Below, in pieces: positions 1 to 64,000 of a stretch of DNA of 64,000 nucleotides (positions within the stretch are counted from its first letter, which is position 1; every line of letters starts with the position of its first letter). The DNA lies in the NCBI RefSeq assembly GCF_001605725.1, contig NZ_CP011530.1:3286001-3350000 (forward strand). The letters run 5' to 3'. The notes beneath the pieces are model-generated. The model made no database searches, was not told the DNA's origin, and was given only the letters and a program-made list of their open reading frames with translations. The DNA comes from Mycobacteroides immunogenum (GTDB lineage Bacteria > Actinomycetota > Actinomycetes > Mycobacteriales > Mycobacteriaceae). The position numbers were made by a program, and so were the translations under genes.

Positions 1-399
1 TACGGAGCGGGCAAGGACCAGTCCGGTGTGATCGTGCTGTTGACCTTCGGTACCGGCATCGGCTCCGCCGTTTTGCATGACGGAATCCTTTTGCCCAATA
101 CAGAATTCGGGCACATCGAGGTCGACGGCATGGAGGCCGAGCACCGCGCGGCGTCATCGGTCAAGGAGAAGAACGACTGGAGCTACAAGCAGTGGGCGCC
201 CGAGGTCACCAAGGTCCTGGAGGCGGTGGAGAACGCAGTGTGGCCAGATCTGTTCATCGTGGGCGGCGGGATTAGCCGCAAGGCCGACAAATGGGTGCCG
301 CTGCTGGCCAATCGCACCCCGGTGGTCGCCGCCGCACTGCAGAACAGCGCGGGCATCGTCGGTGCCGCGATGGCGGCACACGCTGGCGTTTCGCCTTAG
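1..399 (+). CDS. ppgK: Polyphosphate glucokinase, C-terminal part (gene enters from the left edge)
   Basis: The reading frame is open from base 1, so the N-terminus lies outside the window; about 132 residues are visible. The product phosphorylates glucose to glucose-6-phosphate using polyphosphate or ATP in the cytoplasm. The visible part carries the ROK/actin-fold signatures LTFGTGIGSA (phosphate binding), the glycine-rich FIVGGGIS segment and a C-terminal NSAGIVGAAMAA adenosine-site helix. It lies directly upstream of sigA on the same strand, the ppgK-sigA order of mycobacteria (Rv2702-Rv2703). The identification is firm; only the missing N-terminus limits the entry. Confidence 0.93.
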   Translation, partial: YGAGKDQSGVIVLLTFGTGIGSAVLHDGILLPNTEFGHIEVDGMEAEHRAASSVKEKNDWSYKQWAPEVTKVLEAVENAVWPDLFIVGGGISRKADKWVPLLANRTPVVAAALQNSAGIVGAAMAAHAGVSP

Positions 400-403
400 C
401 TTT

Positions 404-434
404 TTCACAGCTTCCGCACTCTTGTCGTTACAAT
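404..434 (+). promoter_or_regulatory. Candidate sigma-70-type promoter for sigA
   Basis: The 162-base gap between ppgK and sigA holds a TACAAT -10-like hexamer at 429-434 with a TTCACA -35-like element at 404-409, a 19-base spacer. The spacer is long, so this is only a candidate. Transcription from here would give a leader of about 120 bases. Confidence 0.3.
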
Positions 435-561
435 GGCACTCAGATAGCCGCACGCAGGTCCACGCAGGTGCTCCCCCGCGGCGACAAACATCAAGCAGAC
501 AGCCAAATTCTCGATTTTGCATGCCCATGCGCGTCGAAGAAGTAGTCAGGAAAGGGCGTAC

Positions 562-1941
562 GTGGCAGCCACGAAAGCAGCTCCGGTAACGCAGGCCACC
601 GCCGAAACACCGTCGAACACCACCGCCACCAAGGCAGCGCCTGCCAAGAAGGCGCCCGCGAAGAAGGCACCGGCCAAGAAGGCACCCGCGAAGGCCGCCG
701 CCAAGGCGCCCGCGAAGAAGGCTCCGGCCAAGAAAGCCCCGGCCAAGAAGGCCGCCGCCAAGGCCACCGATCCCAGTCTCGAGCCGCAGGGCTCCGCCGA
801 TGACGGCGACATCGAGCCTGGCGACGATCTGGACACCGACCTCGGCGATGACACCGACATCGAGGCCGACCTCGCTGAGGCGGCCGCCGAGCCCGAGCCC
901 GAGGCGGAAGCCGAGAGCGACGACGAGCCCTCCGAGAAGGACAAGGCTTCGGGCGATTTCGTCTGGGACGAGGAAGAATCCGAGGCGCTGCGGCAAGCCC
1001 GCAAGGACGCCGAACTCACCGCCTCCGCGGACTCGGTGCGTGCCTACCTCAAGCAGATCGGCAAGGTCGCACTGCTCAACGCCGAAGAGGAAGTTGAGCT
1101 GGCCAAGCGGATCGAGGCGGGGCTCTACGCCACCCAGATCGTCACCGAGCTGACCGAGAAGGGCGAGAAGCTTCCCGCCGCGCAGCGCCGCGACATGATG
1201 TGGATCTGCCGTGACGGAGATCGCGCCAAGAACCACCTGCTGGAGGCCAACCTGCGTCTGGTGGTGTCGCTGGCCAAGCGCTACACCGGCCGTGGCATGG
1301 CGTTCCTGGATCTCATCCAGGAAGGCAACCTGGGCCTGATCCGCGCGGTCGAGAAGTTCGACTACACAAAGGGTTACAAGTTCTCGACGTACGCCACCTG
1401 GTGGATCCGCCAGGCCATCACGCGCGCGATGGCCGACCAGGCCCGCACCATCCGCATTCCGGTGCACATGGTCGAGGTCATCAATAAGCTCGGCCGTATC
1501 CAGCGTGAGCTGCTGCAGGACCTGGGTCGCGAACCCACGCCCGAAGAGCTGGCCAAAGAAATGGACATCACGCCGGAGAAGGTGCTGGAGATCCAGCAGT
1601 ACGCGCGTGAGCCCATCTCGCTGGACCAGACCATCGGTGACGAGGGCGATTCCCAGCTCGGCGATTTCATCGAGGACAGCGAAGCCGTTGTCGCCGTGGA
1701 CGCGGTGTCCTTCACGCTGTTGCAGGATCAGCTGCAGTCGGTGCTGGAGACGCTCTCCGAGCGCGAAGCCGGCGTGGTGCGTCTGCGGTTCGGTCTCACC
1801 GACGGTCAGCCGCGCACGCTCGACGAGATCGGCCAGGTGTACGGGGTGACCCGCGAGCGCATCCGGCAGATCGAATCCAAGACCATGTCCAAGCTGCGCC
1901 ACCCCAGCCGTTCACAGGTGCTGCGCGACTACCTGGACTAG
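562..1941 (+). CDS. sigA: Primary RNA polymerase sigma factor SigA
   Basis: This is the housekeeping sigma factor that directs RNA polymerase to -10/-35 promoters. The GTG at 562 is chosen over the ATG at 517 because it follows an AGGAAAGG ribosome site and gives the mycobacterial N-terminus (M)AATKA. It has 459 residues. Residues about 24-67 are a lysine/alanine/proline repeat (KKAPA units) followed by an acidic stretch, forming the disordered N-terminal extension typical of actinobacterial SigA. Region 1.2 starts near residue 153, region 2 ([23 protein letters not shown]) near 250, and the region 4 helix-turn-helix ([11 protein letters not shown]) near 428. From region 1.2 onward it is nearly identical to mycobacterial SigA. 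The N-terminal extension is much shorter than in M. tuberculosis (from memory about 528 aa in total). Confidence 0.97.
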
Positions 1942-1965
1942 CCGGTTCCCGCACCGCCGGCGCGA

Positions 1966-2922
1966 TCAGCGCGGGCAGTTGTCGAATCGCTCCCGGATGC
2001 GTTTTTGCACATCGATCGCGTCCGGGGTGTAGTACTTCGGATCCGGTTGGCCGGTGTCGTTGGATCCGTAGTCGCAGCTGCCCACGGACACCTCACCGTG
2101 GAACGTCGGCCGGTCGCGCTCCTGAGGGCCGTCTTGGGCCGCCCAGAGAAGGTTCATCGGTCGTTCTTTACCGGCTCCCGATGCGACGATGGCGGCAGCA
2201 AGGTCGTCATAGGCCGTCTGGCGGTGACGGATATCAGCGGTTAGCCGCGTCAAATATCCCGCCTCGCCGACCCAGACGCCGCCGACGGTGATCGGCATCC
2301 GGCCAAGCCGCTGACGAATCGCCGTCTCGTGGCCGGCGGAGAACGGAAACTGGACACTCCAGATCGGCTCGTCGCTGGCCCGTTTCGGTTTGACCACAAC
2401 TTCGATCGGTGCGCTGCCCACGGCAGTGCGCACGCGGGCCAGTGCTTCGGGCACCGGCATGGTCAGCTCGGTGATGTCGATCCCCGCGTACTGCTCGATC
2501 TTCTCGCCAGGAAATGCGGCTTCCACTGCCCGGAGCTGCCCAACCTGCGTGGTCAGTGCGGCCACGTCCGGATTCGTACCGGGCCGGACAAGCAGCCGGT
2601 TACGTTGTGTGACGGTGATGTTGGTCCACTGATAGAACCCGTCGAAGTCGTGGCCTTTCAATCGCCCGAGGGTGCTGACCACATCACCGATCTGCGTTTC
2701 GGTGGCCGTCGGCATGGCCACGTCGATACCCAGCGTGGCACCCCGCGCGAAGGCGTTCTCGTACGCCACCGACGCCCGGTCAACGCCGGGCATTTGCCTG
2801 AGCGCCGACTCCAGTCGAGCGGCTTCTTCATGACGGTCGGGCGCACCGGTACAACCCAGCACCAACGCGAACAATCCCGCGGCCGATACCAAGCCCTTGA
2901 TACGACGCCCCACCCCCACCAT
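1966..2922 (-). CDS. Putative lipoprotein of unknown function
   Basis: A 318-residue protein. The ATG at 2922 places a signal peptide at the N-terminus: basic residues, a hydrophobic core and a lipobox ending LVLGC, so it is probably lipid-anchored on the outer face of the membrane. An in-frame upstream ATG at 2961 would put the signal too far in. The mature part has alternating charged and hydrophobic segments without a recognised catalytic motif. It is divergent from ogt, with only 49 bases between the starts, and converges on sigA. No family could be named with confidence. Confidence 0.75.
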   Translation of the reverse strand: MVGVGRRIKGLVSAAGLFALVLGCTGAPDRHEEAARLESALRQMPGVDRASVAYENAFARGATLGIDVAMPTATETQIGDVVSTLGRLKGHDFDGFYQWTNITVTQRNRLLVRPGTNPDVAALTTQVGQLRAVEAAFPGEKIEQYAGIDITELTMPVPEALARVRTAVGSAPIEVVVKPKRASDEPIWSVQFPFSAGHETAIRQRLGRMPITVGGVWVGEAGYLTRLTADIRHRQTAYDDLAAAIVASGAGKERPMNLLWAAQDGPQERDRPTFHGEVSVGSCDYGSNDTGQPDPKYYTPDAIDVQKRIRERFDNCPR

Positions 2923-2971
2923 GGCGACCAGCGTAGCCAGCCTGTCAGTGGTTGCGGCCATACTGGGGAAC

Positions 2972-3505
2972 GTGAGCACTGTCGGCCACTGCTTCTTCGA
3001 CACCGCGATTGGCAACTGCGCGATCGCCTGGAGCGACAAGGGCATTGTCGCCTTGCAACTGCCCGAGCACGACGATGTGGCCACCCTTGCCAGGATCCGG
3101 CGCCCCGCGGGCAGTGAACTTCCTCCGCCCGCTCACGTGTCGGACGCCATCGACGGTGTTCGGCGTGTGCTGGCCGGTGAGAACGACGATCTGCAATGGG
3201 TCACCCTGGATCTGGATGGCACCACCGATTTCGATCGTGAGGTCTACGCGGTGACGCGGGCCATCGGCCCCGGAAAGACCCGCAGTTACGGCGAGGTGGC
3301 CGCTTCCGTCGGTGAGCCGGGTGCCGCACAGGCCGTCGGACAATCCTTGGGCCGCAACCCGATTCCACTCCTGGTCCCCTGCCACCGGGTGCTGGCCGCC
3401 GACCACAGCCTGCACGGCTTCTCCGCCTACGGCGGGGTGGTGACCAAACGCGAACTCCTCAGGCTCGAACACACCCCCGGTTTCGACGACCCCACCCTGT
3501 TCTGA
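2972..3505 (+). CDS. ogt: Methylated-DNA--protein-cysteine methyltransferase (O6-alkylguanine repair)
   Basis: It repairs O6-methylguanine by irreversible transfer of the alkyl group to its own cysteine. The active-site motif PCHRV is present near residue 136, preceded by IPLLV; the helix-turn-helix region (YGEVAASVGEPGAAQAVG) recognises DNA. The GTG at 2972 with an upstream GGGGAA is preferred to the longer start at 2897, which would overlap the divergent lipoprotein start. The 177-residue length is usual for Ogt. The neighbouring lipoprotein is read in the opposite direction, so ogt appears monocistronic. Confidence 0.93.
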   Translation: MSTVGHCFFDTAIGNCAIAWSDKGIVALQLPEHDDVATLARIRRPAGSELPPPAHVSDAIDGVRRVLAGENDDLQWVTLDLDGTTDFDREVYAVTRAIGPGKTRSYGEVAASVGEPGAAQAVGQSLGRNPIPLLVPCHRVLAADHSLHGFSAYGGVVTKRELLRLEHTPGFDDPTLF

Positions 3506-3580
3506 CGCGAAAGCTAGATCGCGAGACTACGCTCTAGCCCAGCTCCGCCAAGATCACCGGCTTACGCCTCGGGAGAATCC

Positions 3581-4063
3581 ATGACCGGTCTTTATGTAGC
3601 CGCACTGCTCATCGGAATCGTCGCGGGTCTGCGCGCGATGACTCCACTGGCCGTCTTGAGCTGGGCAGCATTCGCTAAATGCCTTCTCGTGGAAGGCACC
3701 TGGGCATCATTCCTGGCGAGCCTGATCGTGGCCATCATTGCCACGGTGCTGGCGGTCGGCGAGATTGTCAACGACAAACTGCCCAAGACGCCAAGCCGAA
3801 AGGCGCCGCCGGCATTCGCCGCGCGCGTGGTGCTGGGCGCCTTCTACGGTGCGGTGTTCGGCACGCTGGCCGGCGGCACCTCGCCCGGGCTGATCATCGG
3901 GCTCATACTCGGCGCGATCGGCGCGGTGATCGGCACGCTCGGCGGAGCCTGGGCGCGCGGACAACTGGCCGGGGCCTTCGGCAAGGATCTTCCCGCCGCA
4001 CTCACCGAGGATGTGGTCACCATGGTCACGGCCCTCGCGATCACCTTGGGACTGGCCGCGTGA
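3581..4063 (+). CDS. DUF4126-family membrane protein
   Basis: A 160-residue, very hydrophobic protein with four or so predicted membrane helices and glycine-rich helices (GAIGAVIGTLGG), matching the DUF4126 pattern including the N-terminal GLRAMTPLA segment. Its function is unknown. Its TGA overlaps the GTG of the following flavoprotein by four bases (GTGA), so the two are translationally coupled and probably work together. It is somewhat shorter than the family members I recall. Confidence 0.8.
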   Translation: MTGLYVAALLIGIVAGLRAMTPLAVLSWAAFAKCLLVEGTWASFLASLIVAIIATVLAVGEIVNDKLPKTPSRKAPPAFAARVVLGAFYGAVFGTLAGGTSPGLIIGLILGAIGAVIGTLGGAWARGQLAGAFGKDLPAALTEDVVTMVTALAITLGLAA

Positions 4064-5436
4064 GCGCACATTTCGACGCCATCGTGGTGGGCGCCGGGCA
4101 GGCCGGTCCCTCACTGGCCGCGCGGCTGCGCGGCGCGGGGATGACGGTGGCCATCGTGGAGCGGCACCTATTCGGCGGCACCTGCGTTAACACGGGATGC
4201 CGGCCCACCAAGGCGCTGGTGGCCAGCGCGCACGCCGCTCACATGGCACGCGACGCGGCACGCTGGGGCGTGGTTGTCGACGGCCCGGTGGGCATGGACA
4301 TGGCACGGGTGCGCGAACGCAAGGATTCGGTGATCCTGCCGTCACGCAACGGCGGACAGAAATGGCTCAAGGATCTCGGCTGCACGATCTACCACGGGCA
4401 TGCCCGCTTCGTCTCCCCCACCGAACTCGCCGTGGATGACGAGATTATTTCCGCCCCAAAGATTTTCCTGAACGTCGGGGGCCGCGCGGTGGTACCGGAG
4501 TGGCCCGGTGTCGACGATGTCCCGTTGTTCACCAACAGTTCGTTGATCGAGTACGACGGAATACCGGAACATCTCGTGGTGATCGGCGGCAGCTATGTGG
4601 GACTGGAATTCGCACAGATCTACCGCCGGTTCGGCAGCCAGGTCACCGTGGTGCACCGGGGACCGCGCCTGGTGGAGCGCGAAGACCCCGACGCGTCGGG
4701 GATCATTCAAGAAGTTCTCGAGCGTGAGGGAATCTCCTTCCGTCTCAACGCCTCTTGCATCAACCTGGCGCGCCATGAGCAGGGAGTCGCCGTCGGCGTC
4801 GATTGCACGCACGGTACACCCGAGGTGCTCGGGTCTCATGTGCTGGTGGCGGTGGGACGACGGCCGAACACCGACGACTTGGGCCTGGAGAACGCCGGGG
4901 TGGCCACCGACGACCGTGGGTACATCACGGTGGACGACCAGCTGCGCACGACGGTGCCGGGTATCTGGGCGCTGGGCGACTGCAATGGCCGTGGCGCGTT
5001 CACCCATACGTCATACAACGACTACGAGATCGTCGCGGCAAATCTGCTGGACGACGATCCGCGGCGGGTCACCGACAGACTGCCCTGCTATGCCCTGTAC
5101 ACCGATCCGCCACTGGGCCGGGTGGGCATGACCGAGACGCAGGCACGCGCGTCAGGACGCCCCGTGTTGGTCGGGCGCAAACCGATGAGCCAGGTGGGCC
5201 GCGCCCTGGAAAAGGGTGAAACCGACGGCTACATGCAAGTTTTGGTCGATGCCGATACCGATCTGATTCTGGGTGCGACGATCCTCGGGGTGGGCGGCGA
5301 CGAGGTGGTGCACTGCCTTCTCGACACCATGCAGTACGGCGTGCCCGCACGGCAGCTTCAGCGCACCGTGCACATCCATCCGACCGTGGCGGAGTTCCTG
5401 CCCACAGTATTGGGCGATCTTCAACCGCTCGTTTGA
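4060..5436 (+). CDS. Mercuric-reductase-like pyridine nucleotide-disulfide oxidoreductase
   Basis: An FAD flavoprotein of 458 residues in the class I disulfide oxidoreductase family. It has the N-terminal FAD Rossmann motif GAGQAGPS, the redox-active pair CVNTGC (about residues 42 and 47), the NAD(P) Rossmann motif GGSYVGLEFA, the second FAD motif ALGDCNGRG and the C-terminal dimer-interface HIHPTVAEF whose His/Glu complete the active site. It lacks an N-terminal HMA domain and the C-terminal Cys pair of true MerA, so mercury reduction is unlikely; the electron acceptor is unknown. The start codon overlaps the DUF4126 stop. Confidence 0.88.
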   Translation: MSAHFDAIVVGAGQAGPSLAARLRGAGMTVAIVERHLFGGTCVNTGCRPTKALVASAHAAHMARDAARWGVVVDGPVGMDMARVRERKDSVILPSRNGGQKWLKDLGCTIYHGHARFVSPTELAVDDEIISAPKIFLNVGGRAVVPEWPGVDDVPLFTNSSLIEYDGIPEHLVVIGGSYVGLEFAQIYRRFGSQVTVVHRGPRLVEREDPDASGIIQEVLEREGISFRLNASCINLARHEQGVAVGVDCTHGTPEVLGSHVLVAVGRRPNTDDLGLENAGVATDDRGYITVDDQLRTTVPGIWALGDCNGRGAFTHTSYNDYEIVAANLLDDDPRRVTDRLPCYALYTDPPLGRVGMTETQARASGRPVLVGRKPMSQVGRALEKGETDGYMQVLVDADTDLILGATILGVGGDEVVHCLLDTMQYGVPARQLQRTVHIHPTVAEFLPTVLGDLQPLV

Positions 5437-5469
5437 TCTCAAGTGCACTTGAGACAATAGCATCTGATC

Positions 5470-6141
5470 ATGAAGATTCACGATGTGCGGATCACCGCAA
5501 CCGATGTACCCAGCGCCGCGCGCTTCTACTCCGAAACACTGGAATTACCAGTACAACTCGATCGTGACGTAGCCACGGTGCATATTGGCGACAGCACGTT
5601 GACGATGGTGCCCGGTCCGGCATATCACGGTTCACATCACATCGCCTTTACCGTCCCGGCCGGAAGCCTCACGTCGGCCAAGCAGTGGCTATCACAGCGG
5701 GTGACCTTGCAGACGGACGGAGAATGGCACGACGAGTTCGACTGCCCGCCCAACTGGCAGGCGCGCAGCGTCTACTTCGCCGGACCCGATGACGCGGTGC
5801 TCGAACTGATCGAACGCAACATCTTGGACAACCACATCGAGCGGCCGTTCGGTGTCGAAGACATCCGGTACATCAGCGAGGTCGGATTCGGTGTTTCCGA
5901 TGTGCTGCAGACCCAGACGCTCTTGCGCGACAAACTCGCACTACTGCCATTCGGAGAGCCCTCTGCCCGGTTCGGTCCGATGGGTGACCACGACGGACTG
6001 TTCATCCTGGTACCGGCCGACGCCACCTGGCGCCCCGAGAACCGGGTGGCACCGGCCGCCGCGCCAACCATCGTCACGGCGGACATACCCACCGCGCTGG
6101 AGATCGGTGAGCATTTCCTGGTTCAACCACTGAGGGGCTAG
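5470..6141 (+). CDS. VOC (glyoxalase/bleomycin-resistance fold) family protein
   Basis: A 223-residue protein with two vicinal-oxygen-chelate half-domains. The first has MKIHDVRITATDVPSAARFYSETL and ends VYFAGPDDAVLELIE, where His and Glu are plausible metal ligands; the second starts near residue 137 (ISEVGFGVSDV). The substrate is unknown. Its stop overlaps the stop of the convergent LLM oxidoreductase by four bases. Confidence 0.82.
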   Translation: MKIHDVRITATDVPSAARFYSETLELPVQLDRDVATVHIGDSTLTMVPGPAYHGSHHIAFTVPAGSLTSAKQWLSQRVTLQTDGEWHDEFDCPPNWQARSVYFAGPDDAVLELIERNILDNHIERPFGVEDIRYISEVGFGVSDVLQTQTLLRDKLALLPFGEPSARFGPMGDHDGLFILVPADATWRPENRVAPAAAPTIVTADIPTALEIGEHFLVQPLRG

Positions 6142-6968
6142 GAGCGTGAATCGCGCCAGGCCAGCGGCGCGTCGAGCACCGACAGGTCATAGTCGTTATC
6201 GGCGTCAATCCCGACGGTGAAAAGCCTGGCACCCACCTCGACATACGCGTCCGCCTCTGCCCCGGTGAGCCCGCGCGCGGGATCCAGTCCCCAGCTGGTG
6301 GAGCGTTCGATCTCATGGTGGTCGCGACCGATGCGGTCAGCCTCGGCGATCAGAATGTTGTTCTTACGCCGGTAGGTGTCGATGTCGCCGAACGCATGCC
6401 AGATGTGCGCGTGCCGGGCCACCAACGGGATGGTGCGCTTCTCGCCGCCACCACCGATCAGGATCGGGATGGGGCGCACCGGCTGCGGCAGCAGCTGACC
6501 CAATCGGCTCTCGATCCGGACCAGGCTGTCCTCGAACAAATCGAAACGTGAACCCGTCGTCCCGAACTCGTACCCATAGGTGGTGTAGTCCCTTTCGTAC
6601 CAACCAGCACCGACCCCGAGGATCAGGCGGCCATCGCTGATGTGATCGACGGTGCGCGCCATATCGGCCAGCAGATCAGGGTTGCGATATCCCACACCCG
6701 TGACGAGCAGCCCGATCTCTGCCCGCGAGGTGATCTCGGCCCACGACCCAAGCGCGGTCCAGGCCTCGAAGTTGTTGACATCGGGTTGCACCTCGTCCAG
6801 GACCACCCCTGCACTGCTGAGGGTGCCGGCCGGCCAATGGAAATGGTCATAGCCGAAGATGACGTCCGCACCCTTGTCTTCGGCGCGCAGCACGGCGTCA
6901 CGCCACTGCCGGTAGCTCTGCGCCTTGGCCGGCCGGAGCTGAATTCCAATGCGTATGCGATCAGTCAC
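6138..6968 (-). CDS. LLM-class F420-dependent oxidoreductase
   Basis: Luciferase-like TIM-barrel protein. It has RIRIGIQLRPA at the N-terminus, GYDHFHWP, the GRLILGVGAGWYERDY motif and PIPILIGGGGEKR typical of F420-dependent mycobacterial oxidoreductases. The GTG at 6968 begins the conserved VTDRIRIG segment; an ATG lies four codons upstream at 6980. It is about 276 residues, a usual length. The substrate is unknown. It converges on the VOC gene, with a four-base overlap. Confidence 0.87.
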   Translation of the reverse strand: MTDRIRIGIQLRPAKAQSYRQWRDAVLRAEDKGADVIFGYDHFHWPAGTLSSAGVVLDEVQPDVNNFEAWTALGSWAEITSRAEIGLLVTGVGYRNPDLLADMARTVDHISDGRLILGVGAGWYERDYTTYGYEFGTTGSRFDLFEDSLVRIESRLGQLLPQPVRPIPILIGGGGEKRTIPLVARHAHIWHAFGDIDTYRRKNNILIAEADRIGRDHHEIERSTSWGLDPARGLTGAEADAYVEVGARLFTVGIDADNDYDLSVLDAPLAWRDSRS

Positions 6969-7024
6969 ATCGCAGTCCAATTATTCGATCGCCACCGGTA
7001 TTCCCGGCCACCTACGCTGCCGCC

Positions 7025-7411
7025 ATGGAACGCATGCGGATCTCGTCGGGCGGCGAATGAGAAAGCACGGTCGGCTACTCACGTGCGGTGCGGACCGGCG
7101 GGCACGTTGCCGTCGCCGGCACCACCGCCGCACAGCCGGGCCGTCCCCCCGTCGGGGGCGATGACATCGCCGAACAGACCCGCGAGGCGCTGCGCCGCAT
7201 CTCATCAGCACTTAACCAGGTGGGTGCCTCACTGGGCGATGTGGTGCGGACCCGGATCTTTGTGACAGATATCAGTCGATGGCGCGAGGTCGGATCGGCC
7301 CACGGCGAGTTTTTTGGCGATATCCGCCCGGCCGCCACGATGGTCCAGGTGTCGGCACTCATCGCCCCGGCGCTGCTCGTGGAGATAGAAGCAGACGCCA
7401 TCGTGGAATAG
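7025..7411 (+). pseudogene. RidA/YjgF-family gene interrupted by an in-frame TGA
   Basis: Read from the ATG at 7025 the frame encodes MERMRISSGGE, then TGA at 7058-7060, then ESTVGYSRAVRTGGHVAVAGTTA and the remaining RidA fold to the stop. RidA relatives have a Trp at this place (pattern W-E-x-x-x-GYSRAV), so a single G-to-A change TGG>TGA explains the stop. The downstream part (about 117 codons) is intact, including DVVRTRIFVTD and the C-terminal VEIEADAIVE. A product could restart at the GTG at 7088, but it would lose the first beta strand. This is the Rv2704-type gene that follows sigA in M. tuberculosis. A sequencing error or readthrough cannot be excluded. Confidence 0.65.
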
Positions 7412-7417
7412 GACAAT

Positions 7418-7428
7418 TGGTCTGACCA
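7418..7428. promoter_or_regulatory. FadR/GntR-type operator
   Basis: The sequence TGGTCTGACCA is a perfect palindrome around its central base, matching the FadR-subfamily pattern TNGTNNNACNA. It lies 38 bases upstream of the FadR-family start at 7466 and is a natural autoregulatory site. Confidence 0.55.
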
Positions 7429-7465
7429 CTAGACCTCTTACCAATCGTGGTGCTACCGTGCCTAC

Positions 7466-8218
7466 ATGGCACTGCAGCCGATCGCCCGTCAGTCGATCCC
7501 CGACGAGATATTCAGCCAGCTCGCGGCGCAGGTTCTCACCGGCGACCGCACCCCGGGCGACACGCTGCCCAGTGAACGAGCCCTCGCCGAAGCCCTCGGG
7601 GTGTCACGCACCGCGGTCCGCGAAGCACTGGGACGCCTGGAACGTTCGGGGCTGATTCACATCCGCCAGGGCGGATCGACGGTGATCCGCGATTACCGCA
7701 GCGACGCCGGTTTCGATGTACTGCCACTGCTCCTGGCGTACGGCGGTGATGTAGACCGCCGCACCCTGGCCAGCGTGATCGAGGCCCGGGCCATCATCGG
7801 CCCCCAGGTCGCACGCCTGGCCGCGCAACGGGCACATCAAACCCCCGGGGTAGCCGATCGCTTGCATGCGATGGCCGCCGAACTGGAATCGGAAAGCGAT
7901 CCCCTGCAACGGATGTGGCAAGCACTCGGATTCTGGGAGCTGGTCATCGATACCGCCGACTCAATCGCCTTTCGGTTGGTGTTCAACACCATGCGCGACT
8001 CATACGTGCGGGCCTTGGATGTCCTGGTGAATGTCATGGCCGCCGAGGTAGGCAATATCGGCCACTATCGTGCACTGGCCGACGCTGTCGCCTCCGCAGA
8101 TCCCGCCGCCGCGCACGACGCTGCGGCGGCGATGCTCGCCTTGGGCACCAAGGCTTTTGACCAACTCTTGCGCGAACTCCCAACTGACACCGCGGCGGAA
8201 TCGGAGAACCGGCAATGA
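7466..8218 (+). CDS. GntR/FadR-family transcriptional regulator
   Basis: A 250-residue regulator. The winged helix-turn-helix lies at about residues 10-75 (TLPSERALAEALGVSRTAVREALGRLERSGLI, then the wing HIRQGGSTVI). The all-helical FCD effector domain follows, with ligand- or metal-contact candidates in IEARAIIGPQVARLAA. The stop overlaps the ATG of the fatty acid hydroxylase gene (ATGA), so regulator and enzyme are co-transcribed, and a FadR-like palindrome sits just upstream. A lipid or organic acid effector is likely. Confidence 0.9.
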   Translation: MALQPIARQSIPDEIFSQLAAQVLTGDRTPGDTLPSERALAEALGVSRTAVREALGRLERSGLIHIRQGGSTVIRDYRSDAGFDVLPLLLAYGGDVDRRTLASVIEARAIIGPQVARLAAQRAHQTPGVADRLHAMAAELESESDPLQRMWQALGFWELVIDTADSIAFRLVFNTMRDSYVRALDVLVNVMAAEVGNIGHYRALADAVASADPAAAHDAAAAMLALGTKAFDQLLRELPTDTAAESENRQ

Positions 8219-8877
8219 CGCGTACCGCACGCAAGTCGATGACCCTGCGCGATGCCCTCGCAGAATTCGTCAAACACCCCACGCCATGGATGCTGATCGC
8301 ATGGTCCGTCGCGCTTCTGGCCAGCCGAATCTCCCTGGGCGGCTGGACAATCGCGGACGCCATCACACCCATCGCGCTGGTAGCCATCTCCCCGATCGCC
8401 GAATGGCTGATCCATGTCGGCATCCTGCACTGGCGCCCGCGTTCATGGGGACCGGTGCGGGTGGACTCCAGACTGGCCCGCGACCACCGGCTGCATCATC
8501 AGGATCCGCGCGACGTCCCGCTGGTGTTCATCCCCTGGCCCAGCCTGATCGTGGTGGTTGCCGGGGTCACCGCGATCGCACTATTGGCCTTCCCGCGCAC
8601 TGGGATTGGTCTAACCTTCGCTCTCACAATCGCGCTGTTTCTGGTGTTCTACGAGTGGACGCACTATCTCATCCACACCGATTACAAGCCGCGGCATGCC
8701 ATCTATCGCGCGGTCTGGCGTAACCACCGGTACCACCACTTCAAGAACGAGAACTACTGGTTCACCGTCACCAGCTCGGGAACCGCCGACCGGCTACTGG
8801 GAACCTATCCGGACCCGCAGCAGGTGAAATCCTCGCCGACTGTGCGAAATCTACACGCGCCCAGCATTACTGGTTAG
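8215..8877 (+). CDS. Sterol desaturase / fatty acid hydroxylase superfamily membrane protein
   Basis: A 220-residue integral membrane diiron protein. Histidine clusters HHRLHHQ (about residue 90), HYLIH (about 145) and NHRYHHFKNENYWFTVTS (about 170) match the eight-His diiron signature of fatty acid hydroxylases; four hydrophobic segments are present. It hydroxylates or desaturates a lipid at the membrane; the substrate is unknown. It overlaps the FadR-type regulator by four bases. The TAG at 8875-8877 overlaps the stop of the convergent small ORF. Confidence 0.87.
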   Translation: MTRTARKSMTLRDALAEFVKHPTPWMLIAWSVALLASRISLGGWTIADAITPIALVAISPIAEWLIHVGILHWRPRSWGPVRVDSRLARDHRLHHQDPRDVPLVFIPWPSLIVVVAGVTAIALLAFPRTGIGLTFALTIALFLVFYEWTHYLIHTDYKPRHAIYRAVWRNHRYHHFKNENYWFTVTSSGTADRLLGTYPDPQQVKSSPTVRNLHAPSITG

Positions 8878-9044
8878 GTCCCGGAACCGGGCCCGCAACT
8901 GGCTCCCGAATAGCCGTCCTGCTGATGATCCGGCCCGCCAGCATGGTTCCGCGGCCTACTGCCCGAATTGGTGGCCACAAAAAACCCCAGCCCAGCGATC
9001 AACAACACGATCACCGTCACACCGACGATGATCGCGGTCATCAT
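8874..9044 (-). CDS. 56-aa membrane peptide with a lone C-terminal cysteine; candidate substrate of the MNIO locus
   Basis: A short ORF starting ATG at 9044 and ending TAA at 8874-8876. Residues 3-24 form one strong transmembrane helix (IIVGVTVIVLLIAG core); the rest is Gly/Ser/His-rich and ends GYSGASCGPGSGT, with one cysteine at position 50. The start overlaps the TGA of the upstream gene (ATGA), so translation is coupled to the DUF692 operon. MNIO/DUF692 enzymes act on cysteines of short peptides encoded beside them, which makes this the likely substrate. That role is inference. The coding status is supported by the overlap and the coherent membrane/tail structure. Confidence 0.68.
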   Translation of the reverse strand: MMTAIIVGVTVIVLLIAGLGFFVATNSGSRPRNHAGGPDHQQDGYSGASCGPGSGT

Positions 9045-9469
9045 GCCTCAGCCTGCTCCGGCCGTAATGCGAAGTAACGCAGCTTCTTTCCAAATGCGAT
9101 CTGGAGTTCCCGGCGGCCACCACGGCGCACCAGGGCGATGCGGCGAAGTCCTTCGGAGACCTCGCGATCCATCACCCAATCACGCAGACGCGGCAGCTCG
9201 TAGCTGTACTCGCGAAACTCCTTGGCATCGCACAGCACACAGCATCGCATCGAATGCAGCCGCGCATACTGCTCGAATTCGTACTCCCAGTTGGGCATTT
9301 CCTCGAGCCACGGCACGGCCCTGGCCATGTCAAAGCGTCGTTTGGCGCGCAGTTGCGCACCGGCGGTCAGCGCCGTGTACTCGTCAAAACCACACGGGGC
9401 GTTGCCCGCCAGCAGATCCGACAGCACCGACAATTGGCGGCGCCGCAGTACCTCACGGTTGTCAAGCAT
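9041..9469 (-). CDS. Partner protein of the DUF692 enzyme (unrecognised family)
   Basis: A 142-residue soluble protein from the ATG at 9469, which begins MLDNREVLRRRQ and overlaps the end of the DUF692 gene by eight bases. It is helical and charged, with a Cys cluster CCVLC near residue 92. I recognise no named family. Its place between a DUF692 enzyme and a small Cys peptide is that of the partner or recognition protein (MbnC/TglI role) in known MNIO pathways. It overlaps the peptide gene by four bases at its end. Confidence 0.72.
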   Translation of the reverse strand: MLDNREVLRRRQLSVLSDLLAGNAPCGFDEYTALTAGAQLRAKRRFDMARAVPWLEEMPNWEYEFEQYARLHSMRCCVLCDAKEFREYSYELPRLRDWVMDREVSEGLRRIALVRRGGRRELQIAFGKKLRYFALRPEQAEA

Positions 9470-10358
9470 GGACAACACCGGCCTTGATCGCCTGACGAAC
9501 GACCGACAGATCGGCACTCACGCTGGCCTCGTCGATCGACCCGTCACGCTCGATCAGCACGCCCAGGCTGCGGCCCGAGGTGAGCACCACGAGTTCGGTG
9601 AGCAGGTCGGCCACCGGCTCGATGATGGTGTCGGCATGGGTATCCCAGTACAGATTGCCCTCGAAGCGGCCACCCGCGATATGCACGTACGCCACCCGCT
9701 CGATCGGGAAACGGCGCAGCAGCGCGACCGGATCGGTGCCCGAGGCCACCGCCGTCGCGTAGAGATTAGGAATATCGAGCACCAGCCAGCAGTCGGTGCG
9801 CCGCGACAACTCACGCAAGTAATCGGGCTCGCTGAGCTCGTTCTCGGGCCACTGCAAGGTGGTGGCCACATTCTCCAGCGCCAGCGGCACACCGAGGTCG
9901 TCTTGAACCCGCGACACGTTGTCCACCAGCACGTCGAGCGCCAATGTGGTGCGCGGCGGAGCGATCAAATGCCCCGCCTCGAGCACACCGCTGTACCGCC
10001 CGTTTTCAAACCCGGCCCGCACGAAGGCCACATGCTCGCTGACCATCGGTGCGTTCAGTTCCGATGCCAGGGCAGCAAGGTGCTTCACGCGCTTGGCGTC
10101 CGGCAGGTCAGCGCCGGCCAAACCCAACGACACCCCGTGCGGCACCACAACGGTGCCCGCCTCACGCAGGCCCGTCAGTTCCGCGGGCAGCTGTCCGGGA
10201 CGGAAGTTCTCGGCGACGATCTCGGTGAAAGCGAGGTTGAGCGAATCGTCGGTGACGGCGCCCTGGTTGAACATCGCAGCAAGCTCGGGGCGCCACGAGG
10301 CGCCGACCGCGGGCTCGTCGGCCAGCACGGTCTTAAGCGGGTGATTTGAAGAGGCCAC
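9462..10358 (-). CDS. DUF692 multinuclear non-heme iron-dependent oxidative enzyme (MNIO; MbnB/TglH-like)
   Basis: A 298-residue TIM-barrel protein with the family's metal-ligand segments in order: PHGVSLGLAG (about residue 73), SEHVAF (107), LENVAT (162), LDIPNLYATA (194), YVHIAGG (224), DTHAD (239) and LIERDG (268). Characterised relatives use two or three irons to oxidise peptide cysteines to oxazolone/thioamide, or to excise carbon. It heads a three-gene minus-strand operon with an eight-base overlap to its partner. The region upstream (10359-10420) is short, so the promoter must be there or within the DUF952 gene. Confidence 0.9.
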   Translation of the reverse strand: MASSNHPLKTVLADEPAVGASWRPELAAMFNQGAVTDDSLNLAFTEIVAENFRPGQLPAELTGLREAGTVVVPHGVSLGLAGADLPDAKRVKHLAALASELNAPMVSEHVAFVRAGFENGRYSGVLEAGHLIAPPRTTLALDVLVDNVSRVQDDLGVPLALENVATTLQWPENELSEPDYLRELSRRTDCWLVLDIPNLYATAVASGTDPVALLRRFPIERVAYVHIAGGRFEGNLYWDTHADTIIEPVADLLTELVVLTSGRSLGVLIERDGSIDEASVSADLSVVRQAIKAGVVHA

Positions 10359-10420
10359 CGCGGTTACCCCCTTATCTCAAGACCGACGAACTACGCCAGT
10401 CTAGCTACCACGTTGATAGC

Positions 10421-10798
10421 TTAGGAAGTGCTTGGTGCCAGCGGCTCAAAAAAGCCATCCGGCCCCGGCCGGAATTTCGCCGCAGAGGTAACCGCGGCAG
10501 TCGGCAGCGGTCCGTACAAATGAGGGAAAAGCATCGATTCCGGGTCGCTGGGCACGCCTGGTTCCCAACGTACCGGAGAGTCAAGCAGATTCAGGGCAAC
10601 AGACAATACGACCAGATCACACCTTCCGCGATACAAACGGTTGGCGGGAAGGTGAATCTGATACGGCGCGGAGAGGTGAATAAATCCCGTTTCGGCCAGT
10701 GACGTGGGCCGATGCTCTCCCTGTGCACGTGCGACCGCCCACTCATCGGTGGAGCAGATGTGAAGAAGTTCGGCTTCGCCGCTGTCCATCGACTGCAT
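10421..10798 (-). CDS. DUF952 domain protein
   Basis: About 125 residues from the ATG at 10798 (a second ATG lies at 10789). It contains the DUF952 pattern LLHICSTDEW near the start, a TGFIHLSAPYQ segment, and ESMLFPHLYGPLP toward the end. The family is small, cytoplasmic and of unknown function. The open frame reaches to 10939, but residues upstream of 10798 do not match the family. It is encoded upstream of the DUF692 operon on the same strand, with 62 bases between. Confidence 0.82.
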   Translation of the reverse strand: MQSMDSGEAELLHICSTDEWAVARAQGEHRPTSLAETGFIHLSAPYQIHLPANRLYRGRCDLVVLSVALNLLDSPVRWEPGVPSDPESMLFPHLYGPLPTAAVTSAAKFRPGPDGFFEPLAPSTS

Positions 10799-11014
10799 CA
10801 CACCAGTATCTGATCCGCTACCTACAGACGGCACATCGACCTTCCCGCCGGCCTCCGCCGCCCGGTAACGCACCGGACGTGAGTCGCGACACACCGGACA
10901 CACCCAGGGAACAACCGAAACCCCCCAAACGTCTGACAATGTACATATCGAGTACGAACAGAAGCGCCGAGCGGTTCACCGGACCGCAAAGCTCAGGAGA
11001 GATACGGAGGAGCC

Positions 11015-11209
11015 ATGAACGCAACTCTGACCAGTCCAGAGCTGACGAAGGCTGACCGCTGCGATCGTTGCGGAGCGGCTGCCCGGGTCCGCGCCACGCT
11101 CCCCTCGGGGGCCGAGCTGCTTTTTTGCCAGCACCACGCCAATGAGCACTCCGAGAAGCTGGCGGCCATGTCGGCGGTGCTGTACATCAGCGGCCCGCTC
11201 GAGGATTAG
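11015..11209 (+). CDS. Small zinc-binding-like protein (DUF7455 type)
   Basis: A 64-residue protein preceded by a strong GGAGGAG ribosome site. It carries CDRCG (residues 16-20) and FCQHHANEH (38-46), so a C-x2-C plus C-x-H zinc site is likely. Short proteins of this type are conserved beside actinobacterial sigB regions; the function is unknown. The 216 bases upstream hold no gene or clear promoter. Confidence 0.85.
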   Translation: MNATLTSPELTKADRCDRCGAAARVRATLPSGAELLFCQHHANEHSEKLAAMSAVLYISGPLED

Positions 11210-11265
11210 TTACCGCGGTTTCACCCCCGGTAAGCAACGCTGACCATCCCATCAGGAATGCTGGT

Positions 11266-12243
11266 GTGGCCATGAGTGAGAAGCCACGCCATGTCTCGTT
11301 CGGTCGGGACGTCTTACACGTGATGCGCCGGACTGCCGTAAAGAGTTGGGATGACTCGATTTTCGCGCAGTCAGCCCAAGCCGCTTTCTGGCAGGTGCTA
11401 TCACTACCGCCACTGCTGTTGGGTATCCTGGGCAGCTTGACGTTCGTCGGGCCGCTGTTCGGCCCGGACACGTTGCCCGAGATCCAGGAGCGGCTTGTCC
11501 GGGTGGCCAACAGCGTCTTCAGCAAGAGCGTGGTCAGCGAGATCATCGAGCCGACAATCATCGACATCATGCGCGATGGGCGTGGCGAGGTGGTTTCGAT
11601 AGGGTTCGTCATCTCGCTGTGGGCGGGCTCGTCGGCGATCTCGAGTTTTGTGGACTCCGTCGTGGAGGCACACGACCAGACTCCGCTGCGCCACCCCGTC
11701 CGTCAGCGGTTCTTTGCGCTGGGGTTGTACGTCGCGGCGTTGGTGATGGCGGTGGTGACATTGCCGGTGATCGCGTTGGGACCAAAAAGGATCGCCGAGG
11801 TGGTGCCCGACTCGTGGAACGCGCTGCTTCGGTACGGCTACTTCCCGCTGCTGGGTATCGCGCTGGTGGCCTTGGTGACGCTGCTGTACCGGGTGTCCCT
11901 ACCCAGGCCGCTTCCGTCGCATCGGCTGTGGATCGGCGCGCTACTGGCCGTGACGTTCTTCGTGATCGCCAGCCTGGGGCTGCGGTTTTACCTGAACTGG
12001 ATCACCGGAACGGGATACACCTACGGCGCACTGGCCACCCCGATCGCGTTCCTGCTGTTCGCGTTCATGCTCGGCTTCGCGATCGTGCTGGGCGCCGAAC
12101 TCAATGCCGCGATCGAGGAGAGCTGGCCCGCCGGGGCGACGCACGCCCGGCAGCTGCGGGAGTGGCTCAGCCCCCAAAACGGTCAGAACGGCCAAAACGG
12201 CAAGGCCGACGGCTCCCCCGCGGATTCCCCGGAAGGCTGCTAG
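11266..12243 (+). CDS. YihY/BrkB-family inner membrane protein
   Basis: A 325-residue protein (Rv2707-type) with about six membrane helices. The N-terminal motif WDDSIFAQSAQAAFWQVLSLPPLLLG is the BrkB amphipathic entry, and it ends with a soluble, Gln/Asn/Gly-rich tail. The GTG at 11266 has AGGA eight bases upstream; an ATG at 11272 is an alternative. Its function is unclear; the family is sometimes called a transporter or virulence factor on weak evidence. Its stop overlaps the stop of the convergent DUF3039 gene. Confidence 0.87.
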   Translation: MAMSEKPRHVSFGRDVLHVMRRTAVKSWDDSIFAQSAQAAFWQVLSLPPLLLGILGSLTFVGPLFGPDTLPEIQERLVRVANSVFSKSVVSEIIEPTIIDIMRDGRGEVVSIGFVISLWAGSSAISSFVDSVVEAHDQTPLRHPVRQRFFALGLYVAALVMAVVTLPVIALGPKRIAEVVPDSWNALLRYGYFPLLGIALVALVTLLYRVSLPRPLPSHRLWIGALLAVTFFVIASLGLRFYLNWITGTGYTYGALATPIAFLLFAFMLGFAIVLGAELNAAIEESWPAGATHARQLREWLSPQNGQNGQNGKADGSPADSPEGC

Positions 12244-12473
12244 TCCTTCTTCATCATCTCGTAGATGCGCTTGCAGTCCGGGCACACCGGGGAGCCGGGC
12301 TTGGCCGACCGGGTGACCGGGAAAACCTCACCGCACAGGGCGACCACGTGGTTTCCCATGACCGCGCTCTCGACGATCTTGTCCTTCTTGACGTAATGGA
12401 AGACCTTCGGCGTATCGCTATCGGTGCTTTCGTCGACGGTGGTATCCGGACGCTCAAGGGTCTGCGTATCCAT
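12240..12473 (-). CDS. DUF3039 small protein
   Basis: A 77-residue protein from the ATG at 12473 (MDTQTLERPD). The conserved core runs VFHYVKKDKIVESAVMG, then ALCGEVFPV and the CPDC knuckle, suggesting a single zinc site. It matches the Rv2708c-type gene. It is divergent from DUF3099, with 25 bases between the starts, so the promoters overlap. Function unknown. Confidence 0.87.
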   Translation of the reverse strand: MDTQTLERPDTTVDESTDSDTPKVFHYVKKDKIVESAVMGNHVVALCGEVFPVTRSAKPGSPVCPDCKRIYEMMKKD

Positions 12474-12498
12474 TCCTACATTGTGACATTGTGGAGAT

Positions 12499-12891
12499 AT
12501 GAGAAAAGAGCTGTCGTTCGATGACGATGGCCGACCCGTACTCATCACAGCGGCCGCGGTCTCGGTAGAGGACCAGCATCGCGCCCGGGTACGCCGGTAT
12601 CTGTCGCTCATGGCGTTCCGGATCCCGGCCCTGATCGGCGCCGCCTGGGCCTACAGCGTGTGGCACAACGGGTGGATATCGCTGGCCATCCTGGCCGCAT
12701 CGATCCCGCTTCCCTGGATGGCCGTACTGATCGCCAACGATCGCCCGCCGCGAAAGGCCGAGGAGCCACGCCGGTACGGCCCTCAGACCCAACACCACGC
12801 GCTGTTTCCCACCGCAGAGCGCAGAGCGATTGATCCCGCGTCTGCGCCGCAACCGCACTCCCCGCCAGAGGACTCCGCTGGCCCGTCTTAG
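12499..12891 (+). CDS. DUF3099 membrane protein
   Basis: A 130-residue protein with an N-terminal segment VLITAAAVSVEDQHRARVRRY, then two transmembrane helices (about residues 37-55 and 57-75) and a charged C-terminal tail. It matches the Rv2709-type DUF3099 family found upstream of sigB in mycobacteria. Function unknown. The start is the ATG 25 bases from the divergent DUF3039 start. Confidence 0.87.
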   Translation: MRKELSFDDDGRPVLITAAAVSVEDQHRARVRRYLSLMAFRIPALIGAAWAYSVWHNGWISLAILAASIPLPWMAVLIANDRPPRKAEEPRRYGPQTQHHALFPTAERRAIDPASAPQPHSPPEDSAGPS

Positions 12892-12974
12892 GGGCAGCTA
12901 TGTCAATTCTCAGGACATTCTCAGCTGCTGACGGCAAATCCGCAGGTCAATGATGGCGACGTTTGGGAACCTCA

Positions 12975-13000
12975 GGAACTTTCCGGGCCCACCACGCGTT
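12975..13000 (+). promoter_or_regulatory. ECF-type (SigE/SigH-like) promoter for sigB
   Basis: GGAAC at 12975-12979 and CGTT at 12997-13000 are separated by 17 bases, the arrangement used by mycobacterial SigE and SigH. The sigB ATG lies 39 bases further on. Induction of sigB by these factors is established in M. tuberculosis; the site here is read from the sequence. Confidence 0.6.
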
Positions 13001-13038
13001 GCAACACATGAGACTTACGGATCAACTAGGAGGCAGCG

Positions 13039-14010
13039 ATGGCAAACGCCACGACCCGTCCGGCCCGCACCACCGAGTCCGAGGATCTGGACGCCCAAAG
13101 TCCGGCCGCCGATCTCGTTCGGGTGTATTTGAACGGCATCGGCAAGACCGCTCTGCTCACGGCGGAGGATGAAGTCGAGCTGGCCAAACGGATTGAGGCG
13201 GGGCTGTACGCCCAGCACCTTCTCGACACCAAGAAGCGCCTCGGCGAGGCCCGCAAGAAGGACCTCGCGGTGATCGTGCGTGAGGGCAACGCGGCGCGCA
13301 GCCACCTGTTGGAGGCCAACCTGCGTCTGGTGGTGTCGCTCGCCAAGCGCTACACCGGCCGCGGCATGCCGCTGCTTGATCTCATCCAGGAAGGCAATCT
13401 GGGTCTGATCCGCGCCATGGAGAAGTTCGACTACGCCAAGGGCTTCAAGTTCTCGACCTACGCGACCTGGTGGATCCGTCAGGCCATCACCCGCGGCATG
13501 GCCGACCAGAGCCGCACCATCCGGCTGCCTGTCCACCTGGTGGAGCAGGTCAACAAGCTGGCCCGCATCAAGCGCGAACTGCACCAGCGGCTCGGCCGCG
13601 AGGCCAGCGATGAGGAACTGGCCGAGGAGTCGGGTATCCCGGTGGAGAAGATCGGCGATCTGCTGGACCACAGCCGGGACCCGGTAAGCCTGGACATGCC
13701 AGTCGGCACCGACGAGGAAGCGCCGCTGGGTGACTTCATCGAGGACACCGAGGCCATGTCGGCAGAGAACGCCGTCATCGCCGAGCTGTTGCACTCGGAT
13801 GTGCGCAGTGTGCTGGCCACGCTCGACGAACGCGAGCAGCAGGTCATTCGGCTGCGCTACGGCCTCGATGACGGACAGGCGCGGACGCTGGATCAGATCG
13901 GCAAGCTGTTCGGACTCTCCCGCGAGCGAGTGCGTCAGATCGAGCGTGAAGTCATGACGAAACTGCGCCACGGCGACCGCGCGGAACGGCTGCGTTCGTA
14001 CGCGAGCTAG
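13039..14010 (+). CDS. sigB: Alternative (group 2) sigma factor SigB
   Basis: A non-essential stress and stationary-phase sigma factor of 323 residues. It has region 1.2 ([19 protein letters not shown]), region 2 ([32 protein letters not shown]), region 3 and the region 4 helix-turn-helix ([11 protein letters not shown]). It lacks the long N-terminal extension of SigA. The start follows a strong AGGAGG. It is followed by a strong terminator and then ideR, the Rv2710-Rv2711 order. Confidence 0.97.
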
Positions 14011-14029
14011 TTGACCTACTACCCTGCCC

Positions 14030-14064
14030 TCGGGGCGCTGCGTTCTGGAAGCGCAGCGCCCCGA
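14030..14064 (+). terminator. Intrinsic terminator after sigB
   Basis: An 11-base-pair GC stem (14032-14042 with 14052-14062), extended by two more pairs and closed by a nine-base loop, begins 20 bases after the sigB stop. Only three T residues follow, as is usual for mycobacterial terminators. It separates sigB from ideR. Confidence 0.75.
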
Positions 14065-14111
14065 TTTGCGTTGTAGATCGCTAGAATGAGCACGACCGTA
14101 AGGGGCGAGTA

Positions 14112-14798
14112 GTGAACGATCTTGTCGACACGACAGAGATGTATCTGCGCACGATCTACGACCTTGAAGAAGAGGGCGTCGTACCGCTGCGTGCTCGCAT
14201 CGCCGAGCGGCTCGAGCAGAGTGGCCCGACGGTCAGCCAGACGGTGGCGCGGATGGAACGCGACGGTCTGCTGAATGTCGCCGGCGACCGCCACCTTGAA
14301 CTCACCGACAAGGGCCGCGCGCTGGCGGTGTCGGTCATGCGTAAGCACCGGCTGGCCGAGTGCCTGCTGGTGGACATCATCGGCCTGCCGTGGGAGGACG
14401 TGCACGCCGAGGCTTGCCGCTGGGAGCACGTGATGAGCGAGGACGTGGAACGCCGTCTGCTCACCGTGCTCAACAACCCGACCACCTCGCCGTTCGGTAA
14501 CCCGATCCCCGGACTCTCCGAGCTCGGGGTCCCCACCGACCGGTCCGAGAGCGCCAGCGCGGTGCGGCTCACCGAGATCCCGTCTGGGTCTCAGGTTGCC
14601 GTGGTAGTGCGTCGGCTGGCCGAGCATGTGCAGGCCGACACCGACCTGCTGTCCCGCCTCAAGGACGCCGGTGTGGTGCCCAACGCACGTGTGACCGTGG
14701 AGTCCTCCCCCGATGGTGTCATCATCATCATTCCCGGCCATGAGAGCGTCGAGCTTCCCCACGAAATGGCCCACGCCGTCATGGTGGAAAAGGTCTAA
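14112..14798 (+). CDS. ideR: Iron-dependent transcriptional repressor IdeR
   Basis: A 228-residue DtxR-family regulator that binds Fe2+ and represses siderophore genes while activating storage genes. It has the N-terminal winged helix (LVDTTEMYLRTIYDLEEEG, then GPTVSQTVARMERDGLL), the metal-binding dimer domain (MRKHRLAECLLVDIIGLPWEDVHAEACRWEHVMS, containing the Cys/His/Glu/Met ligands) and the C-terminal SH3-like domain. The GTG at 14112 gives the standard N-terminus. The four-base overlap at its end is with the convergent DUF4192 gene. Confidence 0.96.
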   Translation: MNDLVDTTEMYLRTIYDLEEEGVVPLRARIAERLEQSGPTVSQTVARMERDGLLNVAGDRHLELTDKGRALAVSVMRKHRLAECLLVDIIGLPWEDVHAEACRWEHVMSEDVERRLLTVLNNPTTSPFGNPIPGLSELGVPTDRSESASAVRLTEIPSGSQVAVVVRRLAEHVQADTDLLSRLKDAGVVPNARVTVESSPDGVIIIIPGHESVELPHEMAHAVMVEKV

Positions 14799-15844
14799 CA
14801 GCCACCCCGAATCTGTTTGGGCGGCATACTGATTCCCAGCTCATGAGCGAGCCGGAAGCCGGTGTCGGCCAACGTACCGATCTCGTCGGGCCGCATCCCG
14901 GCCTGCAGAGCCGACATCAACAGCTGCCCTAGGCGATGATCGGGCGCGGCCGCGAGCGCGGCATCCAACGCGACGCCTGCCAGCGGGCCGTCGCCGCGTA
15001 CGTAGGCACTGAAGCCCAAGAGCACCAGCGCTTCGGCCCGCCAGGGTGCCGGTAGCAGTCGGCTCAGCGCCAGCCAGAGCCGCTCCACGTCTGTGGCCAG
15101 CACACCAACTGTCAACGCGCACAAGGTGTCGCGCACACGCAGGACCGTCAGAGACCGAGCGATCGCGAGGATGTCGCGGTTGGACAGCGGCCGTATCTCG
15201 GCCATCCGGCAGGCCACCCGCATCACGCGGTTCACCGCCCGCCTATCTGCCGGCGCGTCCTCACCGCGCGCCGGCGACGGGCGCCGCAGTGACGCGGCCA
15301 AGGTGGCGGTGCGGCGCGTGTCGGTCGGCGCGATCAACGCGACGAGGTCTTCGCGGCGCCGGTGCACCGTCCTGCCCGCCAACACGGCGGCCGCCGTCAG
15401 CGGTGAACACTGCGGGTCATCGACAGGCCCGCCCGCCCCGCATCCGTCGTAGCATCGCCACCATCCGCCGGGTCCGATGTGATCCACCACATGACCGGCG
15501 ATCAGCGAAACGCCCCGGCAAGCAAGATGTTTGGCCAGCCGCCGGATGATGTCCGCGGCCCCCAGAACATCGAGACCGGCGCTGATGACCACAGCGATCA
15601 CCGCGTCCGCTGGCCCAGGGCTGAGTACCTCGGCCAGCGCCGCAAAGGCAGCATGTTCAGGGTTGTCCAGGTCATAGAGATCCCTACGCAGCACCGTCTC
15701 AATCAGTCCGTCGGCTAGCGTGACCACCACGAGGGAGTCCTCGGGGACGAAGCCCAGCATTGCCGGTAGCGCTGCGATCAAAGCGGACGGCCGATTCAGC
15801 CGAAAGTCGGGGCGGCCGGGGGTCGGGGGTATCAGTGATGTCAT
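14795..15844 (-). CDS. DUF4192 domain protein
   Basis: A 349-residue protein from the ATG at 15844 (MTSLIPPTPGRPDF). It shows the DUF4192 hallmark LNRPSALIAALPAMLGFVPEDSLVVV at the start, followed by an Ala/Arg/Leu-rich helical part and an ERLWLALSRLLPAPWRAEALVLLGFSAYVRGDGPLAGVALDAAL segment resembling a helical repeat. It matches the Rv2712c-type gene convergent with ideR. Function unknown; cytoplasmic. Confidence 0.85.
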   Translation of the reverse strand: MTSLIPPTPGRPDFRLNRPSALIAALPAMLGFVPEDSLVVVTLADGLIETVLRRDLYDLDNPEHAAFAALAEVLSPGPADAVIAVVISAGLDVLGAADIIRRLAKHLACRGVSLIAGHVVDHIGPGGWWRCYDGCGAGGPVDDPQCSPLTAAAVLAGRTVHRRREDLVALIAPTDTRRTATLAASLRRPSPARGEDAPADRRAVNRVMRVACRMAEIRPLSNRDILAIARSLTVLRVRDTLCALTVGVLATDVERLWLALSRLLPAPWRAEALVLLGFSAYVRGDGPLAGVALDAALAAAPDHRLGQLLMSALQAGMRPDEIGTLADTGFRLAHELGISMPPKQIRGGC

Positions 15845-15964
15845 GCCCGCACGCTGACAGCAAGGGCCGTCACGCCGCAGATAGCGACCAGGCGTTTTAG
15901 AGAGCACCCGCCGACCTGTGGATGCGATCACATGTGTGGACAACGCGCTCAAAACCGGTGCACG

Positions 15965-16699
15965 TCAGCGGAAGTTGTCGTGCACCTTGAGTACTGCGGC
16001 GGTGAATGCCTGGTCCAGGAGTACCGCGTCGGGTTCGGTGCCCTGAAACGTCATGTAGGTGGCCTGGATTCGGATGTCGGCCACCTGTGCGATGAGCGAG
16101 AGGGTCGTCTGGGTACCGCTGCCTGCCCCGGTCGGGGAAACACTCTGATTGACCGCCACCGAATCATCGGCATTGATCGGCGGGGCCACCGCCTGTGAGG
16201 CGGTGACCGTGCTCCGGACCTGATCTGGACCGGTGAAGGTGAACGAAGCGCATTGCTCCAGCTGCGATTTGTAGATGGCCAACGGCTGCGGCACCCGCAA
16301 CACCGCGACCGTGATGGTCGAGTTGTCGGACCCATTGGTACCCACCGCCACCGCCGCATCCTGCGGCACCGCCGGAACGGGTGCCGGCGCGCACGTCGTG
16401 GGCGCGACGGTAGCCGCGTCGGGTACACCCCGGATATCGCGGAGCGCCACCCCGGCCGCACCCGGGTCAAGGGTGGTGGCGGGATATTGGTGCGGAAAAT
16501 CTGCCGGCGACAGCAACAGCGGGCCCACCGGGCCGGCCGGAGCGCGAACGGCGGTCGTCGTGGTGGTCAGCGGGGCGGCCGCGCCACCCGAGGCCTGTAC
16601 CGCGGCCCCCTCCACGGCCCGCGTGCATGCCGGAGCGAAAACAGCGCAGCATCCAGCCACAACTATCGTCGCTACCAGCCGCGATGCCGTCACGGTCAC
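15965..16699 (-). CDS. Putative lipoprotein with sensor-like domain
   Basis: A 244-residue protein starting at GTG 16699, with a signal peptide and lipobox ending FAPAC near residue 25. A threonine/proline/alanine-rich linker follows, then a folded domain with C-x(n)-C pairs (APTTCAPAP, LEQCASF). Similar mycobacterial lipoproteins are annotated as sensor or DUF5642-like domains, but I assign this only tentatively. It is divergent from sthA. The start overlaps the left copy of a 15-base inverted repeat. Confidence 0.7.
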   Translation of the reverse strand: MTVTASRLVATIVVAGCCAVFAPACTRAVEGAAVQASGGAAAPLTTTTTAVRAPAGPVGPLLLSPADFPHQYPATTLDPGAAGVALRDIRGVPDAATVAPTTCAPAPVPAVPQDAAVAVGTNGSDNSTITVAVLRVPQPLAIYKSQLEQCASFTFTGPDQVRSTVTASQAVAPPINADDSVAVNQSVSPTGAGSGTQTTLSLIAQVADIRIQATYMTFQGTEPDAVLLDQAFTAAVLKVHDNFR

Positions 16700-16778
16700 A
16701 TGCTGCCATCGGCATAGCCCGGGTCCCAGGAGGCGCGCGCGAGATTCCGCGGGGACAACTGTTCATGTGACCGTGACG
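16688..16778. repeat. 15-base perfect inverted repeat bracketing the sthA/lipoprotein divergent region
   Basis: Bases 16688-16702 and 16764-16778 are exact reverse complements, 61 bases apart. The left copy covers the GTG start of the lipoprotein gene; the right copy lies just upstream of the sthA starts and, read from its own strand, would encode the same VTVT start. It could be a paired regulatory site or a duplicated fragment of the start region. Confidence 0.7.
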
Positions 16779-16810
16779 CGGACGGCATGCACGATTCGGT
16801 GAATCGGCGT

Positions 16811-18241
16811 ATGAGTACAGCCATGGCAGCAGATACCCCCAAATACGATCTCGTCGTCATCGGTTCCGGCCCCGGCGGCCAGAAGGCCGCCATCGCCGCG
16901 GCCAAGCTCGGCAAGTCGGTGGCGGTCGTCGAACGGGACAACATGCTCGGCGGTGTCTGCACCAACACCGGCACCATTCCGTCCAAGACACTGCGCGAGG
17001 CGGTGCTCTACCTGACGGGCATGAATCAGCGCGAGCTGTATGGCGCGAGCTATCGGGTAAAGGCCAACATCACCCCCGAGGACCTGCTGGCCCGCACCGA
17101 ACACGTCATCCGCAAGGAAATCGAGGTGGTACGCGCTCAGCTGCAACGCAACCGCATCGATTTGATCAGCGGTATCGGGCGATTCACCGACGAGCACACC
17201 GTGGTCGTGGAGGAGCCCTCGCGGGGCGAGCGCACCACCTTGCACGCCGAATACGTCGTCATCGCCACCGGCACCAACCCTGCCCGCCCCGATGGTGTGT
17301 CCTTCGATGAGAAACGTGTGCTGGACTCGGACGGCATCCTGAATCTGCGCTTCATCCCCGGGTCGATGGTGGTGGTGGGCGCCGGCGTGATCGGCATCGA
17401 GTACGCGTCCATGTTCGCCGCCCTCGGCACCAAGGTGACCGTGGTAGAGAAGCGCGACTCGATGCTCGACTTCTGCGATCCGGAAGTTGTTGAGGCTCTT
17501 CGCTTTCACCTGCGCGATCTGGCGGTGACGTTCCGGTTCGGCGAGGAAGTCACCACCGTCGACGTCAACGAGACCGGCACCATGACCACCCTGGCCAGCG
17601 GCAAGCAGATCCCTGCCGACACCGTCATGTATTCGGCGGGACGGCAGGGACAAACCGACCAGCTCGACCTCACCAGAGCCGGCCTGGAGGCCGACAATCG
17701 TGGACGCATCTGGGTCGACGCGAACTTCCAGACCAAGGTCGACCACATCTACGCGGTGGGCGATGTCATCGGATTCCCGGCGCTGGCCGCCACCTCGATG
17801 GATCAGGGACGCCTGGCGGCCTATCACGCCTTCGGGGAGCCGTCGAAGGGCATGACCGATCTGCAGCCGATCGGTATCTACTCCATTCCCGAGGTGTCCT
17901 ATGTGGGCGCCACCGAGGTTGAACTCACCAAGAACGCGATTCCCTATGAGGTGGGCGTCTCGCGCTATCGCGAGCTGGCGCGCGGTCAGATCGCCGGGGA
18001 TTCCTACGGCATGCTCAAGCTGTTGGTGTCCACCGAGAACCTCAAGCTGCTCGGAGTTCACATCTTCGGGTCCGACGCCACCGATCTGGTGCACATCGGC
18101 CAGGCGGTGATGGGCTGCGGCGGAACGGTCGAATACCTGGTGGACGCGGTATTCAACTACCCGACGTTCTCGGAGGCGTACAAGGTGGCCGCGCTCGACG
18201 TGATGAATAAGATCCGCGCGCTGAACCAGTTCAAGGCCTGA
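16811..18241 (+). CDS. sthA: Soluble pyridine nucleotide transhydrogenase
   Basis: A cytoplasmic FAD flavoprotein that balances NADPH and NADH. It has the FAD motif [12 protein letters not shown], then [24 protein letters not shown], in which the second redox Cys is replaced by Thr; this is diagnostic of SthA and not damage. The NAD(P) motif [19 protein letters not shown] and the C-terminal [15 protein letters not shown] follow. The ATG at 16811 is chosen; ATGs at 16787 and 16823 are alternatives. About 476 residues. It matches Rv2713 in order. Confidence 0.92.
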
Positions 18242-18377
18242 GGTATTTCGCGCTGGGCGAATACCGTCCCCGCGCGGAATTCGCATCCCGCCTGGGCCGT
18301 TGAGCCCATAGGTACATTCGCCGTTTGCCTACCGGTAAGGGACACTGGTGGGACCAGGACGCGAAGGGAGGCGAGCC

Positions 18378-19370
18378 ATGACCAGCAATGAGGGCGCAGA
18401 GCCACAGCCGTACAAACCGGATCAGAGCGGCATGTACGAGCTGGAATTTCCGGGACCACAGCTGGCATCTGCTGATGGACGCGGTCCGGTGCTCGTGCAC
18501 GCGCTACAGGGATTCTCCGATTCGGGTCATGCCGTGAAGCTGGCCGCGGCGCATCTGCGCAGCACGCTCGAAAGCGAGCTGGTGGCCTCGTTCGCGATCG
18601 ATGATCTGCTGGACTACCGATCGCGCCGTCCGGTGATGACGTTCAAGAGCGATCACTTCACCGAGTACGCCACTCCCGAGCTCAACTTGTACGCCCTCAA
18701 AGACACCAAGGGCACGCCGTTTCTGCTGCTGGCTGGACTTGAGCCGGATCTGAAGTGGGAGCGCTTCGTCAATGCGATCCGGCTGCTGGCTGACCAGCTC
18801 GGTGTGCGCAAGACCATCGGCTTGGGTGCTATTCCGATGGCGGTTCCGCACACCCGCCCGATCACCTTGACCGCGCATGGCAACGATCGCAAGACCCTTG
18901 ATGAGCACCCGGGCTGGATCGATGAGGTTCAGGTGCCGGGCAGCGCATCCAATCTGCTGGAATTCCGCCTTGCCCAGCACGGGCACGACGTGGTCGGCTT
19001 CGCCGTGCATGTACCCCATTACCTGGCCCAGACCGACTACCCGGAGGCCTCGCAGCGCCTGCTGGAGGAGGTCGCCAGGACCGGCGATCTGGAGCTGCCC
19101 CTGCAGGAGCTCACTGAGGCGGCCGCCAAGGTGCGCAATCAGATCAATGAGCAGGTCGAAGGCAGCGAGGAAGTGGCCCAGGTGGTGCAGGCGCTGGAAC
19201 GCCAGTACGACGCCTTTGTGGCCGCCCAGGAGAACCGCTCGTTGCTGGCCCGGGACGAGGAACTGCCCAGCGGCGATGAGCTGGCCGGAGAGTTCGAGCG
19301 ATTCCTCGCCGAACAGGCCAAGTTCGGCGACGACCCGTCGGGTCCGACGCCGGGAGGCCCGATTCTCTAG
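18378..19370 (+). CDS. PAC2-family protein
   Basis: A 330-residue protein of the PAC2 (proteasome assembly chaperone-like) family, Rv2714-type. The ATG at 18378 follows GGGAGGCGAG. Recognisable segments are LVHALQGFSDSGHAVKLAAAHL, LGAIPMAVPHTRPI and DVVGFAVHVPHYLAQTDYPEASQRLLEE, with a helical C-terminus. The structural homologue is known but the biological role is not. It may be co-transcribed with the hydrolase that follows. Confidence 0.88.
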   Translation: MTSNEGAEPQPYKPDQSGMYELEFPGPQLASADGRGPVLVHALQGFSDSGHAVKLAAAHLRSTLESELVASFAIDDLLDYRSRRPVMTFKSDHFTEYATPELNLYALKDTKGTPFLLLAGLEPDLKWERFVNAIRLLADQLGVRKTIGLGAIPMAVPHTRPITLTAHGNDRKTLDEHPGWIDEVQVPGSASNLLEFRLAQHGHDVVGFAVHVPHYLAQTDYPEASQRLLEEVARTGDLELPLQELTEAAAKVRNQINEQVEGSEEVAQVVQALERQYDAFVAAQENRSLLARDEELPSGDELAGEFERFLAEQAKFGDDPSGPTPGGPIL

Positions 19371-19424
19371 CCCGGTTATGCGCTCACCGCGCCAAATTTG
19401 CGGCGACGGGTGAAAATACTTCGT

Positions 19425-20507
19425 ATGAATCCTCCACCGCGGCTCTTGCGTCCGGTGCCGGATGCCGAGCGCATCGACGGCGTCGAGGACGACGGCGGCA
19501 CTCCCTCCGCCGACGACACATCGACGCGTCCGCGGCTGGCCTTCCGCACCATCCACGGCTACCGGCGCGCCTTCCGGATCGCGGGATCGGGCCCGGTACT
19601 GCTGCTCATCCACGGGATCGGCGATAACTCGGCGACTTGGGAGAGCGTGCACGCGCAGCTCGCCGAGCACTTCACCGTGATCGCACCCGACCTGCTGGGG
19701 CATGGACAGTCGGACAAGCCGCGCGCCGACTACTCGGTAGCGGCCTATGCGAACGGCATGCGTGACCTGCTGGCGGTGCTGGACATCGAGCGGGTCACGG
19801 TTGTCGGGCATTCGCTGGGTGGTGGTGTGGCGATGCAATTCACCTATCAGTTCCCACACCTGGTCGAGCGGCTCATTCTGGTGGCACCCGGCGGGGTGAC
19901 CAAGGACGTCAACATCGTGTTGCGTTGTGCGTCCATGCCATTCATCGGTGATGCGCTGGGGCTGTTGCGGCTGCCGTTGGCCATGCCGATGATCCGACTG
20001 GGCGGAGCGGTGGCCCGCGCAACATTCGGGCGGGCGGGAATGGGCCGCGATATCCCCGATGTACTGCGCGTACTCGCTGACCTCCCCGAACCCACGGCCT
20101 CGGCCGCGTTCACCCGGACACTGCGCGCCGTGGTGGATTGGCGCGGCCAGGTGGTGACCATGCTGGACCGATGTTATTTGACCGAATCTGTTCCTGTTCA
20201 GCTGATTTGGGGCAGTGACGATCTGGTGATCCCGGTCAGCCACGGCCACCTCGCGCACGCCGCGATGCCCGGTTCGACGCTGGAGATATTCGACAAATCC
20301 GGGCATTTCCCCTTCCATGACGATCCCGAGCGATTCATCGCTATCGTTCGCCAATTCATCGCTTCCACCGAACCCGGCGAGTACGACGAGAAAGAACTGC
20401 GCCGATTGCTGCGCACCGGCGTCACCGAACGTGCCATCGGCGGGGCCGCACGCACCCGTATGGCCGTGCTCGATGCCATGGGCACCGACGAGCGCAGCGC
20501 CACCTGA
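19425..20507 (+). CDS. Alpha/beta hydrolase (Rv2715 type)
   Basis: A 360-residue serine hydrolase with HGIGDNSATW (oxyanion region), nucleophile elbow GHSLGGG near residue 128 (VVGHSLGGGVAMQF), acid in IWGSDDLVIP and His in SGHFPFHDDP. A C-terminal extension (EYDEKELRRLLRTG...) is conserved in the Rv2715 family. The substrate is unknown; lipid or ester hydrolysis is likely. The ATG at 19425 is preferred, with a GTG at 19410 as an alternative. Confidence 0.88.
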   Translation: MNPPPRLLRPVPDAERIDGVEDDGGTPSADDTSTRPRLAFRTIHGYRRAFRIAGSGPVLLLIHGIGDNSATWESVHAQLAEHFTVIAPDLLGHGQSDKPRADYSVAAYANGMRDLLAVLDIERVTVVGHSLGGGVAMQFTYQFPHLVERLILVAPGGVTKDVNIVLRCASMPFIGDALGLLRLPLAMPMIRLGGAVARATFGRAGMGRDIPDVLRVLADLPEPTASAAFTRTLRAVVDWRGQVVTMLDRCYLTESVPVQLIWGSDDLVIPVSHGHLAHAAMPGSTLEIFDKSGHFPFHDDPERFIAIVRQFIASTEPGEYDEKELRRLLRTGVTERAIGGAARTRMAVLDAMGTDERSAT

Positions 20508-20589
20508 TCCGAGAAATCAAGCGCTGCCGAAGAATTGCCTGATCACGGGTCCTCGTGTGCGCGGCACGCGATGGACGTAGAGTCGAAGA

Positions 20590-21273
20590 ATGAGCGTTGA
20601 TGTCGCGGTTGTTCGCGTATTCACCGACGAAACGGGCAACTTCGGCAATCCCTTGGGTATCGCCAACGGCGCCGACGTGGCCCCGGAGGAGCGCCAGCAG
20701 GTTGCTGCCCGATTGGGGTTCAGCGAAACGGTTTTCGTCGATCTGCCAGCCGAAGGATCCAACACCGCACACCTGCGGATTTTCACTCCGGCAGTAGAGC
20801 TTGCCTTCGCCGGGCATCCCACGGTGGGGCTGGCGTGGTGGCTGCGCGAACGTGGCACTCCGGTCAACACCCTGCAAGTTCCCGCGGGAGTGCTGCAGGT
20901 GAGCTATGACGACCGGACGTGGATACGGGCCCGGTCCGACTGGGCCCCGGAGACCGATTTCCATGAGGCGCTCTCCCCTGCCGATGTGGAGGCCGCCGAC
21001 CCCTCCGACTACGCGGACGAACTGCTGCATTGCGTGTGGGCGTGGCAGGACCGCGACGCCAGCCTGGTCCGTTCCCGGGTGTTCGCGTCCGATCTGGGTG
21101 TCAACGAGGACGAGGCGACCGGCTCAGTGGCCGCGCGGATGACTGACCTGCTCAGCCGTGACTTGATCATCAATCAGGGCAAGGGGTCGCAGATCCTCAC
21201 ACAGTGGAGCCCCGAGGGCTGGGTGACGATCGGTGGCCGTGTGGTCGCCGATCAGCCGCTCACGTTGGACTAG
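20590..21273 (+). CDS. PhzF-family isomerase-like protein
   Basis: A 227-residue protein with the PhzF/DapF-like double hotdog-type fold. It has the N-terminal [17 protein letters not shown], the acidic catalytic-site segment [31 protein letters not shown] and the C-terminal [14 protein letters not shown]. The conserved Glu of SETVF is present. It is shorter than typical PhzF proteins of about 280 residues. The substrate is unknown, and phenazine synthesis is not implied. Rv2716c-like position. Confidence 0.85.
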
Positions 21274-21288
21274 GACCCGACCAACGGC

Positions 21289-21753
21289 TCAGGACCCCGC
21301 TGGGGCGTCCCGATGGGCCCTCAGTGCGGCGATCTCACGCTCGAAATCCTCGGCGGAGCTGAACCCCCGGTACACCGAGGCGAAGCGCAGGTAGGCGACT
21401 TCATCCAGGTCGCGCAGTGGACCCAGGATGGCCAGACCCACCTCATTGCTGGGGATCTCTGGGGACCCGGCGGCCCGGACGGCATCCTCGACCTGCTGGG
21501 CAAGCAGATTCAGCGCATCGTCATCGACATCACGGCCCTGGCAGGCACGGCGTACACCCTTGACGACCTTGTCGCGGCTGAACGGCTCGGTGACGCCGCT
21601 GCGCTTCACGACGGCCAAGACGGCGGTCTCGACGGTGGTGAAACGACGGCCGCACTCTGGACACGATCGCCGGCGTCGTATCGCCTGGCCTTCGTCCGCT
21701 TCGCGGGAATCGACAACACGCGAGTCAGGATGACGGCAGAACGGACAGTGCAT
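21289..21753 (-). CDS. nrdR: Transcriptional repressor NrdR
   Basis: A 154-residue ATP/dATP-sensing repressor of ribonucleotide reductase genes. It has an N-terminal zinc ribbon ([17 protein letters not shown] and CPECGRRF) and a central ATP-cone domain ([20 protein letters not shown]). The ATG at 21753 begins the conserved MHCPFC. It lies downstream of the LysM gene on the same strand, the Rv2718c-Rv2719c order. Confidence 0.96.
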
Positions 21754-21883
21754 CACTGCTCCTTCGCCGGTTCTGGACTCGATGTCGTTGAGCTGGGTTT
21801 GTTGACGCACCGCGCAACGCGCCCAGACCGGTGTCGAGGATACCCGTGCTCCCGCACGCCCGAAGGTCACGCCCGGCTGCCGA

Positions 21884-22402
21884 TCAGCCGACCGGAGAAA
21901 CCAGCGTCTGACCGGCTTGCACTGTCGCCGAGTCGAGTTCATTGAGTTCCCGGATCTTGGACACCACGGCCGACCGTGGCGCCTCCGGCGCGACACGTGA
22001 GGCCACGTCTGCCAGGGTCTCCCCGGGAGCGACCTGCACTACCGCCACCCGCTCCGGCACACCCGCGCCCCCGACGCCTGCGGCGCTCACCTGGCCGAGC
22101 ATCAGCAGCCACATCGTCGCCACCGCGGCACCCACCGCGACGAGGATGGTGGCCTTCAGGCTCACCGGGCGGCGACCATGCACCCGATGCGGCATCGCCG
22201 AGACGCGGATGCCGTTACCGCGGTATGCGACCGGCCTGCCCGCGGGCCGGCGATACGCGACAGTGCGCACCGGTAGCGCCCGCCGTTGGGTCAGCGGGTA
22301 TTGGGCGCTATAGGCGCGCGCCTGTGGGGCGTACTCGCGCGGCGCGTGCTCGCGAGCGTGAGAACTACGCGGCGGGGCGAGAACGTTTGTGCTCATCTGC
22401 AT
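21884..22402 (-). CDS. SOS-regulated LysM membrane protein (Rv2719c type)
   Basis: A 172-residue protein from the ATG at 22402 (a second ATG at 22396). It has a basic, Arg/Pro/Tyr-rich cytoplasmic N-terminus, one transmembrane helix ([19 protein letters not shown]) and a C-terminal LysM domain ([20 protein letters not shown]...[15 protein letters not shown]) that binds peptidoglycan. The Rv2719c homologue is a DNA-damage-induced cell-division inhibitor. Two LexA-box-like palindromes sit upstream. It is divergent from lexA. Confidence 0.9.
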
Positions 22403-22456
22403 GCCCTTCCTGTCCAGTCGATCGGTCGGCCCGTTCGCTCTTATGTTCGAATGTAC

Positions 22457-22491
22457 TCGATCATGTGTTCGATGTCCGAACATGTGATCGA
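22457..22491. promoter_or_regulatory. Two tandem LexA boxes upstream of the LysM gene
   Basis: 22457-22472 (TCGATCATGTGTTCGA) matches the mycobacterial consensus TCGAACNNNNGTTCGA except at one position. 22476-22491 (CCGAACATGTGATCGA) has two mismatches. They lie 55-89 bases upstream of the LysM start and three bases apart, suggesting cooperative binding. Confidence 0.7.
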
Positions 22492-22577
22492 TTTGTAGCA
22501 TCCGGTACCGACAAGTGGCCCTGAGCAGCACCGATACACCCCATCGGCGGGCCGCCAGGCATGCGTCGCGACACGCA

Positions 22578-22593
22578 TCGAACACATGTTTGA
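22578..22593. promoter_or_regulatory. LexA box of the lexA promoter
   Basis: TCGAACACATGTTTGA is a near-perfect match to the mycobacterial LexA consensus, 33 bases before the lexA ATG, so lexA is autoregulated. Confidence 0.88.
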
Positions 22594-22625
22594 TAAATGT
22601 CGTCGACAGGTCTAGATTCGGGCCC

Positions 22626-23300
22626 ATGAGCGATACACCCAGCAAGGGACCCGCCACCGGTTCACTGACCGAGCGCCAGCGGACCATCCTGGAGGTCATC
22701 CGCGCATCGGTGAATGAACGGGGCTACCCCCCGAGCATCCGCGAAATTGGAGACGCCGTCGGGCTCACCTCCACATCCTCGGTCGCCCATCAACTACGCA
22801 CCCTCGAACAGAAGGGCTTTCTGCGGCGTGATCCGAACCGTCCACGCGCCGTTGATGTTCGGGGCCTCGATGATTCTCATACCCCATCGGCCACCACCGA
22901 TGTGATCGGCTCCGGCGACCTGCCGGAACCGACGTTCGTCCCCGTTCTCGGACGTATCGCCGCCGGTGGTCCCATCCTGGCCGAGGAGGCCGTCGAGGAT
23001 GTCTTCCCACTCCCCCGCGAACTTGTCGGCGAGGGATCGCTGTTCCTGCTCAAGGTGGTGGGTGAGTCGATGATCGACGCCGCGATCTGTGACGGCGACT
23101 GGGTGGTGGTACGCCAGCAGAATGTCGCCGACAACGGCGATATCGTGGCCGCGATGATCGACGGCGAAGCGACCGTCAAGACATTCAAGCGGACGGCGGG
23201 CCATGTCTGGCTGATGCCGCACAACCCGCTCTTCGAACCGATCCCCGGTAACGACGCCGCCATCCTCGGCAAGGTCGTCACGGTTATCCGCAAGGTCTAA
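22626..23300 (+). CDS. lexA: SOS repressor LexA
   Basis: A 224-residue repressor. The N-terminal winged helix is [44 protein letters not shown]. The Ala-Gly cleavage bond is in GRIAAGGP, and the Ser-Lys dyad is GESMID and ATVKTF. RecA-stimulated self-cleavage releases the SOS genes. The ATG at 22626 is chosen because a LexA box ends 33 bases upstream. It converges on the GNAT gene with a four-base overlap. Confidence 0.97.
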
Positions 23301-23830
23301 ATGCCTGCGGGCGCCGGTCCTGGGGCCGAGGAATCGTCGGCAGAGGTCAAGAACAACTGAAAATGCGTAACGTCATGCCAGCTGCCCAGCTTGTACCCGA
23401 TCCGGCGATACAACGCGACCTGTTCGAATCCCATTGTCAGGTGTAGCTTTTCGCTCGCTTCATTGGGCGTCACGACTACGGCGAGCACTGTGCGGTAGCC
23501 GAGATCGCGGAGCCGGTCCAATAGCGCGGCATACAGCAGGCGTCCCGCGCCGCGCTGCCGCCGCGCGCCATCGACATAGACACTGACCTCGCAGGCCCAC
23601 TGGTAGGCCATGCGTGATTTCCACGGCGCCGCATAGGCGTAGCCGAGAATATCCCCACCGTCCTCGGCCACCAGCCAGGCATGGCGGTGGGCCGCCGTCT
23701 GGATGCGTTCGGCAAGAACGGCATCCGACGGCGGCACCTCCTCGAACGAAATGGCCGTATCGGTCACGTACGGCGCATAGATCGCCGCGCACGCGGCCGC
23801 GTCGGCGGCCGTCGCGTCACGAATATGCAT
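23297..23830 (-). CDS. GNAT acetyltransferase of the phosphinothricin (Pat/Bar) type
   Basis: A 177-residue N-acetyltransferase. It shows the Pat pattern: [20 protein letters not shown] at the N-terminus, the SFEEVPPSD motif, the acetyl-CoA loop [18 protein letters not shown] and C-terminal [25 protein letters not shown]. It may acetylate phosphinothricin, methionine sulfoximine or a similar amino acid, as such family members do. It is convergent with lexA. Confidence 0.86.
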
Positions 23831-23836
23831 GGGCGA

Positions 23837-24991
23837 CTAGAGCGAACGCCCGATGATCTCCTTCATGATCTCGGTAGTTCCGCCGTAGATCGTCTGGATA
23901 CGGGAGTCCATGTACGCCCGGGCGACCGGGTACTCACGCATGAAGCCGTAGCCGCCATGCAGCTGCAGGCAGCGGTCGATCAGGTGGACCTGCTTCTCGG
24001 TGCTGTACCACTTGGCCATCGCGGCCTGCTCGACGCTCAGCTCCTTCTTGTTGAGCAGCGTGATGAATTCGTCGACCATGATCCGGATCATGGTGGCGTC
24101 GGTGGCGAGCTCGGCCAGCACAAAGCGGCTGTTCTGGAAGCTCTTGATCGGCTTGCCGAACGCCTTGCGCTCAGATGTGTACTGGATGGTCGCCTCGAGC
24201 ATGGTTTCCATCGCCGCGGCCGCGACGACCGCGATCGACATGCGTTCCTGCGGCAGGTTCTGCATGAGGTAGATGAAGCCCTGGCCCTCTTGACCCAGCA
24301 GGTTGGCAGCGGGCACCCGAACGTCGGTGAAGGACAGCTCGGCGGTGTCCTGAGCGTCCAGACCCATCTTGTCGAGCTTGCGGCCGCGCTCGAAGCCCTC
24401 CATACCGCGCTCCACCACGATGAGCGAGAAGCCCAGCGCGCCCTTCTCCGGGTCGGTCTGGGCGACCACGATCACCAGGTCGGCGTTGATGCCGTTGGTG
24501 ATGAAGGTCTTCGCGCCATTGAGAATGTAATGATCGCCATCCTTGACCGCGCGGGTCTTGATGCCCTGCAGGTCGCTGCCGGTACCCGGCTCGGTCATGG
24601 CGATGGCGCTGATCAGCTCGCCGGAACAGAATCCCGGGAACCAGCGGGCCTTCTGCTCGTCATTGGCCAGATCCCGGAAGTACGGGCCGGCGACATCGTT
24701 GTGCAGGGTGAAACCAATACCCGACTGACGGGCCTTGGTGATCTCTTCACCGATGATGGCGTTGTAGCGGAAATCGACGAGTCCACCGCCACCGAACTCC
24801 TCGGGCATATCGGTGCCCAAGAAGCCCTGTTTGCCGGCCTCGACCCACAGCGAGCGGTCGACGATCTTGTTCTCGTCCCACTCCTCGCGGTAAGGCTCGG
24901 CGTGCCGTTCCAGGAAGGTCTTGAACGACTCGCGGAACAGTTCGTGCTCGGGTTCGAAAATGGTGCGTGTGAACTTAACGGCGCCGGCCAT
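23837..24991 (-). CDS. fadE20: Acyl-CoA dehydrogenase (FadE20 type)
   Basis: A 384-residue FAD flavoenzyme that oxidises acyl-CoA to enoyl-CoA. It has TRTIFEPEHELFRESFKTFLERH at the start, AMTEPGTGSDLQG (FAD/substrate contact) and the C-terminal QLHGGYGFMREYPVARAYMDSRIQTIYGGTTEIMKEIIGR. The catalytic Glu is expected in the IYGGTTEI segment. The ATG at 24991 follows AAGGTGATC. The place next to hflX matches Rv2724c (fadE20). Confidence 0.9.
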   Translation of the reverse strand: MAGAVKFTRTIFEPEHELFRESFKTFLERHAEPYREEWDENKIVDRSLWVEAGKQGFLGTDMPEEFGGGGLVDFRYNAIIGEEITKARQSGIGFTLHNDVAGPYFRDLANDEQKARWFPGFCSGELISAIAMTEPGTGSDLQGIKTRAVKDGDHYILNGAKTFITNGINADLVIVVAQTDPEKGALGFSLIVVERGMEGFERGRKLDKMGLDAQDTAELSFTDVRVPAANLLGQEGQGFIYLMQNLPQERMSIAVVAAAAMETMLEATIQYTSERKAFGKPIKSFQNSRFVLAELATDATMIRIMVDEFITLLNKKELSVEQAAMAKWYSTEKQVHLIDRCLQLHGGYGFMREYPVARAYMDSRIQTIYGGTTEIMKEIIGRSL

Positions 24992-25032
24992 GATCACCTT
25001 CCGGTTTGGGTTTACGTACTTGGCAGAATGTA

Positions 25033-25056
25033 TACCAACCCACTGGTCGGTTGGCA
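25033..25056. promoter_or_regulatory. TetR-type palindromic operator upstream of fadE20
   Basis: CCAACC (25035-25040) and GGTTGG (25049-25054) form a perfect inverted repeat around the partly symmetric core nACnnGTn, resembling TetR-family sites. It overlaps the region between fadE20 and the divergent molybdoenzyme, so it may control both. Confidence 0.6.
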
Positions 25057-25101
25057 CTCGCCTACCTGGTTTCGACGGACAGAAAGCCTAGGCTGATCGG
25101 G

Positions 25102-27405
25102 GTGACCAGGCCGGCACTTTCACATACCCACTGGGGTGCGTTCACGCCCGAGGTTCGCGACGGCGAGGTGATCGGCGTCACCCCCTTGGGCACAGACACC
25201 GATCCTTCCCCGCTGCTGCACAACATTCCCGGCTCCCTCCGGCATCAGGCCCGGGTTACCGCGCCATCCATACGCCGCGGCTGGTTACGCGACGGTCCCG
25301 GCCCCAGTACGAAGCGCGGCGCCGACGAGTACGTCGAGGTGTCCTGGGATGAGTTGACCGAAGTGCTGGGCGATGAACTGCGCCGCGTCGTCGACACTCA
25401 TGGCAATGAAGCCATCTACGGCGGCTCGTACGGCTGGGCCAGCGCCGGACGTTTCCACCACGCCCAGAGCCAGGTCCACCGGTTTCTCAAACTTCTTGGT
25501 GGATATACCTTTTCGCGCCATTCCTACAGCCTCGGCGCGACCGGCGTCATCATGCCGCATGTCATCGGAACCCACGACGGACTGTTCAAGAGGTCCACGT
25601 CCTGGGATGTCATCGTCGAAAACACCGACCTGCTGGTCTCATTCGGCGGAATCGCGCTGAAGAACACGGGCGTGAATCACGGCGGCACCACCGCCCACCC
25701 GGCACGCGACGCCCTCAACAGGTTCCGCGACCGCGGCGGGCGCATCGTTTCCTTCAGTCCGCTACGCGACGATATCGATGGCGAATGCGAATGGCACGCA
25801 CCGGTTCCCGGAACCGACGTCGCGATCATGCTCGCACTGGCACATGTGTTGGCGACCGAGGGCCTGGCGGACTTGACCTTCCTACGCACCTACTGCACCG
25901 GTTACGAGCGATTCGAACGCTACCTGTTGGGTACCGACGATGGTGTGCCCAAAAGCCCCGAATGGGCCCAGACCATCAGCGCGGTGGATGCCGGCGAGCT
26001 GCGCACGCTGGCCCGTCGGATGGCATCGGGGCGCACCCTGGTGACGATCAGCTGGTCGCTGCAGCGGGTTCGTCACGGCGAGCAGGCACCCTGGATGGGA
26101 CTCACCCTGGCCGCGATGCTCGGCCAGATCGGCTTGCCCGGAGGCGGTTTCGGCCACGGTTACGGCTCGATGAACGAGCCAGGGCTGGCTCCGGTGAGCT
26201 GCCCGCTGCCCGTCTTCCCGCAGGGCCCCAACCCGGTCGAGACGTTCATCCCGGTGGCAGCCATCAGCGAGCTGCTACTGCGGCCCGGCGAGACGCTGAC
26301 CTACAACGGCCAGACACTCACCCTGCCCGATATCAAATGCGTCTATTGGGCGGGCGGGAATCCGTTCCATCACCACCAGAATCTGCCGAGGCTGCGCCGT
26401 GCACTGGCCCGAGTCGACACCGTGGTGGTGCACGATCCGGTGTGGACGGCGATGGCCAAGCACGCCGATATCGTGGTGCCGTCCACGACCAGCCTGGAAC
26501 GCGACGACTTCTCCGGCAGCCGCAATGATCCACTCTTGGTGGCGATGAAAGCCGTGGCACCGCCGTATGCCAACTCCCGCGATGACTACACCACATTCAC
26601 CGCGCTCGCCGACAGACTCGGCTTTGGCGAGCAGTTCAGCGAGGGACGCACGGCCGCCCAGTGGTTACGCCATATCTACGCCGAATGGGCCGGCACCCTG
26701 GATTTCCCGGTGCCTTGCTTCGACGAGTTCTGGGACCTCGGCTACCTGCGGCTGCCCACCAATCCCGGTTTGACGCTGCTCTCGGACTTCCGCGAGAACC
26801 CCACGGCGCACCCGTTGCATACTCCCAGCGGGCGCATCGAGATCTTCTCGCAAACCATCGACGGATTCGGATATGCCGACTGCGGCGGCCACCCGCGCTG
26901 GTATGAGCCCACCGAATGGCTGGGCGGGCAGCGCGCGCAAACGTTTCCGCTACATCTGATCGCCAACCAGCCGCGTACCCGGCTGCACAGCCAGCTCGAT
27001 TTCGGCGGCACCAGCCAACGATCGAAGGTGCGCGGACGCGAGCCCCTGCGTATACATCCGGACGACGCCGCTTCGCGCGGCATTGCCGACGGCGATGTGG
27101 TGCGGGTGTTCAACGATCGCGGCGCCTGCCTGGCCGGGGCGGTTCTCGACGACGGGCTGCGGCGTCAGGTGGTGCAACTATCTACCGGCGCCTGGTTCGA
27201 CCCGATCGATCCCGCTGACCCGGATTCACCCTGTGCGCATGGCAATCCGAATGTGCTGACCGATGACTCGGGAACCTCGTCGTTGGCGCAGGGCTGCACC
27301 GGTCAGCATGTCCTGGTGCAGATCGAGCGGTTCGAGGGAACGCCACCTCCGGTGCGGGCCCACAACCCGCCGCGGTTCGTTCCGCGCGATCAGGACAGCG
27401 ATTAG
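25102..27405 (+). CDS. Molybdopterin-dependent S-/N-oxide reductase (biotin/TMAO/DMSO sulfoxide reductase type)
   Basis: A 767-residue molybdoenzyme from the GTG at 25102. It has LSHTHWGAFTPEVRDGEV at the N-terminus with no N-terminal Fe-S cysteine motif, so it belongs to the BisC/DmsA/TorA class without the cluster. A likely Mo-ligand serine is in IYGGSYGWASAGRFHH; cofactor-contact segments are GGNPFHHHQNL and, near the end, HLIANQPRTRLHSQ. No Tat signal is visible, so it is cytoplasmic. The C-terminal molybdopterin dinucleotide domain is complete. Substrates would be methionine or biotin sulfoxide. Confidence 0.88.
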   Translation: MTRPALSHTHWGAFTPEVRDGEVIGVTPLGTDTDPSPLLHNIPGSLRHQARVTAPSIRRGWLRDGPGPSTKRGADEYVEVSWDELTEVLGDELRRVVDTHGNEAIYGGSYGWASAGRFHHAQSQVHRFLKLLGGYTFSRHSYSLGATGVIMPHVIGTHDGLFKRSTSWDVIVENTDLLVSFGGIALKNTGVNHGGTTAHPARDALNRFRDRGGRIVSFSPLRDDIDGECEWHAPVPGTDVAIMLALAHVLATEGLADLTFLRTYCTGYERFERYLLGTDDGVPKSPEWAQTISAVDAGELRTLARRMASGRTLVTISWSLQRVRHGEQAPWMGLTLAAMLGQIGLPGGGFGHGYGSMNEPGLAPVSCPLPVFPQGPNPVETFIPVAAISELLLRPGETLTYNGQTLTLPDIKCVYWAGGNPFHHHQNLPRLRRALARVDTVVVHDPVWTAMAKHADIVVPSTTSLERDDFSGSRNDPLLVAMKAVAPPYANSRDDYTTFTALADRLGFGEQFSEGRTAAQWLRHIYAEWAGTLDFPVPCFDEFWDLGYLRLPTNPGLTLLSDFRENPTAHPLHTPSGRIEIFSQTIDGFGYADCGGHPRWYEPTEWLGGQRAQTFPLHLIANQPRTRLHSQLDFGGTSQRSKVRGREPLRIHPDDAASRGIADGDVVRVFNDRGACLAGAVLDDGLRRQVVQLSTGAWFDPIDPADPDSPCAHGNPNVLTDDSGTSSLAQGCTGQHVLVQIERFEGTPPPVRAHNPPRFVPRDQDSD

Positions 27406-27415
27406 CGCCGCGCGA

Positions 27416-28900
27416 TTACAGCTCGGCGAGCGCGGCGGCCAGGGCCTGCGGCACCCGGCCGATCACCCGCGTGCCGTCGGCGAGATGCTCGGCGGACTGC
27501 ACCTGCCCCTCGGTGTGGATTCGTGCCACCAGATCGCCCCGCTCATAGGGGATCACCACATCGACGCGCACATCTCCGCGGGGCACCGTTTCGGCGATGG
27601 CCTCGCGTAACTTGGTCACACCCTCCCCGGTGTGAGCCGAAACGAACAATGCCTTGGGCAACGCGCGGCGCAGCTGCGCCAGTGCCAGATCACCCGCCGC
27701 ATCGATCTTGTTGATCACCATGAGTTCGGGAGATGCGGATGCCGTGTCGCCCGAATGGTCGGCAACGACCTCGTTGATGACCTTGCGCACCGCCTCGATC
27801 TGCGCCAGCGGAGCGACATCGGAGCCATCGACCACATGCACCAGCAGGTCGGCATCGGCGACCTCCTCCAGCGTGGAGCGGAAGGCCTCGACCAGCTGAG
27901 TGGGCAGGTGCCGCACGAAACCTACGGTATCGGTGATGACGAATTCGCGTCCGTCGTCGAAGGTTCCGCGTCGCGTCGTGGGCTCGAGGGTGGCGAACAG
28001 TGCGTCCTGCACCAATACCCCGGCACCGGTGATCGCGTTCAGCAGACTGGATTTACCGGCGTTCGTGTAACCGACGATGGCGATCGACGGCACATCGCTT
28101 TCCAATCGCCGACTGCGCTTGGTGTCACGGACCTTCTTCATCTCACGGATCTCGCGGCGCAGCTTAGACATGCGCTCGCGGATCCGGCGCCGATCGGTCT
28201 CGATCTTCGTCTCACCGGGACCACGGGTACCCACACCACCACCGGCACCACCGGCACGGCCACCGGCCTGCCGGGACATCGACTCACCCCAGCCGCGCAG
28301 CCGCGGCAGCATGTACTCCATCTGCGCCAACGACACCTGCGCCTTGCCCTCCCGGCTGGTCGCGTGTTGGGCGAAGATGTCCAGGATCAACGCGGTGCGG
28401 TCGATGACCTTGACCTTCACCGCCTTCTCCAGCGCCACCAGCTGCGCCGGGCTCAGCTCACCATCACAGATGACGGTGTCGGCACCGGTCGCCAATACGA
28501 TCTCCCGCAGCTCGATCGCCTTGCCGGAGCCGATGTACGTTGCCGGGTCGGGCTTTTGGCGGCGCTGAATCAATCCTTCAAGCACCTCAGAGCCGGCGGT
28601 TTCGGCCAGTGCGGCCAGCTCGGCCATGCTGGCGTCGGCCTCCTGAGCCGTGCCATCGGTCCAGACACCTACCAGCACCACCCGTTCCAGGCGCAGCTGG
28701 CGATACTCGACCTCGGTGACGTCGGCGAGTTCGGTGGAGAGCCCGGCCACACGTTTGAGTGCGGCGCGGTCTTCCAGGGCAAGTTCGCCATCGGTGGGCG
28801 TCTCATAGGTGGTACGCATACTGGCTACCGATGCTCCCACCTCGGGCTCATCGAACGCATCCGAATTATCAGCAGGCGCCAATGCCGCCCCACCATTCAT
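27416..28900 (-). CDS. hflX: GTPase HflX
   Basis: A 494-residue ribosome-associated GTPase used in stress rescue of stalled ribosomes. The glycine-rich linker [17 protein letters not shown] precedes the G domain; G1 is [12 protein letters not shown]3 DTVGF, G4 NKID. The ATG at 28900 overlaps the end of dapF by 32 bases; an in-frame ATG at 28819 is an alternative. The order hflX-dapF-miaA is that of Rv2725c-Rv2727c. Confidence 0.94.
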
Positions 28901-29753
28901 CGGAGATTTCGCCGTCGGCCAGCAACATGGAAGGGCCGCGTAGAAAGCTAGATTCGCCGGTGACCGTCACCCGGACCTGCCCGCCGGGGATGTTGACGAC
29001 AATCTCACCGGCCTGCTGCCCGATATGGCGCAGCGCGGCATAGGCGGCCGCTACCGTTCCCGTTCCGCAGGAACGCGTCTCACCGACACCACGCTCATGC
29101 ACCCGCATGTGCACAGTGCCGACCGGACCCGGCGTGGGAGCCGTCAGCACCTCGATGTTGACCCCTTCGGGAAACAGTTGCTCGTCGAACGTGACCGGCG
29201 CCCCCACGTCGAGCGTGCGCAGCTGCTCGGTGGACAGATCCGCATCCACGCAGGCCAGATGCGGGTTCCCCACGTCGATGGCCAGGCCGGAGAACCGGCG
29301 CCCGCCGACCACGGCTGCACCCGCACCGAATTCCTTGACCGGCCCCATGTCGACGGTCACATCGGCGGAAAGCTGACTCCAGGCATTGATGCGCACCGGT
29401 CGCGGTCCGGCCAGCGATGCCACCACGAACTCGTCACGGGTTTCCAGACCCACCGACCGCAGATAGTGCGCGAACACCCGCACACCGTTACCGCACATCT
29501 CGGCGATCGAGCCGTCGGCGTTGCGGTAGTCCATAAACCAGTCTTCGCCGCTCACCCCGACGGGTTTCTCTGCCAGCACCCCACCCTCGAGGGCAGCGCC
29601 CACGGTGGTGACACGCAGCACGCCGTCGGCGCCAAGACCGCGTTGCCGGTCACACAGCGCCTGGACGGCGGCCACCGACAGGTCTCGTTTGACGTGGACA
29701 TCCGGCAGCACCACGAAATCGTTCTGGGTGCCGTGCCCCTTGGTGAACTTCAC
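28869..29753 (-). CDS. dapF: Diaminopimelate epimerase
   Basis: A 294-residue enzyme that converts LL- to meso-diaminopimelate for peptidoglycan and lysine. The two catalytic cysteines are in MCGNGVRVF and [11 protein letters not shown]. The GTG at 29753 starts the canonical [15 protein letters not shown], and its first bases overlap the miaA stop (GTGA), so miaA and dapF are coupled. Confidence 0.95.
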
Positions 29754-30691
29754 GTATTCGAGGATAGGCGCCAGCGCGACTCGATTTCTCCCACGAGTCC
29801 CTCCTGCCCCTCGGACGCCGCGCACTCACCCGACAGCCAGGTGACGCGATGGTCGCGACCGAACCATGATCGTTGCCGGCGAACATAGCGCCGGGTGCCG
29901 ATGAAGGTCAGCTCACGCGCCCGCGCCAGCTCATCGGCGCCGCCGCCTGCATCCAGCGCGGCGATGACCTGCGCATATCCAATGGCCCGCGCCGCGGTGA
30001 CGCCCTCACGTAAACCGGCACCCAGCAGACGTTCGACCTCGGCGACAAATCCCTGCTCGAACATCAGATCCGTGCGACGCGCGATCCGTGCGTCGAGTTT
30101 CTCGGTCTCCCAGTCCAATCCGACAATCAGCGCGCCCCATCGCGGCGGCCCGATAGTGGGCGCCGATGCCGCGAACGGTTGACCGGTGAGCTCGATCACC
30201 TCCAGCGCGCGCACCGTGCGGCGCCCGTCGGTGGGCAAGATGATCGCGGCGGCCGCCGGGTCGCGCGCGGCCAGCTCGGCGTGCAATGCCGCGACCCCGA
30301 TCTGCTCCAGCCGATCCTCCCACCGTGCCCGCACCTGGGGGTCCGTCGCCGGAAAAGCCCAATCATCAAGCAGCGCTTGGATATACATCATCGACCCGCC
30401 GACGATCACCGGTACCCGGCCGCGGGCCCGGATGTCGCCGATTATCGCGACGGCCCGTTCTTGATAGGTGGCGACGGTGGCGGTCTCGGTCACGTCGAGC
30501 ACATCGAGCATGTGGTGCGCGATCCCCCGCCGTTCGGACTCGGGCACCTTGGCGGTGCCGATATCCATACCGCGATATAGCTGCATCGCGTCGGCGTTGA
30601 CGATCTCTCCGCCCAACCGCTCAGCCAGGTCCAGGGCGAGCGCCGACTTGCCGGTCGCGGTGGGGCCGATGACGGCGATGGGCCGCGTCAT
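29750..30691 (-). CDS. miaA: tRNA dimethylallyltransferase
   Basis: A 313-residue enzyme that prenylates adenosine 37 of tRNAs reading UNN codons. It has the P-loop [12 protein letters not shown], the [15 protein letters not shown] segment and the [12 protein letters not shown] region. The ATG at 30691 gives the canonical [14 protein letters not shown] start; a four-base overlap couples it to the upstream Rv2728c-like gene. MiaB, which acts on the same nucleotide, is encoded 2.8 kb away. Confidence 0.94.
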
Positions 30692-31359
30692 GACACCCGC
30701 CAGGTGCCCGCGAAGTATCCGACCCCGTAGGGCGCCCCGCGGTACAGGCACCGGGCCTCGACGGCGTCGGTACCCGCGAGCCCGGCAAGCACCTGGTAGG
30801 CGGCGCCCCCGGTGATGACCGCCGGTAGGTGGTGCAACGAGGCCGCGTCTCCGTGCGCCAGCGCGTCGGCGAGGGCGGTCTGCGCCTCCTCGGCGTCGGC
30901 CCGGTGTCCGCCGGGCGCCTTATCGGTCAAGGTGTTGGCCCCGTCGGCGATGACGAGCACGCCGGGGGGCGCCGGCTGTGCCTCGATCTCGCTCCGCAAC
31001 GCGCGCCCCAGGCGGACACCATCGGCGTCGCCGGATGCGATGAGCCGCACCTCGGCCGCGTCAGCTCCCACACGTGCCCGTAACCAGCCGGCGATGAGCA
31101 CCGGTAGCGGAAGTTCGACCGGCCCGGCGGACCGGTCCGAAAGCGACACACGCACGTCAACCCCGTACCCGGCGAAGGTGCCCGATACCTCGTCGCGGTA
31201 GCTCCCGTCTCCCACTCCGACCGCGATCCACCGCTTGGGCAGTCCGCGTACCGCCGTCACCGCGGCCGCACGCAGCTCAGCGGTTTCCTGGGCGGCCTCT
31301 CCGCCCAATTCGGGCACCAACAGCGGGGTCGAGGGGCAGATCGCTATCGACAGATCCAC
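30688..31359 (-). CDS. LigB-like class III extradiol dioxygenase fold protein (Rv2728c type)
   Basis: A 223-residue, alanine-rich protein that begins [20 protein letters not shown] and contains [15 protein letters not shown] and GALLxG-like segments. It resembles the LigB/MEMO fold. The usual paired metal histidines are not evident at the N-terminus, so catalysis is doubtful. It is co-transcribed with miaA (four-base overlap). Confidence 0.75.
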
Positions 31360-31535
31360 AGCGTTAAGTGGCCTTCAAGGCAGTGGCCGACGCGATATCC
31401 ACCTCGGACATCGCGGCCTCCTCGCGGAATCATCTGGCATATGTTCGCCCGTGCGGCGAGGACACCTGTTTGAATGAACGGTGTAGTGAGCTTAGGGCGC
31501 CGTGCTGCGCGGCAACAATTGTAGGAAGAGGTTTC

Positions 31536-32882
31536 ATGTCCGATCAGACTCAGCCGGAACTCTCAGTACAGCAAGAGAGCATTGCCCCCGTCCCCCGGCC
31601 GGGGCCGAAACCTCATCCGATGCCGCGCCGTCCAGCGGCACCGGCGCCCGCTCCTGCGGCCCACCACATTGATCCCCACAAGTTCGGCCGGGTAGATGAC
31701 GATGGCACCGTATGGCTGATCACCAGCACCGGGGAACGCCAGATCGGATCGTGGCAGGCCGGGGATGCCGACGCGGCATATGCGCACTTCGGGCGCAGAT
31801 TCGAAGATCTCGAGACGGAGATCCAACTGCTGGAGCTGCGGCTCGGTTCCGGGTCGGGTGACGCCCGCAAGATCAAGACCGCTGCCGAACATCTGGCGGA
31901 GACATTGCCCACCGCCTCGGTGCTCGGTGATGTGGATTCCCTGACGGCGCGGCTGTCGGCACTCGTGGAATCCGCCGACAGCCAGGCTGCGGCCGCACGC
32001 GCACAGCGCGACGAGGCACGCTCGGCGAGCATCTCCCGCAAGGAGGAGCTTGCCGCCGAGGCCGAGGAGCTGGCCACCAACTCCACCCAGTGGAAGGCCG
32101 CCGGAGACCGGATTCGGGCCATCCTCGACGAGTGGAAGTCCATCCACGGTGTCGACCGCAAGACCGACGACGCGCTGTGGAAGCGGTACTCGTCGGCACG
32201 CGAGACATTCAATCGCAGGCGTGGGGCGCACTTCGCCGAACTGGATCGCGAGCGCGCCGGTGCCCGCGAGAAGAAAGAAGAGCTCTGCAAGCGGGCCGAG
32301 GCGCTGTCGGACTCGACGGATTGGGGCGCGACCGCCGCCGCGTTCCGCAATCTGCTCACCGACTGGAAGGCCGCCGGGCGGGCTCCCCGGGAGACCGACG
32401 ACAACCTCTGGCACCGCTTCAAGGCCGCGCAGGACAAGTTCTTTGCCGCCCGCAATGTCGAATCCGCTTCTCGTGATGCCGAATTCACCGCAAATGCGGA
32501 TGCCAAGCGTGCACTACTGGTGGAGGCCGAAAAGATCGATCCGGATGCCGATGTGGACGGTGCCCGGGCGGCGTTGCGCACCATCGGCGACAAGTGGGAC
32601 GCCATCGGCAAGGTTCCCCGCGAACAGCAGGCCGATCTCGAACGACGGCTGCGCGCGGTGGAGAAGAAGGTTCGCGAGGCGGGCGAATCCGGCTGGGGTG
32701 ACCCCGAGGCCGAAGCACGTGCCGAGCAGTTCCGCGATCGCGCGCGCCAGTTCGAGGAGCAGGCCGTCAAGGCGGAGGCCGCCGGTAAGACCAAGGATGC
32801 CGAGAAGGCTCGGGCCAGCGCCAAGCAGTGGCAGGAATGGGCCGATGCCGCGGTGGCGGCGGTCAAGAGCCGATCGCGCTAG
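31536..32882 (+). CDS. DUF349 protein (Rv2731 type)
   Basis: A 448-residue protein. The ATG at 31536 follows GGAAGAGG. The N-terminus is a Pro/Ala-rich low-complexity linker, then [28 protein letters not shown], then a long helical part. DUF349 repeats ([33 protein letters not shown] and [27 protein letters not shown]) are seen from about residue 185, and a charged coiled-coil tail ends the protein. The role is unknown; it is divergent from the miaA operon. The 176-base gap upstream holds no further gene. Confidence 0.87.
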
Positions 32883-32891
32883 CGATCCGTC

Positions 32892-33488
32892 CTACTTGTC
32901 GCGGTCCTCGTCGTCCTCGAAGGCGTCGTCGAGGAAGGTGCGCTGATCGCGCTGGGCGGCCTCGCGGCGCTCCTGCTCGGCTGCCAGCTGCACCGCGGTG
33001 CGTGACCACACCACGCGAGCCCAATGGAACGTCAGCAGAATGACGGCAACCCAGGCGATCACCAGCCCGATCCCTGGGCCGGGGTGTCCCGTTCCCGCGG
33101 TCTGACGCGTCCAGATCGCCAACATGCCGATGACGCTGGCGACAAATGAGCCCGCCAGCGCGATCCAGGACAACACCCAACGGCGCGTGAGCAGCGCCAG
33201 CATGGAGAACCCGACTCCGAAGATCATCGCCAGCCACACAAAGATCCGGGACGGCACCCGCACGGATTCCTGGTCGGCGATCGCCCCGTTGACCAGAACG
33301 TCGAAGCCCCTGGCGTGGCCGGTGTGCGGAAGCACGAAGGTCAACAGCAGCGCGAAGACCAGGACCGCGACCACCATGGCGCGGGCACCCGGATCGATTT
33401 CGCCGGCGACCTTCTTTTCGGCCGCGTCGATATCCCTGCGGAATTCCTCGAACTCGGCGTCTTCTTTGCCCGATTCCGGGTCACTCAT
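32892..33488 (-). CDS. Four-helix membrane protein (Rv2732c type)
   Basis: A 198-residue protein. The ATG at 33488 overlaps the miaB stop (ATGA) and is preferred to the upstream start at 33497. An acidic N-terminus is followed by about four membrane helices (residues about 42-58, 84-98, 104-124 and 138-156) and a charged, acidic C-terminal tail. Function unknown. It is in one operon with miaB. Confidence 0.83.
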
Positions 33489-35008
33489 AGCCCGCACCCT
33501 GCAACCTCAATCCGCTCCGTCTTCGGGGCCCCGATTCCGGGCATTCCCAAGCCAATGCCCGGCGTACTGGGCTTCTTGCCGGCTTCGTGCGCATCACCAG
33601 CGCGGGTACGCCGGTGGCTCAGCACTCCCCCGTCGGCGACCAAGTGGTGTGGCGCGGCACCGGTGACGTCGACGGTGATCACATCGCCGGGCCGCAAGAC
33701 GCCATCCACCTGGCCGTGCGGCCGGAAATGCACCAGACGGCCGTCCCGGGCACGCCCGCTCATCCGGGCGGTCTCGCCGTCCTTACGTCCCTCTCCGGTG
33801 GCGATCAGCACTTCGATCATGCGACCGATCTGCTTCTGATTCTCCGCAAGCGTGATGGATTCCTGCAGCGCGATGAGCCGGTCATAACGTTCCTGCACAA
33901 CAGCTTTCGGCAGTTGATCGGGAAGCTCCGCAGCCGGGGTGCCCGGCCGGATCGAGTACTGGAAGGTGAAGGCACTGGAAAAGCGTGCGCGAGCCACCAC
34001 CTCGAGCGTCTGCTGGAAGTCCTCTTCGGTCTCGCCCGGGAATCCGACGATGATGTCGGTGGTGATCGCCGCGTGCGGCATCGCCGATCGCACCTTGTCG
34101 ATGATCGACAGGAAGCGCTCGGACCGATAAGAGCGGCGCATCGCCTTGAGGACGCGGTCGGAACCCGATTGCAGCGGCATGTGCAGCTGAGGACAGACGT
34201 TGGGGGTTTGCGCCATCGCCTCGATGACGTCGTCGGTGAACTCGGCGGGGTGCGGCGAGGTGAACCGCACCCGTTCCAGCCCCTCGATGCGACCGCAGGC
34301 CCGCAGCAGGTCCGCGAAAGCGCCACGGTCCCTGGGGATATCGGGATCGGCGAAGTTGATGCCGTAGGCGTTGACGTTCTGGCCGAGCAGCGTGACCTCG
34401 AGCACGCCCTGGTCTACCAGCGCCTGCACCTCACCGAGGATGTCACCCGGCCGACGGTCGATCTCCTTGCCCCGCAAGGAGGGAACGATGCAGAAAGTGC
34501 AGGTGTTGTTGCAGCCCACGGAGATCGACACCCATGCGGCATAGGCCGATTCGCGGGTCGCCGGCAGTGCCGACGGAAAGTGCTCGAGGGCCTCGACGAT
34601 CTCGACCTGAGCCTCGTTGTTGTGGCGTGCGCGCTCCAGCAGCGCGGGCAGCGAGCCGATGTTGTGCGTGCCGAACACGACGTCGACCCAGGGCGCCTTG
34701 GTGAGCATGCCCTCGCGGTCCTTCTGCGCAAGGCATCCACCGACGGCGATCTGCATGTTCGGGTTGGCAGCCTTGCGTGGTGCGAGGTGGCTGATGTTGC
34801 CGTACAGCTTGTTGTCGGCGTTCTCACGCACCGCACACGTGTTGAAGATGACAATGTCGGCGTCGGTGCCCTCAGGAGCCTTGACGTATCCGGCCGCATC
34901 CAGCAGACCCGACACCCGCTCGGAGTCGTGCACATTCATCTGGCAGCCGTAGGTGCGGACCTGGTACGTCCGGACCGCCAACTGCTCGGAAGTCGCGGTA
35001 CTGGTCAC
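33485..35008 (-). CDS. miaB: tRNA-2-methylthio-N6-dimethylallyladenosine synthase
   Basis: A 507-residue radical-SAM methylthiotransferase. It has the N-terminal UPF0004 domain with [11 protein letters not shown] and [10 protein letters not shown] and the GGCLAQ cysteine that hold one Fe-S cluster, the radical SAM motif CNNTCTFC (C-x3-C-x2-C), and a TRAM-like C-terminal domain. It acts after MiaA on A37. It is preceded by a small membrane gene whose stop is four bases before this start. Confidence 0.95.
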
Positions 35009-35012
35009 CGGC

Positions 35013-35543
35013 TTATGGTACGTGCCCGCGCCCGGCCGGTTTTCCGTGCCGATTGACGACGCGTTTCACCACGCCCGCACCCCGTGCGCGCCAGCCCCGC
35101 CACCAATCGTCGAGGCCGCAGACGGTGCTGACGCCTATCCACGCCAACCAGCCCGCCCCGAACCACACACCGGGCACCGCGGGTTCCAGCAATGGCTCGC
35201 ACAGCGCCACCAGGACGATGACGCAGATCAGCACAGAGACGATCGCGAACGCGATATCCCGCCGGGGCTGCGGTCGCTCCGGGGTCTCGCTCTCGCGCAA
35301 GTACCGCCCCGGGTGGGTTCTGCCGACAGCCAGGCCACTCGACGACGTGGCCAAACGCATTAGCGAGCTGGGCAGCAGCAACGATCCGAGCATCAGCCCG
35401 AGGCTGGCCATTATCCAGCCCTCAGGAGTTGCCCCATTGGCCGCTGCGACCGGGAAAGACGTGATGAACAGCACAGCGGCGATAACTCTCGCGAGCGCCT
35501 TGATTCGCGGGACATCAAGGGAAGATTGTCGCCACACCCGCAT
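35013..35543 (-). CDS. Membrane protein of unknown function upstream of miaB
   Basis: A 176-residue protein with a basic N-terminus and about four membrane helices (near residues 17-35, 44-58, 100-114 and 124-140) and an Arg-rich C-terminus after [10 protein letters not shown] recognise no family. It is four bases from miaB on the same strand, so the two likely share a transcript. Confidence 0.7.
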
Positions 35544-35665
35544 GGACCCAGTATTACAGAAGTTTGCTGCAACCCGCCACGCGGAACATCTGATCGTTCA
35601 TCGGTGGATGCGCGGACCCACTGGTTCCAGACTGCAAAAGTGTGAGGAACCCGTATTGTCTGACC

Positions 35666-36454
35666 ATGCCGGTGAGTACCGACACGTCAACGAGCGGGGA
35701 AAATTCCCCCGCAACCAGCGTCCCCATGATCTCCCTCGAGCATGTCGATAAGCATTTCGGCGACCTGCACGTGCTCAAGGACATCACCCTCGAAATTCCA
35801 CGCGGCCAGGTCGTCGTCATCCTCGGCCCGTCAGGTTCCGGTAAATCGACGCTGTGTCGCACGATCAACCGCCTCGAGCCCATCGATAGCGGCACCATCC
35901 GGATCGACGGCGAGGTGCTGCCCGAGGAGGGCCGCGCGCTGGCGCACCTGCGCGCCGAGGTCGGCATGGTGTTCCAGTCGTTCAACCTGTTCTCACACAA
36001 GACGATCCTGGACAACGTGACGCTGGCACCCATCAAGGTGCGCAAACACGACAAAGAGACGGCACGCAAGCGCGCGATCGAACTGCTGGAGCGGGTCGGT
36101 ATCGCCAGCCAGAAAGACAAATACCCCGCACAGTTGTCCGGTGGCCAGCAGCAACGCGTCGCGATCGCCCGGTCGCTGGCCGTGGGCCCCAAGGTCATGC
36201 TGTTCGACGAACCCACCTCCGCCCTCGACCCCGAGATGGTCAACGAGGTTCTGGACGTGATGGTCTCGCTGGCCAAGGAGGGCATGACCATGCTGGTCGT
36301 GACCCACGAGATGGGATTCGCGCGTAAGGCGGCCGACCGGATCATCTTCATGGCCGACGGGGCGATCGTCGAGGACTCCGATCCGGAGAGTTTTTTCACC
36401 AATCCGACGTCCGAACGCGCCAAGGATTTCCTCGGAAAGATCCTCGGGCATTGA
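35666..36454 (+). CDS. gluA: Glutamate ABC transporter ATPase
   Basis: A 262-residue ABC ATPase of the polar amino acid (PAAT) group. Walker [11 protein letters not shown]-loop MVFQSFNLF, signature LSGGQQQR, Walker [12 protein letters not shown] and H-loop VTHEMGFA are all present. The ATG at 35666 gives a 20-residue Ser/Thr-rich leader; the ATG at 35726 before [11 protein letters not shown] is an alternative. It heads gluABCD, whose order and sequence types match corynebacterial gluABCD. Confidence 0.92.
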
Positions 36455-37440
36455 TGAGCCGGCACACCGCGCTAGTGGTAGCTCTGGCCGTGCTCGCCGC
36501 GCTGATCAGTTCGTGTGGCAGCACCGAGCCCCGACAACTGCTCGGGTCGATCCGCGGCGGCACCGTCATCCTTGGCACCAAGTTTGATCAGCCGGGTGTG
36601 GGCCTACAGCATCCCGACAAGAAGATGAGCGGCTTCGACGTCAAGATCTCCGAATACGTGGTCAACGCCATTGCCGACGAGCTGGGCGTGGCGCACCCAA
36701 CCATCCGTTGGTACGAGACCCCGTCCGCGCAGCGCGAACAACTGATCGACAACGGCACCGTGGACATGATCGCGGGCAGCTATTCGGTCAACTACAGTCG
36801 CGCCCAGAAGGTTTCATTCGCCGGCCCGTATCTCATCACCTATCAGGGGCTCCTGGTGCGCAAGGCCGACGATTCGCTGACCAAGCTGGATGACCTGAAC
36901 CGCGGCAAGAAACTGTGCTCGGTGTCCGGCTCGACACCGGCGCAGAACGTCAAGAACCTGTTACCAGGCGTCCAGTTGCAAGAGTTCGACTCGTACTCCT
37001 CGTGCGTCGAGGCGTTGCGGCGCGGCAAGGTCGACGCGCTGACCACCGACGAGACGATCCTGGCCGGATACGCCAAGCGCTACGAGGGTGAGTTCAAGCT
37101 GATTCAGATGAACTACGAGCTGAGCAAGCCGCTGTGTATCGGAAGCCCTAAGCGGCAGAGGCACAATGGCGACCCTTTCTCCCGGGAGGTGTACGGGATC
37201 GGGCTGGCCAAGGGCGACACCGCAGCCATCGAAGCCATCGATCGCGCACTGGACAAGATGATCACCACCGGGGCATGGGATAGCGACCTACGGGAAGCCC
37301 TCGGAGACAGCACAATCACCGATTGGGAGAAGCGCGCCCAGGGCGGCACCTACGGGTTACGACCCGACCCCTCACCCGCTGCGATCGAGAAGATCACCGG
37401 CACCAAGCCTGTCGCCGATCCGGCATGTGAGGCCGCATGA
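36454..37440 (+). CDS. gluB: Glutamate-binding lipoprotein of the ABC transporter
   Basis: A 328-residue periplasmic binding lipoprotein with lipobox LISSC at residues 17-21. The solute-binding fold contains GFDVKISEYVVNAIADELG, the amino acid-contact FAGPYLITYQGLLV and the second lobe KLCSVSGSTPAQN. The start ATG shares one base with the gluA stop. It captures glutamate or a related amino acid for GluACD. Confidence 0.93.
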   Translation: MSRHTALVVALAVLAALISSCGSTEPRQLLGSIRGGTVILGTKFDQPGVGLQHPDKKMSGFDVKISEYVVNAIADELGVAHPTIRWYETPSAQREQLIDNGTVDMIAGSYSVNYSRAQKVSFAGPYLITYQGLLVRKADDSLTKLDDLNRGKKLCSVSGSTPAQNVKNLLPGVQLQEFDSYSSCVEALRRGKVDALTTDETILAGYAKRYEGEFKLIQMNYELSKPLCIGSPKRQRHNGDPFSREVYGIGLAKGDTAAIEAIDRALDKMITTGAWDSDLREALGDSTITDWEKRAQGGTYGLRPDPSPAAIEKITGTKPVADPACEAA

Positions 37441-38120
37441 GCGCGCTGTGGGCGAGCATGGGACCGCAGCTGTGGCCCGCCTTCTGGACCACCCTGAAAC
37501 TGACGTTCTTCTCCGCGGTGGGCTCCCTGGTATGGGGCACCGTCCTCGCCGAATTCCGGGTGTCACCGGTGCCGGTCATGCGGATCTTCGGCACCTGGTA
37601 CGTCAACCTGGTCCGCAATACGCCGCTGACCCTGATCATTCTGTTCTGCTCGGTGGGGCTTTACCAGAACCTCGGTATCGCATTGGCGCCCGAGAACTCC
37701 AACTTCATCAGAAACAACAACTTCTGGCTGTCGGTTCTCGGATTCTCCCTGTACACGGCGACTTTCGTGTGTGAAACGCTGCGCTCGGGCTTCAACACCG
37801 TGCCGCTGGGCCAGGCCGAGGCAGCCCGGTCCCTCGGGTTGCCGTTCTGGCGGGTCTTTACCCTCATCGTGCTGCCGCAGGCCATGCGGTCGGTCTTGGC
37901 CCCGCTGGGCAGCGTGCTGATCGCGCTCGTGAAGAACACCTCGATAGCCTCGGCGATCGGTGTCGCCGAGGCCGCCCTGCTGATGCGTTCGGAGATCGAG
38001 CTGTTCGCCGATCAGATCGTCTGGATCTTCCTCATCATCGCGGCGGGGTACATGGTGATCACGCTGACTATCGGACTGTCATTCGGATACTTCGCAAAGC
38101 GGCTGGCGGTGAAGCGATGA
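37437..38120 (+). CDS. gluC: Glutamate ABC transporter permease
   Basis: A 227-residue HisMQ-type permease with about five membrane helices. The [13 protein letters not shown] segment precedes the EAA loop [27 protein letters not shown] that docks the ATPase. The ATG overlaps the gluB stop (ATGA) and its own stop overlaps the gluD start. Confidence 0.92.
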
Positions 38121-38980
38121 CCGGCGGTGCCACAGTCATGTATGACACACCCGGCCCGAAGGGCCGCGCGCTCAATCGGGTCATCGCCGTCGCGTTCACC
38201 GCCCTGGTGTGTGCGGCGGCGGCGTGGGTGATCTGGACTCTCGTGGCCAACGAGCAGCTCACCGCGGAAAAGTGGTCACCCTTCCTGCGCCTGAACACGT
38301 GGACCACGTACATCTTGCCGGGGTTGCTGGGGACCGTCACCGCGGCGGCGCTGTCGATTGTGTTCGCGTTGGCACTCGGTGCGGTGCTCGGTATCGGCCG
38401 ACTTTCCGAGCACCGCCCGGTGCGTTGGATTTCCAGCTCTCTCGTGGAATTCTTCCGCGCCATCCCGGTGCTGATCTTGATGGTGTTCTCCTACTACCTG
38501 TACGGCCAGCAGGCTGTTTTCCCGTCCGAATATTTGGCATTCGCCGCAGTGGTGACAGGACTGTCGCTGTATAACGGCTCGGTCATCGCCGAGATCTTGC
38601 GCTCGGGCATCCAATCGCTACCGAAGGGGCAGTCCGAGGCGGCCGTCGCGCTGGGCATGCGCAAGTCGCAGATGATGCGGCTCATTCTGCTTCCCCAGTC
38701 GATTGCCGCGATGCTGCCGGCGCTCATTTCGCAGATGGTCATCGCGCTGAAGGACTCGGCACTGGGCTACGCCTTCGGGTACATCGAGGTGGTGCGATCG
38801 GGCATTCGGTCGGCGTCGTACTACGGGAACTACCTACCCGCCCTCGTGGTGGTCGCGGTGATCATGATCCTCATCAATTTCGCCCTGTCGTCGCTGGCCA
38901 CCAGAATCGAACGTCAACTGCGCGAGGGCAGACGGAAAAAGAGCATCGAGAAAGACCTGCGCCAGGATTACGGCGAGTAG
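38117..38980 (+). CDS. gluD: Glutamate ABC transporter permease
   Basis: A 287-residue second PAAT permease. Segments [19 protein letters not shown] and the EAA loop [25 protein letters not shown] are canonical, and the C-terminus is a basic cytoplasmic tail. Overlapping starts and stops through gluABCD point to one transcript. It converges with the DUF1348 gene with no gap. Confidence 0.92.
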
Positions 38981-39433
38981 TCAGCGGATCGGTAGTGACG
39001 ACTCGTCGCCTTCAGGCCGCGGGCCGAAGATACGGCGTTCGTCTTCGGCGATCGGGGTGTCGTTGATGCTGGCTTCGCGCCGCGACATTAGACCCTCCGA
39101 GGTGAATTCCCACAGCTCGTTTCCGTAACTGCGCCACCACTGCCCGGCCTCATCGTGCCACTCGTATTGGAACCGCACGGCCATCCGGTTCTCCCGAAAA
39201 CCCCACAGCTCCTTGCGTAACGCATACCCGTTCTCCTTGGCCCACTTTCGGGTGAGAAACGCCACGATCTCGGCGTGGCCGGTGATGAACTCGTCGCGGT
39301 TTCGCCATACCGAGTCCTCGGTGTAGGCGGCGGCGACGCGCTGTGGGTCGCGAGTGTTCCAGGCATTCTCGGCGGCCCGTACTTTCTGACGGGCGGAGTC
39401 GATGTCGAATGGCGGCAAGGGTGGGCGTGTCAT
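38981..39433 (-). CDS. DUF1348 / NTF2-like protein
   Basis: A 150-residue cone-shaped NTF2-fold protein. It carries the DUF1348 signature [47 protein letters not shown] and [18 protein letters not shown]. Function unknown. It is 13 bases downstream of the PNPOx-like gene on the same strand and likely belongs to that operon. Confidence 0.86.
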
Positions 39434-39446
39434 GTGTCTTCCTTGT

Positions 39447-40334
39447 CTACAGCGGCGGATTCGCCGGCGAAGGTTCGGGATTCCCCCACCGCAGCGGGCT
39501 CCCATTGATGATCTCAACAACTTCCTCGACGGTGAAGTCGACCGAGCACTGCGCACCCGGAGCGAAGGTCGCCTCGTCCCAATTCAGGCGAGCCGTCCCG
39601 GTGAGCTGCAACGTCGATCCGGTGTGCCAATCCAGAATCAATACGCCGCATCGCGGGTCGACGTGCAGATTTCCCAACGTCATGAACATCGAGTTGCCCA
39701 GGTAATCGGGCCAGCGCAGCAGATTCGGCGAGAGCACCCGCAGAAAACCCGGATTGCCGCCCCGATGCGATGTGTCCGCGTTGCCTTCATCGTCGGCCGT
39801 CCCGATGATGAAGGTGTCGGCCAGCGACACTGTCTTCTGTTGTGCGGCATTGAGAGATGCCCCACGGCGCGCGTCGCCGGGCAATCCGCGGCCGATACCC
39901 GAGACGTCACGCCGCGCGATGTACTTGGGACAGTTCGAGTACACCTGATCGGTGGTGACAATCAGTCCGTCCTTCGACGGTACGGCGGTGCCGTTGACAC
40001 GCATCCGGCGCCGGCGCTGCGGCTGTAGCGCGAGCATCCCAATCTTGCGCTCCGACCGCAGCACGCTGGCCAACGGGTCACCGTAGACCGGCATCGCGTC
40101 GATCGCGACGGTTCGGGCATCGGTGGCATGCGCGAACCCCGGCGGGCCGACAATCTGGCTCGCCCACATCCGGCCACTGTCATCTCGCGCCGCGACAAAC
40201 ACCATCGGCTGGGCTGACAGGAAGGTCGCCGCAACCTCCGGTATATCTGCCGAGATAATCCGCCCGACTCGAATAGCGCTGGCGGACTGACCCATTCGCC
40301 GCTGAACGGCAAGCTCGCCGCCATGGTAGGTCAT
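39447..40334 (-). CDS. Pyridoxamine 5'-phosphate oxidase-like flavin-binding protein
   Basis: A 295-residue protein with a split-barrel FMN-binding fold. Recognisable parts are [53 protein letters not shown] and the [20 protein letters not shown] segment. The ATG at 40334 lies two bases from the stop of the upstream VOC gene. Probably a redox or detoxification enzyme; the substrate is unknown. Confidence 0.84.
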
Positions 40335-40335
40335 C

Positions 40336-40797
40336 TCAGAAGAACCCACAGGTCGGCGATTCGCCCGCTGGCGCTTGGTGCTGTTCGGCACCGACCGCCG
40401 CGAACACCTCGAGGCGTATTCCGTCAGGATCGGCGAAGAAGATGCCTCCTGAGGCCACGCCCTCCTGGTGTGCGACAACACCGTCGTGGGCGAACACCGT
40501 CGATAGTTGCTTCAAGATCGCCTCCACCTGCCGCACCTGCTGTATGGAATCCACTTGGAACGACAAATGGTGCAAGCCCGGTGTGGCCGCTGAGAATTCC
40601 CCGCTGCTCTGTTCCCAGAGGGTGAGCACGGGACCGCTGTCGAATCCCAGAAATGCGAACCGCCGCGCACCTTCGGCACTCACCGCGAGTTCATCGAATC
40701 CGAACGCCTGCCGATAGAACGCGATGGACCGCGTCAGGTTACTGACGTTCAGGCCGACGTGGCCGGTGACGACACGGGGCGCGATGGCTGTGCTCAT
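40336..40797 (-). CDS. VOC family (glyoxalase-like) protein
   Basis: A 153-residue protein with VTGHVGLNVSNLTRSIAFYRQAFGF, LHHLSFQVDSIQQVRQV and IFFADPDGIRLEVFA, the last two carrying possible metal ligands. Two in-line half-domains fit a single-domain VOC dimer. It starts the operon to PNPOx and DUF1348, and its promoter region carries an inverted repeat that the divergent CGNR protein could bind. Confidence 0.86.
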   Translation of the reverse strand: MSTAIAPRVVTGHVGLNVSNLTRSIAFYRQAFGFDELAVSAEGARRFAFLGFDSGPVLTLWEQSSGEFSAATPGLHHLSFQVDSIQQVRQVEAILKQLSTVFAHDGVVAHQEGVASGGIFFADPDGIRLEVFAAVGAEQHQAPAGESPTCGFF

Positions 40798-40805
40798 GAG
40801 AAACC

Positions 40806-40842
40806 CTCTCTAACCGATAACAAAGTATTGCCGGTTAGAGAG
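40806..40842. promoter_or_regulatory. Inverted repeat operator between the VOC operon and the CGNR gene
   Basis: CTCTCTAACCG (40806-40816) and CGGTTAGAGAG (40832-40842) are perfect reverse complements with a 15-base AT-rich spacer. A further partly symmetric TTACCGGTTA lies at 40884-40893. They sit in the divergent promoter region. Confidence 0.65.
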
Positions 40843-40943
40843 TAATCATCACAAACCAGCATCGTCAACCATCTATTCGACTTTTACCGGTTATGATTTC
40901 TAGGACAGGCTCACCCGACAAGGAGGCGGCTAACCTCAGGCCC

Positions 40944-41462
40944 ATGCCCGATCCACGCCCACATCTCGATGAACCGCTCGCACTGGACCTACTGAACACC
41001 CGGTGGATGAGTGGCGATGGGCCGCAGGATCTTTTAACCGATCTGGACGGTCTGCGAATCTGGCTGCACACCAATGACCTTGACGACCGATGCACAGTCG
41101 ACGACAGGACACTCGAGGCACTCCGCACTGCCCGCGAAGCCATTTATCACGCGGTGAAGGATTCACACATCGACGGCCTGAACGCCGTGCTGTCCCGTGG
41201 CGCGATCCGCCGCTCCTTGACCGCGGACGGGCCACTCGACACCGCGGAGGTTCCCGAATCACACTGGCTCGCCGGCTGGCTTGCTGCCGATAACCTGCTC
41301 GCCCTGCTCTCCGAATCGCCCAATCGGATCAAACAGTGCGCCCACCCGCAGTGCGTGCTGTTTTTCTATGACACATCCAAGAACGGGGCACGCCGGTGGC
41401 ATTCGATGGCGACCTGCGGGAACAGAGCAAAGGCCGCTCGGCACTACGCGAAGACCACGTAG
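40944..41462 (+). CDS. CGNR zinc-finger (ABATE domain) regulator
   Basis: A 172-residue protein. The N-terminal ABATE domain starts HLDEPLALDLLNTRWMSGDGPQDLL; the C-terminal CGNR zinc finger has the order C-x4-C...C-G-N-R in IKQCAHPQCVLFFYDTSKNGARRWHSMATCGNRAKAARHY. Such proteins bind DNA and are often next to the gene set they control, here the divergent VOC/PNPOx/DUF1348 operon. Confidence 0.86.
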   Translation: MPDPRPHLDEPLALDLLNTRWMSGDGPQDLLTDLDGLRIWLHTNDLDDRCTVDDRTLEALRTAREAIYHAVKDSHIDGLNAVLSRGAIRRSLTADGPLDTAEVPESHWLAGWLAADNLLALLSESPNRIKQCAHPQCVLFFYDTSKNGARRWHSMATCGNRAKAARHYAKTT

Positions 41463-41556
41463 TCCCACTTCACAGCCGCATCACAGATTAGATTCTTACT
41501 CAACTATCACAATCGAAGTATTACGTAACAGGTATCACTTCGTTACCATAATCACC

Positions 41557-41940
41557 ATGCGAAACATCGTATTGACCATCGGCGTGTCCGCCGTCTTCGG
41601 AGCGGCATGCACGGGGGCGGCACTGTCGGGTGCGCCGGTGGCCTACGGCGCTCCGCTGAACTTCGACTGCTTGCAGGTTGCGACACCCATCGGCATGAAT
41701 CTGACCTGCGTGAACCCGACCCCGTTCACTATGGACGCGCATTTCAAGGGCAACTGCGGCCCGCTGCCGATGCTTAACGAGGACACCGAGATCGGGCCGT
41801 TCAAGACGATCTCTCGCCAAGTGCCTTGCCTGCCGGGCGTCCAGTCCCCCTCCGCCGAGGCGTCCATGAGCATGCGCTCCAATGGCACCGACGAGGGCGA
41901 TCCGCCACCGAATCCCCCGGCTCGCCCCTTCGGGCTATAA
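41557..41940 (+). CDS. Small secreted protein
   Basis: A 127-residue protein. The ATG at 41557 opens a signal peptide (MRNIVLTIGVSAVFGAACTGAALSG...) with likely cleavage after AYGA near residue 32. The mature part has four cysteines (DCLQ, TCVN, NCGP, PCLP) that could form two disulfides, and a Pro-rich end. I recognise no family. No clear ribosome site is seen upstream. Confidence 0.68.
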   Translation: MRNIVLTIGVSAVFGAACTGAALSGAPVAYGAPLNFDCLQVATPIGMNLTCVNPTPFTMDAHFKGNCGPLPMLNEDTEIGPFKTISRQVPCLPGVQSPSAEASMSMRSNGTDEGDPPPNPPARPFGL

Positions 41941-41941
41941 C

Positions 41942-42556
41942 TCACCCGACGTTTCGTCGGTCGTTTTCCGAAGCAAGGGCATTCTTCACCACGTCATACG
42001 CCATCGACTGGCCGTAGCCACGGCGCGCAAGCATGGCCACCAATCGTCGCGCCGCCTTGATCCCGCCGTCATCCAGGTTCTCCGACCGGAGCTTCTTGGC
42101 CACCAGCTCGGCGGCCCGTGATCGCTCGGCATCTCCGTCGATCTGCGCGAGCGCGGCGGCTGCGTTCTCGGCAGATACCCCCTTGGTGCGCAGCTCTGCC
42201 GCTAAGGCGCGCTTACCTTTCCCGGAATACGTATGCCGGGACTGCACCCATTGCGCGGCGAAATCCTCGTCATCAACCAGTCCGGCAGTAGTCAGCCGAT
42301 CCATAATTCGATCAGAGACATCATCGGGGTACCCGCGCCGCGCCAACCTCTGGGTCAGCTCGGCGCGGGTACGCGCCCGACTTGTCAACAGGCGTAGGCA
42401 AAATGACCACGCCTGCTCGTCCCGCGAGTCAACCGGTTCACGCGTCGGGGCTTCGGGGACCGACGCGATCCGGGCTCGCAGATCGTCAAGGGTTCCTTGT
42501 GAACCCGGTGGAGAAGCCGAATCAGAAATCGACTGGGGCCGGGACGACTTCGTCAT
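41942..42556 (-). CDS. recX: RecA regulator RecX
   Basis: A 204-residue helical protein that modulates RecA filaments. It has the RecX repeats [68 protein letters not shown] and [22 protein letters not shown]. The start overlaps the end of recA by 35 bases, so the two are co-transcribed. Confidence 0.94.
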
Positions 42557-43562
42557 CGGTCAGCACCGCTCCGATACCAAGCTTTTCCTTGATCTTCTTC
42601 TCGACCTCATTGGCGACATCGACGTTCTCCAGCAAGAAGTTGCGGGCATTTTCCTTGCCCTGGCCCAGCTGTTCACCTTCATACGTGAACCAGGAACCGG
42701 ACTTACGGATAAAGCCTTGCTCCACACCCATGTCGATGAGTGAGCCCTCCTTGGAGATGCCCTTGCCGTAGAGGATGTCGAACTCGGCCTGCTTGAACGG
42801 CGGCGACACCTTGTTCTTGACAACCTTGACGCGGGTGCGGTTACCCACCGCCTCGGTACCGTCCTTGAGAGTCTCGATACGACGCACATCCAGGCGCACG
42901 GAGGAATAGAACTTCAAAGCCTTACCACCAGTAGTGGTTTCGGGCGAACCGAACATCACGCCGATCTTCTCACGCAGCTGGTTGATGAAGATCGCGGTGG
43001 TACCGGAGTTGTTGAGCGCGCCGGTCATCTTGCGCAACGCCTGGCTCATCAGACGAGCCTGCAGACCGACGTGGCTGTCGCCCATCTCGCCCTCGATCTC
43101 AGCGCGTGGCACCAGCGCGGCCACCGAGTCGATGACGATGAGGTCGATAGCGCCGGAGCGCACCAGCATGTCGGCGATCTCCAGCGCCTGCTCACCGGTG
43201 TCGGGCTGTGATACCAGCAGCGAATCGGTGTCGACACCGAGCTTCTTGGCGTACTCGGGATCCAGAGCGTGCTCGGCATCGATGAACGCCGCGATGCCGC
43301 CGGCACGTTGTGCGTTGGCCACGGCATGCAACGCCACCGTGGTCTTACCCGAAGATTCCGGACCGTAGATCTCGATGACGCGGCCGCGAGGCAGGCCACC
43401 GATACCGAGTGCCACGTCCAGCGCGATGGATCCGGTGGGGATCACGGAGATGGGCTGGCGCACCTCGTCGCCCAACCGCATGACCGAGCCTTTACCGAAA
43501 CTCTTGTCGATTTGTGCGAGCGCGAGCTCGAGAGCCTTCTCGCGATCCGGTGCCTGCGCCAT
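42522..43562 (-). CDS. recA: Recombinase RecA (no intein)
   Basis: A 346-residue recombinase and SOS co-protease. It has Walker A GPESSGKT, Walker [11 protein letters not shown] and the L2 region [26 protein letters not shown]. Unlike M. tuberculosis RecA, the reading frame is uninterrupted through the P-loop and L2, so there is no intein. Two regulatory elements lie upstream: a LexA box and a PafBC-type promoter. Confidence 0.97.
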
Positions 43563-43619
43563 GGTGTTCTCCGTTTCGTCGTTATGTTCGAAGATCGGGT
43601 TCCCGATCGGTTGAGGCAG

Positions 43620-43642
43620 ACGCTAAACCCAACCACCGACAA
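43620..43642 (-). promoter_or_regulatory. RecA-independent (PafBC-type) promoter of recA
   Basis: On the minus strand the sequence reads TTGTCGGTG, eight bases, TAGCGT, which fits the RecA-NDp motif TTGTCRGTG-N8-TAnnnT of mycobacterial DNA-damage genes recognised with PafBC. The -10 ends 58 bases upstream of the recA ATG. Confidence 0.8.
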
Positions 43643-43689
43643 GTGACTGACCTGCGAAAACCATCTCGCTCGAACATCACCCACTGTAG

Positions 43690-43705
43690 GCGAACATCTG
43701 TTCGA
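43690..43705. promoter_or_regulatory. LexA box upstream of recA
   Basis: GCGAACATCTGTTCGA differs from the mycobacterial consensus TCGAACNNNNGTTCGA only at the first base. It sits 48 bases upstream of the PafBC-type promoter, so recA has both controls. Confidence 0.82.
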
Positions 43706-43794
43706 TTGCACGCATAGACACGCCGGAAAAATCGACGCGCGTCATCCTCGGAGAGCAACCGGCATGGACATCTCCCCCGGATCGTCCGATCCGT

Positions 43795-44493
43795 CTATTT
43801 CCTGAATGTCCGCGCCAGTTGCCGAGCCAGGCAAATGACGTCAGCGGCCACCAGATCCGGTTGGGGCACAACAGAAGCGCGTAACGGCGCATTGCCAGGG
43901 CGCATGATGAGCGCACCCCCGAATCCGACAGCCTGGGCGCCGATGGTGTCCCAGACATGCGCCGCGACCATCATGCACGCCGACGGGGCCACGTCCGCTT
44001 GCTGCGCCGCATACCGATAGAGCGCCGGTGCGGGTTTGAACACACGCAATGTGTCGACACTGAGCCGGCTCTCGAAGTAGTCACCCAGGCCGGCCCGCTC
44101 CAATGGCGTGGCACAGCCGGCACGACTCGGCGAGTTCGTGAGTGCCACCAACCGGTAGCCGTCGTCCCGCAGCCGCGAAAGCCCCTCCGGCACATCGGGA
44201 TGCGGCGGCATCGAGGCCATCGCATCAGTCAAAGCCAACACGTCCTCGTCGGTGAGTTCAACGTCGCGGTACTCGGCGATCATTCTCAACACCGATTGCC
44301 CCAGCGAGAAGAAATCCGCGTAGCATTCCGCCAGGGTGACGGTCATCGAGTAAGTAACCAGTTGCCCGAACCATTCCCGGAGCACCCCGGAATCACCGAA
44401 AACCCTTGCAAAATAGGGATTCAGCGATTCGATGTCGATGAGAGTCTCGTTGACGTCGAACACGAGAACCTCCGGGCGGTCGATAGCAGCCAT
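43795..44493 (-). CDS. Haloacid-dehalogenase type II (HAD superfamily)
   Basis: A 232-residue HAD protein. The nucleophile motif is FDVNETL: the first Asp is kept, while the acid/base Asp of phosphatases is Asn, as in L-2-haloacid dehalogenases. The segment MVAAHVWDTIGAQAVGFGGALIMRPG and LVALTNSP also fit type II dehalogenases. It is five bases downstream of an alpha/beta hydrolase gene. Confidence 0.85.
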   Translation of the reverse strand: MAAIDRPEVLVFDVNETLIDIESLNPYFARVFGDSGVLREWFGQLVTYSMTVTLAECYADFFSLGQSVLRMIAEYRDVELTDEDVLALTDAMASMPPHPDVPEGLSRLRDDGYRLVALTNSPSRAGCATPLERAGLGDYFESRLSVDTLRVFKPAPALYRYAAQQADVAPSACMMVAAHVWDTIGAQAVGFGGALIMRPGNAPLRASVVPQPDLVAADVICLARQLARTFRK

Positions 44494-44498
44494 GGCAC

Positions 44499-45371
44499 TT
44501 ATTCTGCGCCGACGCGCCGCAGGAATGCCTTGATCAGCGCCGCCACGTGCTCTCCCGCGGTCTCCAACAGGAAGTGGCCACCGTCGAGCAGGTGGATCTC
44601 CGCATTCCGCGCGTCCCGCCTGAAGGCCCGCGCGCCGTCCGGGCCGAAGATCGGGTCATTGCGGCCCCACACGGCCAGAACAGGCACTCCGCTGCTTCGC
44701 AGATACTCATGCAGTGCCGGATACATCGGCGCGTTGGTGGCGTAGTCGCGGAACAATTTCAGCTGGATCTCGTCGTTGCCCGGACGCGACAACAGCGCAC
44801 TGTCCAAGGTCCAGGTATCGGGACTGACCACGGCCTCGTCGGGGGCGCCGGTCAAGTACTGCCATTTGATCGCCTCGACGTCCAGCGCGGTACGAATCGC
44901 CGCCTCCGACTCAGCGGTCTGTGCGCGCTGATAATCCCAAACGGTCGTCCAGAAGTCCTCGACGAATCCTTCGTCATATCCATTGCCACTCTGCGTGACG
45001 ATCGCGGTGATGGAGCCGGGACGATTCAGCGCCAGCCGCCAGCCAATGGGGGCACCGTAGTCCTGCACGTAGATCGCGTAACGACTCAACCCCAGCTGAT
45101 CCAGGAGTCCTCGCGTGAGATCGGCGAGTGCGTCGAAGGTGTAGTCGAATTCGCTTACCAAGGGCATGTCCGAATAGCCGAAGCCCAGGTGATCCGGAGC
45201 TATCACGCGGTAGTCGTCGGCCAAGCGCTCAATCAGGTTCCGGAACATGTATGAGCTGGTCGGAAACCCGTGGAGCAGCACGATTGCCGGAGCCTCCTCG
45301 CGTCCCGCCTCGCGATAGAACAGTCGGTGCCCGTCAACGGTGGCGTAGCGATGCAGCACGTCCAGACTCAT
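44499..45371 (-). CDS. Alpha/beta hydrolase (epoxide hydrolase/haloalkane dehalogenase-like)
   Basis: A 290-residue hydrolase from ATG 45371, which follows a strong AAGGAG. It has HGFPTSSYMF (oxyanion), Asp nucleophile in VQDYGAPIG, acid in WGRNDPIFG and His in DGGHFLLE. The Asp nucleophile suggests an epoxide hydrolase or dehalogenase mechanism instead of serine esterase activity. Its operon partner is a haloacid dehalogenase. Confidence 0.83.
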   Translation of the reverse strand: MSLDVLHRYATVDGHRLFYREAGREEAPAIVLLHGFPTSSYMFRNLIERLADDYRVIAPDHLGFGYSDMPLVSEFDYTFDALADLTRGLLDQLGLSRYAIYVQDYGAPIGWRLALNRPGSITAIVTQSGNGYDEGFVEDFWTTVWDYQRAQTAESEAAIRTALDVEAIKWQYLTGAPDEAVVSPDTWTLDSALLSRPGNDEIQLKLFRDYATNAPMYPALHEYLRSSGVPVLAVWGRNDPIFGPDGARAFRRDARNAEIHLLDGGHFLLETAGEHVAALIKAFLRRVGAE

Positions 45372-45385
45372 GACTAACTCCTTAA

Positions 45386-45401
45386 AACTATTTTGATAGT
45401 T
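45386..45401. promoter_or_regulatory. AT-rich palindrome upstream of the hydrolase/HAD operon
   Basis: AACTAT-TTTG-ATAGTT is a perfect inverted repeat 15 bases before the hydrolase start, inside an outer ACTCC/GGAGT pair. It overlaps the likely -10 or leader and could bind a regulator not encoded here. The rest of the 45372-45514 gap shows no gene. Confidence 0.5.
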
Positions 45402-45514
45402 AGGAGTCAAACATGTGTCACATAACCTGTCAATGAGATTTAAGCGGTTAGTTCAATGCGGGTAGGTAGAGCGCAGCCCGCGCGCCAGGAGAGAGAGAAG
45501 AACGTTCCCCCAAC

Positions 45515-45709
45515 TCACCACTGATCGCGCGGCACGTCAAAATCCGCGCATAGCGCGCGCCACACATCCCGTGGCTCCACCCCGTCCTCGACGGCTTGCG
45601 ACGCCGTCCTCCCGCCGAGGGCCGTCAACACATGATCGACCAGCACCGACGAGCCATAGGCCGCACCAAATCGGCCGTGGACAAGCTCGTGAAACTCCGT
45701 CAGACGCAC
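45515..45709 (-). CDS. DUF3046 small protein
   Basis: A 64-residue protein MRLTEFHELVHGRFGAAYG...ALCADFDVPRDQW, the complete DUF3046 pattern (Rv2738c type). Function unknown. It starts four bases after the stop of the glycosyltransferase gene on the same strand. Confidence 0.9.
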   Translation of the reverse strand: MRLTEFHELVHGRFGAAYGSSVLVDHVLTALGGRTASQAVEDGVEPRDVWRALCADFDVPRDQW

Positions 45710-45713
45710 ACCG

Positions 45714-46871
45714 TCACCTTAGGGCCGCCAAGACGTCCTGGCACACCCGTACCGGATCCGCGACAGCACCGGCCCCCGCCGCGGCCGTACGCGCGGCCTC
45801 GGCATAGCGCGGCTCACCCAAGACGCGGCCGATCGCCGACGCCAGCGAATCGCGATTCAGCGGCCGCACCAATTCGGCGCTGCCTTGTCGCACAACACGA
45901 TTCGCCAACTCCCATTGGTCGCCACCACCCGGAACCACCACCGCCGGCACTCCAGCCAACAGCGCCTTGCTCAAAAACCCATGCCCCCCACCACAAATGG
46001 CCAAGTCGGCGCCGGCCAGCAGTTGATCCTGGCGCGCCAGCCCGGCAACCGCCCACGACGGCAACCCCGCCGCGGGAGGTTCCAGAGCAGAAATGACCAC
46101 GCGCGCACCAGCCGATTCCAGGGCCCGCACCGCCAGCTCGGTCATGCCCTCGGCCCCGGTGAAGGCTGTCGACGGCGCGATCACGACCATCGGTCCAGAA
46201 CCCGAAGGCGGCTGCAACACAACGTCAGTGGGCTCCCAGTGCAGAGGCCCCACCACAACCGCCTCATCCGGCCAATCGGGACGCGGCACCTCCAGTGCCG
46301 GCAGTGTCGCAATCAATCGGCGCGCGGGCCCGGGGTCCCGTCCGGGCAGCCCGATCCGCACGCGAGCCTCCGACCGCTGCCGCAGCCCCTGGTCAATCGA
46401 CTTCTGGGTCAGCCGGCGCATCAACCCGTCACGCATCCTGCCACGCCAACCGACACCGGGCGCCAAACCACTTCCTAAGGGCGGCAATCCTTTTGATGGT
46501 AGGTACAACGGGTGCGGATTCAGCTCCACCCACGGCACTCCGAGCAGCTCGGCGGCCATCCCGCCGCAGGCGGTGATGACATCGGAAATGATGAGATCCG
46601 GAGCCAGGTCACGCAACTGATCGAGATTGGCCAATGCCATATGCGCGGCCCGCTGATGAATTTTGGCGCCCGAGTCCGCGTCGTCATCGTCAACCCGGGG
46701 CTGTAGGCCCAATAGCTCCACCGATCGCAGGCCCGCCACCCGAGCCTGATCAAGCCAGCGTGTGCCCGTCAACAACACCGGGTCGTCGCCGGCCGCCGCG
46801 AACTTCAGACACAATGCCAGGGCGGGAAAGGCATGCCCGGGATCGGGACCGGCGACCACGGCAACACGCAC
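45714..46871 (-). CDS. GT-B glycosyltransferase (MGT family, Rv2739c type)
   Basis: A 385-residue UDP-sugar-dependent glycosyltransferase from a GTG start. It has VVAGPDPGHAFPALALCLK at the N-terminal acceptor domain and the donor motif GGGHGFLSKALLAGVPAVVVPGGGDQWELANRV near residue 295. It probably glycosylates a small lipophilic molecule. It is co-transcribed with DUF3046 and divergent from the limonene-epoxide hydrolase by 41 bases. Confidence 0.86.
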   Translation of the reverse strand: MRVAVVAGPDPGHAFPALALCLKFAAAGDDPVLLTGTRWLDQARVAGLRSVELLGLQPRVDDDDADSGAKIHQRAAHMALANLDQLRDLAPDLIISDVITACGGMAAELLGVPWVELNPHPLYLPSKGLPPLGSGLAPGVGWRGRMRDGLMRRLTQKSIDQGLRQRSEARVRIGLPGRDPGPARRLIATLPALEVPRPDWPDEAVVVGPLHWEPTDVVLQPPSGSGPMVVIAPSTAFTGAEGMTELAVRALESAGARVVISALEPPAAGLPSWAVAGLARQDQLLAGADLAICGGGHGFLSKALLAGVPAVVVPGGGDQWELANRVVRQGSAELVRPLNRDSLASAIGRVLGEPRYAEAARTAAAGAGAVADPVRVCQDVLAALR

Positions 46872-46912
46872 CGCCCTACCCTGCCACAGCGATTCGGGCT
46901 ACGTTGAAACGC

Positions 46913-47356
46913 ATGACCGATACCACGCTGGAACGCTCCACCCTGACCCCAGCCGAAACCGTCACCCGCTTCCTGGAAGCCGCACAGGACGGCGACACCG
47001 AGTTCGCCGAAAAGGTCCTGGACGAGAACCTCGTGTATCAGAACGTTGGCCTACCCACCATCTATGGACGCCGCGCGGCGCTGAAGGTCTTCGAGCCGCT
47101 CAAGCGACCCGGTTTCGGGTTCGAAGTGAAGATTCACCGCACCACAACCAACGGGAACACCGTGATGAACGAACGCCACGACGCGATCGTTCTCGGGCCG
47201 CTACGCCTGCAGTTCTGGGTGTGCGGAGTCTTCGAGGTCTCTGACGAGGGCACCATCACCTTGTGGCGCGACTACTTCGACATGTTCGACATGTTCAAGG
47301 CGACCCTGCGTGGCCTGGTGGCCATCCCGCTACCCGCACTGCGGCCACGTTTCTGA
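46913..47356 (+). CDS. Limonene-1,2-epoxide hydrolase family protein (EphG type)
   Basis: A 147-residue NTF2-like hydrolase. The catalytic Arg and Asp are in NERHDA (about residues 88 and 90) and a second Asp in WRDYFD (about 119), preserving the Asp-Arg-Asp triad. Epoxides of steroids or terpenes are hydrolysed by relatives such as Rv2740. It is followed by a paralogue. Confidence 0.87.
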   Translation: MTDTTLERSTLTPAETVTRFLEAAQDGDTEFAEKVLDENLVYQNVGLPTIYGRRAALKVFEPLKRPGFGFEVKIHRTTTNGNTVMNERHDAIVLGPLRLQFWVCGVFEVSDEGTITLWRDYFDMFDMFKATLRGLVAIPLPALRPRF

Positions 47357-47457
47357 CCGCTAGTCGGCCTACGAATCGGCCCGACCCGCCTTGGGGTACA
47401 ACCCGATATCCGGCGGCCACCCTTTTCTGAGCTCTGGTACGCGCCTACCGTTGTCTC

Positions 47458-47892
47458 ATGACGGACACGCTCACCCTCACGCGCCCCATGCAGATCGTCG
47501 AGAGATTTTGGGATGCCATGCGCCGCGGCGATCTGGGCAGCCTCGACCTCCTACTCGATGACACCATCCGCTGGGAGAATGTCGGCCTGCCCACGGTCCG
47601 GGGACGCGCCACGGTGATGCGAGCCCTATCCGCCCTGAATCTGCCGGGAGCCGGTTTCGACGTCAAGATCCACAGGATCACCGCCGACGGCAAGACGGTG
47701 ATGACGGAACGCACGGATGTCGTCATCGTGGGCCCGCTGCATATCGCGTTTTGGGTATGTGGTGTCGCCGAGCTGACCGACGACGGCAAGCTGACGCTGT
47801 GGCGTGACTACGCCGACGTCTGGAATATCACCAAGGGCTTCGTGCGCGGGATCGCCGGAATCGCCTTCCCCGCGCTGCGCCCGCGGCTGTGA
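47458..47892 (+). CDS. Second limonene-1,2-epoxide hydrolase family protein
   Basis: A 144-residue paralogue of the preceding gene, sharing ENVGLPTVRGR, the catalytic TERTDV (Arg, Asp) and WRDY (Asp). The copies clearly arose by tandem duplication. It has its own 101-base upstream gap. It converges on the psp-operon end with five bases between. Confidence 0.86.
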   Translation: MTDTLTLTRPMQIVERFWDAMRRGDLGSLDLLLDDTIRWENVGLPTVRGRATVMRALSALNLPGAGFDVKIHRITADGKTVMTERTDVVIVGPLHIAFWVCGVAELTDDGKLTLWRDYADVWNITKGFVRGIAGIAFPALRPRL

Positions 47893-47896
47893 GCAG

Positions 47897-48103
47897 TCAC
47901 GGCAGCGGCGTCTTGTCCGATTCCGTCACCGCACGGTAGAGCAGCACGCCGCCGAGGATCAGCACACCAGCCACCAGCATCGGGACGACAAGCTTGAAGA
48001 TGGCACCCACTACAAGGAATGCCAGCCATACCACCAGCAGCAGCACTCCAATGATCTTCCACACCGCCGGTACCACCGTTCTTTCGACTTGCTGCGACAG
48101 CAC
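47897..48103 (-). CDS. Small two-helix membrane protein at the end of the psp operon
   Basis: A 68-residue protein from GTG 48103 with two adjacent transmembrane helices (about residues 16-35 and 38-54: IIGVLLLVVWLAFLVVGAIF and LVVPMLVAGVLILGGVLLYR). It lies 65 bases downstream of pspM on the same strand, the place of pspN in M. tuberculosis. The start is uncertain and identity with PspN is not shown. Confidence 0.6.
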   Translation of the reverse strand: MLSQQVERTVVPAVWKIIGVLLLVVWLAFLVVGAIFKLVVPMLVAGVLILGGVLLYRAVTESDKTPLP

Positions 48104-48168
48104 AAGCCTGGCAGGACGATTGGCGCCTGAGGAACCCGGAGCACCGAAGATCAGGGAAAGATCGGGGA

Positions 48169-48999
48169 TTACCCTGATAGCTGGCCGAGCTCGTCGAGAG
48201 CACCGGCCCACCCGGTAAGACGATCGGTGGCCGACACCAGATCGTCGAAAAGCGGTCCGCGCGACATCGGCGACGCGACCACTCCCCCACCGCCATTGCC
48301 CGCAGAAACCAATTGCGCTGCCGCAGTGACCAGTTCGTTGTACTGACGCACGCCCGTGTCGAGCTGGGCGGTGAATGCCTTGATGGTCGGCTGCAGGTAT
48401 TCGTGCGTGTGGGGGGCTTCTGCGGCAGCCCGCTCCATGGACACCACTTCCTTGGCGGTCGCGGCCATCACATACGCGGCGCGGTTGGCAGCCGAAAGAA
48501 CCTGCCGCCCTTCGCTACCCGGAATCATGTTGCCCCGTTCAACCACGCCGAGCAGGGAGAAAAGTGAACGCTCGGCCGCATCCAGGGCTGCCATCGGCGG
48601 GCGGGCCGAGGATCCGTAAGGGGGCAGCCGCCGCTGCGCCCCGGGACGCGGTGGCGGCAGCGGCTCCGCCTTGAGAAAGCGGTACCGCACAAACAGATAG
48701 GTCGCCGGAATCGCGCAGCCCGCCGTCAGCAGCGCAGGAATGATCAGCAGCCAGGGCGGCGCCCCGGTGGTGGCCAGCACCGTGGTGACCAGCAGGCCCG
48801 CCACGCAGGCCAGCGCCCAACGGATGCTCCAACGCTTGGCTCGCAGCCGCTTTCGCAGCAGCTTCTCACGCTTATCGGACATCGCGCGCATTCGTGCCGC
48901 GAGTTCCTCGCCGAGATCGTTGACGTTGGTGGCCAGGCGGCGCAGCAGCTGTTCCCAGCCTCCGTGCACCGCGGCGCGGCGAGGCGGTTGGGGTGTCAT
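48169..48999 (-). CDS. pspM: PspM membrane protein (Rv2743c type)
   Basis: A 276-residue membrane protein with an N-terminal helical cytoplasmic part (EQLLRRLATNVNDLGEELAARMRAMSDKREKLLRKRLRAKRW) and two transmembrane helices (residues about 58-96). A helical tail follows (FSLLGVVERGNMIPGSEGRQVL, EVVSMERAAAEAPHTHEYLQPTIKAF). In M. tuberculosis PspM tethers PspA at the membrane. The ATG at 48999 begins MTPQPPRR. A long hairpin separates it from pspA. Confidence 0.85.
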   Translation of the reverse strand: MTPQPPRRAAVHGGWEQLLRRLATNVNDLGEELAARMRAMSDKREKLLRKRLRAKRWSIRWALACVAGLLVTTVLATTGAPPWLLIIPALLTAGCAIPATYLFVRYRFLKAEPLPPPRPGAQRRLPPYGSSARPPMAALDAAERSLFSLLGVVERGNMIPGSEGRQVLSAANRAAYVMAATAKEVVSMERAAAEAPHTHEYLQPTIKAFTAQLDTGVRQYNELVTAAAQLVSAGNGGGGVVASPMSRGPLFDDLVSATDRLTGWAGALDELGQLSG

Positions 49000-49026
49000 G
49001 TTCACATTGTGCCCGAAAATCCGGCG

Positions 49027-49095
49027 TCCGCCGAGGGTGAATACCGATGAAACAACTCCGCCGAGGGTGAGCACTGATGCTCGCCCTCGGCGGAG
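49027..49095. terminator. Long hairpin with a 30-base-offset repeat between pspA and pspM
   Basis: 49056-49073 and 49078-49095 are 18-base complementary arms with one mismatch and a four-base loop, 14 bases after the pspA stop. A partial direct copy of the left arm starts at 49027, exactly 30 bases offset. A three-T run does not clearly follow on the minus strand, so attenuation or mRNA stability is as likely as termination. Confidence 0.7.
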
Positions 49096-49109
49096 TAAGG
49101 AGAAGAAAG

Positions 49110-49919
49110 CTACTGCTGTCCCAGCGGATTGGCAGGGTTGGCCTGCTCCGGGGCCGCGGCGGGTGCCGGGGTGGCGGTGCCACCGGTGGGCAGGGCCTCG
49201 CCCTTCATGGAGGCGCGGATCTGCTCCAGACGCGAATGCCCGGCCATCTGGACACTGGCCTGCTGCACTTCGATCATGCGGCCCTGCACCGAGTTCTGCG
49301 CCAACTCGGCCTGACCGAGAGCGTTGGCATAGCGGCGCTCGATCTTGTCGCGTACCTCGTCCAGGCTCGGCGTGTTTCCGGGAGCGGCCAACTCGCTCAT
49401 CGATCGCAGCGAGGCGGACACCTGCTCCTGCATCTTGGCCTGTTCCAGCTGGCTCAGCAGTTTGGTGCGCTCGGCGATGCGCTGCTGCAGCATCATCGCG
49501 TTCTGCTCGACGGCCTTCTTGGCCTGGGCCGCGGCGGCAAGCGCCTGATCGTGCAGAGCCTTGAGGTCCTCCACACTCTGCTCGGCGGTGACCAGCTGGG
49601 CGGCGAACGCCTCGGCGGCGTTGTTGTATTCGGTCGCCTTCGCGGCATCGCCCGCGGTGTTCGCCTGGTCGGCCAAGGTCAGGGCCTGACGGACGTTGAC
49701 CTGCAGCTTCTCGACGTCGGCGAGCTGACGATTGAGGCGCATCTCCAGCTGACGCTGATTACCGATGACCGAAGCGGCCTGCTGCGAGAGTGCCTGATGG
49801 TTCCGCTGCGCCTCCTCGATGGCCTGCTGTATCTGCACCTTCGGGTCTGCGTTCTCGTCGATCTTCGCGTTGAACAGTGCCATCAGGTACTTCCACGCCT
49901 TGACGAACGGGTTAGCCAT
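49110..49919 (-). CDS. pspA: Phage shock protein A / 35-kDa antigen homologue
   Basis: A 269-residue PspA/IM30-family coiled-coil protein that stabilises the membrane under envelope stress. It begins [40 protein letters not shown] and is helical throughout, with a low-complexity Pro/Ala/Gln C-terminus. It matches Rv2744c in order and sequence. Confidence 0.94.
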
Positions 49920-50050
49920 GAGATCGATCCGCCTTCTGCTTGGATGCCGGTAGTCGCCGCTAACTACGACTGCGTGGGTCCCAACTTATCTGTTGCATGC
50001 CGATCCCCACACCCCCTACCGGGCGCGAAACAATGCGATCGCCACAGTAG

Positions 50051-50401
50051 TTAGGCGGCCGCCATTGCGCGAACCTGCGGAATGACCACCTTGGTGGCCA
50101 CATCGATCCCGTTGACCGAGCCGGCGGGTGCGGCCACTGCGGTTCCGGGGGCCACAACGGGCAGTTCCCGGCGCGACAGTCTCTCGCTGACCTCGGATAA
50201 CACCTGCGACAAGGGGACCTCGAGCGCTCCACAGATCGCGGCCAGCAGCTCACTGGAGGCTTCCTTGCGGCCGCGCTCGACCTCGGATAGGTACCCGAGA
50301 CTGACGCGTGCCGAGTCCGACACCTCACGCAGGGTCTTCCCCTGCCCGGAACGAGCGCTCCGCAGGGTGTCGCCGATGGCCTCTCGAAGCAACAGAGCCA
50401 T
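50051..50401 (-). CDS. clgR: Transcriptional activator ClgR
   Basis: A 116-residue XRE/Cro-like regulator. The ATG at 50401 gives [60 protein letters not shown] with the helix-turn-helix at about residues 26-48. It activates clp protease and psp genes in M. tuberculosis. The C-terminal tail ends VRAMAAA, a plausible ClpXP degradation tag. It heads the clgR-pspA-pspM operon. Confidence 0.93.
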
Positions 50402-50550
50402 GTCTTTCTCCTTAACCTCTGTCCGCGTCCATACCGCGTAGTAGTTGAGTCTGCCTTGCTCAACGTTGCCGCGCACGCAGAGGTTCCCCGGAGGTGACAG
50501 ACGCCTCAACTCCAGTTGAACCGGGCCAGTCGCACCGCACGACGCAGCGA

Positions 50551-51417
50551 CTACGGGTGCCAGCCGCGGATCGCGGCCGCGAACTGTTCAGGAGCGTCGG
50601 ACGGGACAAAGTGGCCAGCACCTTCGACGATGACCGTCTTGTGATCGGTGAAGGTCCGCTCCCACCGCCGCAGCTCTTTGTCCCCGAATGCGAAATCGGC
50701 ATCACCCCAGATGATCAACGCCGGCAGTGCCGCGATGCCGGTCAAGCGAGCTTCAATCTCGGCGAGAAAGGCCCGGCTCGAAGTGATCTCGCGGGGGAAG
50801 ACCGCAGAGGCCTCGCGTCGCGCGGGACTGTCGAGGGCCTTCCGATAGTGGGCCATCTGTTCGGCGGTGGGCTTGGCCAGACGGTGCCCGATCGGAATCA
50901 TCAGATTCACGAAGAGGTTGAGCTGGCGAATTAGCAGACGCCCCATCGGGCTGCCCAGCACATGGGACATGAGCTGCACGACCGGATCGCTGACAGGCCA
51001 TGCCCACGTGTTGGTCAGCACCAGACGGTCGAAGATTCCCGGATGGCGCTGAACTGCCGCCAACCCGATCGGCCCACCCCAATCGTGAGCGACCAGTGTG
51101 ATTCCGTTCAGCCCGAGCGCCGCTACGAACCGTTCGATGACTTGGGCGTGATCAGCGGGCAGATACCGGTATCCCGGCGCGGCGACCGACAGTCCAAATC
51201 CCGGGTAATCCACTGCAACACAACGAAATTCCCGCTTAAGCGATTCGACCACTCTGCGGTAGTCGAATGACCACGTCGGGTTGCCATGCAGAAATAGGAG
51301 CGTGGGCCCCGAGCCTTCGTCCACATAGTGCACGGTGTGCCCATCGATGTCGACGAATCGGCTTTCGAAGGGGAACAACTTGTCATCGACCCACGTGGGC
51401 CGTCCCATGAACGCCAT
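50551..51417 (-). CDS. Haloalkane-dehalogenase-like alpha/beta hydrolase
   Basis: A 288-residue hydrolase. It has HGNPTW (the Asn is a halide-stabilising residue), Asp nucleophile and Trp in AHDWGGPIG, Asp in WGDADFAFG and His in [12 protein letters not shown]. This pattern is that of haloalkane dehalogenases. It is divergent from the HxlR regulator, with a 27-base palindrome between. Confidence 0.83.
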
Positions 51418-51432
51418 CGCGATCCTCCCACC

Positions 51433-51459
51433 AGTTCAGATGATATAATCACCTGAACT
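51433..51459. promoter_or_regulatory. Operator between the dehalogenase-like and HxlR genes
   Basis: A 27-base imperfect palindrome: the outer seven bases (AGTTCAG/CTGAACT) are perfect and 11 of 12 outer pairs match around a short centre. It lies 16 bases from the hydrolase start and 17 from the regulator start, suiting HxlR autoregulation and enzyme control. Confidence 0.75.
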
Positions 51460-51475
51460 TTAGATTATCAAGCAG

Positions 51476-52168
51476 ATGGTGATGAGTCGAGATTACGGTC
51501 AGTACTGCGGACTTGCCCGGGCCTTGGACGTGGTGGGCGACCGGTGGAATTTGTTGATCGTCCGTGAGCTCCTGATCGGGCCGGCCCGCTACGGCGAGCT
51601 GCGAGACGGGCTGCCTGGCATCGCCACGAATCTGCTGACCAACCGACTCCGCGAACTGGAGACGGCCGGCGTCATTGGGCGGCGACTAGCCGACGACAGC
51701 AGCGCTATCACCTACGCGCTGACACCCTGGGGTGCGCAGCTACGCGAGCCCATCAACGCACTTATCCGCTGGTCGACGCCGCTAATGGTCCGGGGCCCCG
51801 AAGGGGACGAATTCCGCGCCACCGGCCTGTTGGTGGCATTGCCCGCCTTGTTCGACGGTCGGATGCCCAAGGATCCGTCGATAGCCGTGGGAATCTCAGT
51901 GGCCGGGACCACTGTCCAATTACGAGCCACCGCATCCGGCATCGACGTAGGCGCATCCGACGGCCGCAAGCTGGATGCGGTGCTCACCGCCGAGGCGCAG
52001 CTCGTACTGGGACTCGCCGCGGGCGTGCTGAAGCTGGAGGACGTCGCGACACTGGTCAGTATCGAAGGCGATGAATCCGCTCTGCGCGACTTTTTCGAAG
52101 CACCGCGACACGCAGGCGGCCCGGCATCACCGCAGCCAGAACGCGTCAATCAACCGGCAAGCCCATGA
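51476..52168 (+). CDS. HxlR-family regulator with a C-terminal SCP2-like domain
   Basis: A 230-residue protein. The N-terminal HxlR winged helix is YCGLARALDVVGDRWNLLIVRELLIGPARYGELRDGLPGIATNLLTNRLRELETAGVI. The C-terminal half (about residues 115-215) is predicted to be a small SCP2-like lipid-binding domain, with LVLGLAAGVLKLEDVA. ATG 51482 (MSRDYG) is an alternative start. Confidence 0.85.
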   Translation: MVMSRDYGQYCGLARALDVVGDRWNLLIVRELLIGPARYGELRDGLPGIATNLLTNRLRELETAGVIGRRLADDSSAITYALTPWGAQLREPINALIRWSTPLMVRGPEGDEFRATGLLVALPALFDGRMPKDPSIAVGISVAGTTVQLRATASGIDVGASDGRKLDAVLTAEAQLVLGLAAGVLKLEDVATLVSIEGDESALRDFFEAPRHAGGPASPQPERVNQPASP

Positions 52169-52469
52169 CCACTGACTCCACCCGGCATGTCTCACCGATG
52201 ATCAGGTCGTAGAGCCTGTCGAGAAAGTCCTGATCAATTCCGTGCTGTGCCCCGTAGTGGGCCGCCCGCTGCTTGACGAAGGTGATCCGATGTGGCTGCA
52301 GCACTGCTATTCCGGTATCAGACTTGCACTCGGCGATCCGCACGCAGCACTCGATTCTTCGGCGCAACGCGTCCAGGAATTGCGCGTCTATCGTGTCCAG
52401 CTCTGCGCGTAGTACCTGAAGCGCGGCAGGTGCGTCACCACCGCTTTGTGGTGTCAGCTGTACCGTCAT
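52146..52469 (-). CDS. papB: AroQ-type chorismate mutase family, probable 4-amino-4-deoxychorismate mutase (PapB-like)
   Basis: A 107-residue AroQ-fold protein. Aligning with E. coli chorismate mutase by eye: the Arg in LRRRIECC, Lys in ECK and Arg in PHRI are kept, but the residues at Asp48 and Glu52, which contact the substrate 4-hydroxyl, are Gln and Ile here; Gln88 is Glu. The absence of the hydroxyl-binding pair fits an amino substrate. The ATG at 52469 is one base from the stop of the dehydrogenase gene. The role in making 4-amino-phenylalanine is inferred from context. Confidence 0.8.
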   Translation of the reverse strand: MTVQLTPQSGGDAPAALQVLRAELDTIDAQFLDALRRRIECCVRIAECKSDTGIAVLQPHRITFVKQRAAHYGAQHGIDQDFLDRLYDLIIGETCRVESVVMGLPVD

Positions 52470-52470
52470 C

Positions 52471-55787
<3,317 letters not shown>

Positions 55788-57026
55788 ATGTCGTGTGCTG
55801 AGCCACCCCGAGAAGATAGGCGGGCGCTCATCGTCGGGCTGGGAATCAGCGGAATGGCCGCGGCGATTCGGCTACACCAGATCGGCTGGAAGCCGATCAT
55901 CGTGGAACGTGCTCCGGCGCGCCGCACCGGCGGCAATTTCGTCATCGTCTTCGGTTCGGGCAGATCGGCCGCGGCCCGGCTGGGCATTTCACCACATCTG
56001 CGTGACCGGCGCCCGACCGGAATCTCCTACGAGTGCGATCGGCGGGGCCGCCGGCGAGTGGGCATGAACTTCACCGATCTGCCCGGCGAGGCATGGATGG
56101 TGCTTCGCGGCGACGTGGAAGCCGCCGCGTTTCACGCACTTCCCGACGATATCGAGATCCGCTACTCCACCACTCCGATGAAGATCGAACAGCACGCCGG
56201 CGGAGCCTCGGTAACGCTGTCGAGCACCGCCAACTCAGGCGATACCACCGTCCGCACCGAAGAATTCGGCCTCGTCGTCGGCGCCGACGGATTGCGCTCT
56301 ACGGTACGAAAGCTCGTATTCGGGCCGGATGAGCAGTACTTGCGGCGTCTCAACCACATGGTGGCGACATTCGAAATGCCGGAGAAACTCACCGCTGTGG
56401 CGGTGCAGGACGGAGCGTGGTTGGTGGAGGCGGGGCGCTCCCTGATCATCTATCCGATGCGCGACCGCATGCCCACCGCGCAGCTCTCGTACCGCACCGA
56501 GGACGTGGACGCGGAGTTCACCGAGCCGGCCGCGGCGCGCTTGCGCAGAATGTTCGGACCCGCCCCTTACGGCTCGATCCTCGGTGAAGTACTCGACGCC
56601 TTTGACCGCACCGACCAGTATCTCTTCGACTCCGTCGAGCAGGTTCATATGCCTCGCTGGTACCGCGATCGCGTGGTGCTCGTCGGCGACGCCGCCTGGT
56701 GCGAAACGATGTACTCCGGACTGGGGGTTTCCTCGGCGCTGGCCGGCCCCGAGCTGCTGGGCACCATGCTGGCCCGCCACCCCGACGACCCGGGCACGGC
56801 ATTTGCCGAGTGGGAGCGCGCGCTCAGGCCGTTCATCGACGCCTACCAAGGCTATGGGCTCAAACAGCGATTCTTCTTCACGCCCGAAAATCGCCGGGAA
56901 TTGCTCGTGCGGCGCGGCGTGGCCCGGCTCATCCACACACCGTTCACGCGGACGCTGCTCACCGCGTTGACGCGGGGCAGCAAGACGGCCCGCCTCAAGG
57001 ATCAGGACATTTCAGCGGGAATCTAG
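55788..57026 (+). CDS. FAD-dependent (group A) monooxygenase
   Basis: A 412-residue flavoprotein. The FAD motif is ALIVGLGISGMAAAIRLHQIGW, the second motif GLVVGADGLRSTVRKL, and the third GDAAWCETMYSGLGVSSAL, typical of PHBH/PHzS-like hydroxylases. It is divergent from papA. It could act on an aromatic amine, but the substrate is unknown. Confidence 0.85.
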   Translation: MSCAEPPREDRRALIVGLGISGMAAAIRLHQIGWKPIIVERAPARRTGGNFVIVFGSGRSAAARLGISPHLRDRRPTGISYECDRRGRRRVGMNFTDLPGEAWMVLRGDVEAAAFHALPDDIEIRYSTTPMKIEQHAGGASVTLSSTANSGDTTVRTEEFGLVVGADGLRSTVRKLVFGPDEQYLRRLNHMVATFEMPEKLTAVAVQDGAWLVEAGRSLIIYPMRDRMPTAQLSYRTEDVDAEFTEPAAARLRRMFGPAPYGSILGEVLDAFDRTDQYLFDSVEQVHMPRWYRDRVVLVGDAAWCETMYSGLGVSSALAGPELLGTMLARHPDDPGTAFAEWERALRPFIDAYQGYGLKQRFFFTPENRRELLVRRGVARLIHTPFTRTLLTALTRGSKTARLKDQDISAGI

Positions 57027-57631
57027 GCGGCTTTCGGCCGTGGGCGCAGGGCCTGCACCAGGTAGTCAAGGCCGGTAAGAACAGTGAGGAATACCGCGAA
57101 CCCCATCAGGACTACGGCGGCGGTGTGCCAATACCCGGTCAAGGGCAACAGATAGCCGGCGATCGCCAACGACTGCACCAAGGTCTTGAGCTTGCCACCC
57201 CGATTCGCGGGGATCACGCCATGGCGCAGCACCGAGAAGCGTAGAACGGTGATCCCGATCTCGCGCACCAGGATGACCGCGGTGACCCACCACGACAAAT
57301 CTCCGAGCAGGCTGAGCCCTACCAGCGCCGCGCCAATCAGGGCCTTGTCGGCGATCGGATCGGCGAGCTGGCCGAATGGGGTGATCAAACCGTAGCGGCG
57401 CGCGATGATGCCGTCATAGCGGTCGGTCGCGATGGCCAGCGCGAACACCCCGAAAGCGGCAATGCGCCAAGAAGTTTGGTGCCCACCCTCCACGAACAGG
57501 ACTATGACGAACACCGGTACCAGCGCGATGCGCAGCACCGTCAGCACGTTGGCGATGTTCAGCACCGGCACCGGCGCAGCAGAGGCCGCGGAATCAGGCT
57601 GGGTTTCCGGTGGCATCGGCACGTCAAACAC
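57023..57631 (-). CDS. pgsA: CDP-diacylglycerol--glycerol-3-phosphate 3-phosphatidyltransferase
   Basis: A 202-residue membrane enzyme for phosphatidylglycerol phosphate synthesis. The CDP-alcohol phosphatidyltransferase motif is DRYDGIIARRYGLITPFGQLADPIADK, with the D-x2-D-G-x2-A-R-x8-G-x3-D-x3-D pattern. Four or five membrane helices are seen. Overlaps the monooxygenase stop by four bases (convergent). Rv2746c position. Confidence 0.92.
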   Translation of the reverse strand: MFDVPMPPETQPDSAASAAPVPVLNIANVLTVLRIALVPVFVIVLFVEGGHQTSWRIAAFGVFALAIATDRYDGIIARRYGLITPFGQLADPIADKALIGAALVGLSLLGDLSWWVTAVILVREIGITVLRFSVLRHGVIPANRGGKLKTLVQSLAIAGYLLPLTGYWHTAAVVLMGFAVFLTVLTGLDYLVQALRPRPKAA

Positions 57632-57664
57632 CCTATCTGTTCTGGGGCTGGCTACTGTTCACGC

Positions 57665-58210
57665 ATGAGCGCAGAAGGTACATCTGGCATCTCGGACAAT
57701 CCCGGGCAGACCGCCCCCTCGGTGACTGTCCGTCGTGCCCGTACCTCCGATGTCCCTGCCATCAAGGCACTTGTCGACGTCTATGCCGGGCGCATTCTGC
57801 TGGAAAAGAACCTTGTGACGCTCTATGAGGCGGTGCAGGAATTCTGGGTGGCCGATCTCGCCGGGGAGATAGTGGGCTGCGGCGCGTTGCACGTGCTGTG
57901 GTCGGATCTGGGCGAAGTGCGGACCATCGCGGTGCACCCCCGGCTCAAGGGCTCCGGTGTGGGGCACGCGCTCGTCAGCCGCCTGCTGGATGTGGCCAGG
58001 GAACTCGAACTCAAGAGGGTCTTTGTGCTGACCTTCGAAGTCGACTTCTTTACCAAGCACGGCTTTCGCGAAATCGACGGCACTCCGGTGACAGCGGAGG
58101 TGTATGAGGAGATGTGCCGGTCATACGACACCGGCGTTGCCGAATTCCTGGACCTGAGCTACGTGAAGCCGAACACCCTCGGCAATACCCGCATGCTCGC
58201 ACATCTCTAA
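57665..58210 (+). CDS. argA: Amino-acid N-acetyltransferase (glutamate acetyltransferase, ArgA type)
   Basis: A 181-residue GNAT protein for arginine biosynthesis. The ATG at 57665 opens a short leader; the fold shows VRRARTSDVPAIKALVDVYAGRILLEKNLVTLYEAVQEFWVAD, the acetyl-CoA loop VHPRLKGSGVGHALVSRLL and FFTKHGFREIDGTPVTAEVYEEMCRSYDTG. It matches Rv2747. Stop precedes the CMD gene by 40 bases. Confidence 0.92.
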   Translation: MSAEGTSGISDNPGQTAPSVTVRRARTSDVPAIKALVDVYAGRILLEKNLVTLYEAVQEFWVADLAGEIVGCGALHVLWSDLGEVRTIAVHPRLKGSGVGHALVSRLLDVARELELKRVFVLTFEVDFFTKHGFREIDGTPVTAEVYEEMCRSYDTGVAEFLDLSYVKPNTLGNTRMLAHL

Positions 58211-58250
58211 TTACGGCTTACCCGGTACGGCGGTCAGCCATGATCGAGGC

Positions 58251-58907
58251 ATGCCACGTCTGCGCCAGGTTTCCCGTGCCGAAACCGATGATCAACTTGT
58301 CCATCGCATGTACGACCAGATTTTCGGCGACCGAGACCCTGTCACCGATCCGGGAACGACTACGGGCACACCGGGTGACTGGTGGACGGTTTTCGCGCTC
58401 GTCCCCGATGCGCTGAAGCATTCGGTCCAGGGTTTCGCGTTCTACCGCAGTCCCAACCGCAGGCTCGATCCGGTACTGCGAGAACTCGGGCAGACACGGG
58501 CCGGATGGGCGCGGCGCAGCCAGTTCGTGTTCTCTCAGCACTGCAAGTCGTGTCGCATCGTCGGGATGACCGAGGAGATGATCGCGGCGATCCCGTCATG
58601 GAGTACGGCGGAATGCTTCACCCCGGTGCAGCGCGCGGTGCTGGCCTATACCGACTGCCTGGTGCTCGATGGGGGCCGGGTACCCGACGGCGTGTTCGCC
58701 GCGCTGCAGGCTCACCTCTCCGACGAGGAGATCCTGGAACTCACCTACATCACGGCCATGTACGAAATGCATGCCGTGATGAGCACCGCGCTGCGTTTGG
58801 AATGGGACAACCGCGACGAGCCGATTGTGGAGATCGCCGCACCCGAAGGATTCACATCCTTCGACGTGGGCGACGCCATCGCGTTACGGCGCGACGAGAA
58901 CGCCTAG
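58251..58907 (+). CDS. Carboxymuconolactone decarboxylase-like (AhpD-fold) protein
   Basis: A 218-residue CMD-family protein. The redox motif is [12 protein letters not shown], with the C-x2-C of AhpD-like peroxidases and a flanking His; helix segments [31 protein letters not shown] follow. It may be a thiol-dependent peroxidase or a decarboxylase. Its end overlaps the ftsK stop by four bases. Confidence 0.85.
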
Positions 58908-61414
58908 AAGTCCTCGGGGACTCCGCCGTCGTCCTCGTCCTCGTCGGCTCCACCGCCGCCCCGGATCGAGGCAAGCACCCCGGCGAGGTCCTCGGGCTTG
59001 ACCATCACCTCGCGCGCCTTGGAACCCTCACTGGGGCCGACGATTCCGCGTGTCTCCATCAGGTCCATCAGGCGGCCCGCCTTGGCGAAGCCCACCCGTA
59101 GCTTGCGCTGCAGCATGGATGTCGAGCCGAACTGGCTCGACACCACGAGCTCAACGGCCTGCAGGAGAGCGTCCATGTCGTCACCAATGTCGGGATCGAC
59201 ATCATCCTTGCCCGGTCCCGCTGACCCGACCTTGGTGGTGGTGACGCCCTCGGTGTACTCGGGCTCGGCCTGCTCCTTGCACGCGGCGACGACGGCGGAG
59301 ATCTCCTCGTCGGTAATGAACGCGCCCTGCATGCGGATGGGCCGCCCAGCTCCCATGGGCAAGAACAGTCCGTCACCCATACCGATGAGCTTCTCAGCGC
59401 CCGGCTGATCCAAGATGACGCGGCTATCGGTCAGCGATGACGTCATAAAGGCAAGGCGCGAGGGCACATTCGTCTTGATAAGGCCGGTGACCACGTCCAC
59501 CGATGGACGCTGGGTGGCCAGCACCAGGTGGATGCCTGCCGCACGGGCCTTCTGGGTGATGCGCACGATGGCTTCCTCGACGTCACGCGGCGCGGTCATC
59601 ATGAGGTCGGCGAGCTCGTCGACCACCGCCAGAATGAACGGGTATGGCCGGTACTCGCGCTGGCTGCCCAGCGGCGTGGTGATCTCTCCGGAACGCACCT
59701 TCGCATTGAAATCGTTGATGTGCCGAACCTTGCTGGCCTGCATATCTTGATAGCGCTGTTCCATCTCCTCGACCAGCCAGGCCAGTGCCGAGGCGGCCTT
59801 CTTGGGTGAGGTGATGATCGGCGTGATGAGGTGCGGAATGCCTTCGTAGGGAGTCAATTCCACCATCTTCGGGTCGATCAGGATCATCCTGACCTCCTCC
59901 GGCGTGGCCCGCGCCAAGAGCGAGACCAGCATGGAGTTGACGAAGCTCGACTTACCCGAGCCGGTGGAACCGGCGACCAACAGGTGCGGCATCTTGGACA
60001 GGTTCGCCGAGATGAAGTCGCCCTCGATGTCCTTGCCGAGCCCCACAACCAGCGGGTGGTGATCGCGGCGGGTCTCGGGCGCGGTCAGCACGTCGGCCAA
60101 ACGCACCATCTCCCGATCGGTGTTGGGCACCTCGATACCCACCGCCGACTTACCCGGGATGGGGGCGAGCAGACGAACGCTGTCGGTGGCCACCGCGTAG
60201 GCGATATTGCGTTGCAGGGCGGTGATTTTCTCCACCTTCACGCCGGGGCCGAGTTCGACCTCGTAGCGGGTGACGGTGGGACCGCGGTTGAAACCGGTGA
60301 CCGCGGCGTCGACCTTGAACTGCTCAAGCACCCCGCTGATGGCGGCGATCATGTCGTCGTTCGCGGCGCTGCTTTCCTTGGGCGGATCTCCCGCAATCAG
60401 TAAGTCCAGCGACGGCAGGGTGTAGGGGCCTTCGATCACCCGATCGACAACAGGCATCTGTGCTTTCGGCTTGGCCTTCTTGGTCGACTTGACCACCGGT
60501 GCCGGCTTGGGCGCGGGCGGGGCGGGCGGCTCGGGTGCGACGGCAGCCTCTTGCTCGACCGGATAGTTGTCCATCGGAGTGGCACCGCGTTTGAATTCAC
60601 GTGTCGGCGCGTAGTCCTCTTCGGGCTCCGCCGCGTCGTATTCGTCGTACTCGTCGTTGTAGTCCTCGTCGTAGTCCTCGTCGTCCCATTCCTCGTAATC
60701 CCTGGGCGCGAACATGTTCCGAAGGGTGTCCGGGATATCGCGAATCGTGGTCCCGGTCAACAGCAGCACTCCGAAGACGATCGCCATCACCAGCAAGGGC
60801 GCCGCGATCCATGCGGTCAGCCCCTGGGCAAGCGGTCCGCCGATCACAAAGCCAACGAATCCGCCTGCGGCCGAGCGCCCCTCGGGCGAGTCGGGAGATC
60901 CTGCGAACAGATGCCACAGGCCCAGGATGGGCAGCGCGACCATGGCGAAGCCAAGCAGCAGGCGTGGGCGCTCCTCGGGGTTCGGTTCGGTGCGCATCAG
61001 GAACACGGCGATGACGAGCGCAAGAATGGGAACCAGCGCGACACCGGACCCGACAACCGCGCGGAAAGCACTGTCGATCCAGCCGCCTACCGGCTTGGCC
61101 GCGTGGAACCAGGAGCTGGCGCCCACCACGAAGGCCAGGCCCAGCAACGCCAGGGCGATGCCGTCACGTCGATGTCCGTGTTCGATGTCGCGAGCCCGGC
61201 CCACTGACCGGAACAATGAACCGACACCGTGGGCGCACGCACGCCATCCCGTGCGCGCCCCTCGCCCGAGCGCGACCAGTGGCGTCGTCCAGTGCTGGTT
61301 GCGCCGCTGATTGCGGCGCCGTGGTGCCGGACGACGAGTGGGCGCGGTGTTGCGCGACCGGGGTCCCGATTTGGTGTTCCGGCCGCCCGAGCGGCTGACA
61401 GTCTTACTCGCCAT
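58904..61414 (-). CDS. ftsK: DNA translocase FtsK
   Basis: An 836-residue septal DNA pump. The ATG at 61414 starts [11 protein letters not shown]; a basic Arg-rich leader precedes four membrane helices, then a highly acidic linker (about residues 255-275) and the RecA-like motor: Walker [12 protein letters not shown], Walker [12 protein letters not shown]. The C-terminal gamma winged helix ends the protein. It matches Rv2748c. Confidence 0.95.
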
Positions 61415-61541
61415 AGGCGACAGCCTAGTCGCAACAGTCACATCTGCACCATCTGCAACACGGACAAAACCGCTAGTAAGCAAATGTTTTGTCACCTACG
61501 CGAGGCCGCCCCGAGACGTTCTCGTGACCTGAAAATCGCCC

Positions 61542-62084
61542 CTAACGCTCGGGGCGCGGCTTGGTCTCACCCAGCCAGGACTGATTCGCCGCGATATAGA
61601 ACTGGTCGCCGTTGAAACTGCTGGCCGAGTGACCCCGGAAGCAGTACACCCCCTCATCCTTGGTGACGGCACATTTGACGGCCCGATAGTTGAAGTAGTT
61701 ACCCGGAGTGAGCACCGGCGGACGCGTCGCAGCCGTGAAGAGCTGCTCGCCGGTGGCGTCGAAATGGGCGCGCCAATCCCCCGGGAACCAGGCCACCTGG
61801 TTGGTGCCGGCGGGCGCTCCGGGGAACGAGCCGTTGCAGCCGAAACTCCCGTCAATCCAGATCGCACAGTTCAGCCCGCGCGGTGTCGAGAACCAGGCGC
61901 CGTCGGTGTCGTCGCGCAGGAACTGCTCGAAGTCGGCCTGCCTGAACTTGGTGGTGTTGTTGACGTCCGGATAGGGATTGGGATCTCCGGAGATGTCCGG
62001 GTCCGCCAGCGCGGATGCGAGCAATCCGCCCATAAGTCCCAGCGCCAGCGCGGTGATGCCCGCAATCCGAGTGAGTAGCCGCAC
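61542..62084 (-). CDS. Secreted protein of unknown family, copy 1
   Basis: A 180-residue protein with a signal peptide (MRLLTRIAGITALALGLMGGLLASALADP). The mature part contains WFSTPRGLNCAIW, GSFGCNGSFPGAPAGTNQVAWFPGDWRAHFDATG and CAVTKDEGVYCFRG, with four cysteines likely paired in two disulfides. A close paralogue lies at 63608-64000. Function unknown. Confidence 0.8.
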   Translation of the reverse strand: MRLLTRIAGITALALGLMGGLLASALADPDISGDPNPYPDVNNTTKFRQADFEQFLRDDTDGAWFSTPRGLNCAIWIDGSFGCNGSFPGAPAGTNQVAWFPGDWRAHFDATGEQLFTAATRPPVLTPGNYFNYRAVKCAVTKDEGVYCFRGHSASSFNGDQFYIAANQSWLGETKPRPER

Positions 62085-62180
62085 TCCGACCTCCCCAAAT
62101 GCATTCCATGGTTATCCAGTCAGCAAAATAGCGAGGCCGATTCTATTGGCGCGCCCGATCCTTCGCCGGAAAAACGCCAA

Positions 62181-62230
62181 GCCCATGTTGACAATTACTG
62201 TTGCCAACATGGGCTCATCCGCGCTACTGT
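62181..62230 (+). promoter_or_regulatory. Operator-promoter of the MpaB-type gene
   Basis: 62181-62190 and 62205-62214 are perfect reverse complements (GCCCATGTTG/CAACATGGGC); 13 of 14 outer pairs match over the 34-base site. Within and after it, TTGCCA (62202-62207), 17 bases, TACTGT (62225-62230) fit a sigma-70 promoter. Start of transcription would be at or next to the ATG at 62238, so the mRNA is probably leaderless. Confidence 0.65.
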
Positions 62231-62237
62231 CACCCTT

Positions 62238-63611
62238 ATGACCGAAAACGACGTTCTACCAACCGAATCGGCCAGCTACACACATCCGTACGACTATTAC
62301 TGGCGGCCAGGCATAGACCTCCGCCCCGCGCCTCCGCGCCTGCGCTATGACGCGATGTGGACCAAGTCGCGGCAAGACATCCTGGAACCGTGGATGGACT
62401 TCCATGAGGTGCCCCGCGAAACGGCGCGCACCCGGCTCCTCGTCGATCATCTCTGGCAGGGCGATGAGTTGATGGACGCAGTCGTGGACCGCATCCGCAA
62501 AATGCCCGCGCGCCACGGCCGCGCGATGCTCAACCAAGCACTCGATCACGGCATCGAATCCGTGGAAAATCCGCCCGCGGAGTTTGTCGCATTGTTCGAG
62601 CATCTCGACAATCCGCCCGGCTGGTACGACCCCGAACTTTGGGAGCGGGGCCGCCAGCTGTGGAATGACTCATCGCTCGCCGCGAAGTACGCAATGGTGA
62701 TCGGCGATGGTTTTGGCACCTTCGTGGGAGACGAGGTTGCCTACGCCACGGGAGCTACCGGCAGGTTCGTCAACGACACCCTGCGACGCAATCTCGAAAC
62801 CACGGCGTGGTTTCGCAAGATGACCTATCGCGGCGCGCTGGAACGATTCTCCCAGCCCTTCAAAGACACCGTGCGCGTCCGGCTGATGCACTCCATGGTG
62901 CGGGCCGGGCTGCGCAGGTCCTGGGGCGACCAACAATTCACCCAGCACGGCAACCCGATCTCCAATTCGATGATGATGGGCGCGGCGATGACCTTCGGAC
63001 TCATCCCACCGTTGATTGATCATCACCACGGGCGCACCCGCACCACGGCCGACCTGGAGGCGGCCATCATGTATTGGGCATACATCGCCCATGTATTCGG
63101 CGTCGCCGAGGAGCTGATCCCCAAGACCGTCGCCGAAGGTATGGAGACGATGGACTACATGGTCGCTTACGCCGGTGGACCATCCGAGTGGACCGACACC
63201 ATGGCGAGCTCCGCGCTGGGCTTCGTCGACAAAGGAGTTATCGGGAAGTTCGGGCGACTCGCCTTGACCCCAGTACTCGGGTTGGCCGCCTATTTCGGCG
63301 GGGAGGAACTGACCCGGGCCCTGGTGCGCGCTACCCCGCTGCACAACGTCCGCCTACAGCCCTGGATCACTATCGCCGGCGTAGCGGTACGCGCCAATAT
63401 CAGGCTACGACGGCTGACCGACAAGCTTCCGGGTTCCAAATATCTTGCCCGACAACGCAAAGGCGAGCTGTTGTGGTGGTCGGCAACTGTCGTGAACCAA
63501 GTATTGGCCAGGCTGGGCGGGATGCACGACACGTCTTACACCCACCACGACGCGACAGCGGCGACACCGGTCGGATGCCCGGTGCCGCACGCCCCGCGCG
63601 TCAGTACCTAG
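62238..63611 (+). CDS. MpaB/DUF2236-type oxygenase family protein
   Basis: A 457-residue protein with no signal peptide. It has the DUF2236 region with ELWERGRQLWNDSSLAAKYAMVIGDGFGTFVGDEVAYATGATGRF, FRKMTYRGALERFSQPFKDTVRVRLMHSMVRAGLRRSW and the HGNPISNSMMM segment, whose Arg and His residues resemble the heme/latex-clearing protein pocket. The substrate is unknown. It has an operator-promoter directly upstream and paralogous secreted proteins on each side. Confidence 0.83.
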   Translation: MTENDVLPTESASYTHPYDYYWRPGIDLRPAPPRLRYDAMWTKSRQDILEPWMDFHEVPRETARTRLLVDHLWQGDELMDAVVDRIRKMPARHGRAMLNQALDHGIESVENPPAEFVALFEHLDNPPGWYDPELWERGRQLWNDSSLAAKYAMVIGDGFGTFVGDEVAYATGATGRFVNDTLRRNLETTAWFRKMTYRGALERFSQPFKDTVRVRLMHSMVRAGLRRSWGDQQFTQHGNPISNSMMMGAAMTFGLIPPLIDHHHGRTRTTADLEAAIMYWAYIAHVFGVAEELIPKTVAEGMETMDYMVAYAGGPSEWTDTMASSALGFVDKGVIGKFGRLALTPVLGLAAYFGGEELTRALVRATPLHNVRLQPWITIAGVAVRANIRLRRLTDKLPGSKYLARQRKGELLWWSATVVNQVLARLGGMHDTSYTHHDATAATPVGCPVPHAPRVST

Positions 63612-64000
63612 TTCTGGGCTCCCAGCCAGGTCTTACCGGCCGACACCATGAATTGGTTCGTGTAGCTCGCATAGTTGCCGCCACCCGTGCAATACACGTT
63701 GTTGTCCGGCGTCGTGGCGCAGCGAGTGCTGCCGAGCTCGATGTAGTTGTTGGCAGGCAGCACACGTTGCGCCTGTCCCGACGAGAACCGCAGTTGCGCG
63801 GTGTTATCGAAGTGCGCCGCCGAATCTCCCCTGAACCAGCCGACCTGGTTGGTACCCCCCGGAGCACCTGGAATCACACCGGTACATCCGAAGCTGCTGT
63901 CCTCCCAGATCCCGCAGTCCAGGCCGAACGGCGTGGAGAACCACAGACCTGGCTTGTCGGCGATGCGGAAGCCCTCGAAGTCGAGCTTGGCATATTTGCT
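63608..64000 (-). CDS. Secreted protein, copy 2 (N-terminus outside the window)
   Basis: The visible 130 residues share WFSTPFGLDCGIW, SSFGCTGVIPGAPGGTNQVGWFRGDSAAHFD, CATTPDNNVYCTGG and TWLG with the secreted protein at 61542-62084, cysteines included. The signal peptide must lie beyond base 64000. Its stop overlaps the MpaB gene stop by four bases. Confidence 0.78.
   Translation of the reverse strand, partial: SKYAKLDFEGFRIADKPGLWFSTPFGLDCGIWEDSSFGCTGVIPGAPGGTNQVGWFRGDSAAHFDNTAQLRFSSGQAQRVLPANNYIELGSTRCATTPDNNVYCTGGGNYASYTNQFMVSAGKTWLGAQN

Follow-up and report, generated by a model that had tools for sequence, protein, structure and literature searches.

Enzymes of the MNIO (DUF692) family carry out unusual chemistry, mostly on peptide cysteines. 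The window, which is the whole 64,000-nucleotide stretch of Mycobacteroides immunogenum DNA analyzed here, encodes one such enzyme together with a partner protein and a small membrane peptide. The locus raises the question of whether this peptide is what the enzyme modifies, and if so, at which residue. The first-pass annotation had proposed the peptide as the substrate and its single cysteine as the target.

The three genes lie on the minus strand and overlap, the MNIO and partner genes by 8 nt and the partner and peptide genes by 4 nt. The open reading frames and the profile match agree with the initial description of an MNIO enzyme, a 142-residue partner, and a 56-residue peptide with one cysteine (Table 1). 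The genome is a single contig of 5.57 Mb, and the closest named match to the enzyme is from Mycobacteroides franklinii (94%). The stop codon of the peptide gene overlaps that of a convergent gene of the fatty-acid-hydroxylase family (8215-8877) at 8874-8877. At the other end of the operon, 62 bases separate the MNIO start from the end of an upstream DUF952 gene. In genomes G507 and G468, a different open frame is found upstream, which makes it unlikely that the DUF952 gene belongs to the system.

Table 1. Position and main features of the operon genes in the window
Feature	Position	Strand	Description
MNIO (DUF692, PF05114) enzyme gene	9462..10358	-	GTG start, 298 aa; PF05114 match and alignment to solved MNIOs
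Partner protein gene	9041..9469	-	ATG start, 142 aa; follows the MNIO gene, PME-type-2-like homologue
56-aa single-helix peptide gene	8874..9044	-	ATG start; helix spanning roughly residues 5-23, juxtamembrane core NSGSRPR, GYSGAS motif, and Cys50
Cys50 codon of the 56-aa peptide (its only cysteine)	8895..8897	-	TGC in the window

The enzyme matches PF05114 (MbnB_TglH_ChrH) with an E value of 2.4e-61 and a score of 207.7 bits, against a gathering cut-off of 25. When the enzyme is aligned to TglH and further MNIOs of solved structure, the putative metal-ligand positions fall on H109, E162, D195, N198, H226, D239, H241, E270, and probably H74. An identical residue stands opposite eight of the nine iron ligands of TglH given in PMC10880893. 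The ninth is one column off: H74 is displaced by one column from His71 of TglH, yet lies opposite a histidine of 3bww. The nine positions are invariant in seven aligned MNIOs of the clade described below, an alignment that leaves out L008. In the L008 enzyme, residue 239 is an asparagine. The conserved aspartate that it replaces belongs to the DTH motif and is the counterpart of an Fe3 ligand in TglH. The window enzyme falls below the NCBIfam equivalog cut-offs of BufB (154.4 of 310 bits), HvfB (118.2 of 360), ApyH (109.3 of 400), ChrH (51.9 of 600), and MbnB (39.1 of 325). It is the only PF05114 match in its genome.

The partner of the window matches no Pfam or NCBIfam family. When a profile was built from the partners of clade members, homologues were found directly after the MNIO or fused to it in 91 of the 103 locus records. 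The profile E-values refer to this small set, in which a few loci are present twice. The 91 include 14 fusions with the partner domain at the C terminus of the MNIO, namely all ten loci from one genus of another family (L133-L142), L015, L016, L023, and L026. Because the two domains are fused in these loci, a physical partnership or complex of enzyme and partner can be argued for. The proposed pairing of the enzyme with the partner is borne out across Mycobacteriales.

In its position directly after the MNIO and its lack of a DUF2063 signature, the window partner resembles the PME-type 2 proteins, which PMC12452194 reports for at least 10% of the TIGR04222 clusters. The DUF2063 signature that characterizes PME-type 1 proteins was sought in 17 aligned relatives of the partner as well and appeared in one, at an E value of 0.057. 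PME-type 2 membership would also call for a fold related to NGO1945 or TglI; a search of the PDB for sequence relatives gave no match with a small profile and one chance-like match with a wide profile. The cysteine cluster noted in the first-pass annotation is present as CCVLC, and its three cysteines are invariant in nine aligned Mycobacteroides partners. None of the 15 other aligned homologues contains CCxxC, so the cluster looks like a trait of the genus. It could bind a metal.

The peptide itself has no Pfam or NCBIfam match above cut-off. Mycobacteroides provides 11 distinct loci for comparison: the window, L002-L008, L010 (the same as L048), L042, and L044. The further records L043 and L045-L047 duplicate some of these. 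In all 11, a peptide frame lies at the homologous place, overlaps the stop of the partner gene, and is open. Over the nine species with the short, 56-residue form, simple pooled pairwise Nei-Gojobori estimates, given without a significance test, yield dN/dS values of 0.07 for the enzyme, 0.08 for the partner, and 0.15 for the peptide. Within the peptide, the value is 0.22 for the helix part, 0.10 for the tail, and 0.01 for the NSGSRPR core. The presence in all 11 loci and the low dN/dS rule out a chance or mis-called short frame, and the peptide is established as a true operon member, as had been suggested. It is also the best substrate candidate. The GYSG motif occurs in 11 of 11 peptides, and the longer PDHQQ.GYSGAS motif in nine of nine short forms. 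A likeness to PF25184 (YxzE-like putative bacteriocin) is seen for the window peptide (18.5 bits) and for a peptide of L058 (3430-3684, 28.4 bits). Both scores are below the cut-off of 40, which is too little to file the peptide with the bacteriocins.

Basic residues flanking a transmembrane helix favor its cytoplasmic side, according to the positive-inside rule. The helix of the window peptide was located by hydropathy. In seven peptides counted, no lysine or arginine precedes the helix and two to nine are found in the 25 residues after it. The basic residues lie only C-terminal of the helix, which favors a cytoplasmic tail within reach of a cytoplasmic enzyme. The case is weaker for the window peptide, which has only two basic residues in that region. 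The initial view that a modified cysteine is displayed at the membrane is doubtful in light of this distribution.

Peptide length and cysteine content differ widely among the Mycobacteroides loci. The peptides of L007 (87 residues) and L006 (81 residues) contain five and four cysteines, respectively, within a Gly/Ser/Cys tail. Those of the window, L002, L004, L005, and L008 have 56 residues and a single cysteine, and those of L003, L010, L042, and L044 have 56 residues and none. The codon at the Cys50 position is TGC or TGT in five of the nine short forms. In the other four it is TAT, CAT, TAC, and TAC, encoding tyrosine in L003, L042, and L044 and histidine in L010/L048. Thus, most Mycobacteroides members of the system have little or no cysteine left in the peptide. 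Directly after the peptide stop, the nine loci compared have similar DNA, so the length differences arise inside the tail and not through a new stop.

This distribution bears directly on the lone cysteine as target. The first-pass annotation had named loss of the cysteine in orthologues as an outcome that would refute its proposal, and the cysteine is missing in four of 11 loci. The residues that follow the cysteine vary as well. A conserved cysteine motif, as in MNIO precursors, is lacking in the genus, since four of the 11 peptides are free of cysteine. In the DNA tree of enzyme and partner genes, L003 pairs with L010 and L042 with L044, each pair with a bootstrap value of 100, and the two pairs stand apart. 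The intervening branches are weak (27 and 54). The best tree contains two cysteine losses, but the AU test does not reject a tree that joins all four cysteine-less loci and needs a single loss (p 0.43). The claim of repeated loss was abandoned on this ground, and the tree suggests one or more losses.

The wider family places these peptides in context. In a quick tree of 92 MNIO rows, from which rows with partial matches and duplicates were left out, all 14 rows for enzymes associated with single-helix peptides fall into a single clade (SH-aLRT 100). This clade is nested in a group of 83 rows (SH-aLRT 99) that contains the MNIOs of TIGR04222-type loci. When the clade profile was searched across the family, 21 of 401 genomes gave matches at E <= 1e-100. 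Among 18 newly seen clade loci, 17 encode one or two single-helix peptides, each with an N-terminal helix, three to eight cysteines, and about 68-116 residues, a length range that is approximate because the starts were picked by script. Two peptides are encoded in nine of these 17 loci, and none was seen in the remaining locus, L167. L058, L059, and L060 also encode one or two Cys-tailed single-helix peptides with three to eight cysteines, which brings the count to 20 of the 21 loci of the clade that lie outside Mycobacteroides. Outside this genus, the peptides share composition and layout more than alignable sequence. The Cys-rich form is probably ancestral, since it is the one found in the other members of the clade; the direction of change is read on a Mycobacteroides tree without a settled root.

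The related MNIOs are mostly accompanied by larger membrane proteins. In an order-level sample, 147 of 397 genomes contain a PF05114 match, and 40 MNIO loci were hand-picked from these. A Cys-rich, Gly/Ser-tailed multi-helix protein is encoded just upstream of the MNIO in 35 of the 40 loci (33 by a composition rule, L120 and L122 on reading) and is lacking in L103, L104, L123, L124, and L127. A PME-type-2-like partner is present in 34 of the 35. In a genus-level sample outside Mycobacteroides, 35 of 297 genomes contain PF05114, and the upstream Cys-tailed protein is found in 23 of the 25 best-scoring loci. All eight Cys-tailed multi-helix proteins scanned match TIGR04222. Their type of tail ends in CGG in 32 of 33 order-level loci and 23 of 23 genus-level loci (L012-L035, L092-L131), which suggests a recognized C-terminus. 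Genome G468 carries both kinds of system, the single-helix-peptide locus L059 and the TIGR04222-type locus L099, which has two Cys-tailed proteins in a row. No TIGR04222 match was obtained for the window peptide, the first 54 residues of the L006 peptide, the L007 peptide, or two L058 peptides. In layout, the single-helix peptides look like stripped-down versions of the TIGR04222 membrane proteins.

We consider it fairly probable that the operon represents, in a compact form built on a membrane peptide, the TIGR04222-MNIO-partner systems known from Actinomycetota, and that the partner presents the peptide tail and the enzyme modifies it. In this mechanism, the partner would bind the membrane peptide and hand over its C-terminal tail for oxidative modification by the iron enzyme. 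The helix would tether the product to the membrane, with the tail probably in the cytoplasm. The tail common in the clade, and probably ancestral, has several cysteines among glycines and serines and probably carries modified thiols that serve in metal binding or redox reactions. Most Mycobacteroides peptides have no cysteine repeat and instead a short conserved tail, NSGSRPR...PDHQQ.GYSGAS, with one cysteine or with tyrosine or histidine in its place.

The constancy of this short tail is also what an enzyme acting on a non-cysteine residue, for example the tyrosine of GYSGAS, would leave behind. The cysteine would then be dispensable. Published MNIOs include some that act on other residues, with formation of ortho-tyrosine (PMC12257519) and hydroxylation of homocitrulline (PMC13174530). 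In the four cysteine-less species alone, the enzyme (dN/dS 0.077) and the partner (0.078) are still constrained. The Cys-rich tails of the 20 peptide-bearing clade loci outside Mycobacteroides speak against this explanation. In addition, none of the 18 newest loci has a Cys-tailed frame with GYSG, so a tyrosine target would require a change of specificity. A non-cysteine target is rather unlikely. A related reading confines the change to some species, which would have dropped every target cysteine and kept enzyme and partner. Since these species hold both proteins under strong selection, a switch of the enzyme to a non-cysteine residue would be implied, either the tyrosine of GYSGAS or the tyrosine or histidine at the place of Cys50. 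The product would be membrane-bound and possibly face the cytoplasm. We regard such a switch as a tentative proposal, somewhat less likely still.

The original reading, in which Cys50 is the modified residue, requires that the species with tyrosine or histidine have lost the function. Five of nine short-form loci have cysteine at this place, the two long forms have it in the matching region, and cysteine motifs occur in most proposed MNIO precursors (PMC12452194). Function could have been lost once in one lineage, as the single-loss tree allows. A long loss of function would, however, not predict the low dN/dS of enzyme and partner in the cysteine-less species. The existence of these species weakens the lone-cysteine model, which appears doubtful. 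The membrane peptide is conserved in the operon and remains the best candidate for the substrate, and the lone cysteine as its modified residue is left unsupported.

Conservation of enzyme and partner beside a cysteine-free peptide could also mean that the true substrate is encoded elsewhere in the genome and that the peptide serves the enzyme complex as an anchor in the membrane or as an adaptor. A TIGR04222 substrate in trans is rejected, as the window genome gave no TIGR04222 match. With the Cys-rich L007 peptide as a query against four genomes, the operon peptide was retrieved at E <= 1.4e-7 and nothing else below 0.017. A DNA pattern for Cys-rich tails was rarer than its reversed control in both genomes searched, with 11 places (3 + 8) against 64 (32 + 32) in G000 and six (2 + 4) against 64 (29 + 35) in G132. 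Six of the 17 places and one weak match were read, and no convincing tail protein emerged. A frame in L185 that ends in CGGGCGGRR does not resemble a gene. An unlinked Cys-tail protein is rejected on the L007 query and the DNA pattern, searches that a differently built substrate would escape. A substrate in trans is, overall, improbable. Equally improbable is decay, in which the peptide would be the remnant of a Cys-tailed substrate and the system would be disappearing. The short tails with few or no cysteines in most Mycobacteroides loci and the asparagine at the D239 metal-ligand position of L008 might suggest it, but the selection values are low for all three genes and the peptide frame is open in every locus.

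The branch described here reduces the proposed membrane substrates to one helix and a tail, small enough to be expressed and weighed whole. It also offers a natural series of peptides with many, one, or no cysteines beside nearly identical enzymes, which would directly show whether cysteine is the target in this large actinobacterial group.

Several known systems invite comparison. The closest is the TIGR04222-MNIO-PME-type 2 system, whose membrane proteins have been proposed as MNIO substrates (Antoine et al. 2025, PMC12452194). The two share the same large MNIO group, a homologous partner after the MNIO, and an anchor followed by a Gly/Ser/Cys tail. The TIGR04222 proteins have several helices and mostly about 300 residues, whereas the peptides have one helix and about 56-116 residues, do not match TIGR04222, and in the short Mycobacteroides forms contain one or no cysteine. 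The peptide genes lie downstream of the MNIO, in contrast to the upstream TIGR04222-type genes, and the predicted side of the tail differs, being periplasmic for TIGR04222 proteins in PMC12452194.

The TglHI pair of the 3-thiaglutamate pathway also combines an MNIO with a small partner, and its ligand residues are conserved in a distant alignment, but TglA is a scaffold peptide to which a C-terminal cysteine is added (PMC10880893). Bufferin and oxazolin systems (BufB, HvfB, and DUF2063 partners) belong to the MNIO family as well. A bufferin system is rejected by the family scores of all three components: the enzyme is below the BufB and HvfB cut-offs, the partner lacks DUF2063, and the peptide has no bufferin family match. 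DAG-RiPPs (PMC12636315) resemble the present system in having a membrane-anchored MNIO product; the anchor there is a lipidated N-terminal cysteine and not a transmembrane helix.

The first-pass annotation held that a membrane-anchored MNIO substrate would differ from those described, which was too strong. TIGR04222 membrane proteins have been put forward as substrates, a lipid anchor is possible for some bufferins (PMC12452194), and an MNIO product that is lipidated, a lipoprotein hybrid, has been demonstrated (PMC12636315). Neither single-helix MNIO peptides of mycobacteria nor the cysteine-less members of the branch were found in the literature searched, although the adjamnio-V proteins of PMC12452194, very small and encoded directly after the MNIO, may overlap with the L058 and L059 peptides, a likeness drawn from their description. 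In the favored reading, the operon falls within a compact branch of the published candidate system, one that is built on membrane peptides.
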